This document shows positions 1 to 64,000 of a stretch of 64,000 nucleotides of DNA, in pieces. The translations under genes and the position numbers were made by a program. Location: assembly GCA_947260025.1 (NCBI GenBank), contig CAMYON010000014.1, positions 1-64,000 on the forward strand. Direction: 5' to 3'. The notes below the pieces were generated by a model that worked only from the letters and a program-made list of their open reading frames with translations, made no database searches and had not been told where the DNA came from. Origin of the DNA: an uncultured Gammaproteobacteria bacterium. Its GTDB lineage: Bacteria > Pseudomonadota > Gammaproteobacteria > GCA-001735895. How positions within the stretch are numbered: position 1 is the stretch's first letter; every line of letters begins with the position of its first letter.

Positions 1-1637
1 GCAACGCTCAGGCTTGCGGTTACCAGCATCACCAGGGCGCGGCGCAGCGAGGTGTCGACCAGCCAGTTGATGCCGGCGAGCAGTCCGCGCATCGAACCCG
101 CCGCCGGGGCGGATTTCACCGCGCCGCTACCCGGATCGTCGCGCAGCGCGAAGTTCGCCGACGCCGTAGGCACTACCGTGATCGCGACCAGCATCGACAC
201 CAGGATAGTCGCCGAAACGCCGACAGCGATGTCGCCGTAAAGCTGCCCGGCCTCTTCCTCGATGAAAATAATCGGGATGAACACCAGCACCGTGGTCAGC
301 GTCGACGCCAACACCGCCGGCCATACCCGCCGTACGCCGGTGATCGCGGCCTGCAGGCGTTTCAGTCCCTTGCGGCGCTCCCACTCGATGCTTTCGAGCA
401 CGACGATCGTGTTGTCGAGAGTCATACCGATCGAAAAGGCAACGCCGGCAAGCGAAATGACGTTAATCGTGCGTCCGGCCAGCAGCAGGCCGAGAAACGC
501 GGCGATGGTACAGATCGGAATCCCGATGACGCCGACCAGCGTCATTCGTCCCGAGCGCAGGAACAGGAACATGACCAGAGTAGCCAGCACCGCGCCCAGC
601 GCGAGGTTGCGCCACACGGTGGCAATCGACTGCTCGACATAAACGGTATCGGTCGCGTTGAGACGTAACTCCATGCCGGCGTTCGCCAGCAGCTCTGAAT
701 TAATACGTTCCACTTCCTCGAACATCGCGTCCTTGATTTCGATAACGTTGGAACCAAGCTCGCGGTTAACCGCGAGAAACAGTACCGGCTTGCCGTTGAC
801 GAAGGCCTCGCGCGCGACCTCGAAATGATCCAGCCGCACGCGCGCCACGTCGCCAAGACGGATAACCAGGTCGCCACGGCGGGCCAGGATCAGTTCGCTG
901 AGCGATTCGATGTCATCGAAGCGGCCAATGGTGCGCAACAGGTAACTGCGCTTGCCCGCTTCGAGCTTGCCGCCGGTGACATCCCGGTTACGCTCGCGCA
1001 GCGCGGTGCGCACGTCGGCCACGGTTAGCCCGCGCTCGGCCAGCGCCGCCGGCTCGAGCAGAATTTGCACCTGGCGGTCGGCGCCACCCCAGACCTCGAC
1101 GCTCGAGACTCCCTCGACGGTTTCCATCCGCGTACGCACGTTGTCGGAGACGAAGTCGCGCATCATATCCATGTCGAGCCCGCGCGGATTACCGTCGAGC
1201 GGCGCCACGCGAAAATACATGAAAGAGTTGCTGGAGAAGGACTCGGCGAAGATGCGCGGCTGCTTTACCGTGGCGGGGTAAGACGGCACCTGCGACGGCA
1301 CCTGCGATAGCGCGTTGTTCACTCGAATCAGGGTTTCGTTAATGTCGACACCGGCCGGGAACTCTAGCTCGACGCGAGCCGAGCCTGAGGACGCCGTTGC
1401 CTCGATGCGCTGCAGGCTGGGTATGCTGCGCAGGTATTCTTCCTGCTCGATCAGAATTTCCTTTTCGATGTCCTGCGGTGTGGCGCCCGGCCAGGAGGTT
1501 CGCACCTGCACCGTGCGCACGTCGAGATCGGGAATCATCTGCACCGGAACGCGGAAGGTCGCGACGATGCCGAGCACGACAACGACCCCGACGATAACCG
1601 TCATCAGAGTGCCGCGATTGATGATTTTTTCGAACAT
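1..1637 (-). CDS. RND-family efflux transporter, inner-membrane subunit (partial, C-terminus outside window)
   Basis: The frame read from the ATG at 1637 encodes 545 residues of an AcrB/MexF/CusA-type proton-driven pump and runs off the left edge. Seen: an N-terminal transmembrane helix (about residues 10-30), then a periplasmic porter region with the family signatures MIPDLD and WPGATPQDIE, then a block of hydrophobic helices from about residue 335. The TM4 proton-relay segment reads GMTLDNTIVVLE, so the second Asp of the classical DD pair is Asn. The gene starts 13 bp after the stop of the membrane-fusion protein at 1651-2736, so the two form an operon. Role (family knowledge): the trimeric inner-membrane component of a tripartite export system. 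Substrate cannot be read from the sequence. No outer-membrane factor lies in the visible part. Confidence 0.9.
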   Translation of the reverse strand, partial: MFEKIINRGTLMTVIVGVVVVLGIVATFRVPVQMIPDLDVRTVQVRTSWPGATPQDIEKEILIEQEEYLRSIPSLQRIEATASSGSARVELEFPAGVDINETLIRVNNALSQVPSQVPSYPATVKQPRIFAESFSSNSFMYFRVAPLDGNPRGLDMDMMRDFVSDNVRTRMETVEGVSSVEVWGGADRQVQILLEPAALAERGLTVADVRTALRERNRDVTGGKLEAGKRSYLLRTIGRFDDIESLSELILARRGDLVIRLGDVARVRLDHFEVAREAFVNGKPVLFLAVNRELGSNVIEIKDAMFEEVERINSELLANAGMELRLNATDTVYVEQSIATVWRNLALGAVLATLVMFLFLRSGRMTLVGVIGIPICTIAAFLGLLLAGRTINVISLAGVAFSIGMTLDNTIVVLESIEWERRKGLKRLQAAITGVRRVWPAVLASTLTTVLVFIPIIFIEEEAGQLYGDIAVGVSATILVSMLVAITVVPTASANFALRDDPGSGAVKSAPAAGSMRGLLAGINWLVDTSLRRALVMLVTASLSV

Positions 1638-1650
1638 TTGCGCTTCTGGC

Positions 1651-2736
1651 TTAGCCGCTGATCCGGACCTGCTGGCCCTGCTGCAGCGACTCGTTACCGC
1701 GAATTACCACGCGTTCGCCCACGGCGAGCCCGTCGACAATCTCCACGCTGTCGTCGAAAATCAGCCCGGTTTTTACCACGCGCTCTTCGACCGCGTAGCG
1801 ATCATCGTCCACCGCGGCCACCCAGACCACGGTGCGACCGTCCGGATAGCGAATAATGGCATCGCGCGGCACCACCTCGGCCTGGCGATCGGTGCCGATG
1901 CGCAATACGGCGCGTACCGACATGCCTGGCGTCAGCTTCCCGGCGGAATTTTCGACCTCTGCCCGCACCAGGAAGGTGCGCGCATCGGGATCGCTTACCG
2001 GCACCACCTGCGATACGCGGCTCGCCAGTATTTGCCCGGGCAGGGCGTCGAGACTCAGGCTTACTGCCGTATCCGCGGTAACGCGCTGGAAATATTGCTG
2101 CGGCACCTGCAGGTCCAGCTGCAGGCGATCGATCGCCACCAGCAGCAATACGTTGGAGGCGGTATCGACGCGCTCGCCGAGATCTGCGTCGCGGGCGGCA
2201 ATCACGCCGCTAAAAGGGGATTTCTGTGTATGTCGCTCTAGCATCGCGGCGGCGAATGCGCGCTCGGCGCGGCGGCGTTCGAGAACAGCCGTGTTGCGCG
2301 TTACCAGCGCATCCAGGCTGAGCGCCTCGCTCTCGGGGAAGGTGTTCTCGGCGACCAGCTCCCTGACCTCGATCAGGCGCCTTTTAGAGTCCGCCAGGGC
2401 GGCCTCGGCCTCGTGTTCGGCGGCGATGGCCTGCGCCAGTTCGAGTCGCGCCAGTTCGTCGTCCAGCCGGAACAGCACTTGCCCGGCCTCGACGCGGTCG
2501 CCCGCATCGACCTCGAGGCTGATCAACCGGCCCTCGACATCGGGAGATAAGCGTGCCCGGAAGGGAGATGTGAGTGAGCCGGTCAGGCGCAGGGTTTCGA
2601 CGATGTCCTTGCGCTCGACCACGGCGAGCTCGACCAGAGCCACCGGGGCCGCCGCAAGCTCCACGGCAAGCGTCAACGCCAGTAACGCCATTAGCGCTGC
2701 CTGTCGACAGTAGCCTGTGGATAGATTTACCTTCAT
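1651..2736 (-). CDS. RND efflux periplasmic adaptor (HlyD/AcrA/CusB-type membrane-fusion protein)
   Basis: This 361-residue protein has an N-terminal signal or anchor segment, then a biotinyl-lipoyl-like half motif (SPDVEGRLISLEVDAGDRV), a helical hairpin rich in Ala, Glu and Arg, the second lipoyl half (SPFSGVIAARDADLGERV) and a beta-barrel domain ending in GMSVRAVLRIG. It would bridge the RND pump and an outer-membrane channel. The longest frame begins at 2775, but the ATG at 2736 (MKVNLSTGYCRQ) is preferred: it follows a purine-rich GAGATGAGAA stretch and gives a proper signal-like N-terminus. The pump gene follows after 13 bp. Confidence 0.9.
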   Translation of the reverse strand: MKVNLSTGYCRQAALMALLALTLAVELAAAPVALVELAVVERKDIVETLRLTGSLTSPFRARLSPDVEGRLISLEVDAGDRVEAGQVLFRLDDELARLELAQAIAAEHEAEAALADSKRRLIEVRELVAENTFPESEALSLDALVTRNTAVLERRRAERAFAAAMLERHTQKSPFSGVIAARDADLGERVDTASNVLLLVAIDRLQLDLQVPQQYFQRVTADTAVSLSLDALPGQILASRVSQVVPVSDPDARTFLVRAEVENSAGKLTPGMSVRAVLRIGTDRQAEVVPRDAIIRYPDGRTVVWVAAVDDDRYAVEERVVKTGLIFDDSVEIVDGLAVGERVVIRGNESLQQGQQVRISG

Positions 2737-3111
2737 TCCATTCTCATCTCTGGTAACACCGAACGCAGCTAACAAATCGACGCTCTAAAGTATCACAGTT
2801 CGATCGCCCGAAAGGTAATTTCAATCCTGTCTTGAGCGGATAGAGCCCGCGATGTGACTGTTTCAAGAGGAATACCCTCCGGGCAGCCGGCATGGTCACG
2901 CGCACAGGCACTTTATCTTTCAGGTTATTGAAAAATTGATACGCTCCAGCCGTGATAAACGGATCAGCTAACGCGTTAAACTGGTGCGGCTTAAAGCGCG
3001 ATTCAAACTGAATCTGCAACCTGACCGGGCACTGAAAAGCGCGATTTGCTGTACCGGGCACCGATAAATAGTATAGTTGCCCGGTCATATTTACTCTGAC
3101 GAGAAGCTGCA
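2737..3111. promoter_or_regulatory. Divergent intergenic region
   Basis: This 375-bp AT-richer stretch separates the RND operon (minus) from the MoxR/VWA gene train (plus), so it must carry both promoters. A TATAGT hexamer at 3072-3077 is a candidate -10 for the rightward operon, without a convincing -35. A minus-strand open frame (2744-3190) crosses the region but has unusual composition and no recognisable family. I see no RNA gene or clear operator here. Confidence 0.4.
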
Positions 3112-3651
3112 ATGTTAAGATCCATCGCTCTTGCCGCAATGATCGCAGTCGCGAGCCTGCTCCCGTTTGATTCGGTATTCGCATCGGCACTAATCCTCGC
3201 CCAGGCGGAGTCCGAGACCGGTAACAGTGAGCAAAAGAAAAGCAAACTCGTCGATATGTGGCGCCCCGGGGACCCGGGGCAGCGCATGAATATCCGCGGC
3301 CGGGTAACCAGCATCGATGGTACTCCTCTCGCCGGGATTCCGATCAGCGTCCGTCAGGCAGACGGCAACGGAGACTACAGCGAGAACTATCGAGCCGTGC
3401 TGCTGTCGGACGACAAGGGACGCTACCAGTTCGGCTCGGTGGTTCCGGAAAACTACAGCGGGGCGAGGCATGTTCATCTCGAGGTTTATATCGACCAGTA
3501 TGAGTACTACGACACCAGTATCCTGTTCAAAGGAGATCCAAACCTGGAGGATCACTACGGCGACGGCCGGGCAATATTCCTCGAAGAATCCACGGTGAAC
3601 GGAGAAACCATCCTGTTCGGGCGCTTCGACATCATGCTAACCCCGAACTAA
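3112..3651 (+). CDS. Secreted intradiol-dioxygenase-fold protein
   Basis: 179 residues with a signal peptide (about 1-25, ending SVFASA), then a domain resembling the catalytic beta-sandwich of protocatechuate 3,4-dioxygenase and related proteins: GRVTSIDGTPLAGIPISV (64-80), RQADGNGDY (81-89), DDKGRYQFGSV (101-110) and RHVHLEV (119-125). The HxH pair (H120, H122) with Y115 and Y89/Y93 matches the arrangement of the Fe(III) ligands in intradiol enzymes, so iron binding is plausible. An exported member of this size is more likely a structural or specialised relative than a cytosolic catechol dioxygenase. It lies 36 bp upstream of the DUF4159 gene, same strand, and is probably the first gene of that train. 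Confidence 0.7.
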   Translation: MLRSIALAAMIAVASLLPFDSVFASALILAQAESETGNSEQKKSKLVDMWRPGDPGQRMNIRGRVTSIDGTPLAGIPISVRQADGNGDYSENYRAVLLSDDKGRYQFGSVVPENYSGARHVHLEVYIDQYEYYDTSILFKGDPNLEDHYGDGRAIFLEESTVNGETILFGRFDIMLTPN

Positions 3652-3687
3652 ACCCGCGCTATTCCGCCAGCGATCGATAGCACCACA

Positions 3688-4491
3688 ATGAAACACGGAC
3701 CGACACTGCTACTTTTCCTTGCGGCCTGCGTCATTCCGGCGCTGACGGCGGCCGAATCCGATAAGGCTGGCGCTACCGCCGAGCCGTCCCACAGGGCGCT
3801 GGCCGACATTCCCGGCAACTCGCACGAGTTTTACTTTACCCGGGGCATTTATAGCGGCGAGTTCGACGATTACGACGAAGGCGGGCGCTGGGCGATCGAC
3901 TATCCCAAGGCGGACCACCAGTTCCTGATAGCTCTCAAACGCCTGAGCATCATCGACGCTTACGAATCGGACAACGCGATCGAGTTAACCGACCCGAGAC
4001 TGCGGCGCTTTCCACTGCTGTACGCGGTCGAAGTGGGCTCGATGTCGCTTACCGACAAGGAAGTGCTGGCGCTCAGGAATTATCTGCTGGCCGGCGGCTT
4101 CCTGGTGATCGACGACTTCTGGGGGAGCTGGGCCTGGGAGCAGTTTGTGACCCAGATGCAGCGGGTATTCCCGGATCGCGCTGTCGTCGAAGTACCGCCG
4201 GATCACCCGGTGTTTAACGCGTTTTACAATATCGACCGGATCATTCAGGTGCCGAATGTCCGCCAGGGATGGGGCGCTCCAAGCGGCGGACCCACCCACG
4301 AGTACGACGGTTTCGTGCCTCACGTGCGCGGCATCTTCGACGACGACGGGCGATTGATGGTGTTGATCAACTGGAATACCGACCTGGGCGACGCCTGGGA
4401 ATGGGCGGATGACCCGGCTTATCCGCTCAAGTTCTCGACTTATGCCTTCGAAATCGGGATTAATTTCGTGATTTACGCGATGACCCACTAG
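3688..4491 (+). CDS. DUF4159 domain-containing exported protein
   Basis: 267 residues. The hydrophobic N-terminus (about 1-21) is a signal peptide; an LAAC tetrad at 11-14 could be a lipobox but lies unusually close to the start, so a lipoprotein is uncertain. The rest matches DUF4159: FYFTRGIYSGEFDDYDEGGRWAIDYPKAD, then RFPLLYAVEVGSMSLTDKE and the LLAGGFLVIDDFWG segment that resembles a glutamine-amidotransferase-like Rossmann strand and turn. DUF4159 proteins recur beside MoxR, DUF58 and DUF4175 genes, as here. Molecular function is unknown. It sits 22 bp before the VWA protein. Confidence 0.85.
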   Translation: MKHGPTLLLFLAACVIPALTAAESDKAGATAEPSHRALADIPGNSHEFYFTRGIYSGEFDDYDEGGRWAIDYPKADHQFLIALKRLSIIDAYESDNAIELTDPRLRRFPLLYAVEVGSMSLTDKEVLALRNYLLAGGFLVIDDFWGSWAWEQFVTQMQRVFPDRAVVEVPPDHPVFNAFYNIDRIIQVPNVRQGWGAPSGGPTHEYDGFVPHVRGIFDDDGRLMVLINWNTDLGDAWEWADDPAYPLKFSTYAFEIGINFVIYAMTH

Positions 4492-4513
4492 CGTCGCCCG
4501 ATCGATCAAGCCC

Positions 4514-6775
4514 ATGTTCGAGTTCCTGTTCAAATTCCCGGCAGATTTTTTCTCAGGCGGCAGACTGATCCTGGCGCTGCCCGCCTGGCAGCTGGCAATG
4601 GCGCCACTGGCCGTGCTCGCGCTGACGCTACTGCTGCTCGGATACGCGCGCATCGGCAGGCGAGTTCGAAATCGTCACCTGCTGGTAACCGCGGTGCTAC
4701 GCAGCCTCGCGATTTCACTGGTATTGTTCAGCCTGTCGCGACCGCTGCTGGAAGTCACCGCGCGCGTGCCGCAACCCGGGGTGGTCGGCGTGCTGCTGGA
4801 CAATTCGATCAGCATGCGACTGGATCACGGGGCAGGAGCGCGCAGCGCCTATATCGAGCAGCAGTTCGACACCGAGCGCGGGCCGCTGCTGCGCGCCCTG
4901 CGTGAAAACTTCGACACCCGTTTGTTCAGATTTGGCGCCGACACCCGGGCGATAGACGACATTAGCGGCCTCGATTTTACCGACGGCGACAGCGATCTGC
5001 AGCAGGCCCTGCAGTTCGTGCAGGCGGCGCTGCAGGGAGAACCGCTCGCCGGCCTGGTTGTCGTGAGCGATGGCGCGATGCAGTCGACCGCGCAACTCGA
5101 GGCCACGTTGCTGGAATTGAAGGCCGCGGCCACCCCGGTGTTCGGCATCGGGGTCGGCGAGACGCAATACCCGCGCGATATCGAAATCAGCCGGATCGAA
5201 GTACCGCGACAGGTGTTAAAAGGCAGCCGGATCAACGCCAGGCTGAGTATCCGTCAACAGGGTTACGATGGCGAGACGCTGGATCTGCAGGTTGTGGACG
5301 ATAGCCGCATACTGCATCGCCAGCAGATCAGGCTCGCGGGCGGCGAGCAGACGCTCGAAATACCGCTTGCCACCGACGACGCCGGGGCGCGGCAACTGGA
5401 ATTCAAACTCGGCGCCCTCCCTGGCGAACCAATCACGGCCAATAATCGCCGCCAGGCGACCCTGTCGGTCGACCAGCGTAAAACCAGGATTTTGTACTTC
5501 GAAGGTGAGCCCCGTTTCGAGTTCAAGTTTGTGCGGCGCGCGGTAGCCGATGACGAGCAGATTGCGCTGGCCGGCCTGATGCGCACCGCCGACGCCAAGT
5601 TTTACCGCGTGGGCATCGAGTCCGAAGATGAGTTACGTAACGGTTTCCCGATAACCAGGGATGAATTGTTTTCCTACGATGCGCTGATCCTGGGGAGCGT
5701 CGAGCTGGCGCTGTTGAGCCGCGAGCAACAGGACATGATCGTCGAGTTCGTCAGCCGGCGCGGTGGCGGCCTGTTAATGCTCGGCGGACGCCGCGCCTTC
5801 GCCGAGGGCGGTTACCACGAGTCGGTGCTGCAGGATTTATCGCCGGTAGTGATGGCGCCGCGGGCGCAACCCGAGTTTCGCCGCGACATCAGGCTGCAGC
5901 CGACCGCGGCGGCGCTGGTGCACCCGGCCCTGTTGCTCGCCGCAAGTCGCGATAAATCGATTGCACGCTGGCTGACGCTGCCCCCACTAACCATCGTCAA
6001 CCCGATTCAGCAGGTCAAACCGGGCGCCACCCTGCTGCTTGCCAGCGATGCGAGCGACGACGAGACTGCTTACGTGGGAATGGCTTTTCAGCGCTATGGT
6101 CGCGGCAAGGTGATGGCGTTCCCGGTGCAGAATTCCTGGTTGTGGCAAATGCACCAGGACATCGAGCTCGAAGACCAGACGCACGAGCTGCTGTGGCGGC
6201 AGCTATTGCGCTGGCTGGCGCAAGGAGTTCCAGAGCGGCTGGATTTGACGCTTTCGAGCCACGGCATTCACAGCGGCGGCAGCATCAGCCTGCGCAGCGA
6301 AGTACTGCAGCCCGACTATACCGCCGATAACGCGGCGCAGGCGCGCGCCGTGGTGACTACGCCTGGCGGACTCGAGCAGGTGATCGAGCTGGCCCGGGAT
6401 ACATCGCTACAGGGTATCTACGCGGCTGAACTGGCGGTTACCGAGCCGGGGAATTACCAGGTCAGGGTCGAGCTCGACCAGCAGGGCACGATGCTCAGCA
6501 GCGCCGAATCGCAATTCCGGGTCACCCCCGAAGGCAATGAATACTATGAGTCGGAAATGAACCCGGCGCTGCTGGGCCAGATTGCGGCCCTGACCGGTGG
6601 TGAGTTGCTGCCAGCCGGCGAAACCGGTGGACTGGCGCAAGCCCTGAGTCGCCAGCAGCGAGGCGCCCGCGCGCTGACGCGTCACGAACTGTGGGATATG
6701 CCGGCGATATTCCTGTTACTGGTATTGGTCCTGTGCGCCGAGTGGGGCTACCGACGCTGGCAGAACCTGGTATGA
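4514..6775 (+). CDS. VWA-domain inner-membrane protein with amidotransferase-like domain
   Basis: 753 residues. Two transmembrane helices near the N-terminus (about 20-43 and 55-77), then a von Willebrand A domain with an intact MIDAS motif D96-N-S98-I-S100, a beta-rich stretch, a glutamine-amidotransferase-like segment (YDALILGSVELALLSREQQ ... RGGGLLMLGGRRAFAEGGY, about residues 390-435), another beta-rich region and a final transmembrane helix (about 729-747). The bulk should be periplasmic. It resembles the large VWA membrane proteins found with MoxR ATPases. Stop and next start overlap (ATGA at 6772-6775), implying translational coupling to the caspase-like gene. Confidence 0.8.
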   Translation: MFEFLFKFPADFFSGGRLILALPAWQLAMAPLAVLALTLLLLGYARIGRRVRNRHLLVTAVLRSLAISLVLFSLSRPLLEVTARVPQPGVVGVLLDNSISMRLDHGAGARSAYIEQQFDTERGPLLRALRENFDTRLFRFGADTRAIDDISGLDFTDGDSDLQQALQFVQAALQGEPLAGLVVVSDGAMQSTAQLEATLLELKAAATPVFGIGVGETQYPRDIEISRIEVPRQVLKGSRINARLSIRQQGYDGETLDLQVVDDSRILHRQQIRLAGGEQTLEIPLATDDAGARQLEFKLGALPGEPITANNRRQATLSVDQRKTRILYFEGEPRFEFKFVRRAVADDEQIALAGLMRTADAKFYRVGIESEDELRNGFPITRDELFSYDALILGSVELALLSREQQDMIVEFVSRRGGGLLMLGGRRAFAEGGYHESVLQDLSPVVMAPRAQPEFRRDIRLQPTAAALVHPALLLAASRDKSIARWLTLPPLTIVNPIQQVKPGATLLLASDASDDETAYVGMAFQRYGRGKVMAFPVQNSWLWQMHQDIELEDQTHELLWRQLLRWLAQGVPERLDLTLSSHGIHSGGSISLRSEVLQPDYTADNAAQARAVVTTPGGLEQVIELARDTSLQGIYAAELAVTEPGNYQVRVELDQQGTMLSSAESQFRVTPEGNEYYESEMNPALLGQIAALTGGELLPAGETGGLAQALSRQQRGARALTRHELWDMPAIFLLLVLVLCAEWGYRRWQNLV

Positions 6776-7737
6776 AAACCGTCGTCGCCGCCTGCCTGCT
6801 GTTGCTCGCCTCGCAAAACGCCCTGGCGCTGCAGCATCACCTGCTGATCGTCAGCGGTATCGGCGGTACCGAGGCCTACCGCCAGCAGTTTACCAGCCAG
6901 GCAGAGACGCTGATGCAGGCCGCGCTAGACGCCGGGATCGCGAGGAACAATGTCCTCATGCTGGTCGCGGAAAGCGATAGTGCGAACCATCGGCCGGCCG
7001 ACAAGCAATCCCTGCTGCAGGCGGTTCGCGAGATCGGTACCAGGGCCGGCATCGAGGACCGCGTTTTCGTGATCCTGATCGGGCACGGTAACGCACGCGG
7101 CGACAGCGCGTTGTTCAACCTGCCGGGGCCCGATATTTCCGCCGACGAACTCGGCGCCGCGCTCGACCTGCTCGGAGACCGGCAACTGGTGGTCGTCAAT
7201 ACCGCTTCGGCCAGCGGCCCGTTTATCAAGCGGCTGGCGGCGGGTAACCGCATCGTCATAACGGCTACCGCAAGCGGCCAGGAATTGCACGCGCCGCTGT
7301 TCGCCGATTTTTTCGTATCCGCATTCGCCACGGCTGGTGCGGACCGCGACAAGGATGAACGCATATCGATGCTGGAGGCTTTCGACTTTGCCCGCCTCGA
7401 AGTCCAGCGCAGCTACGATAGCGACAAGCGGCTGTTGACCGAACATGCGCTACTGGACGACAACGGCGACGGCGAAGGCAGCCTCGAACCGGGAGAATAC
7501 GAGGTGGACGGGAAGCTGGCGGACCGGGTTTACCTGCAGCAACCGCGTTCGGCGGCGACCGGTGCCTCGAGTAAACTGGTCGCGATGCTACAGCGTAAGC
7601 AGCAACTGGAACAGTCGATCCGTGACTTGAAACGGCAGCGCGGAAACATGGAGCGCAGCAGCTATTACGACCGACTCGAAACCCTGCTGATCGATCTCGC
7701 GCTGCTCAGCCGTGAAATCAGGGCAGGAGACAGTTAA
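6772..7737 (+). CDS. Exported caspase-like (C13-type) protein lacking the catalytic cysteine
   Basis: 321 residues from the ATG that overlaps the preceding stop; the longer frame from 6691 would cost the signal peptide (MKTVVAACLLLLASQNALA). The fold motifs are those of C13/caspase-like (CD clan) proteins: a first strand HHLLIVSGIGG (22-32), a catalytic-His strand VFVILIGHGN with H105, and a later strand LVVVNTASASGPF (139-151) where active enzymes have D-x-C-x-S-G. Here the Cys position is S146 (or A145), so cysteine-protease activity is not expected. An acidic EF-hand-like loop (DRDKDERISMLEAF) and a second acidic DDNGDGEGS stretch could bind calcium. The C-terminal third is a predicted coiled coil. 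The next gene follows with no spacer. Confidence 0.75.
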   Translation: MKTVVAACLLLLASQNALALQHHLLIVSGIGGTEAYRQQFTSQAETLMQAALDAGIARNNVLMLVAESDSANHRPADKQSLLQAVREIGTRAGIEDRVFVILIGHGNARGDSALFNLPGPDISADELGAALDLLGDRQLVVVNTASASGPFIKRLAAGNRIVITATASGQELHAPLFADFFVSAFATAGADRDKDERISMLEAFDFARLEVQRSYDSDKRLLTEHALLDDNGDGEGSLEPGEYEVDGKLADRVYLQQPRSAATGASSKLVAMLQRKQQLEQSIRDLKRQRGNMERSSYYDRLETLLIDLALLSREIRAGDS

Positions 7738-10272
7738 ATGAAAAACATCGCACTGCTGCTGTTACTGGCCTGCGCGCTACCGGCTTCGGCGGCGACCGAC
7801 GCCGAGCTCGAACGGCTGGAGGCGTTACGCCTGGCTGGCGATTACCAGGCCGCGCTCGAGCAAGGACGCAGCGATCTCGAGGTCGAGCCCGACGATACCC
7901 GTTTACTGCACTTGCTGGGTGAACTGGAGCTTGCGACCGGCGAGCTGGATGCTGCCGCCGCCCACTTTCAGCGCATAATCGAATTATCCGGACAGGATAC
8001 GTTGATGGCTCGTTCGAGGCTCGCCGAAGTTCATCTGCAGCGCGGGGAACGGCAGGCCGCCGGAGACCTGTGGCGGCAAATCCGCGAGGCTTATCAAACC
8101 GGCGCCGGCCTGGGCACGCGAGATCTGCATGCGGTCGCGGAGGCGACCCGGCATCTCGGCAAATCCGACCCCCAATTGTTCAAGCAGGCGGTCCGAATTT
8201 TCGACGACGTACTGCGCCGCGATCCCGCCAACCTGGAAGCCGGTATCGCGCTCGGGGAACTGCTGCTGGAGAAATACAACAACCAGGAAGCGCTGCAGGT
8301 ATTCCAGGAAGTCCTGTCGCGAGACGACCGCCATCCGCGCGCCCTGCTGGGCCTGGCGCGCAGCCAGCATTTCGATTACTCCTCGGAGGCGGTCACCAGC
8401 ACCCTCAAGGCGCTGTCTTTCAATCCCAACCTGGTGCCGGCGCGCGTGCTGCTGGCGCGCCTGTTTATCGAGCTGGAGCAATTCGACGACGCGCGGCGCG
8501 AGGCCGAGCTCGCGCTGCAGGTGAATCCGCGCTCGCTCGAAGCCCTCGCCACCCTGGCGGTTATCCATCGGCTCGAACACGACCAGGCAGGGTTCGAACA
8601 AATCGAGGCCCGGGTGCTGGCATTGAATCCGGATTACGCCGGCCTCTACACGCTGCTGGCCGAAATGTCGGCGCAAAACCGGCTTTACCGCGAAGCGACA
8701 GGTTTCGCGCGCCGGGCAGTAGAGCTGGATCCCGAGTCGTGGCAGGGCTACGGCCTGCTCGGGATGAACCAGCTGCGCCTGGGGCAGATGCAGGCTGGCC
8801 GCGACAACCTCGAACGCTCGTTCAGCGGCGACCCTTACAACGTTTGGATCAAGAATACACTGCAGCTCGCGGACAGTTTCAGCGATTACGTGGAGCTCGA
8901 CCGGGGGAGCTTCCGCGTGGTGCTGCATGGCGACGAAAACGCGCTGCTCGAGGAATACATCCACGACCTGGCGCAACAGGCTTACCGGTCTTTTTCGGCC
9001 CGCTACAATCACCGGCCGCAGCTGCCGATTCGCATCGAGCTGTATCCTGACCATGCCGATTTCTCGGTGCGCTCGGTCGGGCTGGCCGGCGTTGGCCTGC
9101 TCGGGGTCAGCTTCGGCCCGGTGGTCGCGATGGACTCACCGGCCGCGCGCGAACGCGGAACCTTTAACTGGGGCTCGACCCTGTGGCACGAACTGGCGCA
9201 CGTGTTCCACCTGTCGATGACCGACAACCGCGTGCCGCGCTGGTTTTCCGAGGGCCTCGCGGTTTACGAAGAGCGCATCGCGCGCCCGGGGTGGGGCGGC
9301 GACGTCGATCCGGGATTCCTGCAGGCGTATCTCGAGGGACGACTGCTGCCGCTCAGTCAGCTCAACAACGGTTTTGTCCGCCCGAGCTACCCGGAGCAAA
9401 TCATTCATTCCTATTTCCAGGCCTCGCTGGTGTTCGAATTCATCGAAGAGCGCTGGGGCTTCGACACCATTCGAGCGGTTTTATCGGCTTTTCGTGACAG
9501 CAGGATGCCCGATACCGTGTTACTCGACGAGCTGCAACTCGACAGCGAAACGCTGGACGCGGCCTTCGACGCTTTTCTCGAGGATAAGTACTCGATCGCG
9601 CTACAGGCGCTGAGCCCGGGTGCCGGCGCCGAATCCGGCACCGCTTCCAGGCAGCTTTCTCCCGACACCGCGTTGCCAGACAAGTATTTCGACCAGTTCA
9701 GGCTCGGAACGCAATTGCTCGAACAGGGTAACCTCGAGCTGGCCGAACTGTTTCTGACGCGGGCGCAGCAGCTATTCCCGGAATACGCCGGCGGCGACAG
9801 CAGCTACTGGCTGTTGGCGCAGCTCTACCTGAAGCAGGAGCGGCCTGGCGCGGCGCAACAGCAGCTCGAAAACATGATCGCGATCAACGCCGAGCACTAC
9901 GAGGCGCATCTGCAGCTGGCCAGGCTGCGCGCCGGGCGCGGTGATACCGAGGGGGCCGCGGCGGCACTGGAAGCGGCATTGTTCATTTATCCCTACGATC
10001 TCGAGGTGCATCGCGACCTGGCGCGTCACCTGGCCAGTCTCGAGCGCTGGAACGAGGCGGCACGCGAACGCCGCGCCGTACTGGCGCTGGACCCGGTTGA
10101 CCGGGCCGAGGCGCATTACCAGCTGGCGCGGGCCTATAATCGCGCCGACAATCGATCTTCGGCACGCGAGCAGATACTATATGCGCTGGAGATCGCGCCC
10201 AATTACTTCCAGGCGCAGGAGCTGCTGCTGTCGTTGCGGGAGGCGGCAAACGCAGGCGAACCGACACAGTAG
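7738..10272 (+). CDS. Exported TPR protein with a central gluzincin (peptidase MA-like) metalloprotease domain
   Basis: 844 residues with a signal peptide (about 1-19, ALPASA). Tetratricopeptide repeats occupy about 30-370, a zinc-protease domain about 390-615, and further TPRs about 645-835. The protease core shows H484-E-L-A-H488 followed by W-F-S-E505-G-L-A-V-Y, the HExxH plus downstream Glu arrangement of gluzincins (peptidase MA family), so all zinc ligands and the catalytic Glu are present. The TPR flanks suggest binding of partners or unfolded substrates in the periplasm. It starts directly after the stop of the caspase-like gene, so the intact protease and the cysteine-less protease fold are co-expressed. 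Confidence 0.85.
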   Translation: MKNIALLLLLACALPASAATDAELERLEALRLAGDYQAALEQGRSDLEVEPDDTRLLHLLGELELATGELDAAAAHFQRIIELSGQDTLMARSRLAEVHLQRGERQAAGDLWRQIREAYQTGAGLGTRDLHAVAEATRHLGKSDPQLFKQAVRIFDDVLRRDPANLEAGIALGELLLEKYNNQEALQVFQEVLSRDDRHPRALLGLARSQHFDYSSEAVTSTLKALSFNPNLVPARVLLARLFIELEQFDDARREAELALQVNPRSLEALATLAVIHRLEHDQAGFEQIEARVLALNPDYAGLYTLLAEMSAQNRLYREATGFARRAVELDPESWQGYGLLGMNQLRLGQMQAGRDNLERSFSGDPYNVWIKNTLQLADSFSDYVELDRGSFRVVLHGDENALLEEYIHDLAQQAYRSFSARYNHRPQLPIRIELYPDHADFSVRSVGLAGVGLLGVSFGPVVAMDSPAARERGTFNWGSTLWHELAHVFHLSMTDNRVPRWFSEGLAVYEERIARPGWGGDVDPGFLQAYLEGRLLPLSQLNNGFVRPSYPEQIIHSYFQASLVFEFIEERWGFDTIRAVLSAFRDSRMPDTVLLDELQLDSETLDAAFDAFLEDKYSIALQALSPGAGAESGTASRQLSPDTALPDKYFDQFRLGTQLLEQGNLELAELFLTRAQQLFPEYAGGDSSYWLLAQLYLKQERPGAAQQQLENMIAINAEHYEAHLQLARLRAGRGDTEGAAAALEAALFIYPYDLEVHRDLARHLASLERWNEAARERRAVLALDPVDRAEAHYQLARAYNRADNRSSAREQILYALEIAPNYFQAQELLLSLREAANAGEPTQ

Positions 10273-10342
10273 ACCGGCGTCGGTGCCTCGCTCGTCGCAG
10301 GCTGACACGGCTCGGTAACAACCGTAAGGAGAGGACTCACCG

Positions 10343-11380
10343 GTGGATACAAAGACAGAACAGGCAGAATCCCTGCAGGCCGCGGACGACATCCGTCTCG
10401 CCGAGGACCTGGTGCAGCGCTACCGGCGTGCCCGCAGCGAGCTCGGCAAACTGATCGTCGGTCAGGACAGCGTGGTCGAACAGGTATTGCTGACTATCCT
10501 GGCAGGCGGCAACAGCCTGATCGTCGGCGTGCCCGGCCTCGCCAAGACGCTGCTGATACACTCCATCGCCCAGGTGCTGGATCTGAAATTTTCGCGCATC
10601 CAGTTCACCCCGGACCTGATGCCCTCTGACATTACCGGAACCGACCTGGTGCAGGAAAACCCGGAGACCGGCAGGCGCGAGCTTAACTTTCTGCCGGGCC
10701 CGGTGTTTGCCAATATCGTGCTTGCCGACGAAATCAACCGCACGCCGCCCAAAACCCAGTCCGCGCTGCTCGAGGCGATGCAGGAACACCGGGTTACCGT
10801 GCAGGGCACGACCTACGACCTCGAAGAGCCTTTCTTCGTATTCGCCACGCAAAACCCGATCGAGCTGGAAGGCACCTATCCCCTGCCCGAGGCCCAGCTG
10901 GATCGTTTCATGTTCGAAATCGTTATCGATTACCTGTCCGCCGAGGAAGAGCTGGAAGTGGTGCGGCAGACCACGTCGCTGCGCGATATCGAGTTCGAAT
11001 ACGCCATGAACGGCGAGCAGATCCGCGCCTTTCAGAAACTGGTGCGCCAGGTGCCGGTGTCGCGGGCGGTATCGCAGTACGCGCTCGACCTGGTGCGCAG
11101 CAGCCGCCCCGGCAGTGCCGATGCACCCGAATTTGTCACCGACTGGGTCGCCTACGGCGCCAGTACCCGCGCGGCGCAATACCTGGTGCTGGGCGGCAAG
11201 GCACGCGCCCTGATCAACGGCCGCTATCACGTCGACTTCGACGACATCGCGCAGCTCGCGAAACCCGTGCTGCGCCACCGGGTGCTGCGTAACTTTCACG
11301 CCGAATCCGAAAAGGTGGGCGCCGACGCGCTAATCGACCAACTCATCGGCGCGGTGCCGCTGCCGAGTTCCGGCATGTAG
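10343..11380 (+). CDS. MoxR-family AAA+ ATPase
   Basis: 345 residues from a GTG start, supported by a strong AAGGAGAGG ribosome site 10 bp upstream. Walker A is GVPGLAKT (62-69). Walker B is VLADEINR with D129-E130, followed by the MoxR hallmark PPKTQSALLEAMQE and FATQNPIELEGTYPLPEAQLDRF. The C-terminal lid is complete. MoxR ATPases act as cytosolic remodelling chaperones that work with VWA/MIDAS proteins, and both the DUF58 protein and the BatA-like protein follow. The gap after the previous gene is 70 bp, so an internal promoter is possible, but gene order suggests one functional unit. Confidence 0.95.
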   Translation: MDTKTEQAESLQAADDIRLAEDLVQRYRRARSELGKLIVGQDSVVEQVLLTILAGGNSLIVGVPGLAKTLLIHSIAQVLDLKFSRIQFTPDLMPSDITGTDLVQENPETGRRELNFLPGPVFANIVLADEINRTPPKTQSALLEAMQEHRVTVQGTTYDLEEPFFVFATQNPIELEGTYPLPEAQLDRFMFEIVIDYLSAEEELEVVRQTTSLRDIEFEYAMNGEQIRAFQKLVRQVPVSRAVSQYALDLVRSSRPGSADAPEFVTDWVAYGASTRAAQYLVLGGKARALINGRYHVDFDDIAQLAKPVLRHRVLRNFHAESEKVGADALIDQLIGAVPLPSSGM

Positions 11381-11393
11381 CGCCGGGTTAGAG

Positions 11394-12317
11394 ATGCTGC
11401 GGCCAAAAGAAGCACAGGGACAGATTCCGGGACAACGCTTCATCGACCCGGAAGTGCTGACCCGTATCGATAACCTGGAACTGGTCGCTCGCAGCGTCGT
11501 CGACGGTTTCATCAGCGGGCTGCACCAGTCGCCGATGCTCGGCATGTCGGTCGATTTCGCCGAACACCGCTCCTACATGCCGGGGGACGACGTACGTCGT
11601 ATCGACTGGCGTGTATTCGCGCGCACCGACCGGCTTTACGTCAAGGAGTTCGAAGCCGACACCAACGCCAACCTGCACCTGGTGCTGGATATTTCCAAAT
11701 CGATGGATTTCGGCAGCGCCGCGGCGACCAAGCTGGAGTATGCCAAGTTCCTGGCCGCGAGCCTGGCCTACGTGTCGAAGCGACAACGCGATCGCATCGG
11801 CCTGATCACCTTCGACAGCGACATCGTCGAGGTCATCCCGCCCTCGATCCGGCATTTCAACGCGGTGCTGCACGCGCTCGATCGACTCGAGGCAGGTGGC
11901 CGGAGCGAGTATCACGGACCGCTGCAACGAATCGGCGAGAGCCTGCGTCGCCGCAGCCTGGTCGTGCTGATTTCGGATCTGTACGCACCCGTCGAGCAGC
12001 TATTGCCGGCGATCGACCAGCTGCGCCAGCGCGGCAACGACCTGATCGTATTCCACCTGCTCGATCCGCTCGAGCTGAGCCTCGAACTGGGCGACGTCAC
12101 CAGCGTCGAGGATCTCGAGTCCGGCAGCCGCTTGCCGATCGCGGCCGCGCAACTGCAGCAGGAATACAGTCAACTGGTACGAGCGCACCAGGCTGAGCTC
12201 GAGCGCAGGCTCGGCGCCAACCGGGTCGATTATATCTTTACCGACACCTCGCAGCCTCTGGATAGCGTCCTCTACCGCTACCTGTCGGATCGCGAACGCC
12301 AGAGCCGGACTCGCTGA
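11394..12317 (+). CDS. DUF58 domain protein (VWA-like MoxR partner)
   Basis: 307 residues, cytosolic, without signal or membrane segments. It carries the DUF58 signature YMPGDDVRRIDWRVFART (about 62-79), then a VWA-like MIDAS D99-I-S101-K-S103 in LVLDISKSMDFG. It is the usual companion of MoxR ATPases and probably delivers or senses substrates for the ATPase. It starts 13 bp after the MoxR stop, and its own stop overlaps the next start (TGATG at 12315-12319). Confidence 0.92.
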   Translation: MLRPKEAQGQIPGQRFIDPEVLTRIDNLELVARSVVDGFISGLHQSPMLGMSVDFAEHRSYMPGDDVRRIDWRVFARTDRLYVKEFEADTNANLHLVLDISKSMDFGSAAATKLEYAKFLAASLAYVSKRQRDRIGLITFDSDIVEVIPPSIRHFNAVLHALDRLEAGGRSEYHGPLQRIGESLRRRSLVVLISDLYAPVEQLLPAIDQLRQRGNDLIVFHLLDPLELSLELGDVTSVEDLESGSRLPIAAAQLQQEYSQLVRAHQAELERRLGANRVDYIFTDTSQPLDSVLYRYLSDRERQSRTR

Positions 12318-14419
12318 TGGGACTGTCGTGGATCAACCCGCTGTACCTTGCCGGCCTGTCGCTGCTGGCGCTGCCGATACTGATACACCTGGTGCAGCGG
12401 CAACAGGCCAGCGGCATCAAGTTTCCGTCGCTGATGTTTCTGCGACAAATCCAGTGGCGTGAAAAACGCCGTCTCGAAATCAGGCACTGGTTGTTGCTGC
12501 TGCTGCGCTGCCTGCTGCTGTTGCTGGTGGTGCTCGCCTTTGCGCGACCGTTTTTGAGCGGCGAAAGCACGCCCGCGATGCTCGACCTGGAACGCAGCGA
12601 TAGCGTGATCGTGATCGACCGCTCTTACAGCATGCGTATCTCCGACAGCTGGCAGCAGGCGCAACAGATTGCGCTGCAGCTGGTGGACGAAAAACAGGCG
12701 CAAGACCGAATCGGCGTGGTGGCATTTGACGACGAGGCCGAGGTCATCAGCGACCTGACCGAAAACGCCGCCAACCTGCGTACCGTGATCGAACGCCAGG
12801 CGCCCGGCTTGCGCACTACCCGCATACGCGCGGCGCTCGAGCAGGCGGCCCGGCTGCTGGCCGGCAGTAACGCGCAGCGCAAACGGATATTGCTGGTGTC
12901 GGATTTCCAGGCCGCCGGCATCGCGCGCGGCGACCTGCCGCTCGTCAGCCAGGATACCGAAGTCGTCGCGCATGCGGTCAAACTTGCCGACAGCGCAAAC
13001 ACCTCGATTTCATCGGTTTCTGTCACGCCTTCCGCAGGCGATAACAACGATGAGTTCACGCTGTCGGTAGAGTTGACCAACCACTCCGCCAAACCGATGG
13101 TGCAGCGTCTCGGCCTGGCGCTGGATGGCCGCATTTTCGAGCGACGCGAGTTGAACCTGCCGCCGGGCGCGGTCGTGACGCAAACCTTTTCCGGGCTTAG
13201 CCCGGGCGCTGGCCTGGTGAGAGGTGTCGTCAGCCTCGACGACGATGGCCTGACGCTGGATAACCGCGCTTATTTCGTGTATTCGAACCAGCAGAAGATG
13301 CCGCTACTGATCATCGAAGGTTCGCGTCCGCGCAGCAACCAGGGCGTATACCTGGAGAGCGCGCTGCGGCTGGCACGCGATCCCGCGTTTCGGGTAGAGC
13401 GCCGCTCCTGGAACCAGCTAGAGCCGAGCGAGTTGTCGTCATGGGCAGTGATCGTTATCGATGACACGACGATACCGGGAGGCGACATCGGGAACGCACT
13501 GCGAGATTTTGTGGCGGCCGGCGGCGGCTTGCTGGTTACCCTCGGAACAGCGCAGCAGGATAGCTGGTTATCCACCGGGGACGGCTTTCTGCCCGGCAAA
13601 CCGCAGCGCCCTGTCGACGCCAGGAGCGGTACGGCATTCGGTATCCGCGCGCTCGATGCCGATCATCCGCTGGCCGCAAATCGCGATTCGCGCACTGCCC
13701 CGAACCTGTCCACTGCCAGCATATTCAGCTACCGAACGTTGCAGCCGAATGCCGGGGACCGGGTTCTGGCTTATTACGACGACGACGGTGTGGCCCTCGC
13801 CGAAAGGCAGCTCGAGCAGGGCAAAACGCTGGTTCTGACAACCACGCTCGATCCTCACTGGAACGATTTCGCGCTGCAGCCGGCTTTCCTGCCCTTCCTG
13901 CACCGGGCACTGCGCTACCTGGCCGGATACGATGCCTATCGACGCGAGTTCGAGGTCGGCGACATCGCCTACGTGATGCGCTACGCGCGAGCGCAGGCAG
14001 GCAGCGACGCCATCGTCGCCGGCGCCAGCGCGGCCCCGTTGATCGTCGAGGCACCGTCCACCGATATCGTCCGCCTGCAACGCCAGCAAGCGCTGCTGCC
14101 AATCGACGAACCGGGCTTCTACCAGGTGCATCGCGCCACCCCGGCCGACGTCGAAGTGGTGCTGGCAGCGAATATAGACCCCGCCGAGGCGAATCCACGG
14201 ACGCTTGACGTGGCCCGATTTGTGGAGGAAATTATGGCCTCGGCGAAGCCAGCGCCGCCGGTGGAGATATTGACGCGGCGCCAGGCCGCCGATTACGAGC
14301 AGCAGCAGCAACTCTGGCACCTGGTGCTATTGGCGGCGCTGGTATTGCTACTGCTGGAAGCGTTACTCGCCAACCGGGTCGCGGTGAAACGATCGGCTCG
14401 ACCCGGGGTCAAAACCTAG
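12317..14419 (+). CDS. BatA-domain/VWA inner-membrane protein
   Basis: 700 residues. The N-terminus is the classic BatA region: a helix (INPLYLAGLSLLALPILIHL), a short cytosolic link and a second helix (about 57-78) ending AFARPFL. A VWA domain follows with intact MIDAS D101-R-S103-Y-S105, then beta-rich periplasmic domains including an amidotransferase-like segment (AVIVIDDTTIPGGD, RDFVAAGGGLLVTLG), and a C-terminal helix near residues 672-688. It is a paralogue in design of the VWA protein at 4514-6775, so the system carries two large VWA membrane subunits around one MoxR. Confidence 0.88.
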   Translation: MGLSWINPLYLAGLSLLALPILIHLVQRQQASGIKFPSLMFLRQIQWREKRRLEIRHWLLLLLRCLLLLLVVLAFARPFLSGESTPAMLDLERSDSVIVIDRSYSMRISDSWQQAQQIALQLVDEKQAQDRIGVVAFDDEAEVISDLTENAANLRTVIERQAPGLRTTRIRAALEQAARLLAGSNAQRKRILLVSDFQAAGIARGDLPLVSQDTEVVAHAVKLADSANTSISSVSVTPSAGDNNDEFTLSVELTNHSAKPMVQRLGLALDGRIFERRELNLPPGAVVTQTFSGLSPGAGLVRGVVSLDDDGLTLDNRAYFVYSNQQKMPLLIIEGSRPRSNQGVYLESALRLARDPAFRVERRSWNQLEPSELSSWAVIVIDDTTIPGGDIGNALRDFVAAGGGLLVTLGTAQQDSWLSTGDGFLPGKPQRPVDARSGTAFGIRALDADHPLAANRDSRTAPNLSTASIFSYRTLQPNAGDRVLAYYDDDGVALAERQLEQGKTLVLTTTLDPHWNDFALQPAFLPFLHRALRYLAGYDAYRREFEVGDIAYVMRYARAQAGSDAIVAGASAAPLIVEAPSTDIVRLQRQQALLPIDEPGFYQVHRATPADVEVVLAANIDPAEANPRTLDVARFVEEIMASAKPAPPVEILTRRQAADYEQQQQLWHLVLLAALVLLLLEALLANRVAVKRSARPGVKT

Positions 14420-14431
14420 CGGACGGACAAA

Positions 14432-17400
14432 ATGACCACTGTACGAATCAGCGACATCGGGGTAAAGCTAACCAGCCTTTTCAGGCTGTTAACACCGTGG
14501 CGTGCGCTCGATGGTGCACAGCTCGAACTTTCGGACGTCATCGACCGGGTCCGCCAGCGTTGGCGCGCGCGTCTGTTAATCAATGGGTTTTGCTGGATAC
14601 TGGCAGGCGGGCTCGCGGTATTCGCGGTTGCGGCCTGGTTACTGAATTACTGGCACTTCAGTGACCCCGCGGTCTGGGGTTTGCGGCTGGTCATGATGGT
14701 CACAGCGATCGCGCTGCTGCTCAAGTTTGCCGTGCAGCCGCTGCGGCGCCGGGTTAGCGACACGCGCGTGGCGCTATACCTGGAGGAAAACGAGCCCGGG
14801 TTGCGCGCTATTATGCTGAGCGCGATCGACGCCCGAAAATCCGATGCCCGGGAGCTGTCGCCACGGCTGGTCGAGCGCCTGGTCGAACGCGCACTCGATG
14901 CCTGCGCGCGCATCGATTACGGAGACGCAATCGAGCACCGCAGGCTGCGCGACGCGCTGGCTCGCCTCGGCGCCGTCCTGCTGGTTATCGTTGCCCTGTC
15001 GTTGCTGCAACCGGAGTTCATGCGTTTCGGCGCGCGGGCGCTATTGATGCCGTGGACCAGCGCCAGCGAGTATTCGCCCTATCAAATCGAACTGCAACCC
15101 GGCAGTGTCGAGATTGCTCGCGGCAGTGACCAGCTCATCAGCGCTACCATCGCCGGTTTCGACGGTGACGGCGTGCTGCTGTACACGTCGGGCGACCACG
15201 GCGCGTCGTGGCAGCAGACAACCATGGCCAGCGGCAGCAAGCCAGGTCAGTATGAAGTCTTTCTGTTCGACCTCGAGCAACCGCTTGATTATTTTGTCGA
15301 GGCCGCGGGTAAACAGACTCCGACCTTCCGTATCAGAGTTGCCGATATTCCCGCCATCGAGGAGATCGGGCTGCGCTATCATTTTCCGGCCTATACCATG
15401 CTCGAACCCGAAACTACGGCGGGCAGCGGTGATATTACCGCGTTGAGCGGGACTCGCGTGGAGGTGTTGATAACGCCCACGATCGACATTCCCGGCGGCG
15501 AACTGCTGTTCGACAACGGCCGACGAATCGCCCTGGAGCGCGGCGCTGACGGCACCTGGGCCGGCGATGTCATCGTCGAGAGCAACGCGGCATACCGGGT
15601 CACCCTGCGGCGCGCCAGCGGCATACCGGTCGATGCCTCACCCGAATTTCGCATTACCGCGCTGGACGACAGGCATCCCAGCGTATCGATTCTGAGCCCG
15701 GGAAAGGACAGCAAGGTCAGCATGATCGAAGAACCGCTGATGCGGATCCGGGCGAACGACGACCAGGGCATTGCCAGCCTCGAACTGGTGCTTTCGGTAA
15801 ACGGTGAAGACCAACAGGTCGTGCCACTGTTGCCGGCCGCGCAAGCGTCGATCCGCAACCAGCAGGTTGACGCCGAGCATGTCGTTTTTCTCGAGGACCT
15901 GGGCCTGCAGCCCGGCGACCTGATCTCTTACTATGTCCAGGCCCGGGACCGTGCGCCGGAAGCGCAATCCAGGACCGCGACCAGTGATATCTTTTTTTAC
16001 CAGGTACGGCCTTTCAGCACCGATTACCGCAATGCCGAGCAAGGCGGTAACAATGGCGGTGGCGGCGGCGGCCAGGGCGGCCAACAGCAAGGTCATTTGT
16101 CGGAACAGCAGAAGCAGTTCGTTATCGCCACCTTCAAAATGATTCGCGACCGTGACCAGTACAGCGACGAGGCCTGGCGCGAAAATCTGGAAGTGCTGGT
16201 CAACGCCGAAGCCCGAATCCGCGACCGTGTCGAGGCCATCGTGCGCCGCATCAGGGGCCGCACAATTGTCCGGGTCGATGAGCGTTACCAGGTCGTGCTC
16301 GAAGAATTACCGCGTGCCGCCTCGGTAATGCTCGAGGTCGAGAAAAATCTGGCGGCGAGCGAAATCGAGACCGCGCTGGCCGATGCGCAGGTCGCGCTCA
16401 AGCATCTGCAGCGCGCCGACGCGGCGTTTCGCGAGATTAACGTCTCGCTCGCCCGCCAACGCGGCGGCGGCGCCGGCAACAACACGGGTTCCGAGGATCT
16501 CGCCAACCTGTTCCGCCTGGAGATGGACAAGCTGCGCAACCAGTACGAGACGGTGCAGCGCGGGCAGCAACAGCAGGCGCCGGAACAGGTTATCGACGAG
16601 ACCCTGGAACGCCTGGCCGAACTCGCGCGGCGCCAGCAGCAGGAAGTGGAACGCCGCATCCGACGACAGGGTCAACCCGACAGCGGCGGTTCCGACGCCA
16701 ACCAGCTGGCACTCGCCGAAGAGCTCGAAGAAATGGCGCGGCAGCTGGAAAGGCTGACGCGCGAACAACCCAATTCACAGTTACAGCAATCGATCTCGCA
16801 GATGCGCGACGCGGCCGCGGCGATGCGGCGCGCTTCGGGCAGCGGTAATAGTGGCGGTGGTATCGACCAGGCGCGTCAGGCGGCCGACAGGCTGAGCGAG
16901 GCACAGCGCCTGCTGGACCAGGGCCGGCTGCAAAAATTCAGCGAGGAAATCGAGCGCACGCTGCGCCAGGCCGAGCTGGTCGAGAAAAAGCAGGCGGTCA
17001 TCAAACGCGACGTCTCCGAGCTCGACGAACAATGGGGGCAACGACTCGAGGACCAGTTGCAGCAAATCGAGGATCGCAAACGCGAACTGGCCGAAAACCT
17101 GACCGAGCTCGAGGGCGAACTCAGTAAGTTGACCACGGCGGCGCGTGACGAACAGCCGCGCGCAAGCCAGTCGCTGAAGCAGGCGATCCGGGCATCGCGC
17201 GAACACCGGCTGCACGATCGCATCGGGCGCACCCGGACCATGGTGCAACTCGGTGAAAAAGAACACGCCATCGCCAACGAAAGTGCAATCCAGAAAGGCA
17301 TCGGCCAGGTGCGCGAGAATATCGAATCCGCGCTGGCGAACGTCGGTGAATCCGGCGAACGAAGCATGGCGCGCTCGCTGCAGCAGATGCGTGCGCTGGC

Positions 17401-17815
17401 CCGGGAATTGCGCTTTTTAAGAGAGCGTATGCCCGGCACTGCCGCCGGTTCGGGATCGGCCGACGGCTCGGGCCGCTGGCCCGGCGCTGATTTCGACAGT
17501 ATCAGGCGAGACCTCGAAAACATCGCCGCGCGCAGCGGTGAAATCGGTCGTGAACTGCTCGAACAGGGCGTCGCGAGTGGCGACATCGATCCCGTGCTCG
17601 AGAAAATAAAGCAACTGTCGGACACGCAAAATGGCGGAGTCGAAACGGTCGACAGCGAAGTTGCGCTGGACGCACTGATGGCGCTCGAGTACAAGCTGCG
17701 CCAGCGACTGGAGAAACCCGAAGTACCCGAGCTGCTGGTCTCCGAACCCGCCGAACTGCCGCAAGACTACGCCGAGATGATCGCGGAATACTTCCGCAAA
17801 CTGAGCCGTCCCTGA
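14432..17815 (+). CDS. DUF4175-family giant membrane-anchored coiled-coil protein
   Basis: 1127 residues. N-terminal hydrophobic helices (about 48-71, 80-101 and 172-190) anchor it. A beta-rich region to about 530 contains an Ig-like or cadherin-like stretch (DDRHPSVSILSPGKDSKV). A Gly/Gln-rich hinge (about 535-553, GGNNGGGGGGQGGQQQG) leads to more than 500 residues of Gln/Glu/Arg-rich coiled coil with further low-complexity breaks. This is the DUF4175 layout that commonly ends MoxR-DUF58-BatA clusters; function is unknown. It starts 12 bp after the BatA-like gene and is the last gene of the train. I see no clear terminator after it. Confidence 0.85.
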   Translation: MTTVRISDIGVKLTSLFRLLTPWRALDGAQLELSDVIDRVRQRWRARLLINGFCWILAGGLAVFAVAAWLLNYWHFSDPAVWGLRLVMMVTAIALLLKFAVQPLRRRVSDTRVALYLEENEPGLRAIMLSAIDARKSDARELSPRLVERLVERALDACARIDYGDAIEHRRLRDALARLGAVLLVIVALSLLQPEFMRFGARALLMPWTSASEYSPYQIELQPGSVEIARGSDQLISATIAGFDGDGVLLYTSGDHGASWQQTTMASGSKPGQYEVFLFDLEQPLDYFVEAAGKQTPTFRIRVADIPAIEEIGLRYHFPAYTMLEPETTAGSGDITALSGTRVEVLITPTIDIPGGELLFDNGRRIALERGADGTWAGDVIVESNAAYRVTLRRASGIPVDASPEFRITALDDRHPSVSILSPGKDSKVSMIEEPLMRIRANDDQGIASLELVLSVNGEDQQVVPLLPAAQASIRNQQVDAEHVVFLEDLGLQPGDLISYYVQARDRAPEAQSRTATSDIFFYQVRPFSTDYRNAEQGGNNGGGGGGQGGQQQGHLSEQQKQFVIATFKMIRDRDQYSDEAWRENLEVLVNAEARIRDRVEAIVRRIRGRTIVRVDERYQVVLEELPRAASVMLEVEKNLAASEIETALADAQVALKHLQRADAAFREINVSLARQRGGGAGNNTGSEDLANLFRLEMDKLRNQYETVQRGQQQQAPEQVIDETLERLAELARRQQQEVERRIRRQGQPDSGGSDANQLALAEELEEMARQLERLTREQPNSQLQQSISQMRDAAAAMRRASGSGNSGGGIDQARQAADRLSEAQRLLDQGRLQKFSEEIERTLRQAELVEKKQAVIKRDVSELDEQWGQRLEDQLQQIEDRKRELAENLTELEGELSKLTTAARDEQPRASQSLKQAIRASREHRLHDRIGRTRTMVQLGEKEHAIANESAIQKGIGQVRENIESALANVGESGERSMARSLQQMRALARELRFLRERMPGTAAGSGSADGSGRWPGADFDSIRRDLENIAARSGEIGRELLEQGVASGDIDPVLEKIKQLSDTQNGGVETVDSEVALDALMALEYKLRQRLEKPEVPELLVSEPAELPQDYAEMIAEYFRKLSRP

Positions 17816-17849
17816 GTTTCCGCCAAGACAGGCCGCCATAGACTTTCAA

Positions 17850-17863
17850 CTGCAATATTGCAG
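17850..17863. promoter_or_regulatory. 14-bp perfect palindrome upstream of the DMGDH-like gene
   Basis: CTGCAATATTGCAG is a perfect 14-bp palindrome in the 212-bp gap between the DUF4175 gene and the flavoenzyme gene at 18028. It sits inside a wider imperfect dyad (GACTTT at 17841 and AAAGTC near 17885). It could be an operator for a dimeric regulator; no regulator gene is adjacent. Confidence 0.35.
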
Positions 17864-18027
17864 CGGAATGCCTGTTTCGATTTAAAGTCGGCAGCCGGTT
17901 CCGGTCAGATTTCAGATGCGACACGCTTGGACAACGCCGCGACTTTATGCCCTCGAAACGGTTGTCGAAGTGAAATTGGGATGTTTATACTCTGCGATCC
18001 TGCGACAGATTTACGAAGAGAATAGCC

Positions 18028-20592
18028 ATGGCACAGTTTCCAGATAAAGCCAACGTCGTCATCGTCGGCCTCGGCGGCATCGTCGGCGCATCGGTGATGC
18101 ACCACCTGATCGAACGCGGCTGGGATGACATCGTCGGCATCGACATGACGTCGGTACCGACCGATTGCGGCTCGACCTCGCACGCCTCCGATTTCTGCTA
18201 CGCCACCGACCACAGCAAGTTCACCTGTTACACCACGCATTACAGCATCGAGTTTTTCGACCGGATAGGGCACTACGAGCGCTGCGGCGGGCTCGAGGTC
18301 GCGCGCGTCGGCGACGACGATCGCATGATGGAGCTCAAGCGCAAGGTCGCTTCCGGCAAGGCTTTCGGCACCAACGTCAGGATGATCAGCGCGGCCGAGG
18401 CCAAGGAAAAGTTTCCGCTGCTCGAGGAAGAGATGATTCAGGGCGCGATGTGGGATCCCGACGCCGGCCTGGTCAAACCCCGTTCGCAAACCGTGGTCGG
18501 CGTCCTCGTCGATGAAGCGGTCAAAACCGGCAAGGCCCAGTCCTGGGCAAATACTACCGCCACCGGGCTGGACATCCAGGACGGTCGTATCGTCGGCGTC
18601 GAAACCAGCCGCGGTTACATTGCAGCCGAGCGCGTCATCGTCTGCACCGGCCTGTGGGGCCGCACCATTGCCGAAATGGCCGGCGAAGACCTGCCGGTGA
18701 TGCCGGTCGATCACCCGCTGTCGTTTTTCGCTCCCTACGATGAATTTGCCGGCACCGGCAAGGATATTGGTTACCCGCTGCTGCGCGACCAGGGCAATTC
18801 GGCCTACATGCGCGACACCGGCGATCCGACCACCCCCGAGGGCGGCCAGATCGAATGGGGTTATTACGAGGAAAAGGAACCGCGCCTGGTGCACCCGCGT
18901 GATCTCCCCGAAAAAGGCGAGACTCACTGGTCGCCTTCGCAGCGTGATCTGGAACTGGAACAGATCATGGAGCCGCTGGAGCGCGCGATGGAACTGACGC
19001 CAATCCTCGGCGAAATCGGTTACAACGAAAAACACTCGTTTAACGGCCTGCTGCAGGTGACTACCGACGGCGGCCCGTCAATCGGCGAATCTTCCAGAAC
19101 CCGCGGCCTGTGGTACGCGGTCGCGGTCTGGGTCAAGGACGCTCCCGGCATCGCCAAGGTGCTGGTGGACTGGATGACCGACGGGGTTGCCGAAATGGAT
19201 TTCTTCGGTATCGACACCGCGCGTCACTACTCGATCCAGAAAACGCCATCCTATATTTACGATCGTTGCTACGAATCCGCGTTCAAGATCTATAACCCCG
19301 CGGTGCACAACCGGGAACCCTATACCAAGGGACGCAACCTGCGCCGCAGCCCGTTCTGGGCACGCGAACAGGAACTGGGCGGCTATTTCATGGAACTCTC
19401 GGGCTGGGAGCGCGCGCACGGTTACGCGTCGAACGAACACCTGCTGGAAAAATACGCCGACCAGGTACCGGTGCGCGAGCATGAGTGGGACAATCGTCAC
19501 TTCTGGCGCGTTTCCAACGCCGAACAGCTGGCAATGTCGGAAAACGTTGGCATGATCAACCTGTCGCATTTCGCCGTCTACGACGTGCTCGGCCCCGACG
19601 CCGAGGCCCTGATGGAATTTGCCTGTGTCGCCAAAGTCGGCGGCGATACTGCCATAGGCAAGGGCGTCTACACCCATTTTCTCGACCAGCGCGGCGGCGT
19701 GCGCGCCGACCTGACGGTCATTCGCCACGCGAAAGACCGCTTCCGCGTCATCGACGGCGCCGACGCCGGGCACCGCGACTACATCTGGTTGAAGCGCATG
19801 GCTGAGGACAACGGCTGGAAGGTCTATATCGACGATCGATCCGATCACGTCGCCTGTCTTGGCGTCTGGGGACCGAACGCGCGTAAGACGATCCAGGCGA
19901 TCGCCGACGACCCGGCCGCCTGGGAAAACGAAAACTTTCCGTTCGCCGCCACCCGCAGGCTGACACTGCAGGGCATTCCCGTCGAAGCCTTCCGCATTTC
20001 CTACGTCGGCGAACAGGGCTGGGAACTGCACGTGGATTTCAGCTACGGCCTGTCGCTATGGGACCTGGTCTACGCACAGGGTGCAACCCCGGTCGGCGTC
20101 GAGACCTACGCCAATACCCGACGCATGGAAAAGAGCTTACGCCTGCAAAACGCCGATCTGCTGACCGAGTACAACCTGTACGAAGCCGGCCTGGCACGGC
20201 CCGTGGTCAAGCAGGCCGATTTTCACGGCAAGGCACCCTACCTCGAGCAACGCGAACTCGAGCAACAGGCGGCTTACCTGTGCACGCTGGTAATGGATGA
20301 CAACGTGGATTCGAACGGCATCGCGCGTTACCCGGTCGGCCAGTGTCCGCTGATGAATCCGCAAACCGGAGAGGTACCTGTCGACTCGAAGGGCCGCCGG
20401 TCGTATCTCAGCAGCGTCGCTTACGGTCCGAGCATCGGCAAGAATATCGGGTTAGGCTACCTGCCCCGAGACTATTGCGAGGAAGGCCGGGAGCTGATCA
20501 CCGAGTATCTCGGCGAACAGTTTACGATGCGAGTTGCCGCGGTCGGCTACAAGCCGCTCTACGACCCGGAAAACAAGCTGCCGCGAAGCTGA
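18028..20592 (+). CDS. FAD-dependent dehydrogenase fused to GcvT-type folate domain (DMGDH/sarcosine dehydrogenase-like)
   Basis: 854 residues in the architecture of dimethylglycine and sarcosine dehydrogenases: an N-terminal Rossmann FAD site (VVIVGLGGIVGAS), a DAO-type oxidase domain to about residue 400, an FAO_M linker and a C-terminal GcvT aminomethyltransferase-like domain that would bind tetrahydrofolate and capture the one-carbon unit. The GSTSHASDF stretch (about 49-57) occupies the place of the GSTWHAAG motif holding the covalent-flavin His in DMGDH; the His is kept but the context differs from the homologue at 39018. It is monocistronic, ahead of a GC-rich hairpin. Substrate is probably a small N-methylated or secondary amine, not determinable here. 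Confidence 0.85.
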   Translation: MAQFPDKANVVIVGLGGIVGASVMHHLIERGWDDIVGIDMTSVPTDCGSTSHASDFCYATDHSKFTCYTTHYSIEFFDRIGHYERCGGLEVARVGDDDRMMELKRKVASGKAFGTNVRMISAAEAKEKFPLLEEEMIQGAMWDPDAGLVKPRSQTVVGVLVDEAVKTGKAQSWANTTATGLDIQDGRIVGVETSRGYIAAERVIVCTGLWGRTIAEMAGEDLPVMPVDHPLSFFAPYDEFAGTGKDIGYPLLRDQGNSAYMRDTGDPTTPEGGQIEWGYYEEKEPRLVHPRDLPEKGETHWSPSQRDLELEQIMEPLERAMELTPILGEIGYNEKHSFNGLLQVTTDGGPSIGESSRTRGLWYAVAVWVKDAPGIAKVLVDWMTDGVAEMDFFGIDTARHYSIQKTPSYIYDRCYESAFKIYNPAVHNREPYTKGRNLRRSPFWAREQELGGYFMELSGWERAHGYASNEHLLEKYADQVPVREHEWDNRHFWRVSNAEQLAMSENVGMINLSHFAVYDVLGPDAEALMEFACVAKVGGDTAIGKGVYTHFLDQRGGVRADLTVIRHAKDRFRVIDGADAGHRDYIWLKRMAEDNGWKVYIDDRSDHVACLGVWGPNARKTIQAIADDPAAWENENFPFAATRRLTLQGIPVEAFRISYVGEQGWELHVDFSYGLSLWDLVYAQGATPVGVETYANTRRMEKSLRLQNADLLTEYNLYEAGLARPVVKQADFHGKAPYLEQRELEQQAAYLCTLVMDDNVDSNGIARYPVGQCPLMNPQTGEVPVDSKGRRSYLSSVAYGPSIGKNIGLGYLPRDYCEEGRELITEYLGEQFTMRVAAVGYKPLYDPENKLPRS

Positions 20593-20602
20593 CCTAACCG
20601 TC

Positions 20603-20624
20603 GCCCCGGCCTTCGAGCCGGGGC
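20603..20624. terminator. GC-rich hairpin between convergent genes
   Basis: An 8-bp perfect stem (GCCCCGGC / GCCGGGGC) with a CTTCGA loop lies just after the stop at 20592 and before the convergent benE-like gene. There is no clear T-tract, so it may act as a bidirectional transcription barrier or mRNA end. Confidence 0.5.
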
Positions 20625-20706
20625 CCATTCAAATTCCCCGTAACAAACACGAAAAGTCTTAGGGCTTTCGTTCAGTTTCAGCCCATTTGTTTGAATAGAT
20701 TGCGGC

Positions 20707-21936
20707 TCAGTGGCCGGTGCTGGTGAAATCGTCACGCTCAAGCAGGCGCGACACCAGGATACCCGCGACCAGGCCCCAGAAGGCGGCGCCGATGTTGAAC
20801 AGCGGCAGGTCGGCGACGGTGACGAGAAACGCGACCAGCGCGCCTAGCGTAAAACGGTCGCCGAAGCAGGTCGTAAACGCGGCCTGCAGGATCTTCAGCA
20901 ACGCGAGCCCGGCCAGCGTCATAACAAAGGCTGCGGGCGCATCGAGCAGGAAACGCGTGAAGGTCGGCGCGAGCAGACCGAAAACGAGCGCCAGCAAGCC
21001 CACGAAGATACCGGCCGTATAGTGGCGAGCGCTCTCCCCCGAGCTGCTGACGATCGCGTTGGTGGGTCCGGTCAGGCAGCTGCTGACGCCGCCGAACACG
21101 GCGCTCACCAGGCTGCCGATGCCGCAGGCAAAGGTGATGGCGTTGACCGGTGGCTGGTGGCCGACCGCACGCAGCACCGCGATGCCCTGCCCGTTCTGTA
21201 CCACGAGCACGGTGATCGCGAGTGGTACGACGAGTTCGATCGCCGCGGCTAGCGACCAGGCCGGGGCCTGGATTACCGGTTCGATGATGTCGATCTCGGC
21301 GAAAGTGCCGGCAGCGAAGCGTCCGTCGACGAGCGCTGCGCCGACGCCGACCAGCAGGGCGCCGATCAGCGGCGGCATACGCCGTCCGAGTGACGGCGAT
21401 ACGCTCAGTACGACCCAGGTGACGACCATCGGCCCCGCGATACCGAAGTCGTCGTGCAATGCGCGCACCAGGTCTAACCCGAAGCGCAGGAAGACGCCAG
21501 CGACCATGCCCATTACGATCGGCATCGGTACCGCGGCCATCGCGCGCCGGACCCAGCCCGTGATACTGAGCACGAACATCAGCAAACCGGTCAGGTAAAA
21601 TGCGCCGACGACCTCGGCAAAACTCAGGTGCGCGAGCGACGGCCCGACAAGTACCGTGCCGGGGATGGTCCAGAAAAACACCAGCGGCTCCCGGTAGAGC
21701 CAGCAAAACAGGATCGAGATCAGGCCGTTGAAGAAAAACACGCCGAATACCCAGGACGCGATCTCGGCTTCGGACAGGCCGCCGCGGCTGCCGACCGACA
21801 GGATGATCGCGACCGGCGCGGTAACCGCGAACAGCCAGCCGACGAAGCCGTTGGCGGCGTAGCTGAGGCCGAAGTCGCGCCACAGCTGGCGCAGCCCGGC
21901 GCGCGGCGTGGTCGGCTTTTCCAGCGGCAGCTTCAA
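20707..21936 (-). CDS. benE: BenE-family benzoate/proton symporter-like membrane protein
   Basis: 409 residues, almost wholly hydrophobic, with about 12 membrane segments. Family features are the N-terminal LSYAANGFVGWLFAVTAPVAIIL stretch, PMPIVMGMVAGVFLRFGLD in the middle and NAITFACGIGSLVSAVFGGVSSCLTGPTNAI, the signature of BenE transporters (nucleobase/ascorbate-like fold). Function is inferred as uptake of benzoate or a related carboxylate. No benzoate catabolic genes are nearby, so the substrate is open. The start is a TTG at 21936; no in-frame ATG lies upstream, so the exact N-terminus is uncertain. Confidence 0.85.
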   Translation of the reverse strand: MKLPLEKPTTPRAGLRQLWRDFGLSYAANGFVGWLFAVTAPVAIILSVGSRGGLSEAEIASWVFGVFFFNGLISILFCWLYREPLVFFWTIPGTVLVGPSLAHLSFAEVVGAFYLTGLLMFVLSITGWVRRAMAAVPMPIVMGMVAGVFLRFGLDLVRALHDDFGIAGPMVVTWVVLSVSPSLGRRMPPLIGALLVGVGAALVDGRFAAGTFAEIDIIEPVIQAPAWSLAAAIELVVPLAITVLVVQNGQGIAVLRAVGHQPPVNAITFACGIGSLVSAVFGGVSSCLTGPTNAIVSSSGESARHYTAGIFVGLLALVFGLLAPTFTRFLLDAPAAFVMTLAGLALLKILQAAFTTCFGDRFTLGALVAFLVTVADLPLFNIGAAFWGLVAGILVSRLLERDDFTSTGH

Positions 21937-22112
21937 GTCGCGGCCCCGCGTCCGACGGCGCGTCTGGAAATCAATCCTGTCATTATCGATCCGGGTTCGG
22001 TATTCCAGTCGACAGTATACTTAATTTGCTGAGAGCAGGATCCGGGGGTTGTTGTTGCGGTAAACTACCCCATTTCCTTGTCCTATGAGTCATAAATCCG
22101 GCAAATACAAAC

Positions 22113-23573
22113 ATGGCGATACGATTCGATAACTCGTACTCGAAGCTACCCGAGCGCTTCTATGTCAAGCAGGCGCCGGTCCCGGTATCCCGTCCGGCGC
22201 TGATTGACGCCAATCGACAGTTGGCCAAGCTGCTCGGCATCGACCCGTCCTGGCTCGAATCCGCAGAGGGTGTTGCAGTGATTGCCGGCAACCGGGTACC
22301 CGACGGCGCCGATCCCATTGCCACGGTCTACGCGGGACACCAGTTCGGCAGCTGGAACCCACGCCTCGGTGACGGACGCGCGATACTCCTTGGCGAAGTC
22401 ATCGGCAACGACAACGAACGTTACGATATCCAGCTGAAAGGCTCCGGGCTGACCCCATTCTCTCGCCAGGGCGACGGCAGGGCGCCGCTCGGCCCGGTGC
22501 TGCGCGAATATATCGTCAGCGAAGCGATGGCCGCGTTCGGCATCCCGACCAGCCGCACGCTGGCCGCGGTAACCACGGGTGACCCGGTTTATCGCGAGGC
22601 CCGTCTCGACGGCGCTATCCTGGCGCGCGTCGCGAAAAGCCATATCCGCATCGGAACCTTGCAGTTCTTCGCCTCGGTAGACGATATCGACGGCTTGAAA
22701 ATACTGCTCGACCACGTCATCGAGCGACACTACCCGGATGCGGCCGAATCGGAAAACGCGGTGCTCGCGATGTTCGAGCAGATCATGCGCCGCCAGGCCG
22801 CGCTGGTCGCGCGCTGGCAGGGCGTGGGCTTCATCCACGGCGTCATGAATACCGATAACATGCTGCTATCGGGCGAAACCATCGACTATGGTCCCTGTGC
22901 CTTCATGGATGCTTTCGATTCCGCCGCGGTTTACAGTTCGATCGACCATGGTGGCCGCTACGCCTACCGCAATCAGCCCGCCATCGCCCACTGGAACCTG
23001 GCCTGCCTGGCGCAGGCGCTGGTGCCGTTTTTCGCGGATGACGATGACGCGGCCGTCGAGCTGGCGCAAAAGACGCTGGAGCGCTTTCCCGAAATGTTTC
23101 TGCACGAGCATATCTCGGTAATGCGCGCCAAGCTCGGCCTGACCACGACGGATGAAGACGATGAGGAGCTGGTGCAGGATTTCCTCAACCTGCTGGAGCG
23201 CAGCCGCAGTGACTTCACGCTGGCTTTCCGCCGACTCGGCGAGCTAACCGTCGGCGCCACCGAGATCGAGGCGCTGTTCGATTTTCCCGAATCCTTCGCA
23301 TCATGGCTCGAACGCTGGCGCCAACGCTGTGCCCGGGAAACGATCGGCGAGGCAGACCGGCATCGCGCCATGATGTCGGTAAACCCGGCCTTCATCCCGC
23401 GTAACCACCTGGTCGAAGCAGCCATATCGCAGGCCTACGCCGGCGACTTCGCGCTGTTTCATCGTCTGAACAAAAGGCTGTCGATGCCCTTCGAATACGA
23501 TGGCGCCGATCACGCCCTGGCGATTCCACCCGAACCCGATCAGGTCGTTCACCAGACTTTTTGCGGCACCTAG
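22113..23573 (+). CDS. selO: SelO/YdiU-family protein AMPylase
   Basis: 486 residues matching the pseudokinase-fold SelO (YdiU) family, which transfers AMP from ATP to Ser/Thr/Tyr of target proteins. Visible motifs: YAGHQFGSWNPRLGDGRAI, DIQLKGSGLTPFSR with the nucleotide-binding Lys, HGVMNTDNMLLSGETIDYG with the metal-binding Asn/Asp, and MDAFDSAAVYSSIDHGGRY. The C-terminus ends TFCGT, a Cys at the third-last position, in the place where eukaryotic SelO has selenocysteine. It stands alone with no same-strand neighbour. Confidence 0.95.
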   Translation: MAIRFDNSYSKLPERFYVKQAPVPVSRPALIDANRQLAKLLGIDPSWLESAEGVAVIAGNRVPDGADPIATVYAGHQFGSWNPRLGDGRAILLGEVIGNDNERYDIQLKGSGLTPFSRQGDGRAPLGPVLREYIVSEAMAAFGIPTSRTLAAVTTGDPVYREARLDGAILARVAKSHIRIGTLQFFASVDDIDGLKILLDHVIERHYPDAAESENAVLAMFEQIMRRQAALVARWQGVGFIHGVMNTDNMLLSGETIDYGPCAFMDAFDSAAVYSSIDHGGRYAYRNQPAIAHWNLACLAQALVPFFADDDDAAVELAQKTLERFPEMFLHEHISVMRAKLGLTTTDEDDEELVQDFLNLLERSRSDFTLAFRRLGELTVGATEIEALFDFPESFASWLERWRQRCARETIGEADRHRAMMSVNPAFIPRNHLVEAAISQAYAGDFALFHRLNKRLSMPFEYDGADHALAIPPEPDQVVHQTFCGT

Positions 23574-23644
23574 CCGGGGCACATCACTCCGCGGGTTACC
23601 GCTCGGTTTGTTTCCGTGTGCCAGATTCAGAGCATGTTTCAGCT

Positions 23645-24553
23645 TCAAACCCTGTCGTGAACGCTATTGGCGGCGACCCAGTCACGCTTGCGTCGGGTCT
23701 CGCGGTAGACCGTAAAGATCGCCGCGGCGACGACGATGGCCGCGCCGAACCAGGTTGACAGGCCGGGAAACTGATCGAAAACGAGAAAGCCGAACAACGT
23801 GGCCCACAGCAGGCGCACGTAGTCCAGCGACGCCAGCAGCGACGCTTCGCCGTGTTTGTAGGCGAAGATATTGCACTTTTGGCCATAGTAGGAAACCACC
23901 GCCACGGCAGCGAGCAGCATCCACTCCGCCCGGGTTGGCTGCTGCCAGAAATATATCCCCGGTATGGTCATGATTATCCCGACGCCGAGCGCTCCGTAGG
24001 TCATGATCGTGGCGGCGCTGTCGCTGCGTGACAGCAGACGCAGTAATATCATGACACCCGCGGCGCCCGCGGCGCCCGTCACCGAAGCAAGGCCATAAAT
24101 AGAGAAATTATCGGTGCCGGGTTGCAACATGATCAATACGCCGACGAAGCCGATCAGCACGGCGCTCCATCGATAAATACCGACGATCTCAGCGAGAAAC
24201 AGCACCGCAAAAATCGTCACGAAAAAGCTCTTGGCGAAGAAGATGGCGGTGGCGTCTGCCAGCGGCATATGAATGACCGCGGTGAACCCGCAGAGCATCG
24301 CAATCAGCGCGCAAAACACGCGGGTCAGCTGTAATCCGGGACGCTCGCTGCGTAGCGAACCGGGGAAATTTTTCAGTATTGCCGGTGCCACCATAATGGT
24401 CATGCCGATTTGACGAACCAGCAGGATCTGCGTTATGTGCAGCTGCTGCCCGAGCAGCTTGATCAGCAGGGCCATTAGCGAAAACAACACCGAGGCCAGC
24501 ATCAAAAATGCGATACCTTTCAGGTTATCGGGCAGACGATGGAACCAGTTCAA
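23645..24553 (-). CDS. EamA/DMT-superfamily transporter
   Basis: 302 residues with about ten predicted membrane helices and the duplicated EamA layout (LPDNLKGIAFLMLASVLFSLM at the N-terminus; LAEIVGIYRWSAVLIGFVGVLIM at the end of repeat one). Likely an inner-membrane exporter of metabolites or amino acids; substrate unknown. The start is a TTG at 24553, since an in-frame stop lies five codons upstream and no ATG precedes the first helix. It reads away from the small-protein promoter at 24722. Confidence 0.85.
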   Translation of the reverse strand: MNWFHRLPDNLKGIAFLMLASVLFSLMALLIKLLGQQLHITQILLVRQIGMTIMVAPAILKNFPGSLRSERPGLQLTRVFCALIAMLCGFTAVIHMPLADATAIFFAKSFFVTIFAVLFLAEIVGIYRWSAVLIGFVGVLIMLQPGTDNFSIYGLASVTGAAGAAGVMILLRLLSRSDSAATIMTYGALGVGIIMTIPGIYFWQQPTRAEWMLLAAVAVVSYYGQKCNIFAYKHGEASLLASLDYVRLLWATLFGFLVFDQFPGLSTWFGAAIVVAAAIFTVYRETRRKRDWVAANSVHDRV

Positions 24554-24721
24554 GCCATACAGCCATCAGGTTGGATTAAAGACGGTGGCGATTACCTGCC
24601 CATCGAGACAGAATATCGCCGCTCCGGGCCGGTGCGCCGCATTGTCTCCAATCGAGGCTCCAGGCGCAAAGCAATCGTAAGCGAAATTCGCCTCGTTCGC
24701 CTGGATAGGAAGCGAAATCGA

Positions 24722-24840
24722 CCAGGTGAATATTTCACAACTTTTCGGTTATTACTACCCATCGACCAGGGTAATAGCTAACGGAACGATTCCGGCCACT
24801 TGCCTATAGTTCTCCCACTAAAACAAATAGGAGGTGGCCC
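24722..24840 (+). promoter_or_regulatory. Promoter module copy A (shared with 26107-26224)
   Basis: This 119-bp leader is clearly homologous to the leader at 26107-26224. Shared blocks include ATATTTCACAACTT, TATTACT, CAGGGTAAT, GAACGATT, a TATAGT -10-like hexamer (24805-24810) and a strong GGAGGTGG ribosome site. A dyad GTGAA-TAT-TTCAC at 24726-24738 is centred 73 bp upstream of TATAGT, the same distance as in copy B. No good -35 is visible, which suggests activator dependence. Confidence 0.65.
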
Positions 24841-25170
24841 ATGAAAAACCCGATTAGTTACTTCGTGATCAGTCTTTGTCTGGCCTTAAGCCATAATGTG
24901 ATGGCCGATAACCAGGCACCCTCTTTGGAAAGGTGGCAGATGAACATGATTTACCATCCCACCGAGTATGTCTTGGAGCGCGAATCAAAGGGATTCGTAT
25001 TCATATATGACGGATTTGACGAAACCCAGGTGGATCAGATTCTCGATGATAGGTTTGACCGCATCGACCACATGATGTTTACCCGGGTCAAGCTGACCGA
25101 CAGCAGCGGGGAAATTCTGCTGGACCCCGAAACCGGCGAGGAATTAATGGCCGATGACGGCTGCGACTGA
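24841..25170 (+). CDS. Small exported acidic protein of unknown function
   Basis: 109 residues: a signal peptide (about 1-22, cleavage after VMA), then an acidic mature protein of about 87 residues with one Cys at the penultimate position (DDGCD). A perfect ribosome site (AGGAGG) precedes the ATG. I recognise no family. Its promoter is nearly duplicated in front of another small membrane or exported protein at 26225, and a Crp/Fnr regulator lies between them. A good terminator follows at 25206. Confidence 0.8.
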   Translation: MKNPISYFVISLCLALSHNVMADNQAPSLERWQMNMIYHPTEYVLERESKGFVFIYDGFDETQVDQILDDRFDRIDHMMFTRVKLTDSSGEILLDPETGEELMADDGCD

Positions 25171-25205
25171 CCCTTCAGTCTGCCAAATACTGTTGTGCGG
25201 ACTTC

Positions 25206-25231
25206 CCCGCCCCATCGAGGGCGGGATTTCT
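25206..25231 (+). terminator. Rho-independent terminator
   Basis: A 7-bp stem CCCGCCC / GGGCGGG with a CATCGA loop is followed by ATTTCTTTTTCT. It lies 36 bp after the stop of the small exported protein gene. Confidence 0.85.
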
Positions 25232-25317
25232 TTTTCTGACGAATCATTAACCTCCTGTTGGTGTGTTTAGCGGAAATGATGTAATTTAAGCCCGGTAGTA
25301 GTAAGGCAAATAGGGCT

Positions 25318-25968
25318 ATGTTGAGTTTTCTGAAAACAATAACCCCGTATGACACCCTCGATGAACGAGGCCTAGAGTCGCTTGCGAACATCGCTATCCG
25401 CCGCAACTACAAGAAGAATATGGTGATCATACAGCAGGGTGATGATACCAACTCGATGTTCATATTGATCGAGGGAGAAATGCGGGTTTACGTCGAAGAC
25501 GAGGACGGCAAGCAGTTGACGGTCCGCATCCTCAAACCCGGCCATTCATTTGGCGAAGTCGCGCTGATAGGGGAATTCCCCAGAACCGCTAGTGTCGTGA
25601 CAATAACCGACTGTGTCGTAACGGCGTTCTCCCAGGAAAAGTACCTGTCTTTCCTGGAACAGCATCCGCAGATCTCGATCGCGCTCGCCAGGAACCTGGC
25701 TAACCTGGTACGTGATACCACGGAAGAACTCAGCTGCATTGCGTTGTCTGACGTCTATGGCCGCGTTACCCATATCCTCGAGAAATATGCCGTCGAGGCT
25801 GACGATTATCGACTAGTCCCAAAATTTACCCACCGGGAAATTGCAGGCATGATCGGTTCCTCGCGCGAAATGGTCAGCAAGATTCTCAAGGAACTCGAGA
25901 CGGGTGATTATATTTCGGTAACCAGTCAGCATTACGTGATCAACAGGAATCTGCCTGCCAACTGGTAA
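25318..25968 (+). CDS. Crp/Fnr-family transcriptional regulator
   Basis: 216 residues. A cyclic-nucleotide-binding-type beta roll spans about 10-125 (GHSFGEVALIGEFPRTASV resembles the cAMP-pocket loop of CRP, with the Arg kept), then the long dimerisation helix and a winged HTH (about 165-212). The recognition helix GSSREMVSKILKELE keeps the Arg-Glu pair with which CRP reads GTGA half sites. There is no N-terminal Cys cluster, so it is not an FNR-type Fe-S oxygen sensor. It lies between two genes with near-identical leaders, each carrying a GTGMA-TAT-TTCAC dyad, and is therefore the natural candidate regulator of both. Confidence 0.9.
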   Translation: MLSFLKTITPYDTLDERGLESLANIAIRRNYKKNMVIIQQGDDTNSMFILIEGEMRVYVEDEDGKQLTVRILKPGHSFGEVALIGEFPRTASVVTITDCVVTAFSQEKYLSFLEQHPQISIALARNLANLVRDTTEELSCIALSDVYGRVTHILEKYAVEADDYRLVPKFTHREIAGMIGSSREMVSKILKELETGDYISVTSQHYVINRNLPANW

Positions 25969-26106
25969 ACTGCGAGGCTTGCCGGTAGATTCAGATGTCG
26001 TCGGTCCCGGATTCCGAGATAGGGCATGCGGCCAGGGCATTCGCGAAGGTCAAATCGATACTGAGACATTGACCTCGGGTTCGAGGCCTCAATGATACCG
26101 ATCCGG

Positions 26107-26224
26107 CCAGGTGCATATTTCACAACTTCGCCGGTATTACTGCATAACAATCAGGGTAATTGCCAACTGAACGATTTCGATCACTTCCCTATAGTTTTTA
26201 TCTACAACAAACAGGGGGTGAACC
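26107..26224 (+). promoter_or_regulatory. Promoter module copy B (shared with 24722-24840)
   Basis: This 118-bp leader matches copy A through its whole length. The dyad here is GTGCA-TAT-TTCAC (26111-26123), centred 73 bp before TATAGT (26190-26195), and the leader ends in an AGGGGGTG ribosome site. The matching length and spacing over non-coding DNA show a duplicated regulatory module. Confidence 0.65.
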
Positions 26225-26419
26225 ATGAAAAAGCGTAATACAGCAAAGCAACAAAAGGGGTTTTTTGATCTGGGATTCACACTGGCGTTTTTAGCGCTGT
26301 CCGGCACATTCGCCTATGCCGTCGCGCCAGACCAGGACGACAGAGTCGCGCAACAGGAACCTCAGATTGAGGTCGTAGCTAACCTGGAAGCCGGCCAACA
26401 GAACGCTCATCACAAGTAA
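26225..26419 (+). CDS. Small single-span membrane or exported protein of unknown function
   Basis: 64 residues: a basic N-terminus (MKKRNTAKQQKG), one hydrophobic helix (about 14-34, FFDLGFTLAFLALSGTFAYAV) and an acidic C-terminal tail of about 30 residues ending NAHHK. It could be a membrane peptide with a periplasmic tail, or a signal peptide cleaved after YAVA. A strong ribosome site, a shared promoter module upstream and a near-perfect terminator just after the stop argue that it is a real gene. No family recognised. Confidence 0.75.
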   Translation: MKKRNTAKQQKGFFDLGFTLAFLALSGTFAYAVAPDQDDRVAQQEPQIEVVANLEAGQQNAHHK

Positions 26420-26427
26420 AAGTAACC

Positions 26428-26468
26428 AAGGCGGAGGGATTATTTACTATTCCCTCCGCCTTGTTTTT
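26428..26468 (+). terminator. Strong rho-independent terminator
   Basis: A perfect 12-bp stem (AAGGCGGAGGGA 26428-26439, and its complement at 26451-26462) with an 11-nt loop, followed by a TTGTTTTTTC run, ends the small-protein transcript. Confidence 0.92.
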
Positions 26469-26550
26469 TCTGACTTACGAATACCGCGCCTTAGATGACG
26501 GGAACACCGCGGCCTCGGCATTCCCGCACCGGGTCGATCTTCTGCAACGA

Positions 26551-27272
26551 CTAGAAACTCGTGCCGACACCAAGCATCACTACCCAGGGATCGATATCGA
26601 CGTTGACTTCTAATCGACGTTGACTTCTAAATCGCCCGCGAGGGCCGTTTCCAGATCCGCATCGGTTTCGATGTCGATGTACCAGAGCGAGCCGTTGAAG
26701 AACCAGTCTTCGTTAATATCGATATCAACCCCGGCAACTACCGCCAGGCCGGCTGAATCATCGAGGTCGATATCGGTATCGCCGACGACACCCTCGAGTT
26801 CTGAATCAGCATCCTCCTCGGAAAAAATCGTGTAGTTGATGCCTGCACCTACGTTAGGACGTACGTCGGAATCGGGTTGAAAATAGTACTCCACGGTAAA
26901 AGTGGGCGGGAGATGCTCGATGGTACCCGCATCAACGCCGTCGATGGCGCCCTTGTCTCCCTTAATATCATGCTCGAAGGGCAGTGCACCAAGCACGCTA
27001 AAACCGATATTATCGGTGTACATGTAGGTCAGGGTAATGGCCAGCGAGCTACCATCGTCGACCTCGACACCGGTGTCTGAGAGCAGTTCGACTTCTCCGC
27101 TATCGTCATTTGGCATTACCACTGCCGATCCGAAGCGCACCAGAAAATCGCCGGCGCCCTATGCCATCGCCGGCAATGATGCAGCGCAACAAAAAATTAT
27201 GGCCGCAAAGATATCAAGGCATCGGATCGGGAAATTGATCCCGGTTATGTTGAGTTTACGGATTTTTTCGAT
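26551..27272 (-). pseudogene. ompW: ompW-like outer-membrane protein gene, broken
   Basis: Read on the minus strand, conceptual translation gives a lost start (ATC at 27272 where Met is expected, followed by EKIRKLNITG), a good signal peptide ending AASLPAMA, an in-frame TAG (27161-27159) exactly at the expected cleavage site, then an OmpW-family barrel beginning GAGDFLVRFGSAVV. Near the C-terminus a 17-bp perfect tandem duplication (tcgacgttgacttctaa at 26597-26613 and 26614-26630) shifts the frame into a stop. Removing one copy restores the family ending DIDPWVVMLGVGTSF at 26551. The central frame alone is open (26610-27140 from a GTG). OmpW is an eight-strand outer-membrane barrel. Three independent lesions make this a decaying gene rather than one sequencing error. 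Confidence 0.85.
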
Positions 27273-27315
27273 TCCCGAGGGCCTGCAAAACAAGGGCGAG
27301 CAGGCCGGGAATAAC

Positions 27316-28005
27316 CTAACGGCGAGCCTCGCGGGATTCCGATTCCGACAGCGCGTTGTCGCCGACGATTAAAGTCAAAAGAACGCCGATCGAGAGAGAA
27401 AAAGGGAGCCGAAACCTGCAACTAGTCGGTTGCTGGCAGGGAACTAAACGATCAGTCTCGAAAACGCCCCTTTTGAAGATTGAACAATTATCGACTGCAT
27501 TATGGCCGTGTTTACGCCAGACGATATCGCAGTTTCGATAAATCTTATCCTCGACATCATCGTCTTGCAGCATGCTGTCCAATATCAGCCTGGTTTTCAC
27601 ACACCTGCCGATTGTTGCGGCTCCACTTCTTGAATAATACTCGGAACACTCGTCGTACATGGCTTCTGCCTGAGTGCGCCCACCTAACTGATCCTGCGCA
27701 TTATCGATGACCCTGTTCTTTAATTTTATTTGTTTCTTCATGCAGGTTCCTACCCGGGACCCGATGCCGTATCCCCTGTGGTGAGGATATGTAAAGGGCC
27801 CGTATTCTTTCCTGTATTGTTCTACGCAATAGTCGAATATCCTTGCCTCGTCGGGGTAAAGCAGTTTGTAGTGGTGCAGTATACGGAGTTCATTTAGGTA
27901 GTGTTCATAATACTCGTCGTTTGTCCGGTCTCCCGTTTCAGCCGCGCAAACCACTGTGGAAAGCCCCACAATAAACAACGTGACCACAAAATTGAGGACT
28001 GTCAT
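27316..28005 (-). CDS. Exported Cys-containing hypothetical protein with C-terminal membrane segment
   Basis: 229 residues: a signal peptide (about 1-21, STVVCAAE), a soluble middle with Cys residues spread over the chain (in DYCVEQY, GTCMKK, DECSEYY, GRCVKTR, RNCDIVW, DNCSIF), suggesting disulfides or a repeated Cys-motif domain, then a hydrophobic stretch near the C-terminus (LPFSLSIGVLLTLIVG). The segments spaced by Cys (YDECSEYY, YRNCDIVW, FDYCVEQY) look like weak internal repeats. It begins 9 bp after the stop of the HD-GYP gene and is probably co-transcribed with it. No family recognised. Confidence 0.65.
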   Translation of the reverse strand: MTVLNFVVTLFIVGLSTVVCAAETGDRTNDEYYEHYLNELRILHHYKLLYPDEARIFDYCVEQYRKEYGPFTYPHHRGYGIGSRVGTCMKKQIKLKNRVIDNAQDQLGGRTQAEAMYDECSEYYSRSGAATIGRCVKTRLILDSMLQDDDVEDKIYRNCDIVWRKHGHNAVDNCSIFKRGVFETDRLVPCQQPTSCRFRLPFSLSIGVLLTLIVGDNALSESESREARR

Positions 28006-28014
28006 TATGCGCCG

Positions 28015-29160
28015 CTAACCGTAAAAATCTTCCCTGAATTGCTCCTGGATCTGTTCCACCTCATCCAGGTTCTGAATTAGCGCATTCACGCAATCCCGAT
28101 CGAGCTTCTCGCCGGCCAGTTTATTGAGTTCCTCGATAGCAGCTTCATTCGACCAGGCGTTTTTATAGGGTCTCGCGCTGGTCAATGCATCGAATACATC
28201 TGCGACTGCAACGATACGAGCTTCAAGGGGAATCTGCTCGCCCTTAATACCCCTGGGATAGCCCTGCCCGTTGACGGATTCGTGGTGGAATTCTGCAATA
28301 TTGCGCAGCATGTCCACGTACTCGATATTCTCGAGCCCGAAGTTCTCCAGAATCTCGTCCACCATTCGCTTGCCCAGATTCGCATGGCTGTGCATGACCT
28401 CGGCTTCGCTATCGTTTAGCCCGGCGGGTTTGAGCAGAATGTCGTCTGGAATACCGATTTTGCCGATATCGTGCAGCGGCGAGAACATGAACAAGTGCTC
28501 GATATAATCATCGTTCAGGCGGTATTTATCAGCGATCGAACTGGCAATTATCCGACAGTAACGCGACATTCGATCAAGGTGACTGCCCGTCTCCGGGTCG
28601 CGTATATGCGTTATGTTACCGGTGGTTTTTACCGCGGCGGTCAACACCCTGATCGAGGTGATTTCATTGATCACCATTAACGAGATCAAGTGACCGTAGG
28701 TATCAATCTGACGCAGCGTGTTCTCGTCAAAAACATCCTTTTTATCGGAATTGAAAAATATGAACCCAAAGAATATGCCGTTATTGAACATCGGCATGGT
28801 ATAGCTCGCCGCGTAACCGTAACGTCCAAGCCGCTTCGAGTGCTCACTTTCTTCTCCTTCGAAGGTAAGCATGTTGTTTATAACTCGCGGTAAACCGGTT
28901 TTCAGAATTTCCTTGAGTGAAGGCGCATCGTCGATCAGGGCACTGTAATGCTCCAGCGGATTATCGTCTCCGCTACTGTGCATGTAGGTTTTCAATACGC
29001 TCGTCTCAGGATCATAAATCGCTATTGCGATGCGGACAATGAACGGGAACAGGTCAGCGACGGATTTGTGGGTTGCCTGCAGTTTGTCCTGCAGCGGGAC
29101 GAGCTTATTAAGTTCCTCGAGTGGATCGTTATGCATGGTCATGTGTTTGTTTAGCTGCAT
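28015..29160 (-). CDS. GAF and HD-GYP domain protein (putative cyclic-di-GMP phosphodiesterase)
   Basis: 381 residues: an N-terminal GAF-like sensor (about 35-175) and an HD-GYP domain with HDIGKIGIPD, HANLGKRMVDE and HHESVNGQGYPRGIKGEQI, followed by RIVAVADVFDALTSARPYK. All metal-binding His/Asp and the GYP motif are present, so hydrolysis of cyclic di-GMP is expected. It has no membrane helix, so it is cytosolic. The ATG at 29160 lacks a clear ribosome site; ATGs at 29142 and 29136 are alternatives. Its partner gene 27316-28005 follows at once. Confidence 0.9.
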   Translation of the reverse strand: MQLNKHMTMHNDPLEELNKLVPLQDKLQATHKSVADLFPFIVRIAIAIYDPETSVLKTYMHSSGDDNPLEHYSALIDDAPSLKEILKTGLPRVINNMLTFEGEESEHSKRLGRYGYAASYTMPMFNNGIFFGFIFFNSDKKDVFDENTLRQIDTYGHLISLMVINEITSIRVLTAAVKTTGNITHIRDPETGSHLDRMSRYCRIIASSIADKYRLNDDYIEHLFMFSPLHDIGKIGIPDDILLKPAGLNDSEAEVMHSHANLGKRMVDEILENFGLENIEYVDMLRNIAEFHHESVNGQGYPRGIKGEQIPLEARIVAVADVFDALTSARPYKNAWSNEAAIEELNKLAGEKLDRDCVNALIQNLDEVEQIQEQFREDFYG

Positions 29161-29262
29161 TGAAGCAAAGGTTCAGGCCCTTGATTTCTGATTCTAAAAT
29201 CGAGGATTCCAGGGCTCCCATAATTCCAGATACTGACGGCTATCGGCTTGAGCAATGCAGGC

Positions 29263-29544
29263 TCAGGGCCCGGTGACAGCCTTGATCAGGCTGCGCAGCG
29301 ATTCCCAACTCCGCTCGAGATCCAGTTTGAATTCTTCCCATTGATCTTCGTGCGTCTCGGCAAACAGTTCCAGCTTTTGCTCGGCCTCCTGCAACGCGAT
29401 TTTCAGCTCTTCGGCCAGGGTCAAATATTCCCCTTCAAGCTCACTTTCGGCCTTGCCCGCCCTGGCTTTCAAAGCTTGATACTCGCTTTTTAACTGCGCC
29501 AGCTCCGAGCGCATTTTTTGTTCGAAACCCTGTTTCGTACTCAT
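29263..29544 (-). CDS. Small coiled-coil protein
   Basis: 93 residues, highly charged, predicted as continuous helix or coiled coil (MRSELAQLKSEYQALKARAG ... LTLAEELKIALQEAEQKLEL), with no signal or membrane segment and a Trp-containing C-terminal part (DQWEEFKLDLERSWESL). It resembles small stress-related or apolipoprotein-like helical proteins, but no family is assigned. It stands alone between the HD-GYP gene and the DUF1499 gene. Confidence 0.65.
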   Translation of the reverse strand: MSTKQGFEQKMRSELAQLKSEYQALKARAGKAESELEGEYLTLAEELKIALQEAEQKLELFAETHEDQWEEFKLDLERSWESLRSLIKAVTGP

Positions 29545-29642
29545 GTCGCACCATCCATAATATACCGTTCTTAGACTAGTTTTTTCATTCTGGCCTAATC
29601 TACCACCGAAATCTTGATGCCTGTCAATGCCTGGAGGCGAAA

Positions 29643-30110
29643 TCAGTCTGCCTGCAAAAGAAATAACTGTCTAAGACGTTCGACCCTTTTTCGGTTAACG
29701 CCACCGTCGCCCCGCCCGACTCTGGACGCGGAGCGCAGGTGAATCACCCTTTGTTCGGTATCGATTCTGATTTCCAGGTCATCGACAAACCTGAATATCG
29801 GGGAGGTAAAAGCAGCCGCGAGATAATCGGTTTTTTCTGCCTGGATGCTGCCACCCATTGCGTCAACAATAGTTTTGATCCTGGCCAGGGTTTGTGACGC
29901 ATCACCATCCGACATAACCAGCGGTTCGATATAGTGCTCAGCATCCGGCTCGAACTCACTGCAGACGCAATTGGGCGTAGCAGGACATTGCGTTAATCGA
30001 CCCCCGACCAGTCCATTTGCCGTCGCGGATTTCGACAGGTAGGCGATAACGAAAAGGCCGGCAATTGCTAATAGAACCAGCGAGGCAAGCGTGATTATTA
30101 GAATCTTCAG
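29643..30110 (-). CDS. DUF1499 membrane-anchored protein with non-ATG start
   Basis: The only in-frame ATG (29915) would cut away the family's N-terminal half. Read further upstream, the frame gives a transmembrane helix (ILIITLASLVLLAIAGLFVI), then CPATPNCVCSE, the DUF1499 hallmark, and continues to SDGDASQTLARIKTIVDAMGG. The frame opens with CTG at 30110, overlapping the TGA of the upstream transporter (CTGA), with ATT or ATA codons just after. I infer translational coupling and a rare start codon; full length is about 155 residues. Function of DUF1499 is unknown. Confidence 0.7.
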   Translation of the reverse strand: MKILIITLASLVLLAIAGLFVIAYLSKSATANGLVGGRLTQCPATPNCVCSEFEPDAEHYIEPLVMSDGDASQTLARIKTIVDAMGGSIQAEKTDYLAAAFTSPIFRFVDDLEIRIDTEQRVIHLRSASRVGRGDGGVNRKRVERLRQLFLLQAD

Positions 30111-31006
30111 GTCCTGTACTCCGAACTAGCCTGTCGTTTTTGCAGGCTTTCACGGTGGATGATATAGATGCCACTGCCAATGATCAGCACCGCACCTGCG
30201 ATGGCAAAAGCATCGGGCACATCTCCCCACACGAGGTAACCGATAATCGCAGCCCAGATGAGCGCAGTGTACTCGAATGGTGCGATCAGTGATGGCGCCG
30301 CGATCGCATAGGCCTTGGTCACCGAGAACTGGGCTATAACGCCGAAGAACGCGACTGCAATCACCAGCAGGTACTCTCCCGGATCGAGCGCCTGCCACAC
30401 CCAGAACTGCGGAACCCCCAGTATCAGGACGAACCCCAACAACGTGTAGAATAACATCGTGCTGGTATTTTCCCGTTCTCCGAGAATACGGGTCAGGCCG
30501 GCGACGAACGCCCAGCAAAGAGCGGCACCCAACATCAGCAGGGCCGGCACGGATATCCCGGTCGTCGGATTAGTGATCAACAGCACACCGATAAATCCGA
30601 CGATGATTGCCAGGACCCGGCGCAGCCCCACCGTTTCGCCGAGAAGCGGCACCGAAATGATCGCGAGAAATAGCGGGAAGGAGAAAAACAACGCCACCGC
30701 GGTGGCTAGCGGCAGGTATTTCAGGCTGAAAAAAAACAGGATCCAGCCAAGGATATTGATTGCCGAACGCAACAGCAGTAACCACGGGCGCTCTACCCGC
30801 AGGGATATCTTTTCGCCGGTCAGCCGCGTGCTTCCACCGAGGAACACCAGTCCGAACAGGCTGCGTAAAAAAAGAATCTGTAGCACCGCGACCTCGGCTG
30901 AAAGCCACTTGATACCGGCATCCTGGATCGAAAAGCACAAGCCGCCGATGACAGTAATCGAGATTCCGAGACCGGCTCTATTGGTGCGTAGGGTTACTGA
31001 GGCCAA
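30107..31006 (-). CDS. EamA/DMT-superfamily transporter
   Basis: 299 residues with about ten membrane helices in two EamA repeats (GLCFSIQDAGIKWLS, LPLATAVALFFSFPLFLAIISVPLLGE, EYTALIWAAIIGYLVWGDVPD). Likely an inner-membrane metabolite exporter. The start is a TTG at 31006, with no in-frame ATG before the first helix. It overlaps the start of the DUF1499 gene, so the two form an operon. It is divergent from ridA. Confidence 0.88.
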   Translation of the reverse strand: MASVTLRTNRAGLGISITVIGGLCFSIQDAGIKWLSAEVAVLQILFLRSLFGLVFLGGSTRLTGEKISLRVERPWLLLLRSAINILGWILFFFSLKYLPLATAVALFFSFPLFLAIISVPLLGETVGLRRVLAIIVGFIGVLLITNPTTGISVPALLMLGAALCWAFVAGLTRILGERENTSTMLFYTLLGFVLILGVPQFWVWQALDPGEYLLVIAVAFFGVIAQFSVTKAYAIAAPSLIAPFEYTALIWAAIIGYLVWGDVPDAFAIAGAVLIIGSGIYIIHRESLQKRQASSEYRT

Positions 31007-31067
31007 CTGGATTATGCGCCATGTTTGTCGTAAAACGACATTAACATAACCTTGTGGAGAAATCGTA

Positions 31068-31463
31068 ATGCCAAGAACAGTTCTGAAGCCCGAGCAGTTA
31101 AACTTCCAACCACGCCCGACCTACCCTTATTCTCCTGGCGCCCGCGGCGGCAATATGGTGTATACCGCGGGGCAGGTTGCCTGGGGCAGCGACGGCAATA
31201 TCGTCGGTGTCGGCGATATCGAAGCCCAGACTCGCCAGACATTGAACAATGTCGAGGCCGTACTCAGGGAAGGCGGCGCGACCTGGAGCGATGTCCTGAA
31301 ATGTAATGTCTATCTCAAGGACATGAGAGACTTTCAGAGAATGAACGGCATCTTCAGCGAGATATTCCCCGATAACCCGCCGGCAAGGACAACCGTGCAG
31401 ACACCGATGGCCGAGGAGACCATGTTGGTCGAAATCGAGGCGGTTGCCTATATTGGCGACTAG
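31068..31463 (+). CDS. RidA-family reactive-intermediate deaminase
   Basis: 131 residues, full length for RidA/YjgF. Motifs: GGNMVYTAGQVAW, DIEAQTRQTLNNVEAVLREGGATWSDVLKCNVYLKDM and PARTTVQTPMAEETMLVEIEAVAYI with the carboxylate-binding Arg. The enzyme hydrolyses reactive enamine/imine intermediates produced by PLP-dependent dehydratases. Divergent from the DMT transporter gene. Confidence 0.93.
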   Translation: MPRTVLKPEQLNFQPRPTYPYSPGARGGNMVYTAGQVAWGSDGNIVGVGDIEAQTRQTLNNVEAVLREGGATWSDVLKCNVYLKDMRDFQRMNGIFSEIFPDNPPARTTVQTPMAEETMLVEIEAVAYIGD

Positions 31464-31579
31464 CCGAGCAATCGAAAGCTAACCGCGGCCCGACTTTGTC
31501 GACTTCAATTATATAATTGCGGCGCCAGTTAACTTATAATCCATCACCATATACCCACTACCGATAGTAAAGAGGCACC

Positions 31580-32245
31580 GTGGAATACCTGGATTCGGTT
31601 TGGCAAATTGGCATCATCGCACTGGTCGCCGGTGTAATGATCGGCGCACTGGCTTATCGGCTGCTCGCACCATCGATAAAACAGGCCGATCAAATAAAAA
31701 CCGAACTGGACACGGCCAGGGACGAGCTGGACAGTTACAGGACCAGCGTCGGTCAACACTTCGACAAGACCTCTGAACTGGTGAATGACTTGACGCAAAA
31801 CTATGTCAAGGTTTACCAGCATTTGGCCGAGGGCGCGCAAACCCTGGGCGACAGCAAAACCTTCAATAACCTTCTGGAACAGCATCAGGGCAGGGTTTCG
31901 ATCGCCGTCGACGATGACGCAAATACCGCGGATGTAGCCACCGACAACCCGGTTGCCGAACCGCTGACAGCCGAGGCGGAATCCGTGGCAACGGTAGACG
32001 AGCATGCCGAACCGTTCACCGATGTTAAAGCCGCTGAGGTGGAACCTGCCAGTTCGGAAAATGACGCCGCTGAAAAAGAGGCCTCGGCATCAACCGACAA
32101 TCAGGCCGATGCCAGCGAACCAGTCATCAATGTCGATGCGCTCGACAAGGTCGCCGAAAGTGCCGATGTCGAGGTCCCTGCGAAGACGGATAGCGCGGTT
32201 CCCGCAGGCGAAGAAAAAACCGAAGTCAGAACCACCTCCCACTGA
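31580..32245 (+). CDS. zapG: ZapG/YhcB (DUF1043) cell-envelope protein
   Basis: 221 residues from a GTG start. An N-terminal transmembrane helix (about 8-28) is followed by the conserved coiled coil and motif RTSVGQHFDKTSELVNDLTQNYVKVYQHLAEGA typical of YhcB, an inner-membrane protein linked to cell division and envelope growth. The C-terminal 110 residues are an acidic Ala/Glu/Asp/Val-rich tail, longer than in E. coli and probably disordered. A perfect TATAAT (31535-31540) lies upstream without a clear -35. Confidence 0.9.
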   Translation: MEYLDSVWQIGIIALVAGVMIGALAYRLLAPSIKQADQIKTELDTARDELDSYRTSVGQHFDKTSELVNDLTQNYVKVYQHLAEGAQTLGDSKTFNNLLEQHQGRVSIAVDDDANTADVATDNPVAEPLTAEAESVATVDEHAEPFTDVKAAEVEPASSENDAAEKEASASTDNQADASEPVINVDALDKVAESADVEVPAKTDSAVPAGEEKTEVRTTSH

Positions 32246-32247
32246 AA

Positions 32248-32280
32248 CCCGTTACGACTGCACCCGGCACTCGTAACGGG
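32248..32280. terminator. Hairpin between convergent genes
   Basis: A perfect 10-bp stem (CCCGTTACGA 32248-32257, TCGTAACGGG 32271-32280) with a 13-nt loop just after zapG. No T-run follows, but the position between convergent genes fits a transcription end. Confidence 0.55.
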
Positions 32281-32323
32281 GCACGAACGCTCTCCTCATT
32301 CCCGATGCTGCTTACGATGAAAG

Positions 32324-32692
32324 CTACTTTTTTTTATCGAGCATCGATGCGAGATCCGCGAACGGTTTATGGGTAGATTCTGCCGCTTGCGCTGCGGTCG
32401 CGGAATCACCGTAACCCGCGTCAATGTAGCGCGAATGCTCGTTGTCATGACAATAGACACATAGCAGCTCCCAGTTGCTGCCATCGGCTGGATTGTTGTC
32501 ATGATCGTGATCCCGGTGATGCACGGTCAGCTCCCGCAGATTTTTTTCGTCGAACGCGCGCGCACATCGGCCACATACCCAGGGGTACATTTTTAACGCT
32601 TTGCTGCGGTAGCCCTGCTCCCGCTGTTCGCGGGCAGCGCGAGCCTGTGAAACAACGCGATCGAGCTTATCGGTAGAATTATTAGAAGACAT
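32324..32692 (-). CDS. yajD: YajD-family HNH nuclease
   Basis: 122 residues with the HNH core CGRCARAFDEKNLRELTVHHRDHDHDNNP ... CVYCHDNEH. Two CxxC pairs bind structural zinc, and the HH-x-D-H-D cluster forms the catalytic metal site. YajD is a conserved gammaproteobacterial protein of uncertain role. Convergent with zapG. Confidence 0.92.
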   Translation of the reverse strand: MSSNNSTDKLDRVVSQARAAREQREQGYRSKALKMYPWVCGRCARAFDEKNLRELTVHHRDHDHDNNPADGSNWELLCVYCHDNEHSRYIDAGYGDSATAAQAAESTHKPFADLASMLDKKK

Positions 32693-32895
32693 AGCGGTTA
32701 TTCAAAAAAAGTTGGCGGCTTTCGTTTCCAGGCTGATCATACTCCCTGACTAAGGATAAATTCCACAAAGCTATCAACATACGCTTCCTGCTCGCTGTCC
32801 GCGGAAGCGCTGTATCATGACATTTTCTCTGTCGACGACGATCCCCGAATGCTAAGCTCCTGCTTAATAGTTACAGGCCTGACTGCAGAAGATCG

Positions 32896-33381
32896 ATGCG
32901 TATTTTCCGACTAAGTATCAGCGTTCTTTTACTCGCGCTAATCCCGATCGAGGCGGGGTCGCGTGATGCGCTCGCCGCCTGGGACAGTCGCTGTGAAGAA
33001 TGCCACGGGGATCCCGGCGAGTTTGCCGGCAAGTACCTGTGGGATATCGAGGGACAGTTACAAGGCCAGCACCACATCGACAACCTGGACCTGTTCATGC
33101 GTAACCACTATACGCCCGACCACGAGATCGAAATCATCAACAACATGCTGTTGGCCAGGGCCAATTCTCCGGTCAGGTTCGAAACCGAGTGCGAAAATTG
33201 CCATGGCGACGTCAGGGAATTTGTCGAGAAATCCATCTGGGTCAGGGGAAACGGGATCACCGGCATGAAAACGGGCGTCGATATCGACGAGTTTTTACCG
33301 ACCCACCAGGATATGCAGCCTGAAGACATCGTCTTTTATCGGAAATTGTTTGCGCGTATTGCCGGCAAACCCGTCCCGTGA
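32896..33381 (+). CDS. Periplasmic diheme c-type cytochrome
   Basis: 161 residues: a signal peptide (about 1-28, DALAAWD), then two CxxCH haem sites, C33-EE-C36-H37 and C99-EN-C102-H103, each followed by a similar stretch (HGDPGEFAGKYLW and HGDVREFVEKSIW). The protein is therefore an internal duplication of a monoheme unit. Electron-transfer partner unknown; no oxidase or reductase genes are adjacent. The repeated H-G-D tail resembles small multi-haem carriers. Confidence 0.85.
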   Translation: MRIFRLSISVLLLALIPIEAGSRDALAAWDSRCEECHGDPGEFAGKYLWDIEGQLQGQHHIDNLDLFMRNHYTPDHEIEIINNMLLARANSPVRFETECENCHGDVREFVEKSIWVRGNGITGMKTGVDIDEFLPTHQDMQPEDIVFYRKLFARIAGKPVP

Positions 33382-33429
33382 ACCTGGAATGAGTGCCCGC
33401 GAGCCTGCCTGGTGTGATTACCAGCAGAC

Positions 33430-34536
33430 GTGCTACGATCGGACTCGCTAATAGATATTAGCGACACACAGCTACTATTGTTACCTGCCTCCATGCAAGA
33501 CAAACTGCAGCCACTCCTGACCACCGTCCAGCGCAATTGCCATATTTCCGATGCGCGGCACGCTGGCGATTACACGCTGTGTATCTACCTGTTGAAGATG
33601 CGGGAGTATTATCGCTGGGAGAAGGGTTACACCTTTCGCGACAACCTGCCGGAAGGAGACGTTGGTGACTGGCTCAAGGAGCGGGAACTCTTCTGGCAAA
33701 CCATCGAGGATGAATCCTTTGCCGATCTACCGTTCAACGGCGACCGTTTCGACCCCTTCGATAACGAGGCGATAAACGCGGCGCTGAATCCGCACGGGCT
33801 GGTTTACAGCGGCGGACTCGGCAACAAGTGCACCCCGCATTTTTTCCTGGGCAAGCTCGAGCATCACGAATCGAGGCCGGATTGCACGGTCCTCGTGTCG
33901 GTAGACGAGTATGCCCGGGACTTGACGGCCCCACCGGCAATGGCACTGGGCGATACGATCTTTATCCGGCGCGAGTCGCTGCGGCGGATGATCTGGGAAA
34001 GGATCGAGGAATGGCGCTGGAACAAACTGGAAAACGCCATGGGCCGCGCTATCAGCAGCTTCGACTTCGAGAATAACCCCGAGGATGCACTCGGCGAGAT
34101 GACCGATACCGTACTCGAGTCGGTGCTGTTGCACGAAAAAGGCGAGGTGCTCGCGGGAAAACGACTGGGACCGGATTGGGAGCGAATGCTTGCCAGCCTG
34201 CCGCGATCGAAAACCGAAATCATGATTCGCGCCGTGCGAGACCTGTTGGCAGACTCATTGACGACGCTGCCCGCCCTGATCGAGGCTGACAACGATGCCG
34301 CGTTACATTTCTTTTTCGCGAATCTCACGGGTATGCAGAAGTATCTTTTCCCCGCGCTGATGCAGGGCTACGAAAGCTGGACGATGCACGGCTCGCGCAA
34401 CGCGATCGAGGACCTGGTGCCGGCGAGCCAAACGCACTGGAACGGGCTGGCTGATCGGATGCTCGAAAACTATCGAGCCAGCCCGGACGATTTTATCGAA
34501 AGTCTGCAGGCCCTGGTTGAAAACAATAAGTTCTAG
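33430..34536 (+). CDS. Sfum_1244-like protein of unknown function
   Basis: 368 residues from a GTG; the ATG at 33493 is an equally plausible start because recognisable similarity begins near TVQRNCHISDARHAGDYTLC. The pattern CIYLLKMREYYRWEKGY and the long helical C-terminal half recall proteins annotated as the Sfum_1244 family; this is from memory and function is unknown. No signal or membrane segment, so cytosolic. The preceding cytochrome gene ends 48 bp upstream on the same strand. Confidence 0.6.
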   Translation: MLRSDSLIDISDTQLLLLPASMQDKLQPLLTTVQRNCHISDARHAGDYTLCIYLLKMREYYRWEKGYTFRDNLPEGDVGDWLKERELFWQTIEDESFADLPFNGDRFDPFDNEAINAALNPHGLVYSGGLGNKCTPHFFLGKLEHHESRPDCTVLVSVDEYARDLTAPPAMALGDTIFIRRESLRRMIWERIEEWRWNKLENAMGRAISSFDFENNPEDALGEMTDTVLESVLLHEKGEVLAGKRLGPDWERMLASLPRSKTEIMIRAVRDLLADSLTTLPALIEADNDAALHFFFANLTGMQKYLFPALMQGYESWTMHGSRNAIEDLVPASQTHWNGLADRMLENYRASPDDFIESLQALVENNKF

Positions 34537-34714
34537 CCTGTCAGGGCGAGGACGATAGGCGTCGCCAATCCCAACGCTCGTAATTTTTGTTAACTGCAGA
34601 ATGATTCAACCAGGCGCAGGCCCGGACACTGCCTACTGGACCAGCGCGCAACGAATCTTTATTCTTCCCGCTCTGTATTAAAGTTTCGCTCGAAAAGGCC
34701 TGGCCTCTATCAGA

Positions 34715-35518
34715 ATGACAAGCAGTAGCTCATCAATAACTGGACCCGACGATCCTGCGCCCTACTCGATCATCAATGAACGGGGCAAGGCCAGCGTTTT
34801 ACTTGTCGGCGATCATGTCAGCAATGTCATACCAGAATCGCTGGATAACCTCGGTCTCGATGAAGTAAAGCTGCAACAGCATATCGCTTACGACATCGGT
34901 ACGCGTAAACTGATCAATCACCTTGTCGAGCACCTGGACGCGCCGGCGGTGCTGGCGGGCTATTCGCGGCTGGTTGTCGACCTGAATCGCAGCCTCGAGG
35001 ACCCCAGCGTGATGCCGGAGGTCAGCGACGACGTTGCTATTCCAGGTAATCAAAACATGTCACGGGAACATCGTAACGAGCGCATTCATAGCTGTTACAC
35101 GCCCTATCGCAAGGCCATCGACACGATGCTGCACCGCTTTAGGGAAAATGGCGTGGTGCCGGCATTCATCTCGATCCACAGCTTCACCCCGCAGATGGCA
35201 GGTTTTGTGCGTCCCTGGCATGCCGGCATCCTGTGGGACAAGGATCCGCGAATCCCGCTGCCGCTGATGGCAAACCTGCGCGCCCATCCCGACGGTTTCA
35301 ACATCGGCGACAACGAGCCCTATTCCGGCAAGCACCCGGCGGACTATACGATAGACCATCATGCCGAGGCGGCCGGGCTGCCGCATGTTTCGATCGAGAT
35401 TCGCCAGGATCTGGTCGACACGGAGGACGGTGCCGAACGCTGGGCAACCATCTTGCACGATGCCCTGCGCGAGATTCTTCAGGATCCGGAACTTTACCAG
35501 GTCTGGCAATCGGTCTAG
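34715..35518 (+). CDS. N-formylglutamate amidohydrolase-family protein
   Basis: 267 residues with the family's zinc-hydrolase motifs: GDHVSNVIPESLDNLG with the metal His, DIGTRKLINHL, VDLNRSLEDPSVMPEVSD, ISIHSFTPQM and PHVSIEIRQDL. Related enzymes remove N-formyl groups in histidine degradation, but no hut genes are nearby, so the natural substrate may be another acyl-amino acid. Convergent with the amine-oxidase gene. Confidence 0.88.
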   Translation: MTSSSSSITGPDDPAPYSIINERGKASVLLVGDHVSNVIPESLDNLGLDEVKLQQHIAYDIGTRKLINHLVEHLDAPAVLAGYSRLVVDLNRSLEDPSVMPEVSDDVAIPGNQNMSREHRNERIHSCYTPYRKAIDTMLHRFRENGVVPAFISIHSFTPQMAGFVRPWHAGILWDKDPRIPLPLMANLRAHPDGFNIGDNEPYSGKHPADYTIDHHAEAAGLPHVSIEIRQDLVDTEDGAERWATILHDALREILQDPELYQVWQSV

Positions 35519-35558
35519 CCCGCCTGCCCGTTTACCGCAACAGTCGGGTACCGATTGC

Positions 35559-36632
35559 CTAAAGCTTGCCGAGTGCGATTTCAGCGGCTTCGAGCGCGCC
35601 TTCGATAAACCCGCCGAACTGCGGTGCGGTCTCGGTCGAAGCGAACAACAAACCCTGATCCGCGAGTGGCAACAACGCTTGCGGCAAGCCGTATTGCGGA
35701 TGATGCGCGGTTGAGCGATCGGCAGCGACGGCAGTGCAGGCTTCCTTGCCCCAGTCCTGGATAATCACCTCGACCGGATCCGCCGCGGCGGCGCCGAACA
35801 TTTGCTCCAATTGCGCCAGCGCGCCGGCTTTCAGACTGCCCGGTTCGCGTGACGGCGAACCGACAGGCAAACCCACAAAGCCGAATAATGCACCCGAATC
35901 CGCGCCGGCGGGCGACGCATCGTGGATTTCCATTAGCGGGCCGCAGCGGCTAATACCGTCGCCGGAAAGACCCATATCGCGCCAGAAGGGTTTATCGTAA
36001 ACCGCGAACAATTTTGCGTGTCCGGCCATCCAGGTCGGAATCGCAGCCAGGCTGGCGCTGATTTCATCGCTCAACCCGGGACTGAACTCGATGCTTTCCG
36101 CTACCAGGCGTGGCGGTATCGCCAACAGGATTCGCCTCGCGGTGACGGTTTTGGCGCCCGTGGGCGTTTGTATCCGCGTACTAAACTCGTCCCTAGCCCA
36201 GCTGATGCTTGTCACCGCGTGTTCCAACAAAATCGTTGGGGAGGGAATGCGATTGTGAAGCCGCTCGGTAATGCTCGAAATACCGCCCTCGATACGCAAC
36301 GAACCTGCCATTGTCGAGAAATCGTAATCCCGGCGTACCGCGCCGGACTCGTCCTGGTAAACCAGGCGACCCTTGCTGTATTGCTCGAATACATCGATTT
36401 CCAGTTCCTGGAGCAAGCCGGCGATGCGCGGCTGCCCCGGCCAGATCCAGGACGGTCCCAGGTCGAAACGCCCCGCTGCCCTGCCCGCCTGCGCGGATTC
36501 GACCGACAGGATACGCCCGCCAATCCGGTTGCGCGCTTCCACCAGCAAATAATCGTCGCCGCGCCGCGCCAGCTCGCTAGCCAGCACCAGGCCGCTGAGG
36601 CCGGCGCCAACAATGAGAATATCTGTCTGCAT
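35559..36632 (-). CDS. Flavin-dependent amine oxidase-like protein
   Basis: 357 residues: an N-terminal dinucleotide-binding motif (ILIVGAGLSGLVLASELARRG), the RNRIGGRILS motif of the monoamine-oxidase superfamily and the C-terminal FAD motif LLFASTETAPQFGGFIEGALEAAEIAL. It should oxidise an amine with FAD. Shorter than typical MAO (about 450), so compact. It follows the enolase-superfamily gene by 24 bp on the same strand, so they are likely one operon. Confidence 0.85.
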   Translation of the reverse strand: MQTDILIVGAGLSGLVLASELARRGDDYLLVEARNRIGGRILSVESAQAGRAAGRFDLGPSWIWPGQPRIAGLLQELEIDVFEQYSKGRLVYQDESGAVRRDYDFSTMAGSLRIEGGISSITERLHNRIPSPTILLEHAVTSISWARDEFSTRIQTPTGAKTVTARRILLAIPPRLVAESIEFSPGLSDEISASLAAIPTWMAGHAKLFAVYDKPFWRDMGLSGDGISRCGPLMEIHDASPAGADSGALFGFVGLPVGSPSREPGSLKAGALAQLEQMFGAAAADPVEVIIQDWGKEACTAVAADRSTAHHPQYGLPQALLPLADQGLLFASTETAPQFGGFIEGALEAAEIALGKL

Positions 36633-36656
36633 CAGGATAAAGGACGCGTAGTGGAA

Positions 36657-37775
36657 TCAGGCGGATTCCTGACCATAGATCGCAACCGGGTCTCCCAGCA
36701 ACTCGGGCTCCGGTTCGACCCCGAGCCCGGGCAGATCGGGCGCGCTGAAGCAACCGTCGACATTACGCGCGCCGCGTCCGGGCGCCGGGTCGACGCTGAC
36801 CATTTCCTGGCAAGACCAGACTCCGAGGCAGGACGGCGCCGGAATCGCTTGCGCGAAATGAGCGACCCCGGTATCGGATATCACGGTACCGCCGGTATCC
36901 ATGATCAGCATCGTAATTCCGGTGGCGAGACAAAAATCTCGCAGTCGACGCGCCCTGGTTAGACCGCCGACACGATTGATCTTGATATTGACCACCTCGG
37001 CAATACCGTCGCGCTGGATTCGAATCAGGTCGTCGATCGTGTGCAGCGCCTCGTCGACGCCAATTGGGTAACGGGTCTGACGCCGCACCTGCGCAATTTC
37101 ATCGAGGGTTTCACAGGGCTGCTCGAACCAGGAAGTGATACCGTCGATGGCATTCATCACGGTGATCGCCTCGCGCGGTAACCAGGCGCGGTTGACGTCG
37201 TAAAACATGATTTCGCCATCGAGCTCGTTTGCTCCCAGCAGGTTGATGCGTTCGATATCGAGGCCTACATCGGCGCCGACCTTGCAGGAATGCACGCGGT
37301 AACCCAGGTCGCGAAAACGCTGTACCTCGTCGAGCATTTGCTGCGGGCTGCCGGTCGATACGCTCGATGCAATCGGCACCGGATCCGGTTCGCGCGCGCC
37401 CAGCATTTCGCAGATCGGCAAACCGGCGGACTTGCCGGCGATATCCCAGCAGGCGATATCGAGCGCCGACTTGACGTAGGGATGCCCCGGCAAGGCCAGG
37501 TCCATGATTCGGTTGATCGAATCGTGCTGACGCGGGTCCTTGCCGATCAGCAGCGGCGCCAGCTCCTCGATACCCGCACGGATACCCTTACCGAACGCCG
37601 GCAGGTAAGTCACGCCCCAGGGGCAGCCCTCACCCCAGCCCGAGATACCGCTGTCGGTGTCGATACGCAGGATGGTCGAATCGAGCTGTTCGAACTTAAG
37701 CCGGCCGCCAGACAGCCAGTAAGGCTTGTGCAGCGGCAGATCGAGCTGCCACACGCTGATGCAGTTTATTTTCAT
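36657..37775 (-). CDS. Enolase-superfamily enzyme (mandelate racemase/muconate lactonizing subgroup)
   Basis: 372 residues. N-terminal capping domain then barrel. Predicted acid-base Lys are K165 (SCKVG) and K265 (NIKINRVGG); Mg2+ ligands are D193 (YDVNRAW), E218 (FEQPC) and D241 (GVDEA). The GWGEGCPWGVTY loop resembles the hydroxyproline-betaine 2-epimerase and cis-3-hydroxyproline dehydratase type of the superfamily. That is family resemblance; the substrate is inferred only loosely and fits the betaine and amine theme of the neighbourhood. Co-directional with the amine oxidase. Confidence 0.85.
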   Translation of the reverse strand: MKINCISVWQLDLPLHKPYWLSGGRLKFEQLDSTILRIDTDSGISGWGEGCPWGVTYLPAFGKGIRAGIEELAPLLIGKDPRQHDSINRIMDLALPGHPYVKSALDIACWDIAGKSAGLPICEMLGAREPDPVPIASSVSTGSPQQMLDEVQRFRDLGYRVHSCKVGADVGLDIERINLLGANELDGEIMFYDVNRAWLPREAITVMNAIDGITSWFEQPCETLDEIAQVRRQTRYPIGVDEALHTIDDLIRIQRDGIAEVVNIKINRVGGLTRARRLRDFCLATGITMLIMDTGGTVISDTGVAHFAQAIPAPSCLGVWSCQEMVSVDPAPGRGARNVDGCFSAPDLPGLGVEPEPELLGDPVAIYGQESA

Positions 37776-37900
37776 GAGACTTAATTTAACCTCGTGATTC
37801 GACCAAGTAAAACGAATAAACTCGATTCCGTATATTGGCTATATCGACCACGCAACGGCAGCGGCCGGCGGTGAAAAAGACCGATTTATGGGTATTGATC

Positions 37901-38485
37901 ATGTATGTACCAGACCATTTCAAAATATCCGAGCAGGACGAGATATTTTCTTTTCTTCAGGCCAACGCCTTCGGCCAGCTGATTTCGCTGCAGGACAACC
38001 GACTTACGGCTTCGCATCTGCCCTTCCTGCTATCGAGTGACCGTAAAAACCTGCGCTGCCACCTGGCGCGACAAAACACGCAATGGCAACAGCTCGGCGA
38101 GCAGCAGGTGCTGGTGACTTTCCTTGGGCCGCATGACTATATTTCGCCGAGCTGGTACCAGGCCCCTGGTGTGCCGACCTGGAATTACCAGGCACTGCAC
38201 GTTTACGGGCATTGCCGGGTGTTCGACGAAGCCGGCGAACTCGCCAGCCTGGTCGACAGCCTGAGCCACCGCTACGAATCGGCTTTCGAAACCCCGTGGC
38301 AACCGCAGTACCGCGACGCGATGCTGAAGGCAATCATCGGTGTCGAAATCAGCATCGATGAAATCCAGTGCAAGTACAAACTCAGCCAGAACCGCCCCGC
38401 CGCCGATCAGCAGGGCGCAATCGACGAACTCGATAATATAGGGTCAGAGTCGCTCGCCCTGGCGATGCGTAAAAACCTGTTATAG
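37901..38485 (+). CDS. PaiB-like FMN-binding protein
   Basis: 194 residues from the ATG at 37901 (MYVPDHFKISE), which fits the PaiB N-terminus; an in-frame extension from 37835 would add 22 unlikely residues. Motifs: SHLPFLLSSD, HLARQNTQW, SPSWYQAPGVPTWNYQALHVYG and KYKLSQNRPAADQ. PaiB-type proteins have a split-barrel flavin fold; in Bacillus PaiB is called a transcriptional regulator, but enzymatic roles are also possible. Divergent from the enolase-superfamily gene. Confidence 0.88.
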   Translation: MYVPDHFKISEQDEIFSFLQANAFGQLISLQDNRLTASHLPFLLSSDRKNLRCHLARQNTQWQQLGEQQVLVTFLGPHDYISPSWYQAPGVPTWNYQALHVYGHCRVFDEAGELASLVDSLSHRYESAFETPWQPQYRDAMLKAIIGVEISIDEIQCKYKLSQNRPAADQQGAIDELDNIGSESLALAMRKNLL

Positions 38486-38860
38486 CTCGCCCGCCTCTTC
38501 CAGCACCTTGCGCGCAACGCGAAAGCATTCCAGCGATTGCGGCACGCCGCAATAGATACCGACCACGTGGATAATGGCCCGGATCTCTTCCTTGCTGACG
38601 CCGTTGTTGAGTGCACCACGGCAGTGGATTTCCCACTCGTGCATCTTGCCGAGCGCGCCGATCATCGCCAGGTTCATCATCGAACGCGTTTTCGGTTCGA
38701 TGACTTCATCGCCCCAGCCGAAGCCCCAGCACCAGGCGGTCATCGCCTCCTGGAACGGGCGCGTGAAGTCGTCGGCCGCGGCCAGGTTCTTCTCGACATA
38801 CTCGGCGCCCAACGTACCCTTGCGCTTGGCCAGGCCTTTTTCAAACAAATCGTTGTCCAT
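38480..38860 (-). CDS. Carboxymuconolactone decarboxylase-family protein
   Basis: 126 residues from the ATG at 38860, preceded by an AAGGAG ribosome site; a longer frame reaches 38896. The CMD/AhpD fold is recognisable (RSMMNLAMIGALGKMHEWEIHCRGALNNGVSKEEIRAIIHVVGIYCG). The AhpD Cys pair is absent: only single Cys residues are present (HCRGA, IYCG), so it belongs to the decarboxylase-like side. Its 3' end overlaps the convergent PaiB-like gene by 6 bp. Confidence 0.88.
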   Translation of the reverse strand: MDNDLFEKGLAKRKGTLGAEYVEKNLAAADDFTRPFQEAMTAWCWGFGWGDEVIEPKTRSMMNLAMIGALGKMHEWEIHCRGALNNGVSKEEIRAIIHVVGIYCGVPQSLECFRVARKVLEEAGEL

Positions 38861-38881
38861 GGATTCTCCTTGTTGACAGTC

Positions 38882-38983
38882 GTCATCCCCGAGCAAGCCT
38901 GCGCGGCCCGGCGGGGATCTCGTAATAGTGCCGTAATCGTAATCGAGGTTAATTTACAAGATTCCCGCTTGCGCGGGAATGAC
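38882..38983. repeat. Paired REP-like palindromes (BIME-like), head-to-head
   Basis: Two related imperfect palindromes face each other. Left unit (about 38882-38920) reads GTCATCCCCG ... CGGGGATCT. Right unit (38957-38983) is the reverse complement of GTCATTCCCG ... CGGGAATCTTGT, with an 8-bp stem ATTCCCGC / GCGGGAAT. A third copy of the family lies at 51752-51780. Dispersed extragenic palindromes of this kind are often mobilised by REP-associated tyrosine transposases. Confidence 0.65.
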
Positions 38984-39017
38984 TTCAGTTAGTTAGTTTT
39001 CGCCGCAATAACAGGCT

Positions 39018-41450
39018 TTAGTCTTCGCTGCGTGGCAGAAGATTCTGCGGATCATACACGCATTGCTCGACGATTTCCGCGCGTCTCGGATCGCCCATGA
39101 CCATCACTTCGAACTCGTTGCCGACCCGGTTGAGTTCGGGCTTGATGTAGGCAAAGGCCAGGTACCTGCCCTGGTCGTAACCGTAACCGCCGGAAGAAAT
39201 CTGCCCGACCGGTCTGCCCTCGTGCCACACCGATTCCGAACCCAGCGGATCACACTGCACCGCGTCGGTCGCCGGTTCGTCGAGCCGCAGGTAGGCGAGC
39301 ACCCAGCGAGTCGCCGGCTCGAGAGACTGCTCCGCTCCCTGGAAACCGTCATCACGGGAAAAACGCGACACGTCGGCCTCGGTAATCGTGACCTCATTGG
39401 TGATTTCCGAACCCGAGCGATAGGCTTTTTCCATGCGCACCGAGTTTAAGGTTGCCGAACCGATATGGACCAGGGTCTCGCTATGCGGGGTCGCCACCAG
39501 TGCACTGTAGACATCGAGCATGCCCGACATCGGCACGTGCAGTTCCCAGCCGAGTTCACCCGTGTAGGTTACGCGCAGCGCGCGTACCTGCTCGATCCCG
39601 GCGACGGTGATGTGTTGCGTCGACAGCCAGCGGAAGCTAGCGTTGTCGAGCGCGGCGTCGGAGCAGTGCGCGAGAATTTTGCGTGCCGCGGGTCCGGCCA
39701 GCATGATGACGCCATAAGACTCGGAGACATTGTCGAACGCGACCGCCTCGCCTGCGCGCACTTCTTCCTGCATCCAGTTCAGCAGTGCGGCCTCGCGTGC
39801 AGCCGCATACACCATGTAATAATGATTGTCGCCAAGCTTGACGATGGTTGCCTCGCCCTCGATGCGGCCGTTCGGCATCGTCAGGTAGGTCAAACTGACG
39901 CTACCGACCTTTTGCGGCAGCTTGTTGGACTGCACACGATCGAGGTAAGTCTCGGCGTCGGCACCCGATATTTCTACCTTGGCGAAGGCGGTCAGGTCGG
40001 CAATTCCGGCATGCGCACGCATCCCACGCACTTCGTTGCCGACGATGTCGAACAGTTCGCTGCGGCGGAAACTCTCGATGTGCTTTTGCTCCGTGCCGTC
40101 GAGCGCGTACCAGTAGGGTCGCTCCCAACCGTAGACGTCTTCATAGACGGCTCCCTTGTGTTTCAGAACCTCGTAAAGCGGCGACAGCTTGGAATGCGAC
40201 GGCCGCAGATCCGGACGATCGAGATGCGGGTACGGAATCTCATGGCGCAAAAGGTAATCTTCCTTCGCCTTGTTGATGCGGTAATCGTCGTCGATACGCG
40301 CGCCGAAGCGGCGCGGGTCGAAGCTGCGCATCGACACGTCAGCGGCGCCATGGACCATCCATTGCGCGAGGTACTTGCCGGCGCCGGGGCCCCAGGCGAT
40401 GCCAACCTGCGAACCGCAGCACAGCCAGAAATTTTTCAGACCCGACGGCCCGAGCAGCATGTTGCCGTCCGGCGGGTGGGTGATCGCACCGTGAACGACA
40501 CTCTTGATACCCTTGTCCGCCAGGATCGGCATGCGCTCGAGCGCGTTTTCGAGCCACGGCATGATGCGATCGTAATCGGGTTCGAACAGTTCGTTCTCCG
40601 ATTCCCATGGCGTACCGTCGTCCCACACCGAGGCCGCATTGGCTTTTTCATAGATACCGATCAGGCCGGATTTCTGCTCCATGCGCACGTATCCGGAGAC
40701 CTGTGAATCGTCCCGAATAACCGGTAATTCCTTTTCCAGTGCCTCGAATTCGGGCACGGTATCGGTAATCAGGTAGTGGTGCAGCATATTCGCGATCGGC
40801 AGGTCGAGCCCGACCCATTCTCCGATCTGGCGTGCGTAAGTGCCGCCGGCGTTGACCACTTTGTCCGCCTCGATATCACCCTTTTCGGTATGCACGACGA
40901 AGCTGTCGCCGGTGCGGGTAATAGCGGTAACGCGGTTTTGCCGAATCACGCTGCCGCCCATCATGCGCGCGCCCTTGGCCATTGCGAAGGCGACGCCGGC
41001 CGGATCGACGTGACCGTCGTGCGGCGTGTAAAGCGCGGCCTTGACGCCATCGAGATTATAGAAAGGATGCAGTTCGGCAATACGCCCCGGCCCTACGATT
41101 TCCATTTCATGCCCAAGCCCCTTGCCCACCGACAGCGTGTACTTGATCCAGTCGACCTCGTCCTGGGTATAGGCGATGCGCAGACTGCCGCTGCCGTGCC
41201 AGGTGCAGGACTGGCCGGTTTCGTCCTCCAGCCGCGGATAAAGCTCGGTGCCGTAGGCGGCCATCTTGGCAAGGCTGTAGTGACTGACGGAATGCGTAAT
41301 CTGCCCGGCCGCATGCCAGGTCGAACCGCTGGTCAGCTCCGCCTTTTCCAGCAGTACCACGTCGGTTTCGCCTTCCTTGCATAAATGATAGGCCAGCGAA
41401 CAGCCCATAACGCCGCCGCCGATGATGACAATTTTCGCCCTGCTTTGCAT
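39018..41450 (-). CDS. DMGDH/sarcosine dehydrogenase-like flavoenzyme with GcvT domain
   Basis: 810 residues. FAD site KIVIIGGGVMGCSLAYHL at the N-terminus; the GSTWHAAGQITHS motif (about 42-54) contains the His used for covalent FAD attachment in dimethylglycine dehydrogenase; an FAO_M middle; and a GcvT-type C-terminal half (about 440-790) for tetrahydrofolate-linked one-carbon capture. A second copy of the same architecture is at 18028-20592. It is divergent from the RpiR regulator, with an inverted repeat between them, and belongs to a presumed methylated-amine cluster with the Rieske oxygenase and aminotransferase. Confidence 0.9.
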   Translation of the reverse strand: MQSRAKIVIIGGGVMGCSLAYHLCKEGETDVVLLEKAELTSGSTWHAAGQITHSVSHYSLAKMAAYGTELYPRLEDETGQSCTWHGSGSLRIAYTQDEVDWIKYTLSVGKGLGHEMEIVGPGRIAELHPFYNLDGVKAALYTPHDGHVDPAGVAFAMAKGARMMGGSVIRQNRVTAITRTGDSFVVHTEKGDIEADKVVNAGGTYARQIGEWVGLDLPIANMLHHYLITDTVPEFEALEKELPVIRDDSQVSGYVRMEQKSGLIGIYEKANAASVWDDGTPWESENELFEPDYDRIMPWLENALERMPILADKGIKSVVHGAITHPPDGNMLLGPSGLKNFWLCCGSQVGIAWGPGAGKYLAQWMVHGAADVSMRSFDPRRFGARIDDDYRINKAKEDYLLRHEIPYPHLDRPDLRPSHSKLSPLYEVLKHKGAVYEDVYGWERPYWYALDGTEQKHIESFRRSELFDIVGNEVRGMRAHAGIADLTAFAKVEISGADAETYLDRVQSNKLPQKVGSVSLTYLTMPNGRIEGEATIVKLGDNHYYMVYAAAREAALLNWMQEEVRAGEAVAFDNVSESYGVIMLAGPAARKILAHCSDAALDNASFRWLSTQHITVAGIEQVRALRVTYTGELGWELHVPMSGMLDVYSALVATPHSETLVHIGSATLNSVRMEKAYRSGSEITNEVTITEADVSRFSRDDGFQGAEQSLEPATRWVLAYLRLDEPATDAVQCDPLGSESVWHEGRPVGQISSGGYGYDQGRYLAFAYIKPELNRVGNEFEVMVMGDPRRAEIVEQCVYDPQNLLPRSED

Positions 41451-41499
41451 CGAGTTGACTCCGCAAATTGTTATTGCATATAAAGATCGCGTGATGATA

Positions 41500-41526
41500 C
41501 ACTTGTACCATTAAATAAATCAAGTG
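41500..41526. promoter_or_regulatory. Inverted repeat between divergent flavoenzyme and RpiR genes
   Basis: CACTTG (41500-41505) and CAAGTG (41521-41526) are perfect inverted half sites separated by 15 AT-rich bases that include TTAAAT, a possible -10. It ends 5 bp before the RpiR start, so it is a candidate autoregulatory operator controlling both directions. Confidence 0.45.
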
Positions 41527-41531
41527 CACAA

Positions 41532-42449
41532 ATGTCACAATCTATCCCTGATCTGCGATCTACCGAGCGCCGTCTACCACAGTCGCAGGAAGAGGTGCTC
41601 GAGCAACTACTGGATGAATTCGATTCGCTGCCCGCGCAGTTGCAATTGTGCGCACGTTACCTGATCGATCATCCGCACGAGGTCGGCCTGCAGTCGATGC
41701 GCGCGCTCGCCGCCAATGCCGAAGTACACCCGAACAGCTTCGTGCGCCTGGCGCGCCATCTCGGCTTCGACGGTTACGAAGCCCTGCGTGAGCGCTTTCG
41801 AGATTTCGTGCGCGGCGGCATCGGCTCGTCGCCCGACCGCGTGGCCTGGCTGCGCGAGCTGGACCGCAAGGGCGGCAGCGCAGCGATCTTCGGCAGTATG
41901 GCCGAGGCCTGCCTCGACAATATGGAGAAAATGTTTGCCCAACAGTCGCTTGGAGATTTCGAGCGCGCGATCAACTGGATGATCGATGCGCGACGGGTTT
42001 ACGTGCTCGGTCTCGGTCTGGCCTACCCGTTGGCCTATAACTTCTGGTATGTCGCACGCATGGGGTTCGATCACTTTATCCTGTCCCCGAGGCACGGCAG
42101 CCTGCCCTCGGACGACGTTATCCGCATGGATGAGCGCGATTGCCTGGTGGCGATGACTTTCCAGCCTTACCGACGAGATACCCTGGCGGCAGTGCTGCAG
42201 GCGAAGGAAAAGGGTGCGAAAATCATCGGCATCACCGACTCGAACGCCGCTACCCTGTGCCGCGAAGCCGACCTCGGTCTGGTAGCGCCAACGCATACAC
42301 CCCAGTTCTTCCAGTCCAACGCGGCAGTTGCGGCGCTGTTGGAAACCCTGTGTGCGCTGCTAATCGTGCGCGGCGGCGACGCGGCAAGCGCAGCCGTCGA
42401 AGCCTTTCATTCTGCCCGTTGGGAGGAAAATATCTATGACGAATCCTGA
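41532..42449 (+). CDS. RpiR/MurR-family regulator (HTH plus SIS domain)
   Basis: 305 residues: an N-terminal HTH_6 domain (PAQLQLCARYLIDHPHEVGLQSMRALAANAEVHPNSFVRLARHLGFDGY, about 34-82) and a C-terminal SIS sugar-phosphate-isomerase-like effector domain (RVYVLGLGLAYPLAYNFWYVARMG; LVAMTFQPYRRDTL; AKIIGITDSNAATLCREADL). It likely senses a catabolic intermediate and controls the flanking divergent genes. Its last 14 bp overlap the Rieske gene, whose GGGAGGAAAA ribosome site lies inside this frame. Confidence 0.92.
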   Translation: MSQSIPDLRSTERRLPQSQEEVLEQLLDEFDSLPAQLQLCARYLIDHPHEVGLQSMRALAANAEVHPNSFVRLARHLGFDGYEALRERFRDFVRGGIGSSPDRVAWLRELDRKGGSAAIFGSMAEACLDNMEKMFAQQSLGDFERAINWMIDARRVYVLGLGLAYPLAYNFWYVARMGFDHFILSPRHGSLPSDDVIRMDERDCLVAMTFQPYRRDTLAAVLQAKEKGAKIIGITDSNAATLCREADLGLVAPTHTPQFFQSNAAVAALLETLCALLIVRGGDAASAAVEAFHSARWEENIYDES

Positions 42450-43533
42450 TCTGAAAGTGGTTGCAGATAAAGGCCCGTTTATGGGTCTCGACGCGAAGTA
42501 CTTTACCGACCGCGATCTGTATCGACGCATTGTCGACGAAGTGTTTTTCAAGAACTGGCTGCTGGCCTGTCATTCGAGCCAGGTTAGCAAGCCCGGCGAT
42601 TACCTGACGCTGGAAATCTACGACCAGGACATCATTATCACGCATACCCGCGAAGGCGAGATCAAGGCGTTCTACAACGTCTGCCAGCATCGTGGTCACA
42701 AACTGGCCGCAGGCAGCGGCAACAAAAAATTGCTGGTCTGCCCTTACCATGCCTGGTCTTACGACATGGAAGGTCAGCTGAAAGCAGCACCGCATGCCAA
42801 CAAGGTACCCGGCTTCGACTCCTCCAGGATTTGCCTGACCGAAATCAGGCTGGAGAATTTTCTCGGGTTCCTGTTTATCAACCTGGATCCGGAAGCCCCT
42901 GGCATGGACGAGACTTACCCGGGAATCCGCGACGAAATGCTCAAGCTGTGCCCGGATGTAGAGCAGCGCCAGTACGCCTATCACCACACCGCGGACGAGG
43001 GCTGCAACTGGTTCGTCGCGGTCGAGAACTACAACGAGTGTTACCACTGCAGCAACTGCCATCCCTCGTTTGCCAGGGGCATCATCGATCCGAACACCTA
43101 TTCGATCATGCCCTACGGCGATATCAAGGTGCTGCATCATACGTCCAAACCTTCGCATAGCGACGAGGCCTGGTACGACACCAGCGGCGCGGATTACGGC
43201 AGCTTTTTCCTGTGGCCGGCGACATCGATACAGTTCTACCCGGGCGGGGTGGTCAACAGCTTCACCTGGAGGCCGCTTGCGGTCGATGACGTGCGCGTGT
43301 TTCGCAGTTTCTACTCCAACGACGGCGAAGTCGACGACACGTTGCAGAAAGTCATCGACAACGATCGCGAAACCACCTTCCAGGAAGACCTGGATATCGT
43401 CAAGGAGGTCCAGCGCGGCCTGAACTCGCGCGGTTACAAGCCCGGGCCGCTGGTGCTGAACCCCGAGGGCGGCATCAACAACGAACTGCCTGTCTATAAA
43501 TTACACGAGTGGCTACGCGCCGCGATTGATTGA
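42436..43533 (+). CDS. Rieske non-haem iron oxygenase, quaternary-amine type
   Basis: 365 residues. Rieske [2Fe-2S] ligands C83-Q-H85 and C102-PY-H105; mononuclear iron site E201-CY-H204-CSNC-H209, with the carboxylate ligand near QEDLDIVKEVQRG. The bridging residue is Glu where aromatic-ring dioxygenases have Asp, and the ECYHC signature is that of the GbcA/CntA/stachydrine-demethylase class that attacks betaines and other quaternary amines. Substrate is therefore probably a methylated amine, giving a product for the divergent DMGDH-like enzyme. No reductase partner is encoded nearby. Confidence 0.88.
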   Translation: MTNPDLKVVADKGPFMGLDAKYFTDRDLYRRIVDEVFFKNWLLACHSSQVSKPGDYLTLEIYDQDIIITHTREGEIKAFYNVCQHRGHKLAAGSGNKKLLVCPYHAWSYDMEGQLKAAPHANKVPGFDSSRICLTEIRLENFLGFLFINLDPEAPGMDETYPGIRDEMLKLCPDVEQRQYAYHHTADEGCNWFVAVENYNECYHCSNCHPSFARGIIDPNTYSIMPYGDIKVLHHTSKPSHSDEAWYDTSGADYGSFFLWPATSIQFYPGGVVNSFTWRPLAVDDVRVFRSFYSNDGEVDDTLQKVIDNDRETTFQEDLDIVKEVQRGLNSRGYKPGPLVLNPEGGINNELPVYKLHEWLRAAID

Positions 43534-43548
43534 ACCGGAGTCTCTGAC

Positions 43549-44871
43549 ATGACATCACCCGCAGTTAAAACACCCTCCGACGCTGCCAGCCAGCGCGAAC
43601 TTTTCGAAATTGCCGACCGGGTACTACCGGGCTCCGGCCTCGGCAGCTACTCGCTGGCCGACGATATTCGCCTGATTTACTCGCACGGCAAGGGCTCGCG
43701 CATGTGGGATGTCGACGGCAACGAGTATATCGATTACGTCGGCGGTGCCGGCGCGCTGATCCTCGGCCACTCGCATCCGGCCGTGGTCGAAGCCTCGAAG
43801 GCCCAGCTCGATCGCGGCGCGCACATGTTCGGCTCGTTGAACGATGTCGCGGTGAGGCTCGCCGAGCGCCTGGTGAACGATATCCCCTGCGCCGAGAAGA
43901 TCGCCTACGCCACTACCGGTTCGGAAGCGACCGCTTACGCGATGCGGCTGGCGCGCGCGTTCACCGGTCGCAACAAGATTCTCAAGTTCGAAGGCGCTTA
44001 TCACGGCAACCACGACTACGCGATCGTTTCCACCTTCCCGAAGGAAACCGGCAACTACCCGCAGGGTGCGCCCGACTCTTACGGCCAGCCCGAGGCTACC
44101 GTATCGACGATGCTGGTCTGCCCTTACAACGACCTGGCAACCCTGCGCAAGGTCGTCGCCGAGCACCACGCCGATATCGCCGCGATCTTCGCCGAACCGG
44201 TACAGCGCATTATTCCGGCCGAACCCGAGTTCCTGCACGGTATCCGCGAAATCTGCGACGAGTACGACATCCTGTTTATCATGGACGAAGTCGTGACCGG
44301 GTTTCGCCTCGGCTACGGCGGTGCGCAGCACTGGTACGACGTCAAGCCCGACCTGTCGACCCACGGCAAGGTGGTCGGCGGCGGCGGGCCGCTATCCTGC
44401 ATCGCCGGGCGCGCCGACGTCATCAGCCTGTCGGACCCGAAGCTCAAGGGCGAGGCCGGCTACACCTATTTCAACGGCACGTTACATGGCAACCCGGTCG
44501 CCGCGGCCGCGACCATGGCGATGCTCGACGAGCTCGGCAAGCCTGGCGTCTACGATCGAATGAACGGCTTCGCCGACGATCTCTGTCGCGAAACCCAGAA
44601 GATCCTCGACCAGCACAGGATCCCGGCGATTGCCGAACATACCGGCTCGCTGTGGCAAATCCTGTTCATGGACAAGACCCCGCGCAACCAGGCCGACGTG
44701 CTCGCCAGCGACCAGGCCGCGATGCGCAGGCTCGACACCCTGCTGATGAAACAGGGGCAGTACGTACTACCGGGAGTGCGACGTTTCGTATCCACGGTAC
44801 ATACCGGGCTGGACCTCGAAGAAACCTTGCGCGGTCTCGACGCCGCCTGCCGCGAGTTCAACAAGGTTTAA
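43549..44871 (+). CDS. Class III PLP-dependent aminotransferase (GSA-aminomutase-like)
   Basis: 440 residues: the PLP-phosphate motif ATTGSEATAYAMRLARA, the AYHGNHDY motif, MDEVVTGFRLGYGGAQ and Schiff-base K274 in STHGKVVGGGGPLSC. It resembles glutamate-1-semialdehyde aminomutase relatives that act as omega-amino-acid or amine transaminases. It follows the Rieske gene by 15 bp, with a terminator behind it, and probably processes an amino-group intermediate of the same pathway. Confidence 0.92.
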   Translation: MTSPAVKTPSDAASQRELFEIADRVLPGSGLGSYSLADDIRLIYSHGKGSRMWDVDGNEYIDYVGGAGALILGHSHPAVVEASKAQLDRGAHMFGSLNDVAVRLAERLVNDIPCAEKIAYATTGSEATAYAMRLARAFTGRNKILKFEGAYHGNHDYAIVSTFPKETGNYPQGAPDSYGQPEATVSTMLVCPYNDLATLRKVVAEHHADIAAIFAEPVQRIIPAEPEFLHGIREICDEYDILFIMDEVVTGFRLGYGGAQHWYDVKPDLSTHGKVVGGGGPLSCIAGRADVISLSDPKLKGEAGYTYFNGTLHGNPVAAAATMAMLDELGKPGVYDRMNGFADDLCRETQKILDQHRIPAIAEHTGSLWQILFMDKTPRNQADVLASDQAAMRRLDTLLMKQGQYVLPGVRRFVSTVHTGLDLEETLRGLDAACREFNKV

Positions 44872-44888
44872 ATAGATCCACCTGATGA

Positions 44889-44930
44889 GCGATGCTTCCC
44901 CTGAATTAAGGAGAAGCATCGCTTTCTTGC
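44889..44930 (+). terminator. Rho-independent terminator
   Basis: A perfect 10-bp stem (GCGATGCTTC 44889-44898, GAAGCATCGC 44913-44922) with a 14-nt loop, followed by TTTCTTGCC, closes the Rieske/aminotransferase operon. Confidence 0.8.
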
Positions 44931-45019
44931 CCTGCTTGCGCGCAGATATATTGCAATCTGCACCGTGATGGTGCATCCCTCCCGTAAATGAAAAACAGAA
45001 TCCCACTAGCGGGACTTAG

Positions 45020-45033
45020 TTGACACAGATCAA
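45020..45033. promoter_or_regulatory. FNR/ANR-type box upstream of the multihaem cytochrome
   Basis: TTGAC-ACAG-ATCAA differs from the FNR consensus (TTGAT-N4-ATCAA) at one base. It lies 102 bp before the start of the cytochrome gene. A class II promoter would put the -10 near 45056-45061, where TGTAGC is at 45054-45059. Anaerobic or low-oxygen activation is the likely outcome. Confidence 0.6.
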
Positions 45034-45134
45034 GTAACCCTCAAAAAGCATCCTGTAGCCTGCTCCCATCGGCAAATTGTGCACGTTTGCCGACGGGGTA
45101 ATAAAAATCGACGGCCTATATCAAGGACCTAATA

Positions 45135-47519
45135 ATGAATAAATTCTGCAGAACTATCGGGGTAATTCTTTTCTTTCAACTCTTCGTGCTGAACGCCAGC
45201 AACGCGGTGGCGGCGGATTCGGGATGTATTTCCTGCCACAACGGTATCGAAGACATCCGTGCCGATGACAGCACGATGATGATCATGATCAAGTCGATGA
45301 GCGCGCAGCACGGCGACCCCGAGGGTTGTGTACTGTGTCACGGCGGTGATCCGACCGCGACCACGGTCGAAGCGGCACACAAGGATTCGCCGCAATCACT
45401 GATTACCTCGCGCGGGCCACAAACCTTTTACCCCGACCCGGGCGCGATGGACATCAATAAATTTACCTGCGGCCAGTCGGCCTGCCACGCCGGCTACGAG
45501 GAGCGCCTGGAAAAGTCGCTGATGAACACCGAGGCCGGCAAAATCCAGGGCAACCTGCACACCTGGGGTATTCCCGAGGTCATGAATCACAAGGTGCCGT
45601 GGGGCAACTACGCGGTCAAGGACGGTGACGGCCCCGTTCCATCGGTCGGCACCGATGCCTACAAGGCCTACATGAAGGACATGATGTCGGCGCACCAGGA
45701 ACAGTTCCCAACCGCGCTCGAGCAGATCCCGCAGCCCAGCGTAGAGGAGATCGAGAAAGATCCGAAGCTGGCCGGCTTCACCTACCAGCGCCAGCAGTGC
45801 CAGCGCTGTCACGTCACGGTCAAGGGTCGCGAGAAACGCGGCGATTACCGCGGACAGGGCTGCTCGTCCTGCCATATCCCCTACGGCAACGAGGGCATTT
45901 ACGAGGGCGGTGATCCGACCATCGACAAGGCACAGAAAGGCCACATGCTGACACACCAGATCCAGGCCACGCGCAAATCCAAGGTTACGGTGGGCGATAC
46001 GACCTATTCCGGTATTCCGGTCGAGACCTGTAACTCCTGCCACAACCGCGGCAAGCGCATCGGTGTGACCTACCAGGGCCTGATGGAATTCCCTTACGGC
46101 TCGCCCTATAGCCCCACCGGCAGCAAGCAGCCGAAACTGCATACCAAGAACTACCTGTTCATTTCCGACGACCTGCATCACCAGATCAAGAGTCGTCCGG
46201 AAAATCCGCAGGGCGGCCTGCTGTGCCAGGATTGCCACACCACCATCGACATGCATGGCGACGGCAATATCCCGGGCACCACGCTGGCGCAGGTCGAGGT
46301 CGAATGCCAGGACTGCCACGGCACGCCTGAACAGTTCCCGTGGGAGCTGCCGCTCGGTCACGGCGAGGAATTCGCCCAGAACATCGGCAATGCGCCGCGC
46401 GGACTGGCGGAAACCCCGCTCAACGAAACCGCGCGCTTCGCCACGGTTTACGATAAGAAGGAGGGTTACCTGCTGAGCGCCCGCGGTAACCCGTACGGCA
46501 ACGTGGTCAAGGATGGCGAAGAGGTCATCATGCACTCGGCCACCGGCATCGATTTCAAGGTGCCGCTGCTGAAACAGCTGGCGCAGGACGACGCCTGGCG
46601 CAACTCGCAGGCGATGGTGGCCATGGCGAGTGTCAAGAAGCACGCCGAGAGCCTCGAATGTTACGCCTGCCATGCTTCCTGGGTACCGCAGTGTTACGGC
46701 TGCCACGTCGACGTCGACTACGGCCCGGATAAAAACGGCAAGCCGAAGATGGATACCGACTGGATCGCGTCCGGTACGGCGCGTAATCCCGATGGCTCGA
46801 CCGCCGAATCACCACTCGGCGTCAAAGGCATCCAGAGCCCGGGCAAGGTTTCCGAAACCCGCTCCTACCTGCGCTGGGAAGAACCGGTGCTCGGGATCAA
46901 CGGCGAGGGTCGCGTGACTCCACTGATGCCGGGCTGCCAGGTCATCTGGACCGTGCGCGCTCGCGACGGTAGCACCGTGGCGCACAACCAGATCGCGCTG
47001 GCCTACGACGAGCAAGAGGAGCTCGGCCAGGAGCGCGTGCCGCTCGGCATCGACATGGCGCCGGTACAGCCGCACTCGGCGCAGCGTAAGGCTCGCACCT
47101 GCGAGAGCTGCCATGACAACCCGAAGGCCCAGGGTTACGGCATCTCCGGCGGCGTTTTCCAGCTGCGTTACACCGAAAACGTGGTCGAGGATTTGATCGA
47201 CCAGCGTAACGGTAAGCCGATTCCATCGAACTATCAGATCCAGATCCAGAAGATCGAGGCCCTCGATTTCGATCTGTCGACGATCATCAAGGACGGCCAG
47301 CAAACGCAGACCGTCGGCTCGCACTGGCCGCTGTCGCGCGCGCTGCCGCAGGAAGTGCGTGACGCCATGGACCGCACCGGCCTGTGCATGGGTTGCCACC
47401 GCGAAATGACCAACGCCGAACTCTGGTCGAAGGTCTCCGAGCCCGGCAGCCTGAACGACGCGCAGCATATCGAGTTGATGAACAAGATGCTGAAGGCTTA
47501 CAGCAAGGCGCAACAGTAA
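45135..47519 (+). CDS. Periplasmic dodecahaem c-type cytochrome
   Basis: 794 residues with a signal peptide (about 1-27, SNAVAADSG). Twelve haem-binding motifs: CISCH, CVLCH, CGQSACH (the longer CX4CH spacing), CQRCH, CSSCH, CNSCH, CQDCH, CQDCH, CYACH, CYGCH, CESCH and CMGCH. There is no C-terminal membrane helix, so it is soluble or partner-bound. The long central stretch with few haems (about residues 425-510 and 550-650) could form a catalytic or docking region. I do not recognise a named reductase. It precedes a TPR lipoprotein and a periplasmic protein, together a probable three-gene respiratory module under an FNR-like box. Confidence 0.85.
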   Translation: MNKFCRTIGVILFFQLFVLNASNAVAADSGCISCHNGIEDIRADDSTMMIMIKSMSAQHGDPEGCVLCHGGDPTATTVEAAHKDSPQSLITSRGPQTFYPDPGAMDINKFTCGQSACHAGYEERLEKSLMNTEAGKIQGNLHTWGIPEVMNHKVPWGNYAVKDGDGPVPSVGTDAYKAYMKDMMSAHQEQFPTALEQIPQPSVEEIEKDPKLAGFTYQRQQCQRCHVTVKGREKRGDYRGQGCSSCHIPYGNEGIYEGGDPTIDKAQKGHMLTHQIQATRKSKVTVGDTTYSGIPVETCNSCHNRGKRIGVTYQGLMEFPYGSPYSPTGSKQPKLHTKNYLFISDDLHHQIKSRPENPQGGLLCQDCHTTIDMHGDGNIPGTTLAQVEVECQDCHGTPEQFPWELPLGHGEEFAQNIGNAPRGLAETPLNETARFATVYDKKEGYLLSARGNPYGNVVKDGEEVIMHSATGIDFKVPLLKQLAQDDAWRNSQAMVAMASVKKHAESLECYACHASWVPQCYGCHVDVDYGPDKNGKPKMDTDWIASGTARNPDGSTAESPLGVKGIQSPGKVSETRSYLRWEEPVLGINGEGRVTPLMPGCQVIWTVRARDGSTVAHNQIALAYDEQEELGQERVPLGIDMAPVQPHSAQRKARTCESCHDNPKAQGYGISGGVFQLRYTENVVEDLIDQRNGKPIPSNYQIQIQKIEALDFDLSTIIKDGQQTQTVGSHWPLSRALPQEVRDAMDRTGLCMGCHREMTNAELWSKVSEPGSLNDAQHIELMNKMLKAYSKAQQ

Positions 47520-47526
47520 GCCGGAC

Positions 47527-48300
47527 GTGAATACAGGGAAATTGCGGCAGTACACCGCGAGGTGGTTTACGGCAGGGATGCTGGCGATCACGCTCGCTGC
47601 CTGTGACAGCGACAAGGTTTCGGTAGTCGAGGAAGGTGAACCAAGCGAGGAATTGAAAACCTTTCTCGAATCGCCGCCCAGGTCAACCATTTCGGGTGCG
47701 CACAAGCAGTCCGACCCGCACGCCAGCCTGAGCGCAGACAAGATGGCTCAGGTGGCGTTGCAACACCTCGACGAAAGCCGCCCGGAACTGGCGGTTGAAA
47801 CGCTCAACGAGGCAATCGGCAAGTACCCCCAGGACGTTATGCTGCTGAGCATTCGCGCCAGCGTGTTCCTGCAGCAGCAACAATCCAGTCTGGCGCTGGC
47901 CGATCTCAACCGCGCGATCGAAATCAATCCGCACGACGCGATCCTGCTGGTCAATCGCGCGCAAGCCTACCGCCAGTTCGGACGTAACGACGAGGCCCGG
48001 CGTGATCTCGACGGTGCAATCGAAATCGATCCGAATTCGGTCGCGGCTTACTTTAATCGCGGCAGCCTGTTATTCGAGGCCGAGAAGTACGACCTCGCAC
48101 TGGCCGATTTCAATCGCTGCGTCGAACTCGGACCCGGCGTGCCGGCGGCTTATTTCAATCGCGCGTCGACTTACGAAGCCCTGGGGCAGCGCGACAAGGC
48201 GATCGGCGACCTCGAACATTTCCTGACCCTGAACCCCGAAGAAAGCTGGGCCCAGGTGGCGCGCGACATGCTCAAGCAATGGGACCCGGACCTGTCATGA
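47527..48300 (+). CDS. TPR-repeat lipoprotein
   Basis: 257 residues from a GTG 8 bp after the cytochrome stop. A lipobox LAAC (about 23-26) predicts a lipid-anchored protein. About five TPR units follow (MAQVALQHLDESRPELAVETLNEAIGKYP ... VAAYFNRGSLLFEAEKYDLALADFNRCVELGP ... PAAYFNRASTYEALGQRDKAIGDLEHFLTLNP). It is probably an assembly or docking factor for the cytochrome. Its stop overlaps the next start (ATGA). Confidence 0.85.
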   Translation: MNTGKLRQYTARWFTAGMLAITLAACDSDKVSVVEEGEPSEELKTFLESPPRSTISGAHKQSDPHASLSADKMAQVALQHLDESRPELAVETLNEAIGKYPQDVMLLSIRASVFLQQQQSSLALADLNRAIEINPHDAILLVNRAQAYRQFGRNDEARRDLDGAIEIDPNSVAAYFNRGSLLFEAEKYDLALADFNRCVELGPGVPAAYFNRASTYEALGQRDKAIGDLEHFLTLNPEESWAQVARDMLKQWDPDLS

Positions 48301-48896
48301 AAACCTCGCGCTGTTTATTCTTAACCGGCCTGCTCGCGGTTTGCATTTCCGCGGTCGCGGCCACGGAGACGGTATCGCGGCAGCTTTTCGATCAGCTGCT
48401 GGCGGAATCCGGTTTGCGCGTCGATTCACGGCAGGCCTTTACCGATGTTCCGATCCAGCAGAATCCGATACTGTCATACGAGCACGCCATGCGGCATGAA
48501 TCCGGCGCGCTGGAATTACGCTTCATCGTGCGCCCACTCGGCCGAATCGAAATCGAGTATAACGATCCGCACAATGCCGCGCCCGAGCCCAATCACCTGT
48601 TCCCGCTGCTGTTCGAATCGCTGACCCAGCACCTGGCGACAAATAACGACACGTCGAGCAATACCCTCAGCGAGGTCGAAGCAAAGGATAAATTCAACGC
48701 ACAGTGGGCCGCAGTCGCTGCCTTCGACATTGATCCGCAGTTTTCCAGCGAATACAAAAGCGCGATCTTGCTGGGGATGCATAGAAACGACCAGGCCGAT
48801 GCCTACACGCTGTTCCTGTACAACGATCCGGAAACCGCCAAACCGCTGATCAGCACGACGCTCGGGATCATGTCTTTCAACCCCGCCTCGCAATAA
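48297..48896 (+). CDS. Exported protein of unknown function in the cytochrome operon
   Basis: 199 residues from the ATG overlapping the preceding stop (a longer in-frame start at 48279 is not needed). Signal peptide about 1-22 (CISAVAATE). The mature part has no Cys, so no haem and no disulfide. Features such as RFIVRPLGRIEIEYNDPHNAAPEPNHLFPLL and LLGMHRNDQADAYTLFLYNDPET suggest a globular periplasmic protein. No family recognised. Function inferred only from operon position. Confidence 0.7.
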   Translation: MKTSRCLFLTGLLAVCISAVAATETVSRQLFDQLLAESGLRVDSRQAFTDVPIQQNPILSYEHAMRHESGALELRFIVRPLGRIEIEYNDPHNAAPEPNHLFPLLFESLTQHLATNNDTSSNTLSEVEAKDKFNAQWAAVAAFDIDPQFSSEYKSAILLGMHRNDQADAYTLFLYNDPETAKPLISTTLGIMSFNPASQ

Positions 48897-48956
48897 CTCC
48901 GAATCGCTTCTGTCGTTTTTTCGGAACCTGCCAAAAGTCACCCGCTCCAATGCCGA

Positions 48957-48970
48957 TTGATCGATATCAA
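48957..48970. promoter_or_regulatory. Perfect FNR/ANR box upstream of the hemerythrin gene
   Basis: TTGATCGATATCAA is an exact TTGAT-N4-ATCAA palindrome. From its centre (48963.5), a class II promoter predicts a -10 at 48993-48998, where TATGGT is found, and transcription from about 49005, 18 bp before the ATG. The geometry strongly supports low-oxygen activation of the hemerythrin. Confidence 0.8.
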
Positions 48971-49022
48971 GGCCGCCGTTTGGTTTTTACATTATGGTGA
49001 ATCGACATAACCCAGGGGCGAC

Positions 49023-49388
49023 ATGCAAAAAACCAGCGACATCATCTGGCAGGACACGCAACACCAGGTGCTGTTCGACCTGATCGACAAAATCAAGGAA
49101 GTGCCGTTCGATCCCGATATCCTGGTTCAACTGAAGCTTTACGCCGAGCATCATTTCATCCTCGAAGAGACTTACATGCAGCTGCTGGAATATCCCCACC
49201 GCGATGCACATATCGAAGCCCATAACCGGTTTCGCAGCGAACTGGAAGCAATGCTGGAAACCGACCCCACGATGCACGAATCGCTGCAAGTTTCGCTATC
49301 CGATTTTCTTTACAAGTGGCTCAAGCTGCACGTGCTCGGCATCGACAAGCAGCTCGAAGACTTCGTTCTTAAATCATCCGTCAAGTGA
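49023..49388 (+). CDS. Bacteriohemerythrin-type O2-binding protein
   Basis: 121 residues with the complete di-iron ligand set: H14, H44, E48, H63, H67, H103 and D108 (AEHHFILEE, RDAHIEAHNRF, KLHVLGIDKQ). Length and layout match single-domain bacteriohemerythrins, which bind O2 reversibly and are used in microaerobic cells for oxygen delivery or sensing. A perfect FNR box upstream fits that role. It stands downstream of the cytochrome module, with its own promoter. Confidence 0.92.
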   Translation: MQKTSDIIWQDTQHQVLFDLIDKIKEVPFDPDILVQLKLYAEHHFILEETYMQLLEYPHRDAHIEAHNRFRSELEAMLETDPTMHESLQVSLSDFLYKWLKLHVLGIDKQLEDFVLKSSVK

Positions 49389-49489
49389 CCGCGACGCGGT
49401 TACGCAACACCTGGTCAGCGCTTGCGTGAGCATGACGGTCTTACCCGTCGGCACGGGATTAGCGTATCATCTCGGCAAGGAGGCAGGTC

Positions 49490-49903
49490 ATGAGCGATCA
49501 TAAACTGGGCGGCCATTGCTATTGCGGCGCCGTAAAATTCGAAATCGAAGGCGAGTCCGAGTGGATTGGGCATTGCCACTGTGAATCCTGCCGCCGCGCC
49601 AGCGGCTCGGTGATGACGACCTTTGCGGGTTTCAGGCCCGATCAGGTCGTTTTTACCGGTGCAAAACCGAGCCAATACACCACCGCGGACGGCGTCACGC
49701 GCAGCTTTTGCGGCCAGTGCGGCTCGCCGGTTTCATTCGAGATCGACAGCCAGCCCGACGAAATCCATCTGCACCTGGGGCTATTTGACGATCTGGAACA
49801 AACGGTGCCGACGAATCACAGTTTTATCGAGGAAAAGCCGAGCTGGCTGCATGCCGACGAGCACCTGCCGAACCAGGACTGGAGCCCGCAACAGGAGCGC
49901 TAG
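49490..49903 (+). CDS. GFA/CENP-V-type zinc protein
   Basis: 137 residues. Zinc-binding Cys pattern GGHCYCGAVKFEIEG, GHCHCESCRRASGS and FCGQCGSPVSF is that of glutathione-dependent formaldehyde-activating-like (GFA) proteins. Many have no proven formaldehyde role; given the methylated-amine pathways nearby, formaldehyde handling is possible but unproven. Convergent with the M14-like gene (4-bp overlap). Confidence 0.9.
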   Translation: MSDHKLGGHCYCGAVKFEIEGESEWIGHCHCESCRRASGSVMTTFAGFRPDQVVFTGAKPSQYTTADGVTRSFCGQCGSPVSFEIDSQPDEIHLHLGLFDDLEQTVPTNHSFIEEKPSWLHADEHLPNQDWSPQQER

Positions 49904-51039
49904 TCGCTGAGCAGGTAGTCGCCGCGCGACTCGAGAATATCGTTACCGACAATCTTGGCAATATTGGCGTTGCGCCAGACGTACTTGGTGGAAGCGCGTG
50001 AAATCACCCGCCCCGTGGTGCCCGCGAGCAGCGGGATGCGCTCGACGAATGCACCGTCACCGTCGAGCAGGATCAGATCAGCGATGCGATCGCCTTTGCT
50101 GACCTCGTCGCCGAGCTCGACGCAATAGGCGAGCAATCCCGCCTGCGGCGCGCGCAGGTACTCGGTGGCGCGCAGATCGGTCGGTGTCGGCGCATTGCTT
50201 TTTTTGCCGACCGGTTTGCCGGTAATCAGGCCTTCTTCCTGGAAATAGCCGTACAGGTTTTCCGCATCCTGGCGGTTCAGGGCATCGAACGTGTCGAACT
50301 GGCCGCGATATTCCAGCGTACAGGACACTACCGGCAGCGGCAGCGGTTTATCGGGGCACTCGCGCGCGAGCCGCAACCACAGGGCCGGCCAGACTTCGTC
50401 GAACGATCCACCGCCACTGTCTTCGGCCAGCAGCGTGGCGGCGGCGCCAATCCAGTCGGCGAGTCGCTGTATGTCTTGCTCCAGCTGCGGGATCGAAAAG
50501 ATATGCATCAGCGAATCGTCGTCGCAGTGCACGTCGAACACGTAATCGGCGCTGCAGGCCTCGCGCATGACGCACTGGCGCCACTGCTCGAGCGCGGTGA
50601 TCCTCGGCAGGGCCTCAACCCAGTCGCGTAAGGCCGCACGCACCAGGCTCACGTTCTCCACCGGATCCGTCCCCAGTCTATCTACAAGGCCGGCGCCGAG
50701 CGCATCGTATAACGCCGGCCAGCCGCGGTTGTGGTTGATCCCGGTGCCGCGATTGTAGCGGCCCTGATGCTGACCGAACTCGATGTCGCCCATGCCGAGC
50801 GGATTAACCATCGGGAACAGCACGAATTGCGCCTCGAGCTCGCCCGCGGCATCGGCAGCACTTAACAGCTGCAGCAGGTGATGCAGAATCAGGATGCCGG
50901 GCTGTTCATCCGCGTGCAGCGCCGCCTGCAGGTATACTTTTTTCGCGGCGTTTTGCGGGCCGATACGAAACCAGGTCAGCTCGGTGCTACGCCCCGGCGT
51001 ATCCCCGGTCAGCAGCTGACTTATCTTGTCGAGGCTCAT
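49900..51039 (-). CDS. Succinylglutamate desuccinylase/aspartoacylase-family (M14-like) zinc hydrolase
   Basis: 379 residues from the ATG at 51039, which overlaps the stop of the SDR gene (ATGA). Motifs: AALHADEQPGILILHHLL with the first zinc His/Glu pair, VNPLGMGDIEFGQHQGRYNRGTGINHNR and YVFDVHCDDDS with the second zinc His. Likely cleaves an N-acylated amino acid or similar amide. The C-terminal domain (about 300-379) is a biotinyl-like beta region. Translationally coupled to the SDR. Confidence 0.85.
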   Translation of the reverse strand: MSLDKISQLLTGDTPGRSTELTWFRIGPQNAAKKVYLQAALHADEQPGILILHHLLQLLSAADAAGELEAQFVLFPMVNPLGMGDIEFGQHQGRYNRGTGINHNRGWPALYDALGAGLVDRLGTDPVENVSLVRAALRDWVEALPRITALEQWRQCVMREACSADYVFDVHCDDDSLMHIFSIPQLEQDIQRLADWIGAAATLLAEDSGGGSFDEVWPALWLRLARECPDKPLPLPVVSCTLEYRGQFDTFDALNRQDAENLYGYFQEEGLITGKPVGKKSNAPTPTDLRATEYLRAPQAGLLAYCVELGDEVSKGDRIADLILLDGDGAFVERIPLLAGTTGRVISRASTKYVWRNANIAKIVGNDILESRGDYLLSD

Positions 51040-51731
51040 GTGGCGATGGCACCACCGTCGACATCGACAATCGTGCCGGTAACGAATTCGTTCTCGAGCA
51101 GGAAAATCGCGGCGCTGGCGCATTCTTCCGAGGTGCCGGCACGCGGAATCAAGTGACCCGCAGTGCCCTTTTCGTAATACTCCCGTCGTTCGTCACCCTC
51201 GAGCGGCGACATCGGGGTGTCGATCAGCCCAGGGCAAACGCCGTTGATCCGCACCGGGCTGATTTCATTGGCAACCAGGTGAATAAATGCCTCGACCGAA
51301 CCGCCCACGCTACCGATGGCGAGCGTGCCCGGGCGATACTTGCGCGCGGGGTATCCGCTGAACAACACCGCCGCACCGCCCGATGACATATGCGGTACGC
51401 CGAGACGCACGCTGTTGACATAGCCCCAGAGTTTCGCGAAAGAGCCTTGAAATCCATCGAGGTCCATTTCCAGGAAAGGACCGATCGCGCGCGGCCCGCC
51501 AGTGGCGGCATTGACGAGATAGTCGAAGCCGTGGTTTTTCTCGAACAGGTCGCTCAGCGCGGCGCGATCCAGCACGTCGACCTGTACGCATTCGACTCCG
51601 TCGATTTCGCGCTCGCTGCGGCCGCCGGCGATTACTTCAGCGCCGCCGTCGCGCAGCATCTCGGTTGTCGCGAGACCGATACCCGAGGTACCGCCCAGCA
51701 CGATTGCTTTTTTACCTTCGAAATTTGTCAT
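51036..51731 (-). CDS. SDR-family oxidoreductase with atypical active site
   Basis: 231 residues: the cofactor loop LGGTSGIGLA, then DYLVNAATGG and the SDR tail GVCPGLIDTPMSPL. The expected catalytic YxxxK in the long helix reads instead GSVGGSVEAFIHLVANE; a Y-P-A-R-K stretch lies several residues earlier, next to FSG, and is shared with SDR members that lack the classical Tyr. Activity may be altered. It is co-translated with the M14-like hydrolase. Confidence 0.8.
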   Translation of the reverse strand: MTNFEGKKAIVLGGTSGIGLATTEMLRDGGAEVIAGGRSEREIDGVECVQVDVLDRAALSDLFEKNHGFDYLVNAATGGPRAIGPFLEMDLDGFQGSFAKLWGYVNSVRLGVPHMSSGGAAVLFSGYPARKYRPGTLAIGSVGGSVEAFIHLVANEISPVRINGVCPGLIDTPMSPLEGDERREYYEKGTAGHLIPRAGTSEECASAAIFLLENEFVTGTIVDVDGGAIAT

Positions 51732-51751
51732 TCAAATCTCCCAGTTTAAGT

Positions 51752-51780
51752 GTCATCCCCGTGCAAACGGGGATCTTGTA
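51752..51780. repeat. REP-like palindrome (same family as 38882-38983)
   Basis: GTCATCCCCG, loop, then CGGGGATCTTGTA: a 7-bp perfect stem ATCCCCG / CGGGGAT with a TGCAAA loop, in the gap between the SDR and the flavodoxin-like gene. Confidence 0.65.
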
Positions 51781-51905
51781 GAACGGCATATTATTAGATT
51801 CCTGTCGCGACGCGAAGCCTTGTGCGATGGTTCGCCGAATCGAAAGACCACGTAAAGCCTCTGCCGCTACAAGCGCACGCACGCGGCTAACCGCTTCGCT
51901 TCGAG

Positions 51906-52376
51906 CTAGATGATTCCCGATTCCAGGCTGGCGGCCAGCAGCATGCCCAGCTCTTCGCACTGCTGCTCGAACTCCGATCGATACTCGCCGTGCAGAATCA
52001 TCGGTTCCTGCACCGGCTTCCATTTCAATCCCGTCGTTATCTTGCCGATCGCTATTTTCGTACCCGTGCCGTCGAGCCCGGCTCGAATGTAGGCGGCATA
52101 AGGCATCGCCTCGGTCCGCTCCAGGCAGGGATAGTAAATTCGGTCGAAAAAATCCTTCAGGGCGCCGCTCATGTAACCGAAATTCTCGGTCGTGCCGAGT
52201 ATGATCGCGTCCGCCCAGAGCACGTCGTCGGCAACTGCCTGCAGCGGCGGAATATACTTTACGCTAACGCCTTCGATATCCTCGTGGCGGGCACCACGCA
52301 AAGTGGCCTCCACCAGTTTTTGCGTATTGGGCGACGGGTTGTGCGCAACAATCAGTAGATGTTTGGTATTCGACAT
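51906..52376 (-). CDS. Flavodoxin/NADPH-dependent FMN reductase-like protein
   Basis: 156 residues from the ATG at 52376 (MSNTKHLLIVAHNPSPNTQ); the longer frame to 52526 extends into the glp regulatory region and is rejected. Flavodoxin-fold motifs: the phosphate loop HNPSPNTQKL, AIILGTTENFGYMSGALKDFFDR and the final AAYIRAGLDGTGTKIAIGKITTGL. Likely a flavin reductase. It is divergent from the glycerol operon. Confidence 0.85.
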   Translation of the reverse strand: MSNTKHLLIVAHNPSPNTQKLVEATLRGARHEDIEGVSVKYIPPLQAVADDVLWADAIILGTTENFGYMSGALKDFFDRIYYPCLERTEAMPYAAYIRAGLDGTGTKIAIGKITTGLKWKPVQEPMILHGEYRSEFEQQCEELGMLLAASLESGII

Positions 52377-52482
52377 ATTCAGATCATAAAGGCTTGAAAC
52401 ATCAATGGATAGTGCATTTACGGGTGAAAACCATGGATTAGTTTTCATCCGAAACGAAAAAAAATCAATTAAATGAACATTA

Positions 52483-52499
52483 TTTCGAACAATACGAAA
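52483..52499. promoter_or_regulatory. Candidate GlpR (DeoR-family) operator
   Basis: An inverted repeat TTTCG-N7-CGAAA lies just upstream of the glycerol-operon promoter. GlpR-type repressors bind TTCG/CGAA-containing sites, and a DeoR regulator is encoded in this operon, so this is a good candidate operator. Confidence 0.45.
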
Positions 52500-52507
52500 A
52501 GGATTAT

Positions 52508-52536
52508 TTGACAAACTGAAAATCAAAGCGTAGATT
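52508..52536 (+). promoter_or_regulatory. Sigma-70-type promoter of the glycerol operon
   Basis: TTGACA (52508-52513), a 17-bp spacer and TAGATT (52531-52536) give a near-consensus promoter 50 bp before the substrate-binding-protein gene. A GGAGG ribosome site precedes the ATG at 52587. Confidence 0.7.
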
Positions 52537-52586
52537 CACCGGGCTTGTCGATGTAACTAATAAACATAAATTACGGAGGAACAATC

Positions 52587-54314
52587 ATGTTCAAGAAGCT
52601 CGCGCTGTTAGCCGCGGTTGCCGCCTTATGCACGCAATCGGCCTATGCCGGCATGGCAGAAGCCGAAAATTGGGTAAACAACGAATTCCAGCCCTCATCG
52701 CTGTCCAAGTCGGACCAGATGAAAGAAATGGAATGGTTTATCAATGCGGCCAAACCGTTCAAGGGAATGGAGATCAACGTATTATCAGAAACCATTCCAA
52801 CCCATGAATACGAATCCAAGACACTCACCAGGGCGTTCGAGGAAATTACCGGAATCAAGGTCAACCACCAGTTGCTCGGTGAGGGCGAAGTGGTACAAGC
52901 GGTTCAGACCCAGATGCAGACCAACCGAAATCTGTACGACGCCTATATCAACGATTCAGACCTGATCGGCACCCACTCGCGCCTGCAGCTGGCCATCAAC
53001 CTTTCTGACTGGATGGCGGGCGAAGGCAAGGACGTCACCAACCCGATGCTCGACGTCGATGATTTCATCGGTAAGTCGTTTACCACCGGGCCTGACGGCA
53101 AACTGTATCAGTTGCCCGATCAACAATTCGCCAATCTTTACTGGTTCAGGAAGGACTGGTTCGATCGCGCCGATCTGAAACAGAAATTCAAAAGCATGTA
53201 CGGCTACGATCTGGGCGTTCCGGTCAACTGGTCAGCCTACGAGGATATCGCCGAGTTCTTCTCGGTACACGTCAAGGAAATCGACGGCGTTACGGTTTAC
53301 GGCCATATGGACTACGGCAAACGTGCGCCCGACCTCGGCTGGCGCATGACCGATGCCTGGCTGTCGATGGCCGGCGCCGGCAGTAAGGGCTTACCGAACG
53401 GCGTGCCCGTCGACGAATGGGGTATCCGTATGGAACCAGGTACCTGTAATCCTGTCGGCGCGTCGGTAACGCGTGGCGGGGCTGCCAACGGCCCGGCGGC
53501 CGTCTACGCAATTCGTAAATGGGATGAATGGTTACGCAAGTACGCGCCTCCAGGCGCCGCCAGCTATGACTTCTACCAGTCTTTACCGGCACTCTCGCAG
53601 GGCAATGTGGCTCAGCAAATCTTCTGGTACACCGCGTTCACCGCATCCATGGTGGCGCCGAAGAGCGCCGGTAACAATACCGTCGATGGCGATGGTAACC
53701 CGTTATGGCGGATGGCACCCTCACCCCATGGACCCTACTGGGTAAAAGGCCAGAAACTCGGCTACCAGGACGCGGGATCATGGACACTGTTCAAATCGAC
53801 TCCGGTGGATCGTCGCAAGGCAGCCTGGCTATACGCCCAGTTCGTGGTTTCAAAAACCGTTGACGTCAAGAAGAGCCATGTTGGCCTGACCTTTATTCGC
53901 GACAGCTCGATCAATCATCAGTCATTTACCGATCGCGCTCCGAAGCTCGGAGGCCTGGTCGAGTTTTACCGCTCACCCGATCGAGTTCTGTGGTCGCCAA
54001 CAGGCGTCAACGTGCCTGACTATCCTAAGCTGGCGCAGATTTGGTGGCAGCAAATCGGGGACGTGAACTCGGGCGCCTTCACCCCGCAACAGGCCATGGA
54101 TCGCCTGGCCGGTGAAATGGACCTGGTCATGTCACGGATGCAATCTGCGGATCAAAAAGCCGGCACCTACGGCGGCTGCGGTCCGCGCCTGAATGAGGAA
54201 AAGGATGCTTCATACTGGCTGAATCAACCAGGCTCACCAAAAGCCAAGGTTAACGAAAAGCCGAAGGGCGAAACCGTTAATTACGACGAGCTGATCAAAC
54301 GCTGGACTAATTAA
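52587..54314 (+). CDS. glpV: ABC glycerol transporter, periplasmic substrate-binding protein (GlpV-type)
   Basis: 575 residues with a signal peptide (about 1-22, QSAYAG). A long solute-binding protein of the type used by GlpSTPQV glycerol importers (LYQLPDQQFANLYWFRKDWF; KRAPDLGWRMTDAWLSMAGAGSKG; WTLFKSTPVDRRKAAWLYAQFVVSKTVDVKKS). It captures glycerol in the periplasm and feeds GlpP/GlpQ. Strong promoter and ribosome site, first in the operon, followed by a stable hairpin, fit high expression of the binding protein relative to the membrane parts. Confidence 0.85.
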   Translation: MFKKLALLAAVAALCTQSAYAGMAEAENWVNNEFQPSSLSKSDQMKEMEWFINAAKPFKGMEINVLSETIPTHEYESKTLTRAFEEITGIKVNHQLLGEGEVVQAVQTQMQTNRNLYDAYINDSDLIGTHSRLQLAINLSDWMAGEGKDVTNPMLDVDDFIGKSFTTGPDGKLYQLPDQQFANLYWFRKDWFDRADLKQKFKSMYGYDLGVPVNWSAYEDIAEFFSVHVKEIDGVTVYGHMDYGKRAPDLGWRMTDAWLSMAGAGSKGLPNGVPVDEWGIRMEPGTCNPVGASVTRGGAANGPAAVYAIRKWDEWLRKYAPPGAASYDFYQSLPALSQGNVAQQIFWYTAFTASMVAPKSAGNNTVDGDGNPLWRMAPSPHGPYWVKGQKLGYQDAGSWTLFKSTPVDRRKAAWLYAQFVVSKTVDVKKSHVGLTFIRDSSINHQSFTDRAPKLGGLVEFYRSPDRVLWSPTGVNVPDYPKLAQIWWQQIGDVNSGAFTPQQAMDRLAGEMDLVMSRMQSADQKAGTYGGCGPRLNEEKDASYWLNQPGSPKAKVNEKPKGETVNYDELIKRWTN

Positions 54315-54348
54315 AGGCCTGGCGCCTCAAAATAAAGGTGGCCTGATA

Positions 54349-54376
54349 CCGGGGTCCTGCAGCAGCAGGGCCCCGG
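54349..54376 (+). terminator. Stable intergenic stem-loop after the binding-protein gene
   Basis: A 12-bp stem with one G-T wobble (CCGGGGTCCTGC / GCAGGGCCCCGG) and an AGCA loop, without a T-tract. In transporter operons such stems protect the upstream mRNA or reduce read-through, so this is more likely a processing or attenuating element than a full stop. Confidence 0.55.
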
Positions 54377-54396
54377 CTATCAAGGCAGGTGACCCG

Positions 54397-55215
54397 GTGG
54401 CGAGAATATTGATGAACATTGAAATCAGCAGACGGCAGCACCTGATTCTCGATTACATCCGGGAACATGGATCGGTGCAGGTGGATCAACTATCCAGCCA
54501 CTTGGAGGTTACGCCGCAAACTATTCGCCGCGATCTGAATCAGTTGTACGAGCTGCAGCTGCTGCAGCGAGTCCACGGCGGTGCAGTCGTCAAGGACAAC
54601 GTGGAAAACCTCGGTTACGGAGCCCGCAAGATCCTCATGGCCGAGGAGAAATCCGATATTGCTCGACGCGCGGCTGAACTGTTACCCAATAACTCATCGC
54701 TGTTCATCAATATCGGCACTACCACCGAACGTGTTGCGGAATACCTAGATCGGCACAAGGGAATGCTGGTTATAACCAACAATATCAACGTTGCCAGTAT
54801 GCTGTGGCCCGTTCCGGGCCTCGAGGTAATGATTACTGGAGGCGCGGTTCGGCGCAGCGACGGCGGCATTGTCGGCTCAAGCGCCGAAGAGTTTATCGAT
54901 AACTTCAAGGTGGACTACGCCATTATAGGTTGTTCGGCAATCGACAACGAAGGCGAGCTATTTGATTTCGACCTGAAAGAAGTCCGGGTAACCCGGGCTA
55001 TTATTGCCCACGCCCGCTCGGTGATCCTGGTGACCGACTCGCTAAAGTTCGAGCGCCGGGCACCAATACGCATCGGAGACCTGTCAGACATTGAGACGCT
55101 AGTAACCGATGCAGGCATCCCGGATGACGCGGTGGCGCTTTGCCAGCAGCACGGAGTACAACTCGAAGTCGTTACCCCTCCCAAAGTGCAGGCAGCGTCC
55201 ATTGGGCAAGCGTAA
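54397..55215 (+). CDS. glpR: DeoR-family transcriptional repressor (GlpR-like)
   Basis: 272 residues from a GTG; the ATG at 54412 is an alternative start. N-terminal winged HTH (ISRRQHLILDYIREHGSVQVDQLSSHLEVTPQTIRRDL) and C-terminal DeoRC effector domain (NNSSLFINIGTTTERVAEYL; GGAVRRSDGGIVGSSAEEFI; YAIIGCSAID). Expected to sense glycerol-3-phosphate and repress the operon. The stop abuts the GlpS-type ATPase start with no spacer. Confidence 0.85.
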   Translation: MARILMNIEISRRQHLILDYIREHGSVQVDQLSSHLEVTPQTIRRDLNQLYELQLLQRVHGGAVVKDNVENLGYGARKILMAEEKSDIARRAAELLPNNSSLFINIGTTTERVAEYLDRHKGMLVITNNINVASMLWPVPGLEVMITGGAVRRSDGGIVGSSAEEFIDNFKVDYAIIGCSAIDNEGELFDFDLKEVRVTRAIIAHARSVILVTDSLKFERRAPIRIGDLSDIETLVTDAGIPDDAVALCQQHGVQLEVVTPPKVQAASIGQA

Positions 55216-56280
55216 ATGACGATCGAGATGCACAATATCTCGCTCCGGGTAGGCGCCGAAACGCATATTTATGCAACCGACCTGTCGCTGGAAGCAGGCC
55301 AGTTCAATATTCTGCTCGGTACCACGCTCAGCGGAAAAACGACCCTGATGCGATTAATGGCTGGCCTCGAAAAACCCACTACCGGCGAACTTCGAGTCAA
55401 CGGAGAAAGTGTTACCGGCATACCGGTACAGAAACGCAGTGTCGCGATGGTGTACCAGGCATTTATCAATTACCCCAGCTTCAGCGTCTATGACAATATC
55501 GCCTCGCCGCTGAAAGTGGCCGGCTTACCCCGAAACGAAATCGAAGAAAAAGTGCGGCGCTTTGCCGATCTGCTGAAACTGACACCGATGCTGGATCGGC
55601 TTCCCAGCGAACTCTCGGGTGGCCAACAGCAACGGACAGCTCTCGCACGCGCGCTGGTGAAAGGGGCCGAACTCGTACTACTCGACGAGCCGCTCGCCAA
55701 CCTCGACTACAAGCTGCGCGAGGAATTACGCGACGAGTTACCACGCATGTTCGCCGACACCGGGGCAACCGTGGTCTACGCCACCAGCGAACCGCTCGAA
55801 GCCCTGATGCTGGGTGGATACACTGCCACACTTAACGAAGGCCGGGTGGTCCAGTTTGGGCAAACCTCGACAATTTATCGGCATCCCAGGAACCTGGAAT
55901 CGGCGCGGGTGTTCTCGGACCCTCCGGTCAATATCGCTGCTATCGAAAAGCGCGGAAATACCGCTTACCTGAATGATACGGTCAGCTGGAATGTTCCTTC
56001 GAAGCTCGCCGGCATGCCCGACGGCCAATACAAGATCGGATTAAGACCCCACCACTTGTCGCCCGAGTTCGGCGGGGTCAAAGTAAATGGACAGGTTCAG
56101 ATCGCCGAAATCAGCGGATCGGAAAGCATCATTCGCGTCAATATCGAAGGCAACAACTGGGTCAGCGAGGCCCATGGCGTACACAGCTTCGGATTTGGTC
56201 AAAGTGCCGCTTTTTTCTTCGACGCCGAGCGCTGTTTCTACTTCGATGCCAACGAACAATTAATCGACGCCGGGGTGTAG
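55216..56280 (+). CDS. glpS: Glycerol ABC transporter ATPase, GlpS-type
   Basis: 354 residues: Walker A GTTLSGKT (35-42), Q-loop in VYQAFINYPSFSVYDN, an intact signature L133-SGGQ137 and Walker B VLLDEPLANLD. The switch histidine is missing: the H-loop reads YATSEPLEAL with S191 where His is expected. A C-terminal TOBE/MalK-like regulatory domain follows. With GlpT it makes a heterodimer in which this subunit supplies the good LSGGQ but a weakened Walker-side site. Confidence 0.88.
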   Translation: MTIEMHNISLRVGAETHIYATDLSLEAGQFNILLGTTLSGKTTLMRLMAGLEKPTTGELRVNGESVTGIPVQKRSVAMVYQAFINYPSFSVYDNIASPLKVAGLPRNEIEEKVRRFADLLKLTPMLDRLPSELSGGQQQRTALARALVKGAELVLLDEPLANLDYKLREELRDELPRMFADTGATVVYATSEPLEALMLGGYTATLNEGRVVQFGQTSTIYRHPRNLESARVFSDPPVNIAAIEKRGNTAYLNDTVSWNVPSKLAGMPDGQYKIGLRPHHLSPEFGGVKVNGQVQIAEISGSESIIRVNIEGNNWVSEAHGVHSFGFGQSAAFFFDAERCFYFDANEQLIDAGV

Positions 56281-56281
56281 C

Positions 56282-57358
56282 ATGTCTCGAATCGAATTTA
56301 AGGATGTACGCCACGCCTACCCGCAGCCGGCAGGGCAGCCCCTGGAATACGCGATCAAGGAAGTCAACCAGGTCTGGGAAAACGGCGGGGCTTACGCCCT
56401 GCTGGGACCTTCCGGTTGCGGCAAAACTACCCTGCTCAATGTTATTTCCGGCTTACTGACGCCGTCCGAAGGTTCAATCTTGTTTAACCATAGTGACGTC
56501 ACCCGCCTGCCCACCGCGGAACGACACATCGCACAGGTTTTCCAGTTCCCGGTGGTGTACGACACCATGACCGTGTTCGATAACCTGGCGTTTCCATTGC
56601 GAAACCGGCAGACGCCGGAGGCCCGCGTCAAAGAAAGAGTCACCGAAATTGCCGAGATGCTGGATTTGTCGGACCGATTAGATCAGCGCGCGGCCGGGCT
56701 AACCGCCGATGGCAAGCAAAAAATTTCGCTGGGCCGCGGACTGGTGCGCGAGGACGTCAACGCGATCCTGTTTGACGAGCCGTTGACGGTAATCGATCCT
56801 CACCTGAAATGGCAGTTGCGTTCCAAGCTCAAGGAACTTCACCAACAGCTCGGTGTTACGATGATTTATGTCACCCATGACCAGGTCGAAGCGCTGACGT
56901 TTGCCGATAAGGTTGTCGTTATGCACGATGGCACCGTGGTCCAGGTTGGCACCCCGGTAGAATTGTTCAGCCGGCCCAGGCACACTTTCGTTGGCTATTT
57001 CATCGGATCCCCCGGCATGAATGTTCTGCCCTGCAGTATCGAAAATGGGCAACCGGTTTTTGCGAATAACCTGCTCTCCTCGGGTTATCCAGCCGATACC
57101 GATCTGAGCGGCAAGCTCGAGATCGGTATTCGGCCGGAGTTCGTTAATTTTAGCGATGACGGCATCCCGGTTGCCATCGAAAAGATCGAGGACCTCGGTC
57201 GCTATCAGGTCGTGACAGTCAGACACGAGAGCGAGCAGATCAAAATGCTGGTCGGTGAAGATGAGCCAATACCCGCAGAAAGCCCGATGATTAGCTTCGA
57301 TCCCGATAATCTTCGAATTTACTGTAACGATTGGGCGGTGGAGGCTGGCGATGCGTAA
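56282..57358 (+). CDS. glpT: Glycerol ABC transporter ATPase, GlpT-type
   Basis: 358 residues: Walker A GPSGCGKT, Q-loop VFQFPVVYDTM, Walker B ILFDEPLTVID, intact H-loop THDQVEAL (H199). The ABC signature is degenerate: L140-T-A-D-G144 followed by KQKISLGR, where MalK-type proteins have LSGGQ. The C-terminal regulatory domain is present. It complements GlpS, which has a good signature but no switch His. It overlaps the permease gene by 8 bp. Confidence 0.88.
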   Translation: MSRIEFKDVRHAYPQPAGQPLEYAIKEVNQVWENGGAYALLGPSGCGKTTLLNVISGLLTPSEGSILFNHSDVTRLPTAERHIAQVFQFPVVYDTMTVFDNLAFPLRNRQTPEARVKERVTEIAEMLDLSDRLDQRAAGLTADGKQKISLGRGLVREDVNAILFDEPLTVIDPHLKWQLRSKLKELHQQLGVTMIYVTHDQVEALTFADKVVVMHDGTVVQVGTPVELFSRPRHTFVGYFIGSPGMNVLPCSIENGQPVFANNLLSSGYPADTDLSGKLEIGIRPEFVNFSDDGIPVAIEKIEDLGRYQVVTVRHESEQIKMLVGEDEPIPAESPMISFDPDNLRIYCNDWAVEAGDA

Positions 57359-58214
57359 ATCGACAAACCAGAAAGCCTGGTGGCTGGTGGCGCCAGTACT
57401 CCTGCTGGTTGCGTTCAACGCTTTCATTCCGTTGATGACGGTAGTCAATTACTCGTTACAGGAAACCTTCGGCAATAACGTTTTTTTCTGGGAGGGCGTT
57501 ACCTGGTTCGAACAAGTGCTACGTTCCGAACGTTTCCACGCCTCGCTCATGCGACAACTGCTGTTTACCAGCATGATTCTGGCGATCGAGGTTCCGCTCG
57601 GCATCGCCGTAGCGCTGTCGATGCCGCGCAAAGGCCCCTGGGTTTCGGTCTGTCTGGTTTTGATGGCGCTACCCCTATTGATCCCGTGGAACGTGGTCGG
57701 GGCAATGTGGAACATATTTGCGCTGCCCGACATCGGGCTGCTCGGATACTCACTGAACTCGATGGGATTCGATTACAACTTTACCCAGCAACCTGTCTCG
57801 GCCTGGATGACGACCGTAGTGATGGATGTCTGGCACTGGACTTCGCTCATCGTACTACTGTGCTATGCCGGGCTATGTTCGATTCCAGATGCCTACTACC
57901 AGGCAGCTCGCATCGATGGTGCCAGCGGTTGGGCGGTCTTTCGCTACATCCAGCTACCGAAAATGAAGCGCGTGCTAACTATTGCGATACTGTTGCGTTT
58001 CATGGACAGCTTCATGATTTACACCGAACCGTTCGTACTCACCGGTGGGGGACCTGGCAATACCACCACCTTTCTGTCGATCGACCTGGTCAAGATAGCT
58101 CTCGGGCAGTTCGATCTCGGTCCGGCGGCGGCGATGTCGCTGATATATTTCTTGGTGGTATTACTCATTTGCTGGGTTTTTTATACCCTCATGATGCGTA
58201 ACGAGGCGCAGTGA
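57351..58214 (+). CDS. glpP: Glycerol ABC transporter permease, GlpP-type
   Basis: 287 residues with six predicted membrane helices (MetI/binding-protein-dependent permease fold). The cytoplasmic coupling (EAA) loop reads CSIPDAYYQAARIDGASGWAVFRYIQLP, which contacts the ATPase dimer. Start overlaps the upstream ATPase stop. Confidence 0.9.
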   Translation: MRKSTNQKAWWLVAPVLLLVAFNAFIPLMTVVNYSLQETFGNNVFFWEGVTWFEQVLRSERFHASLMRQLLFTSMILAIEVPLGIAVALSMPRKGPWVSVCLVLMALPLLIPWNVVGAMWNIFALPDIGLLGYSLNSMGFDYNFTQQPVSAWMTTVVMDVWHWTSLIVLLCYAGLCSIPDAYYQAARIDGASGWAVFRYIQLPKMKRVLTIAILLRFMDSFMIYTEPFVLTGGGPGNTTTFLSIDLVKIALGQFDLGPAAAMSLIYFLVVLLICWVFYTLMMRNEAQ

Positions 58215-58218
58215 CGTT

Positions 58219-59016
58219 ATGAATAAAAAGTGGATTCTGCCGACCCTGTATATCCTGTTCCTGATGTTGCCGATCTACGGCCTGCTGACCATGTCATTCA
58301 AAACCACCAACGAGATACTCGGCGGGTTTTCCTTTTTCCCGCAGCAGTTCACGTTGGCTAATTACGCCAAGATATTTACCGATCCGACCTGGTACAACGG
58401 CTATATCAACTCGTTGATCTACGTCGTGATCAACACCGTGATTTCGGTCTCGGTCGCCCTGCCCGCTGCCTATGCGTTTTCGCGTTATCGCTTTCTTGGC
58501 GACAAGCATCTGTTCTTTTGGTTATTGACCAATCGCATGGCGCCACCGGCCGTTTTCGCGCTGCCGTTTTTTCAGCTTTACTCGGCGATCGAATTATTCG
58601 ATACCCATTTTGCGGTTGCACTGGCGCATTGTTTGTTCAATATTCCGCTCGCAGTCTGGATTCTAGAGGGATTCATGTCGGGTATCCCCAAGGAACTCGA
58701 TGAAACCGCCTATCTTGACGGCTACTCTTTCTGGCGGTTTTTTCTTCGTATCTTTATTCCCACCATCGCCGCTGGTATCGGGGTCGCGGCATTTTTCTGT
58801 TTTATGTATTCATGGGTGGAATTACTGCTGGCGAAAACCCTGACGTCGGTCGACGCCAAGCCGATAGCGGCGACGATGACGCGAACCGCGAGTACCTCGG
58901 GCTACGAGCTTGGACTGCTGGCGGCCGCCGGCTCGTTAACGATCATACCGGGTGCGATCGTGATTTATTTCGTGCGCAATTATATCGCCAAGGGCTTCGC
59001 CCTTGGCCGGGTTTGA
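58219..59016 (+). CDS. glpQ: Glycerol ABC transporter permease, GlpQ-type
   Basis: 265 residues, six helices. EAA loop: MSGIPKELDETAYLDGYSFWRFFLRIFIP. Starts 4 bp after GlpP and forms the second half of the glycerol channel. Confidence 0.9.
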   Translation: MNKKWILPTLYILFLMLPIYGLLTMSFKTTNEILGGFSFFPQQFTLANYAKIFTDPTWYNGYINSLIYVVINTVISVSVALPAAYAFSRYRFLGDKHLFFWLLTNRMAPPAVFALPFFQLYSAIELFDTHFAVALAHCLFNIPLAVWILEGFMSGIPKELDETAYLDGYSFWRFFLRIFIPTIAAGIGVAAFFCFMYSWVELLLAKTLTSVDAKPIAATMTRTASTSGYELGLLAAAGSLTIIPGAIVIYFVRNYIAKGFALGRV

Positions 59017-59031
59017 TACGGTGGCAAAGTC

Positions 59032-59316
59032 ATGATGGATTTATCCTGGATGGCATGGACCTGGCCCACGGCCGCGTTCTTTATCGTAATCGTCTGTTCT
59101 ATCATCACTATGGGCGTCTGGGAAAAATTCAGCCCGGGCGGCAATCCGCGGCGCGGCGTGTTTGGTATCGATACCACCCGCGGTGACCGGCTGTTCCTAT
59201 CGTGGCTAGGCACCGGCTTTATTCATCTGGGTTGGCTGGCCTTTATCGGAACACCGCTTTGGGGTGCCCTGGCGCTTGCAATCGGCTGGTTTGTCTTCGT
59301 CTTCAGGAAGGTTTGA
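59032..59316 (+). CDS. DUF2160 small membrane protein in the glycerol operon
   Basis: 94 residues, three predicted membrane helices (about 12-29, 55-72 and 75-91) around a conserved GGNPRRGVFGIDTTRGDRLFLSWLG loop. DUF2160 proteins occur with GlpSTPQV transporters and are probably an accessory membrane subunit; biochemical role unknown. Confidence 0.85.
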   Translation: MMDLSWMAWTWPTAAFFIVIVCSIITMGVWEKFSPGGNPRRGVFGIDTTRGDRLFLSWLGTGFIHLGWLAFIGTPLWGALALAIGWFVFVFRKV

Positions 59317-59360
59317 GCTAAAACCAGCAATCAGCCGCTCGTTATCAAGTTGAAAAACAA

Positions 59361-60986
59361 ATGGATCTGCGCAATACCAACATAGACCGGCTCGGAAACG
59401 AAGATTTCGATGTGCTCATTGTCGGTGGCGGCATCAACGGCTCGGTCTCGGCCGCCGCGCTGGCGGCACGCGGAGTCAAAGTTGCATTGATCGACGCGCG
59501 CGATTTCGCCGGTTTCACCAGCCAGCAGTCTTCCAACCTGGTATGGGGCGGAATCAAGTACATGGAAGGCTACGAGTTCGGACTGGTTGCCGGGCTGTGT
59601 AAATCCCGCAACGAGTTACTCGATAGTTTTCCGTCCACGGTCAAGGAGATTCGCTTTTTACTGACCATAAATCGGCAGTTTCGCTTTCATCCGCTGGTTA
59701 TCCTGGCCAGCACCTGGCTTTACTGGCTGCTTGGCCGCGGCAAAACGCGAATCCCTAAACTGCTCAGCCTGAAACAGATCAAACGACTCGAGCCGCTGGT
59801 GAACACGTATATCAGCACGGCTGGCGTCGAGTACTCTGATGCTTTTCTGCACGACAACGATGCCCGCTTCGTCTTCAACTTCGTGCGCAGCGCAATGGAC
59901 AAAGGCTGCGTTGCGGCAAACTACGTGGCCTCGGAGGGCGCGACGCGGGATTCGAGCGGATATTGGACTACCCAGGTCGAGGACCAGGTCAGCGGCGATC
60001 GTTTCAGTATTCGCGCACGGGTATTGATCAACGCGGCGGGTGCCTACGTCGACCGGCACAACGAGCTCACCGGCATCGATACCGAGCACCGGCACCTGTT
60101 GTCGAAGGGAATACACCTGCTGGTGCCGCGCATCGCGGAGACACATCGCGTGCTGGCATTTTTTGCCGACGACGAGCGCCTGTTCTTTGCCATCCCGATG
60201 GCGAACCGAACCTGTATCGGCACCACCGACACCGCGGTCGAAGATCCCATGACGCAGGTAACCGATGATGACCGCGATTTCGTGTTATCGAATATCAACG
60301 CGCGCCTCGACTTGTCCCCGCCGCTAACCCGAAGCGATATCATAGCCGAGCGCTGTGGCGTGCGCCCGCTGGCTATCCGTAAAACCAGCGATGCCTCGAC
60401 CGACGTGCGGCAAGTATCGCGTAAGCACGTGATTGAAATGGATACCGAAAAAAGTCATATCAGCATATTCGGTGGCAAGCTGACCGACTGTATCAACGTT
60501 GGCGACGAGATCAGTGATTGCGTTTCACGGCTCGGCCTGGAGGTTTCGAGGCCGACAGGCAAGTGGTATGGGGAACCGGGACGGCGCGAACGCGAGGCCT
60601 ATTTCGAGCGTGCCCGGGCACTCGGACTCGAGCAGATAGTAGCCCGGGACACCGATGAGGTTCTGAGCGAACGCCTGTGGCGACGTTACGGGGCAAATGC
60701 CAATACCATGCTCGATGCGATCGAACAGAATCCCGGGTTGCGCGATACGATGATCGACAATACCGGTATCCGCCGCTGCGAGATCGATTACCTCGCCAAA
60801 CACGAAATGATTGTAAAGCTCGAGGACTATCTCAGGCGGCGCTCCAAGATCGAGCTGCTAGTACCGCGAGCCAAGCTGCGTCAATCGGCCGGGCTGTTCG
60901 AAGCCTGCGAAAAACTGTTTGGCGACGACGGCAAGAAACGTTTCGATGAATACTTCGCTTCGTCCGAAAAAGACGATTCGACCTGA
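59361..60986 (+). CDS. glpD: Glycerol-3-phosphate dehydrogenase (flavin-dependent, GlpD)
   Basis: 541 residues: FAD Rossmann motif DVLIVGGGINGSVSAAAL, the GlpD family loop FAGFTSQQSSNLVWGGIKYME and ERCGVRPLAI. It oxidises glycerol-3-phosphate to dihydroxyacetone phosphate at the membrane, passing electrons to quinone. Placed before GlpK, with a 23-bp palindrome between, and after the transporter genes. Confidence 0.92.
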   Translation: MDLRNTNIDRLGNEDFDVLIVGGGINGSVSAAALAARGVKVALIDARDFAGFTSQQSSNLVWGGIKYMEGYEFGLVAGLCKSRNELLDSFPSTVKEIRFLLTINRQFRFHPLVILASTWLYWLLGRGKTRIPKLLSLKQIKRLEPLVNTYISTAGVEYSDAFLHDNDARFVFNFVRSAMDKGCVAANYVASEGATRDSSGYWTTQVEDQVSGDRFSIRARVLINAAGAYVDRHNELTGIDTEHRHLLSKGIHLLVPRIAETHRVLAFFADDERLFFAIPMANRTCIGTTDTAVEDPMTQVTDDDRDFVLSNINARLDLSPPLTRSDIIAERCGVRPLAIRKTSDASTDVRQVSRKHVIEMDTEKSHISIFGGKLTDCINVGDEISDCVSRLGLEVSRPTGKWYGEPGRREREAYFERARALGLEQIVARDTDEVLSERLWRRYGANANTMLDAIEQNPGLRDTMIDNTGIRRCEIDYLAKHEMIVKLEDYLRRRSKIELLVPRAKLRQSAGLFEACEKLFGDDGKKRFDEYFASSEKDDST

Positions 60987-60988
60987 AC

Positions 60989-61039
60989 AATTCTGGGTCA
61001 GAGTAAAAACTTGTCGAGTTTTTACTCTGACCCAGAATT
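60989..61039. repeat. 23-bp-arm palindrome between glpD and glpK
   Basis: Arms 60989-61011 and 61017-61039 are perfectly complementary (core CTGGGTCAGAGTAAAAAC), with the 5-nt loop TGTCG. The TCTGACCC-containing hairpin is typical of sequences mobilised by REP-associated transposases. It sits in a 79-bp gap and may also terminate or stabilise the transcript. Confidence 0.8.
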
Positions 61040-61065
61040 ACAACTGAATGATTGGGGGGAGCTAG

Positions 61066-62559
61066 ATGAGCCAGTATATTCTTAGCATCGACCAGGGCAC
61101 GACCAGTTCACGCGCCATGCTGTTCGATGAAAACGGCCATGCGGCGTTTACCGCGCAAAAAGAGTTTACCCAGCATTTTCCAAGGGACGGCTGGGTCGAA
61201 CACAACGCCGAGGAGATCTGGGTAACGACGCTGGCCGTGGTGCGCGAGGCGCTAGCAAAAGCACGGGCTGACGGGCGCGACATTGCCGCTATCGGCATCA
61301 CCAATCAACGCGAGACCACAGTGGTCTGGGACCGCTCCAGCGGTGAACCGGTGTATCACGCTATCGTCTGGCAGGATCGTCGCACCGCGAGCTACTGCGA
61401 CTCGCTGCGTGACCAGGGTCTCGAGTCGATGGTGACCGACAAGACCGGCCTGCTGCTCGATCCCTATTTTTCGGGTACCAAGGTCAACTGGATTCTCGAT
61501 AACGTCAGCGGAGCCCGAGCACGAGCCGACAAGGGCGAACTCGCCTTTGGTACCATCGACTGCTTCCTGATCTGGCGCCTGACCGGTGGCAAGGTACACG
61601 CCACCGATGCCACCAACGCATCGCGCACGCTGATGTTCAACATTCACCAACAGCAATGGGACAAAGAGCTGCTCGACTTGCTGGCAATACCCGACTCGCT
61701 GTTACCCGAAGTACGCGACTGTGCCGCCGATTACGGAAATACCAGCAAGGCCCTGCTGGATGCCGAAATACCGATTGCCGGCGTCGCCGGCGACCAGCAG
61801 GCGGCGCTGATAGGCCAGGCCTGTTTCGAACCCGGCATGATCAAGAGCACTTACGGTACCGGCTGTTTCATGATTTTGAACACCGGCGAACAGGCGCTGA
61901 CTTCCGGTAACCGGTTACTAACCACGGTCGGTTACCGACTGAACGGCAAAACGACTTACGCGCTCGAAGGCTCGATTTTTGTCGCCGGCGCGGCGGTGCA
62001 ATGGCTGCGCGATGGCATCGGCATCATCGATACCGCCCAGGAAACCGAAGCCCTGGCGGCATCGCTGGATTCGAACATGGGCGTTTACCTGGTACCCGCG
62101 TTTACCGGGCTGGGTGCGCCGCACTGGGACCCCGACGCGCGCGGCGCCATCTTCGGCATCACGCGCGATACCGGGGTCGCGGAGCTGGTGCGCGCCACGC
62201 TGGAATCGGTGTGCTATCAAACCTTCGACCTGCTCGAGGCCAAGCGCCGCGACGGCCTCGAGCCAACGCGTCTGCGGGTCGATGGCGGCATGGTGCAGAA
62301 CGACTGGCTGTGCGGGTTTCTTGCCGACATGCTCGACATCATCGTTGAAAGGCCGGTGGAAACCGAAACCACCGCGCTCGGCGCCGCTTATCTTGCAGGG
62401 CTACAGGTCGGCCTGTTCGCTTCGCTGGAAGACATCTCGGCCCGTTGGCAGGCGGAACGCGAATTCGATCCGACCATGGACTCCCACCAACGCAACCTGC
62501 TGCTGGCCGACTGGCACGAGGCAGTCATCAAGGTCAAAACGGGGCAGTCTCCAGACTAA
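61066..62559 (+). CDS. glpK: Glycerol kinase
   Basis: 497 residues, full length for GlpK. FGGY-kinase motifs: the phosphate loop [15 protein letters not shown], the substrate loop [25 protein letters not shown] and [17 protein letters not shown]. It phosphorylates glycerol with ATP, trapping it in the cell. Ribosome site GGGGGG precedes the ATG. The operon thus has uptake, kinase and dehydrogenase together. Confidence 0.96.
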
Positions 62560-62610
62560 GAAAATTGCAGGAACTAGAAGAGCGTAACGCCGAACTCGAA
62601 TTTCCGAGTG

Positions 62611-63615
62611 TCAGGTTCGGTTCGGTATCAATACAATCTTGGCCGCAGGCGTGTTACCCGCCGCCAGATCGGCAAACGCTGCCGCACCTTCGCTGAGCGG
62701 ACGCTGCTCTATCCAGTCCAGGGAACCCAGGGCACCCGAATACAACGCGTTTACCGTGGCCCTGACATCCACCATGGTGTAGGTGTAACAACCGATGAAG
62801 GTAACTTCCTGCAGGGTGAACTTACGCACGTCGAGTCCGCCGTTGTTATCCATCAAACCGATATGAACCACGACCCCGCCAGGCTTGACCGCCTTCGACG
62901 ACGCTTCGCGCGTGGCGGCGCCACCCACCGCATCGATGACGATGTCCCAGCTATCGGCCTCGGGCGCCGGATCGTTGAGCGGATCATAGACTTCACATGA
63001 ACCGGTTCGCTCGACGGTCTGGCGGCGGAGTTGATTGGTTTCGCCGAGACGAATATTACGGCAGCCGTGACTGTAGAGGATCAACGCCACCGAAATACCG
63101 ATTGCGCCGCCGCCGAGGACCAGCACTCGTGAATCTGCCATGGGTCGCCGACCCAGTCTTTCGCCTTCCAGTACAGCGTGCATCGCCGTGGCGACTGGCT
63201 CGGTCAGGGCGGCATGGGCATAGCTCATGTCATCGGGAAGAGTGACCAGGTTACGTTCTGGCATTCTCAGCAACTCGGAAAACGCGCCCTGCCGGGGTTG
63301 CATACTGATAATCTGGCGCGAGCGACACAGATTAGCCCGACCGCTAAGACAGTCGTCGCACTGGCCACAGGTGACCAACGGGTTAACCACTACCCGCTGC
63401 CCCTTGCGGCTGCCGCTGACGACTTCGCCACTCACTTCGTGACCGAGAATGAGCGGTGCCGGGCGCCGTTCGTCATGGCCGTAATAGGCGTGCATATCGG
63501 AGCCGCAGATGCCGCTGGCTTCGACGCGGATGAGCGCTTCGCCCGCTTCCGGCATCGGGTCGGGTTCGTCCCGATACTCGAGCTCCATGGGTGAGGTATA
63601 AACCAGTGCCTTCAT
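62611..63615 (-). CDS. Zinc-dependent medium-chain alcohol dehydrogenase
   Basis: 334 residues. Catalytic zinc: C37 (EASGICGSDMH) and GHE in LGHEVSGEV; structural zinc: CGQCDDCLSGRANLC; NAD(P) motif VLVLGGGAIGISVAL. Related to sorbitol/idonate/threonine dehydrogenase-type MDR enzymes. It is convergent with glpK and downstream of the SDR gene, on the same strand, so a polyol pathway is plausible. Confidence 0.9.
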   Translation of the reverse strand: MKALVYTSPMELEYRDEPDPMPEAGEALIRVEASGICGSDMHAYYGHDERRPAPLILGHEVSGEVVSGSRKGQRVVVNPLVTCGQCDDCLSGRANLCRSRQIISMQPRQGAFSELLRMPERNLVTLPDDMSYAHAALTEPVATAMHAVLEGERLGRRPMADSRVLVLGGGAIGISVALILYSHGCRNIRLGETNQLRRQTVERTGSCEVYDPLNDPAPEADSWDIVIDAVGGAATREASSKAVKPGGVVVHIGLMDNNGGLDVRKFTLQEVTFIGCYTYTMVDVRATVNALYSGALGSLDWIEQRPLSEGAAAFADLAAGNTPAAKIVLIPNRT

Positions 63616-63661
63616 AGCTAATCCGGGTATTTTACCAGTATCCCGAGCGATGACGCAGGAC

Positions 63662-63741
63662 AGATGCGTCTGGACGCCGGGCTGGACTGAGAGCCATAAC
63701 CATAGCTATGGCTCGAAGGAAGGCCAAGTTCAGGCGCATCT
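63662..63741. repeat. Complex imperfect palindrome in the 5' region of the zinc alcohol dehydrogenase
   Basis: Nested inverted repeats: an outer pair AGATGCGTCTGGA (63662-63674) with TTCAGGCGCATCT (63729-63741), and an inner perfect palindrome CCATAGCTATGG (63700-63711) that also folds as GAGCCATA / TATGGCTC. It could be a regulatory hairpin or a relic of a small mobile element. No gene fits here. Confidence 0.4.
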
Positions 63742-63762
63742 GGACAAGTCAGCGCCGGGATA

Positions 63763-63857
63763 GGACTCGAGCCGATTACTAAATGTACTCTGATTTTTGG
63801 TTTCGAATAAAGCATTTAAATAAAACTAATCAATCTGTTGTGAATAGGCTCGAGTCC
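63763..63857. repeat. Inverted repeat pair with AT-rich centre
   Basis: GGACTCGAGCC (63763-63773) and GGCTCGAGTCC (63847-63857) are perfect inverted 11-bp repeats, each containing the CTCGAG palindrome, around 73 AT-rich bases. Possibly an operator pair between the two minus-strand genes. Confidence 0.35.
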
Positions 63858-63883
63858 GACTGGTGAAATATCCGGATTTACCT

Positions 63884-64000
63884 CTACTTTGCGGTAAACC
63901 CACCGTCAACAGCGATAATCTGTCCGGTGATGTAGTTGGCAGCCGCCGACGCCAGGAAGACGGTGACGCCGTCCAGGTCGGATAACTCACCGTTTCGACC
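63884..64000 (-). CDS. SDR-family oxidoreductase (partial, C-terminal 38 residues)
   Basis: The visible frame reads [35 protein letters not shown] and stops at 63884. This is the C-terminal end of a short-chain dehydrogenase ([12 protein letters not shown] is the family ending). The N-terminal part lies past the right edge. It is upstream of and co-directional with the zinc alcohol dehydrogenase gene. Confidence 0.85.

Follow-up and report, generated by a model that had tools for sequence, protein, structure and literature searches.

Two copies of one promoter module, together with the recurrence of its dyad ahead of related genes in other Gammaproteobacteria, point to a small, undescribed gene-control circuit in the window, the 64,000-nucleotide stretch of DNA analysed here. 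We assign a probability of roughly 0.6 to the reading that both leaders are activator-dependent promoter copies, at which a regulator from a distinct CRP branch would bind an odd-centred dyad and activate transcription from TATAGT. The features concerned were the following:

24719–24843, + strand: leader 1, the promoter module of SP1 (by alignment; 77% identity to leader 2)
24726–24738: N5 dyad GTGAATATTTCAC, centre 73 bp before TATAGT
24805–24810, + strand: TATAGT, putative −10 of SP1 (read from the sequence)
24841–25170, + strand: SP1, a 109-aa exported-protein candidate of the SP1 family with a C-terminal D-G-C-D
25206–25235, + strand: intrinsic-terminator-like hairpin after SP1
25318–25968, + strand: CRP/FNR-type regulator, 216 aa (Pfam cNMP_binding and HTH_Crp_2; orthologues; tree)
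26104–26227, + strand: leader 2, the promoter module of SP2 (by alignment to leader 1; conserved in the relatives G003 and G004)
26111–26123: N5 dyad GTGCATATTTCAC, centre 73 bp before TATAGT
26190–26195, + strand: TATAGT, putative −10 of SP2 (read from the sequence)
26225–26419, + strand: SP2, 64 aa, with one hydrophobic segment (KGFFDLGF...), adjoining the regulator in orthologous loci

The duplicated leaders and their history

Leaders 1 and 2 shared 77% identity over approximately 127 bp (BLASTN within the genome, E = 5.9e-21), and no gaps interrupted the alignment between dyad and −10 hexamer. The dyad centres were located at 24732 and 26117 and the first T of TATAGT at 24805 and 26190, giving a distance of 73 bp in both. 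Since the leaders are gapless homologues, this equal spacing counts as one fact, not two. A sequence-only reading had described leaders homologous over their full length, with a shared GTGMA-TAT-TTCAC dyad 73 bp before TATAGT, driving proteins unrelated in sequence. The alignment bore this out, with the correction that GTGA and TCAC are separated by 5 bases rather than by the 6 of canonical CRP sites, and SP1 and SP2 showed no significant similarity (BLASTP, 13.5 bits). A third leader copy was absent from the 3.59-Mb genome by BLASTN, the next matches being 14–34 bp long with E > 1. A sigma-70 scan found no sigma-70-like −35/−10 pair at either leader and no usable −35 in leader 1 16–18 bp upstream of TATAGT. 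A structured RNA leader was rejected, as no Rfam match exceeded the gathering score. By their alignment, the leaders are supported as a single promoter module in two copies.

Whole-genome motif scans were done by pattern search. The string GTGMATATTTCAC occurred at two sites only, both in the leaders, and GTGAANNNTTCAC had, besides leader 1, five exact sites, all within coding sequence, one of which overlapped the start of a slyX-like gene. The local regulon in the window genome would comprise two genes: the regulon proposed earlier gained no further members in its own genome, and found partial support in the recurrence of the dyad across Gammaproteobacteria. Neither the N5 strings nor the 13-mer was found in any paper in the literature searched, which held nothing else of relevance.

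Leader 2 was 93–95% identical to its counterparts in G003 and G004. A leader-model search of 31 genomes of the genus gave convincing scores only at the regulator/SP2 locus, with two exceptions: in G016, a single leader copy stood away from this locus, at C96:247, and in G020 (C304), a relic leader was joined to apparent downstream sequence of SP1. Strong leader matches were confined to eight genus genomes with a window-type regulator.

In the window, the terminator-like hairpin separates SP1 from the regulator. Among the genomes holding a regulator orthologue, only the window genome had an intact SP1; in most relatives, sequence resembling the SP1 3′ end and its downstream region was located just before the regulator. 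SP2 adjoined the regulator at every orthologous locus on a contig long enough to include it, and the genes flanking regulator and SP2 differed among most of the seven relatives. In G016, G027 and G020, a DUF1127-like gene lay between regulator and SP2, preceded by a related, leader-like promoter that also carries the dyad (GTGAAnnnTTCAC, GGGTAATTGACAAC, TATAAT); its similarity to DUF1127 (12.8 bits) was below the Pfam cutoff. This gene was observed at L056:2570–2794 and L059 (reverse) 1320–1553, and was missing from the window genome. Leader 2 was more similar to leader 1 (75% identity) than to the promoter of the DUF1127-like gene (56–58%). In G016 and G027, relics located ahead of the regulator resembled the leader 1/2 type. 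Leader 2 is therefore probably a copy of an SP1-type leader that replaced an older promoter and gene, probably in the lineage from which the window genome, G003 and G004 descend.

Two further observations concern the surroundings of SP2. In relatives (L055, L056, L058), SP2 was followed by a conserved 80-aa ORF (ERVYLHSIGRFSKLKK), which was absent from the window genome. An OmpW-family gene (26610–27140) had no clear signal peptide and only fragments matching it in G003 and G004; it looks like a decaying gene.

The regulator and its branch

By its domains, the regulator is assigned to the CRP/FNR superfamily: PF00027 (cNMP_binding, N-terminal beta-roll) scored 88.6 bits (cutoff 27.5) and PF13545 (HTH_Crp_2, C-terminal winged HTH) 38.2 bits (cutoff 27). 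The recognition segment, GSSREMVSKIL, agreed with the earlier description of a CRP-like regulator with an Arg-Glu pair between the leaders. Orthologues were found in seven other genus genomes (68–92% identity), and the region upstream of the regulator itself held no such dyad in any orthologue. The motif FGEVALIGEFPRTAS would be compatible with cAMP binding; the G075 member has Cys in place of Arg.

The branch to which the regulator belongs was set by a profile search (E ≤ 2.9e-54, nearly full length), in which generic CRP/Vfr proteins scored E of about 1e-41 to 1e-46. Its recognition segment was SREM[VI]S[RK], versus SREM[VA]GR in generic CRP, and Arg-Glu was kept in the recognition helix of every sampled member but one. 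Reading of the GTGA half-site by Arg-Glu is established for E. coli CRP, and since the branch has the same pair, it would be expected to read the same half-site. The closest known systems, E. coli CRP and P. aeruginosa Vfr, share with it the cNMP-binding and Crp HTH domains, the Arg-Glu pair and GTGA/TCAC half-sites, and the upstream site seen here would be consistent with class I activation. Unlike CRP/Vfr, the branch formed a separate clade in the tree (support 100/100) and had an LPxxW C-terminus in most members; against the NCBIfam CRP equivalog PRK11753, the window regulator reached 115.8 bits, below the cutoff of 266. The canonical CRP site is TGTGA-N6-TCACA, with a 6-base gap, whereas the gap between GTGA and TCAC was 5 bases in all leaders; assuming that the dyad is the target, the regulator would have N5 sites there and in seven upstream regions of SP1-family genes. 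Sites of CRP-family regulators are, as a rule, regarded as even-centred, their half-sites being a set distance apart, and an odd-centred N5 palindrome is unusual for the CRP/FNR family.

The window genome also encodes a generic CRP match and a branch paralogue on contig C35, with a similar type of recognition helix, and the leaders could be bound by one of these, the local gene being a mere duplicate. We consider this improbable: generic CRP prefers N6, and the C35-type paralogue was found in nearly every genus member, whereas strong leaders were present in eight only.

An HD-GYP gene was observed 2 kb from the window regulator (28015–29160) and a GGDEF gene beside the G323 regulator; c-di-GMP could be involved. 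Clp-type CRP homologues of Xanthomonas respond to c-di-GMP, and the present loci resemble them in combining a CRP-family regulator with c-di-GMP-type genes nearby, the G323 GGDEF gene with a dyad of its own. The phosphate-binding motif of the branch, in comparison, was mostly cNMP-like (FGE...PRTAS).

The dyad upstream of SP1-family genes

The SP1 family (A4) had invariant motif residues and a C-terminus of mostly D-[GD]-C-[DE], and no Pfam model matched it above cutoff. It was present in 8/41 genomes of the GTDB family and in 15/369 sampled genomes of the class. A structure of SP1 predicted from the single sequence (pLDDT 41) was not usable. SP1-family genes (24841–25170; L133–L141, L180–L199) often occurred several per genome and repeatedly adjoined a transcription regulator, either of the CRP branch or of the Trans_reg_C-TPR type.

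In the 250 bp ahead of 35 SP1-family members, GTGA-N5-TCAC occurred seven times (shuffled mean 0.10, maximum 1), and six of the seven dyads were located 111–138 bp before the start. Among the other spacings, N6 occurred twice and N8 once, while N2–N4, N7 and N9–N11 did not occur; the reversed control gave zero in the same 35 regions. A matrix trained solely on the genus leader sites found six further SP1 upstream regions at scores of 15.8–19.8 (G075 twice, G381, G323 twice, G398), all with the site at −111 to −138; the 1% level of the null was 11.7, and the top of 1,980 shuffled maxima was 15.8. The 13-mer GTGAATATTTCAC itself was present in G075, a member of another family, 111 bp ahead of an SP1-family gene. 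All four genomes with matrix hits contained the regulator branch. In G141, G356, G339, G166 and G235, the branch was present, yet no strong N5 dyad was found upstream of SP1. Because the dyad recurs at a similar position before SP1 genes elsewhere, far above chance, its status as a conserved element is supported by these comparisons.

This bears on whether the leader duplication has any regulatory meaning. The leaders are gapless homologues whose equal spacing alone proves nothing, they have been copied, and SP1 has been lost repeatedly, so that conservation might reflect common descent only. We regard that explanation as very improbable: the dyad was kept, though shifted by 1 bp, between leader types only 48–62% identical, it recurred in other families where the remaining leader was unalignable, and both the N5 enrichment and the matrix matches in SP1 upstream regions disfavour it.

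A second element, CGTA, was located 50–51 bp from the dyad centre in four SP1 promoters, and 49 bp from it at the GGDEF gene beside the G323 regulator (L202:357–1478), a promoter not used in defining the element. CGTA at 49–51 bp was found at 5/120 N5 dyads scanned, namely in these five promoters only; the element was identified post hoc in four of five promoters, two of which are paralogues in one genome. The distance of 49–51 bp differs from the 73 bp seen here by about two helical turns, which is what a dependence on the helix face would predict.

Regulator branch and SP1 also occurred together. Branch genes adjoined SP1 genes in three families (the window genome, G075, where the regulator lies between two SP1 genes, and G398), and the branch was present in 11/15 genomes with SP1 versus 3/20 without (Fisher p = 0.0012; p = 0.006 without the three query-source genomes); it was not detected at the threshold used in four genomes with SP1. 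Inside the genus, regulator and leader are linked by synteny, and their co-occurrence there is not independent. In the G398 regulator (L180:2426–3067), the recognition Glu is replaced by Ala, and the dyad at −131 upstream of its SP1 gene has one half-site changed to TTGAC (GTGAATAATTGAC). This is possibly a coupled change, a single suggestive case.

It is unlikely, though clearly less so than the alternatives above, that a genuine dyad is recognised by some other dimeric regulator, with its gene elsewhere, and that the neighbouring CRP-like gene has different targets. The odd-centred N5 palindrome would fit such a regulator, as would the counts of GTGAANNNTTCAC across the genus (81 versus 29 for the reversed control, approximately 2.8-fold), which were no higher in genomes holding a window-type regulator than in those without. 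Against it stand the adjacency of the same branch to SP1 in three families and their co-occurrence, the GTGA-reading type of the branch recognition helix and, as a suggestive instance, the paired G398 changes.

Eight Pfam-confirmed loci had a Trans_reg_C-TPR regulator beside an SP1-family gene. These CadC/ToxR-like loci share with the present one a regulator encoded beside SP1, but the regulator family differs and the SP1 genes there were mostly without the N5 dyad; control of SP1 genes therefore seems to be divided among two or more types of regulator. The SP1 genes at L135, L139 and L133 (12278), which lie next to Trans_reg_C regulators, had another upstream element in common, approximately GTCAGGTGTTTAT near TATAA, with ACCTGA downstream, so the family may also have promoters of a second type.

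Proposed circuit

In the circuit we propose, the regulator at 25318–25968, and possibly the C35 paralogue too, would bind the GTGAA-N3-TTCAC dyad as a dimer. Relative to the putative transcription start, the dyad centre would be at approximately −85 here and approximately −64 in the promoters of other genera, again about two turns apart. The bound regulator would recruit RNA polymerase to the weak −10 TATAGT by a class-I-like contact; activation rather than repression is suggested because the dyad is upstream and a −35 is missing. A nucleotide or another signal may gate the regulator. Its ordinary targets would be SP1-family exported proteins, and in the genus the module would also drive SP2, or the DUF1127-like gene at the same place in relatives.

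The dyad resembles two CRP half-sites shifted 1 bp closer together, which could separate the circuit from housekeeping CRP/Vfr, itself encoded in genomes of the same kinds. More tentatively, and at somewhat less than an even chance, the SREMVS/LPxxW branch as a whole may read GTGA half-sites set 1 bp closer, be insulated from CRP and control the DGCD family across the class. If true, the altered half-site distance would illustrate how paralogues that share their recognition residues avoid cross-talk, and the circuit would provide a first starting point for the widespread but unnamed SP1 family, whose small exported proteins are repeatedly encoded beside transcription regulators.
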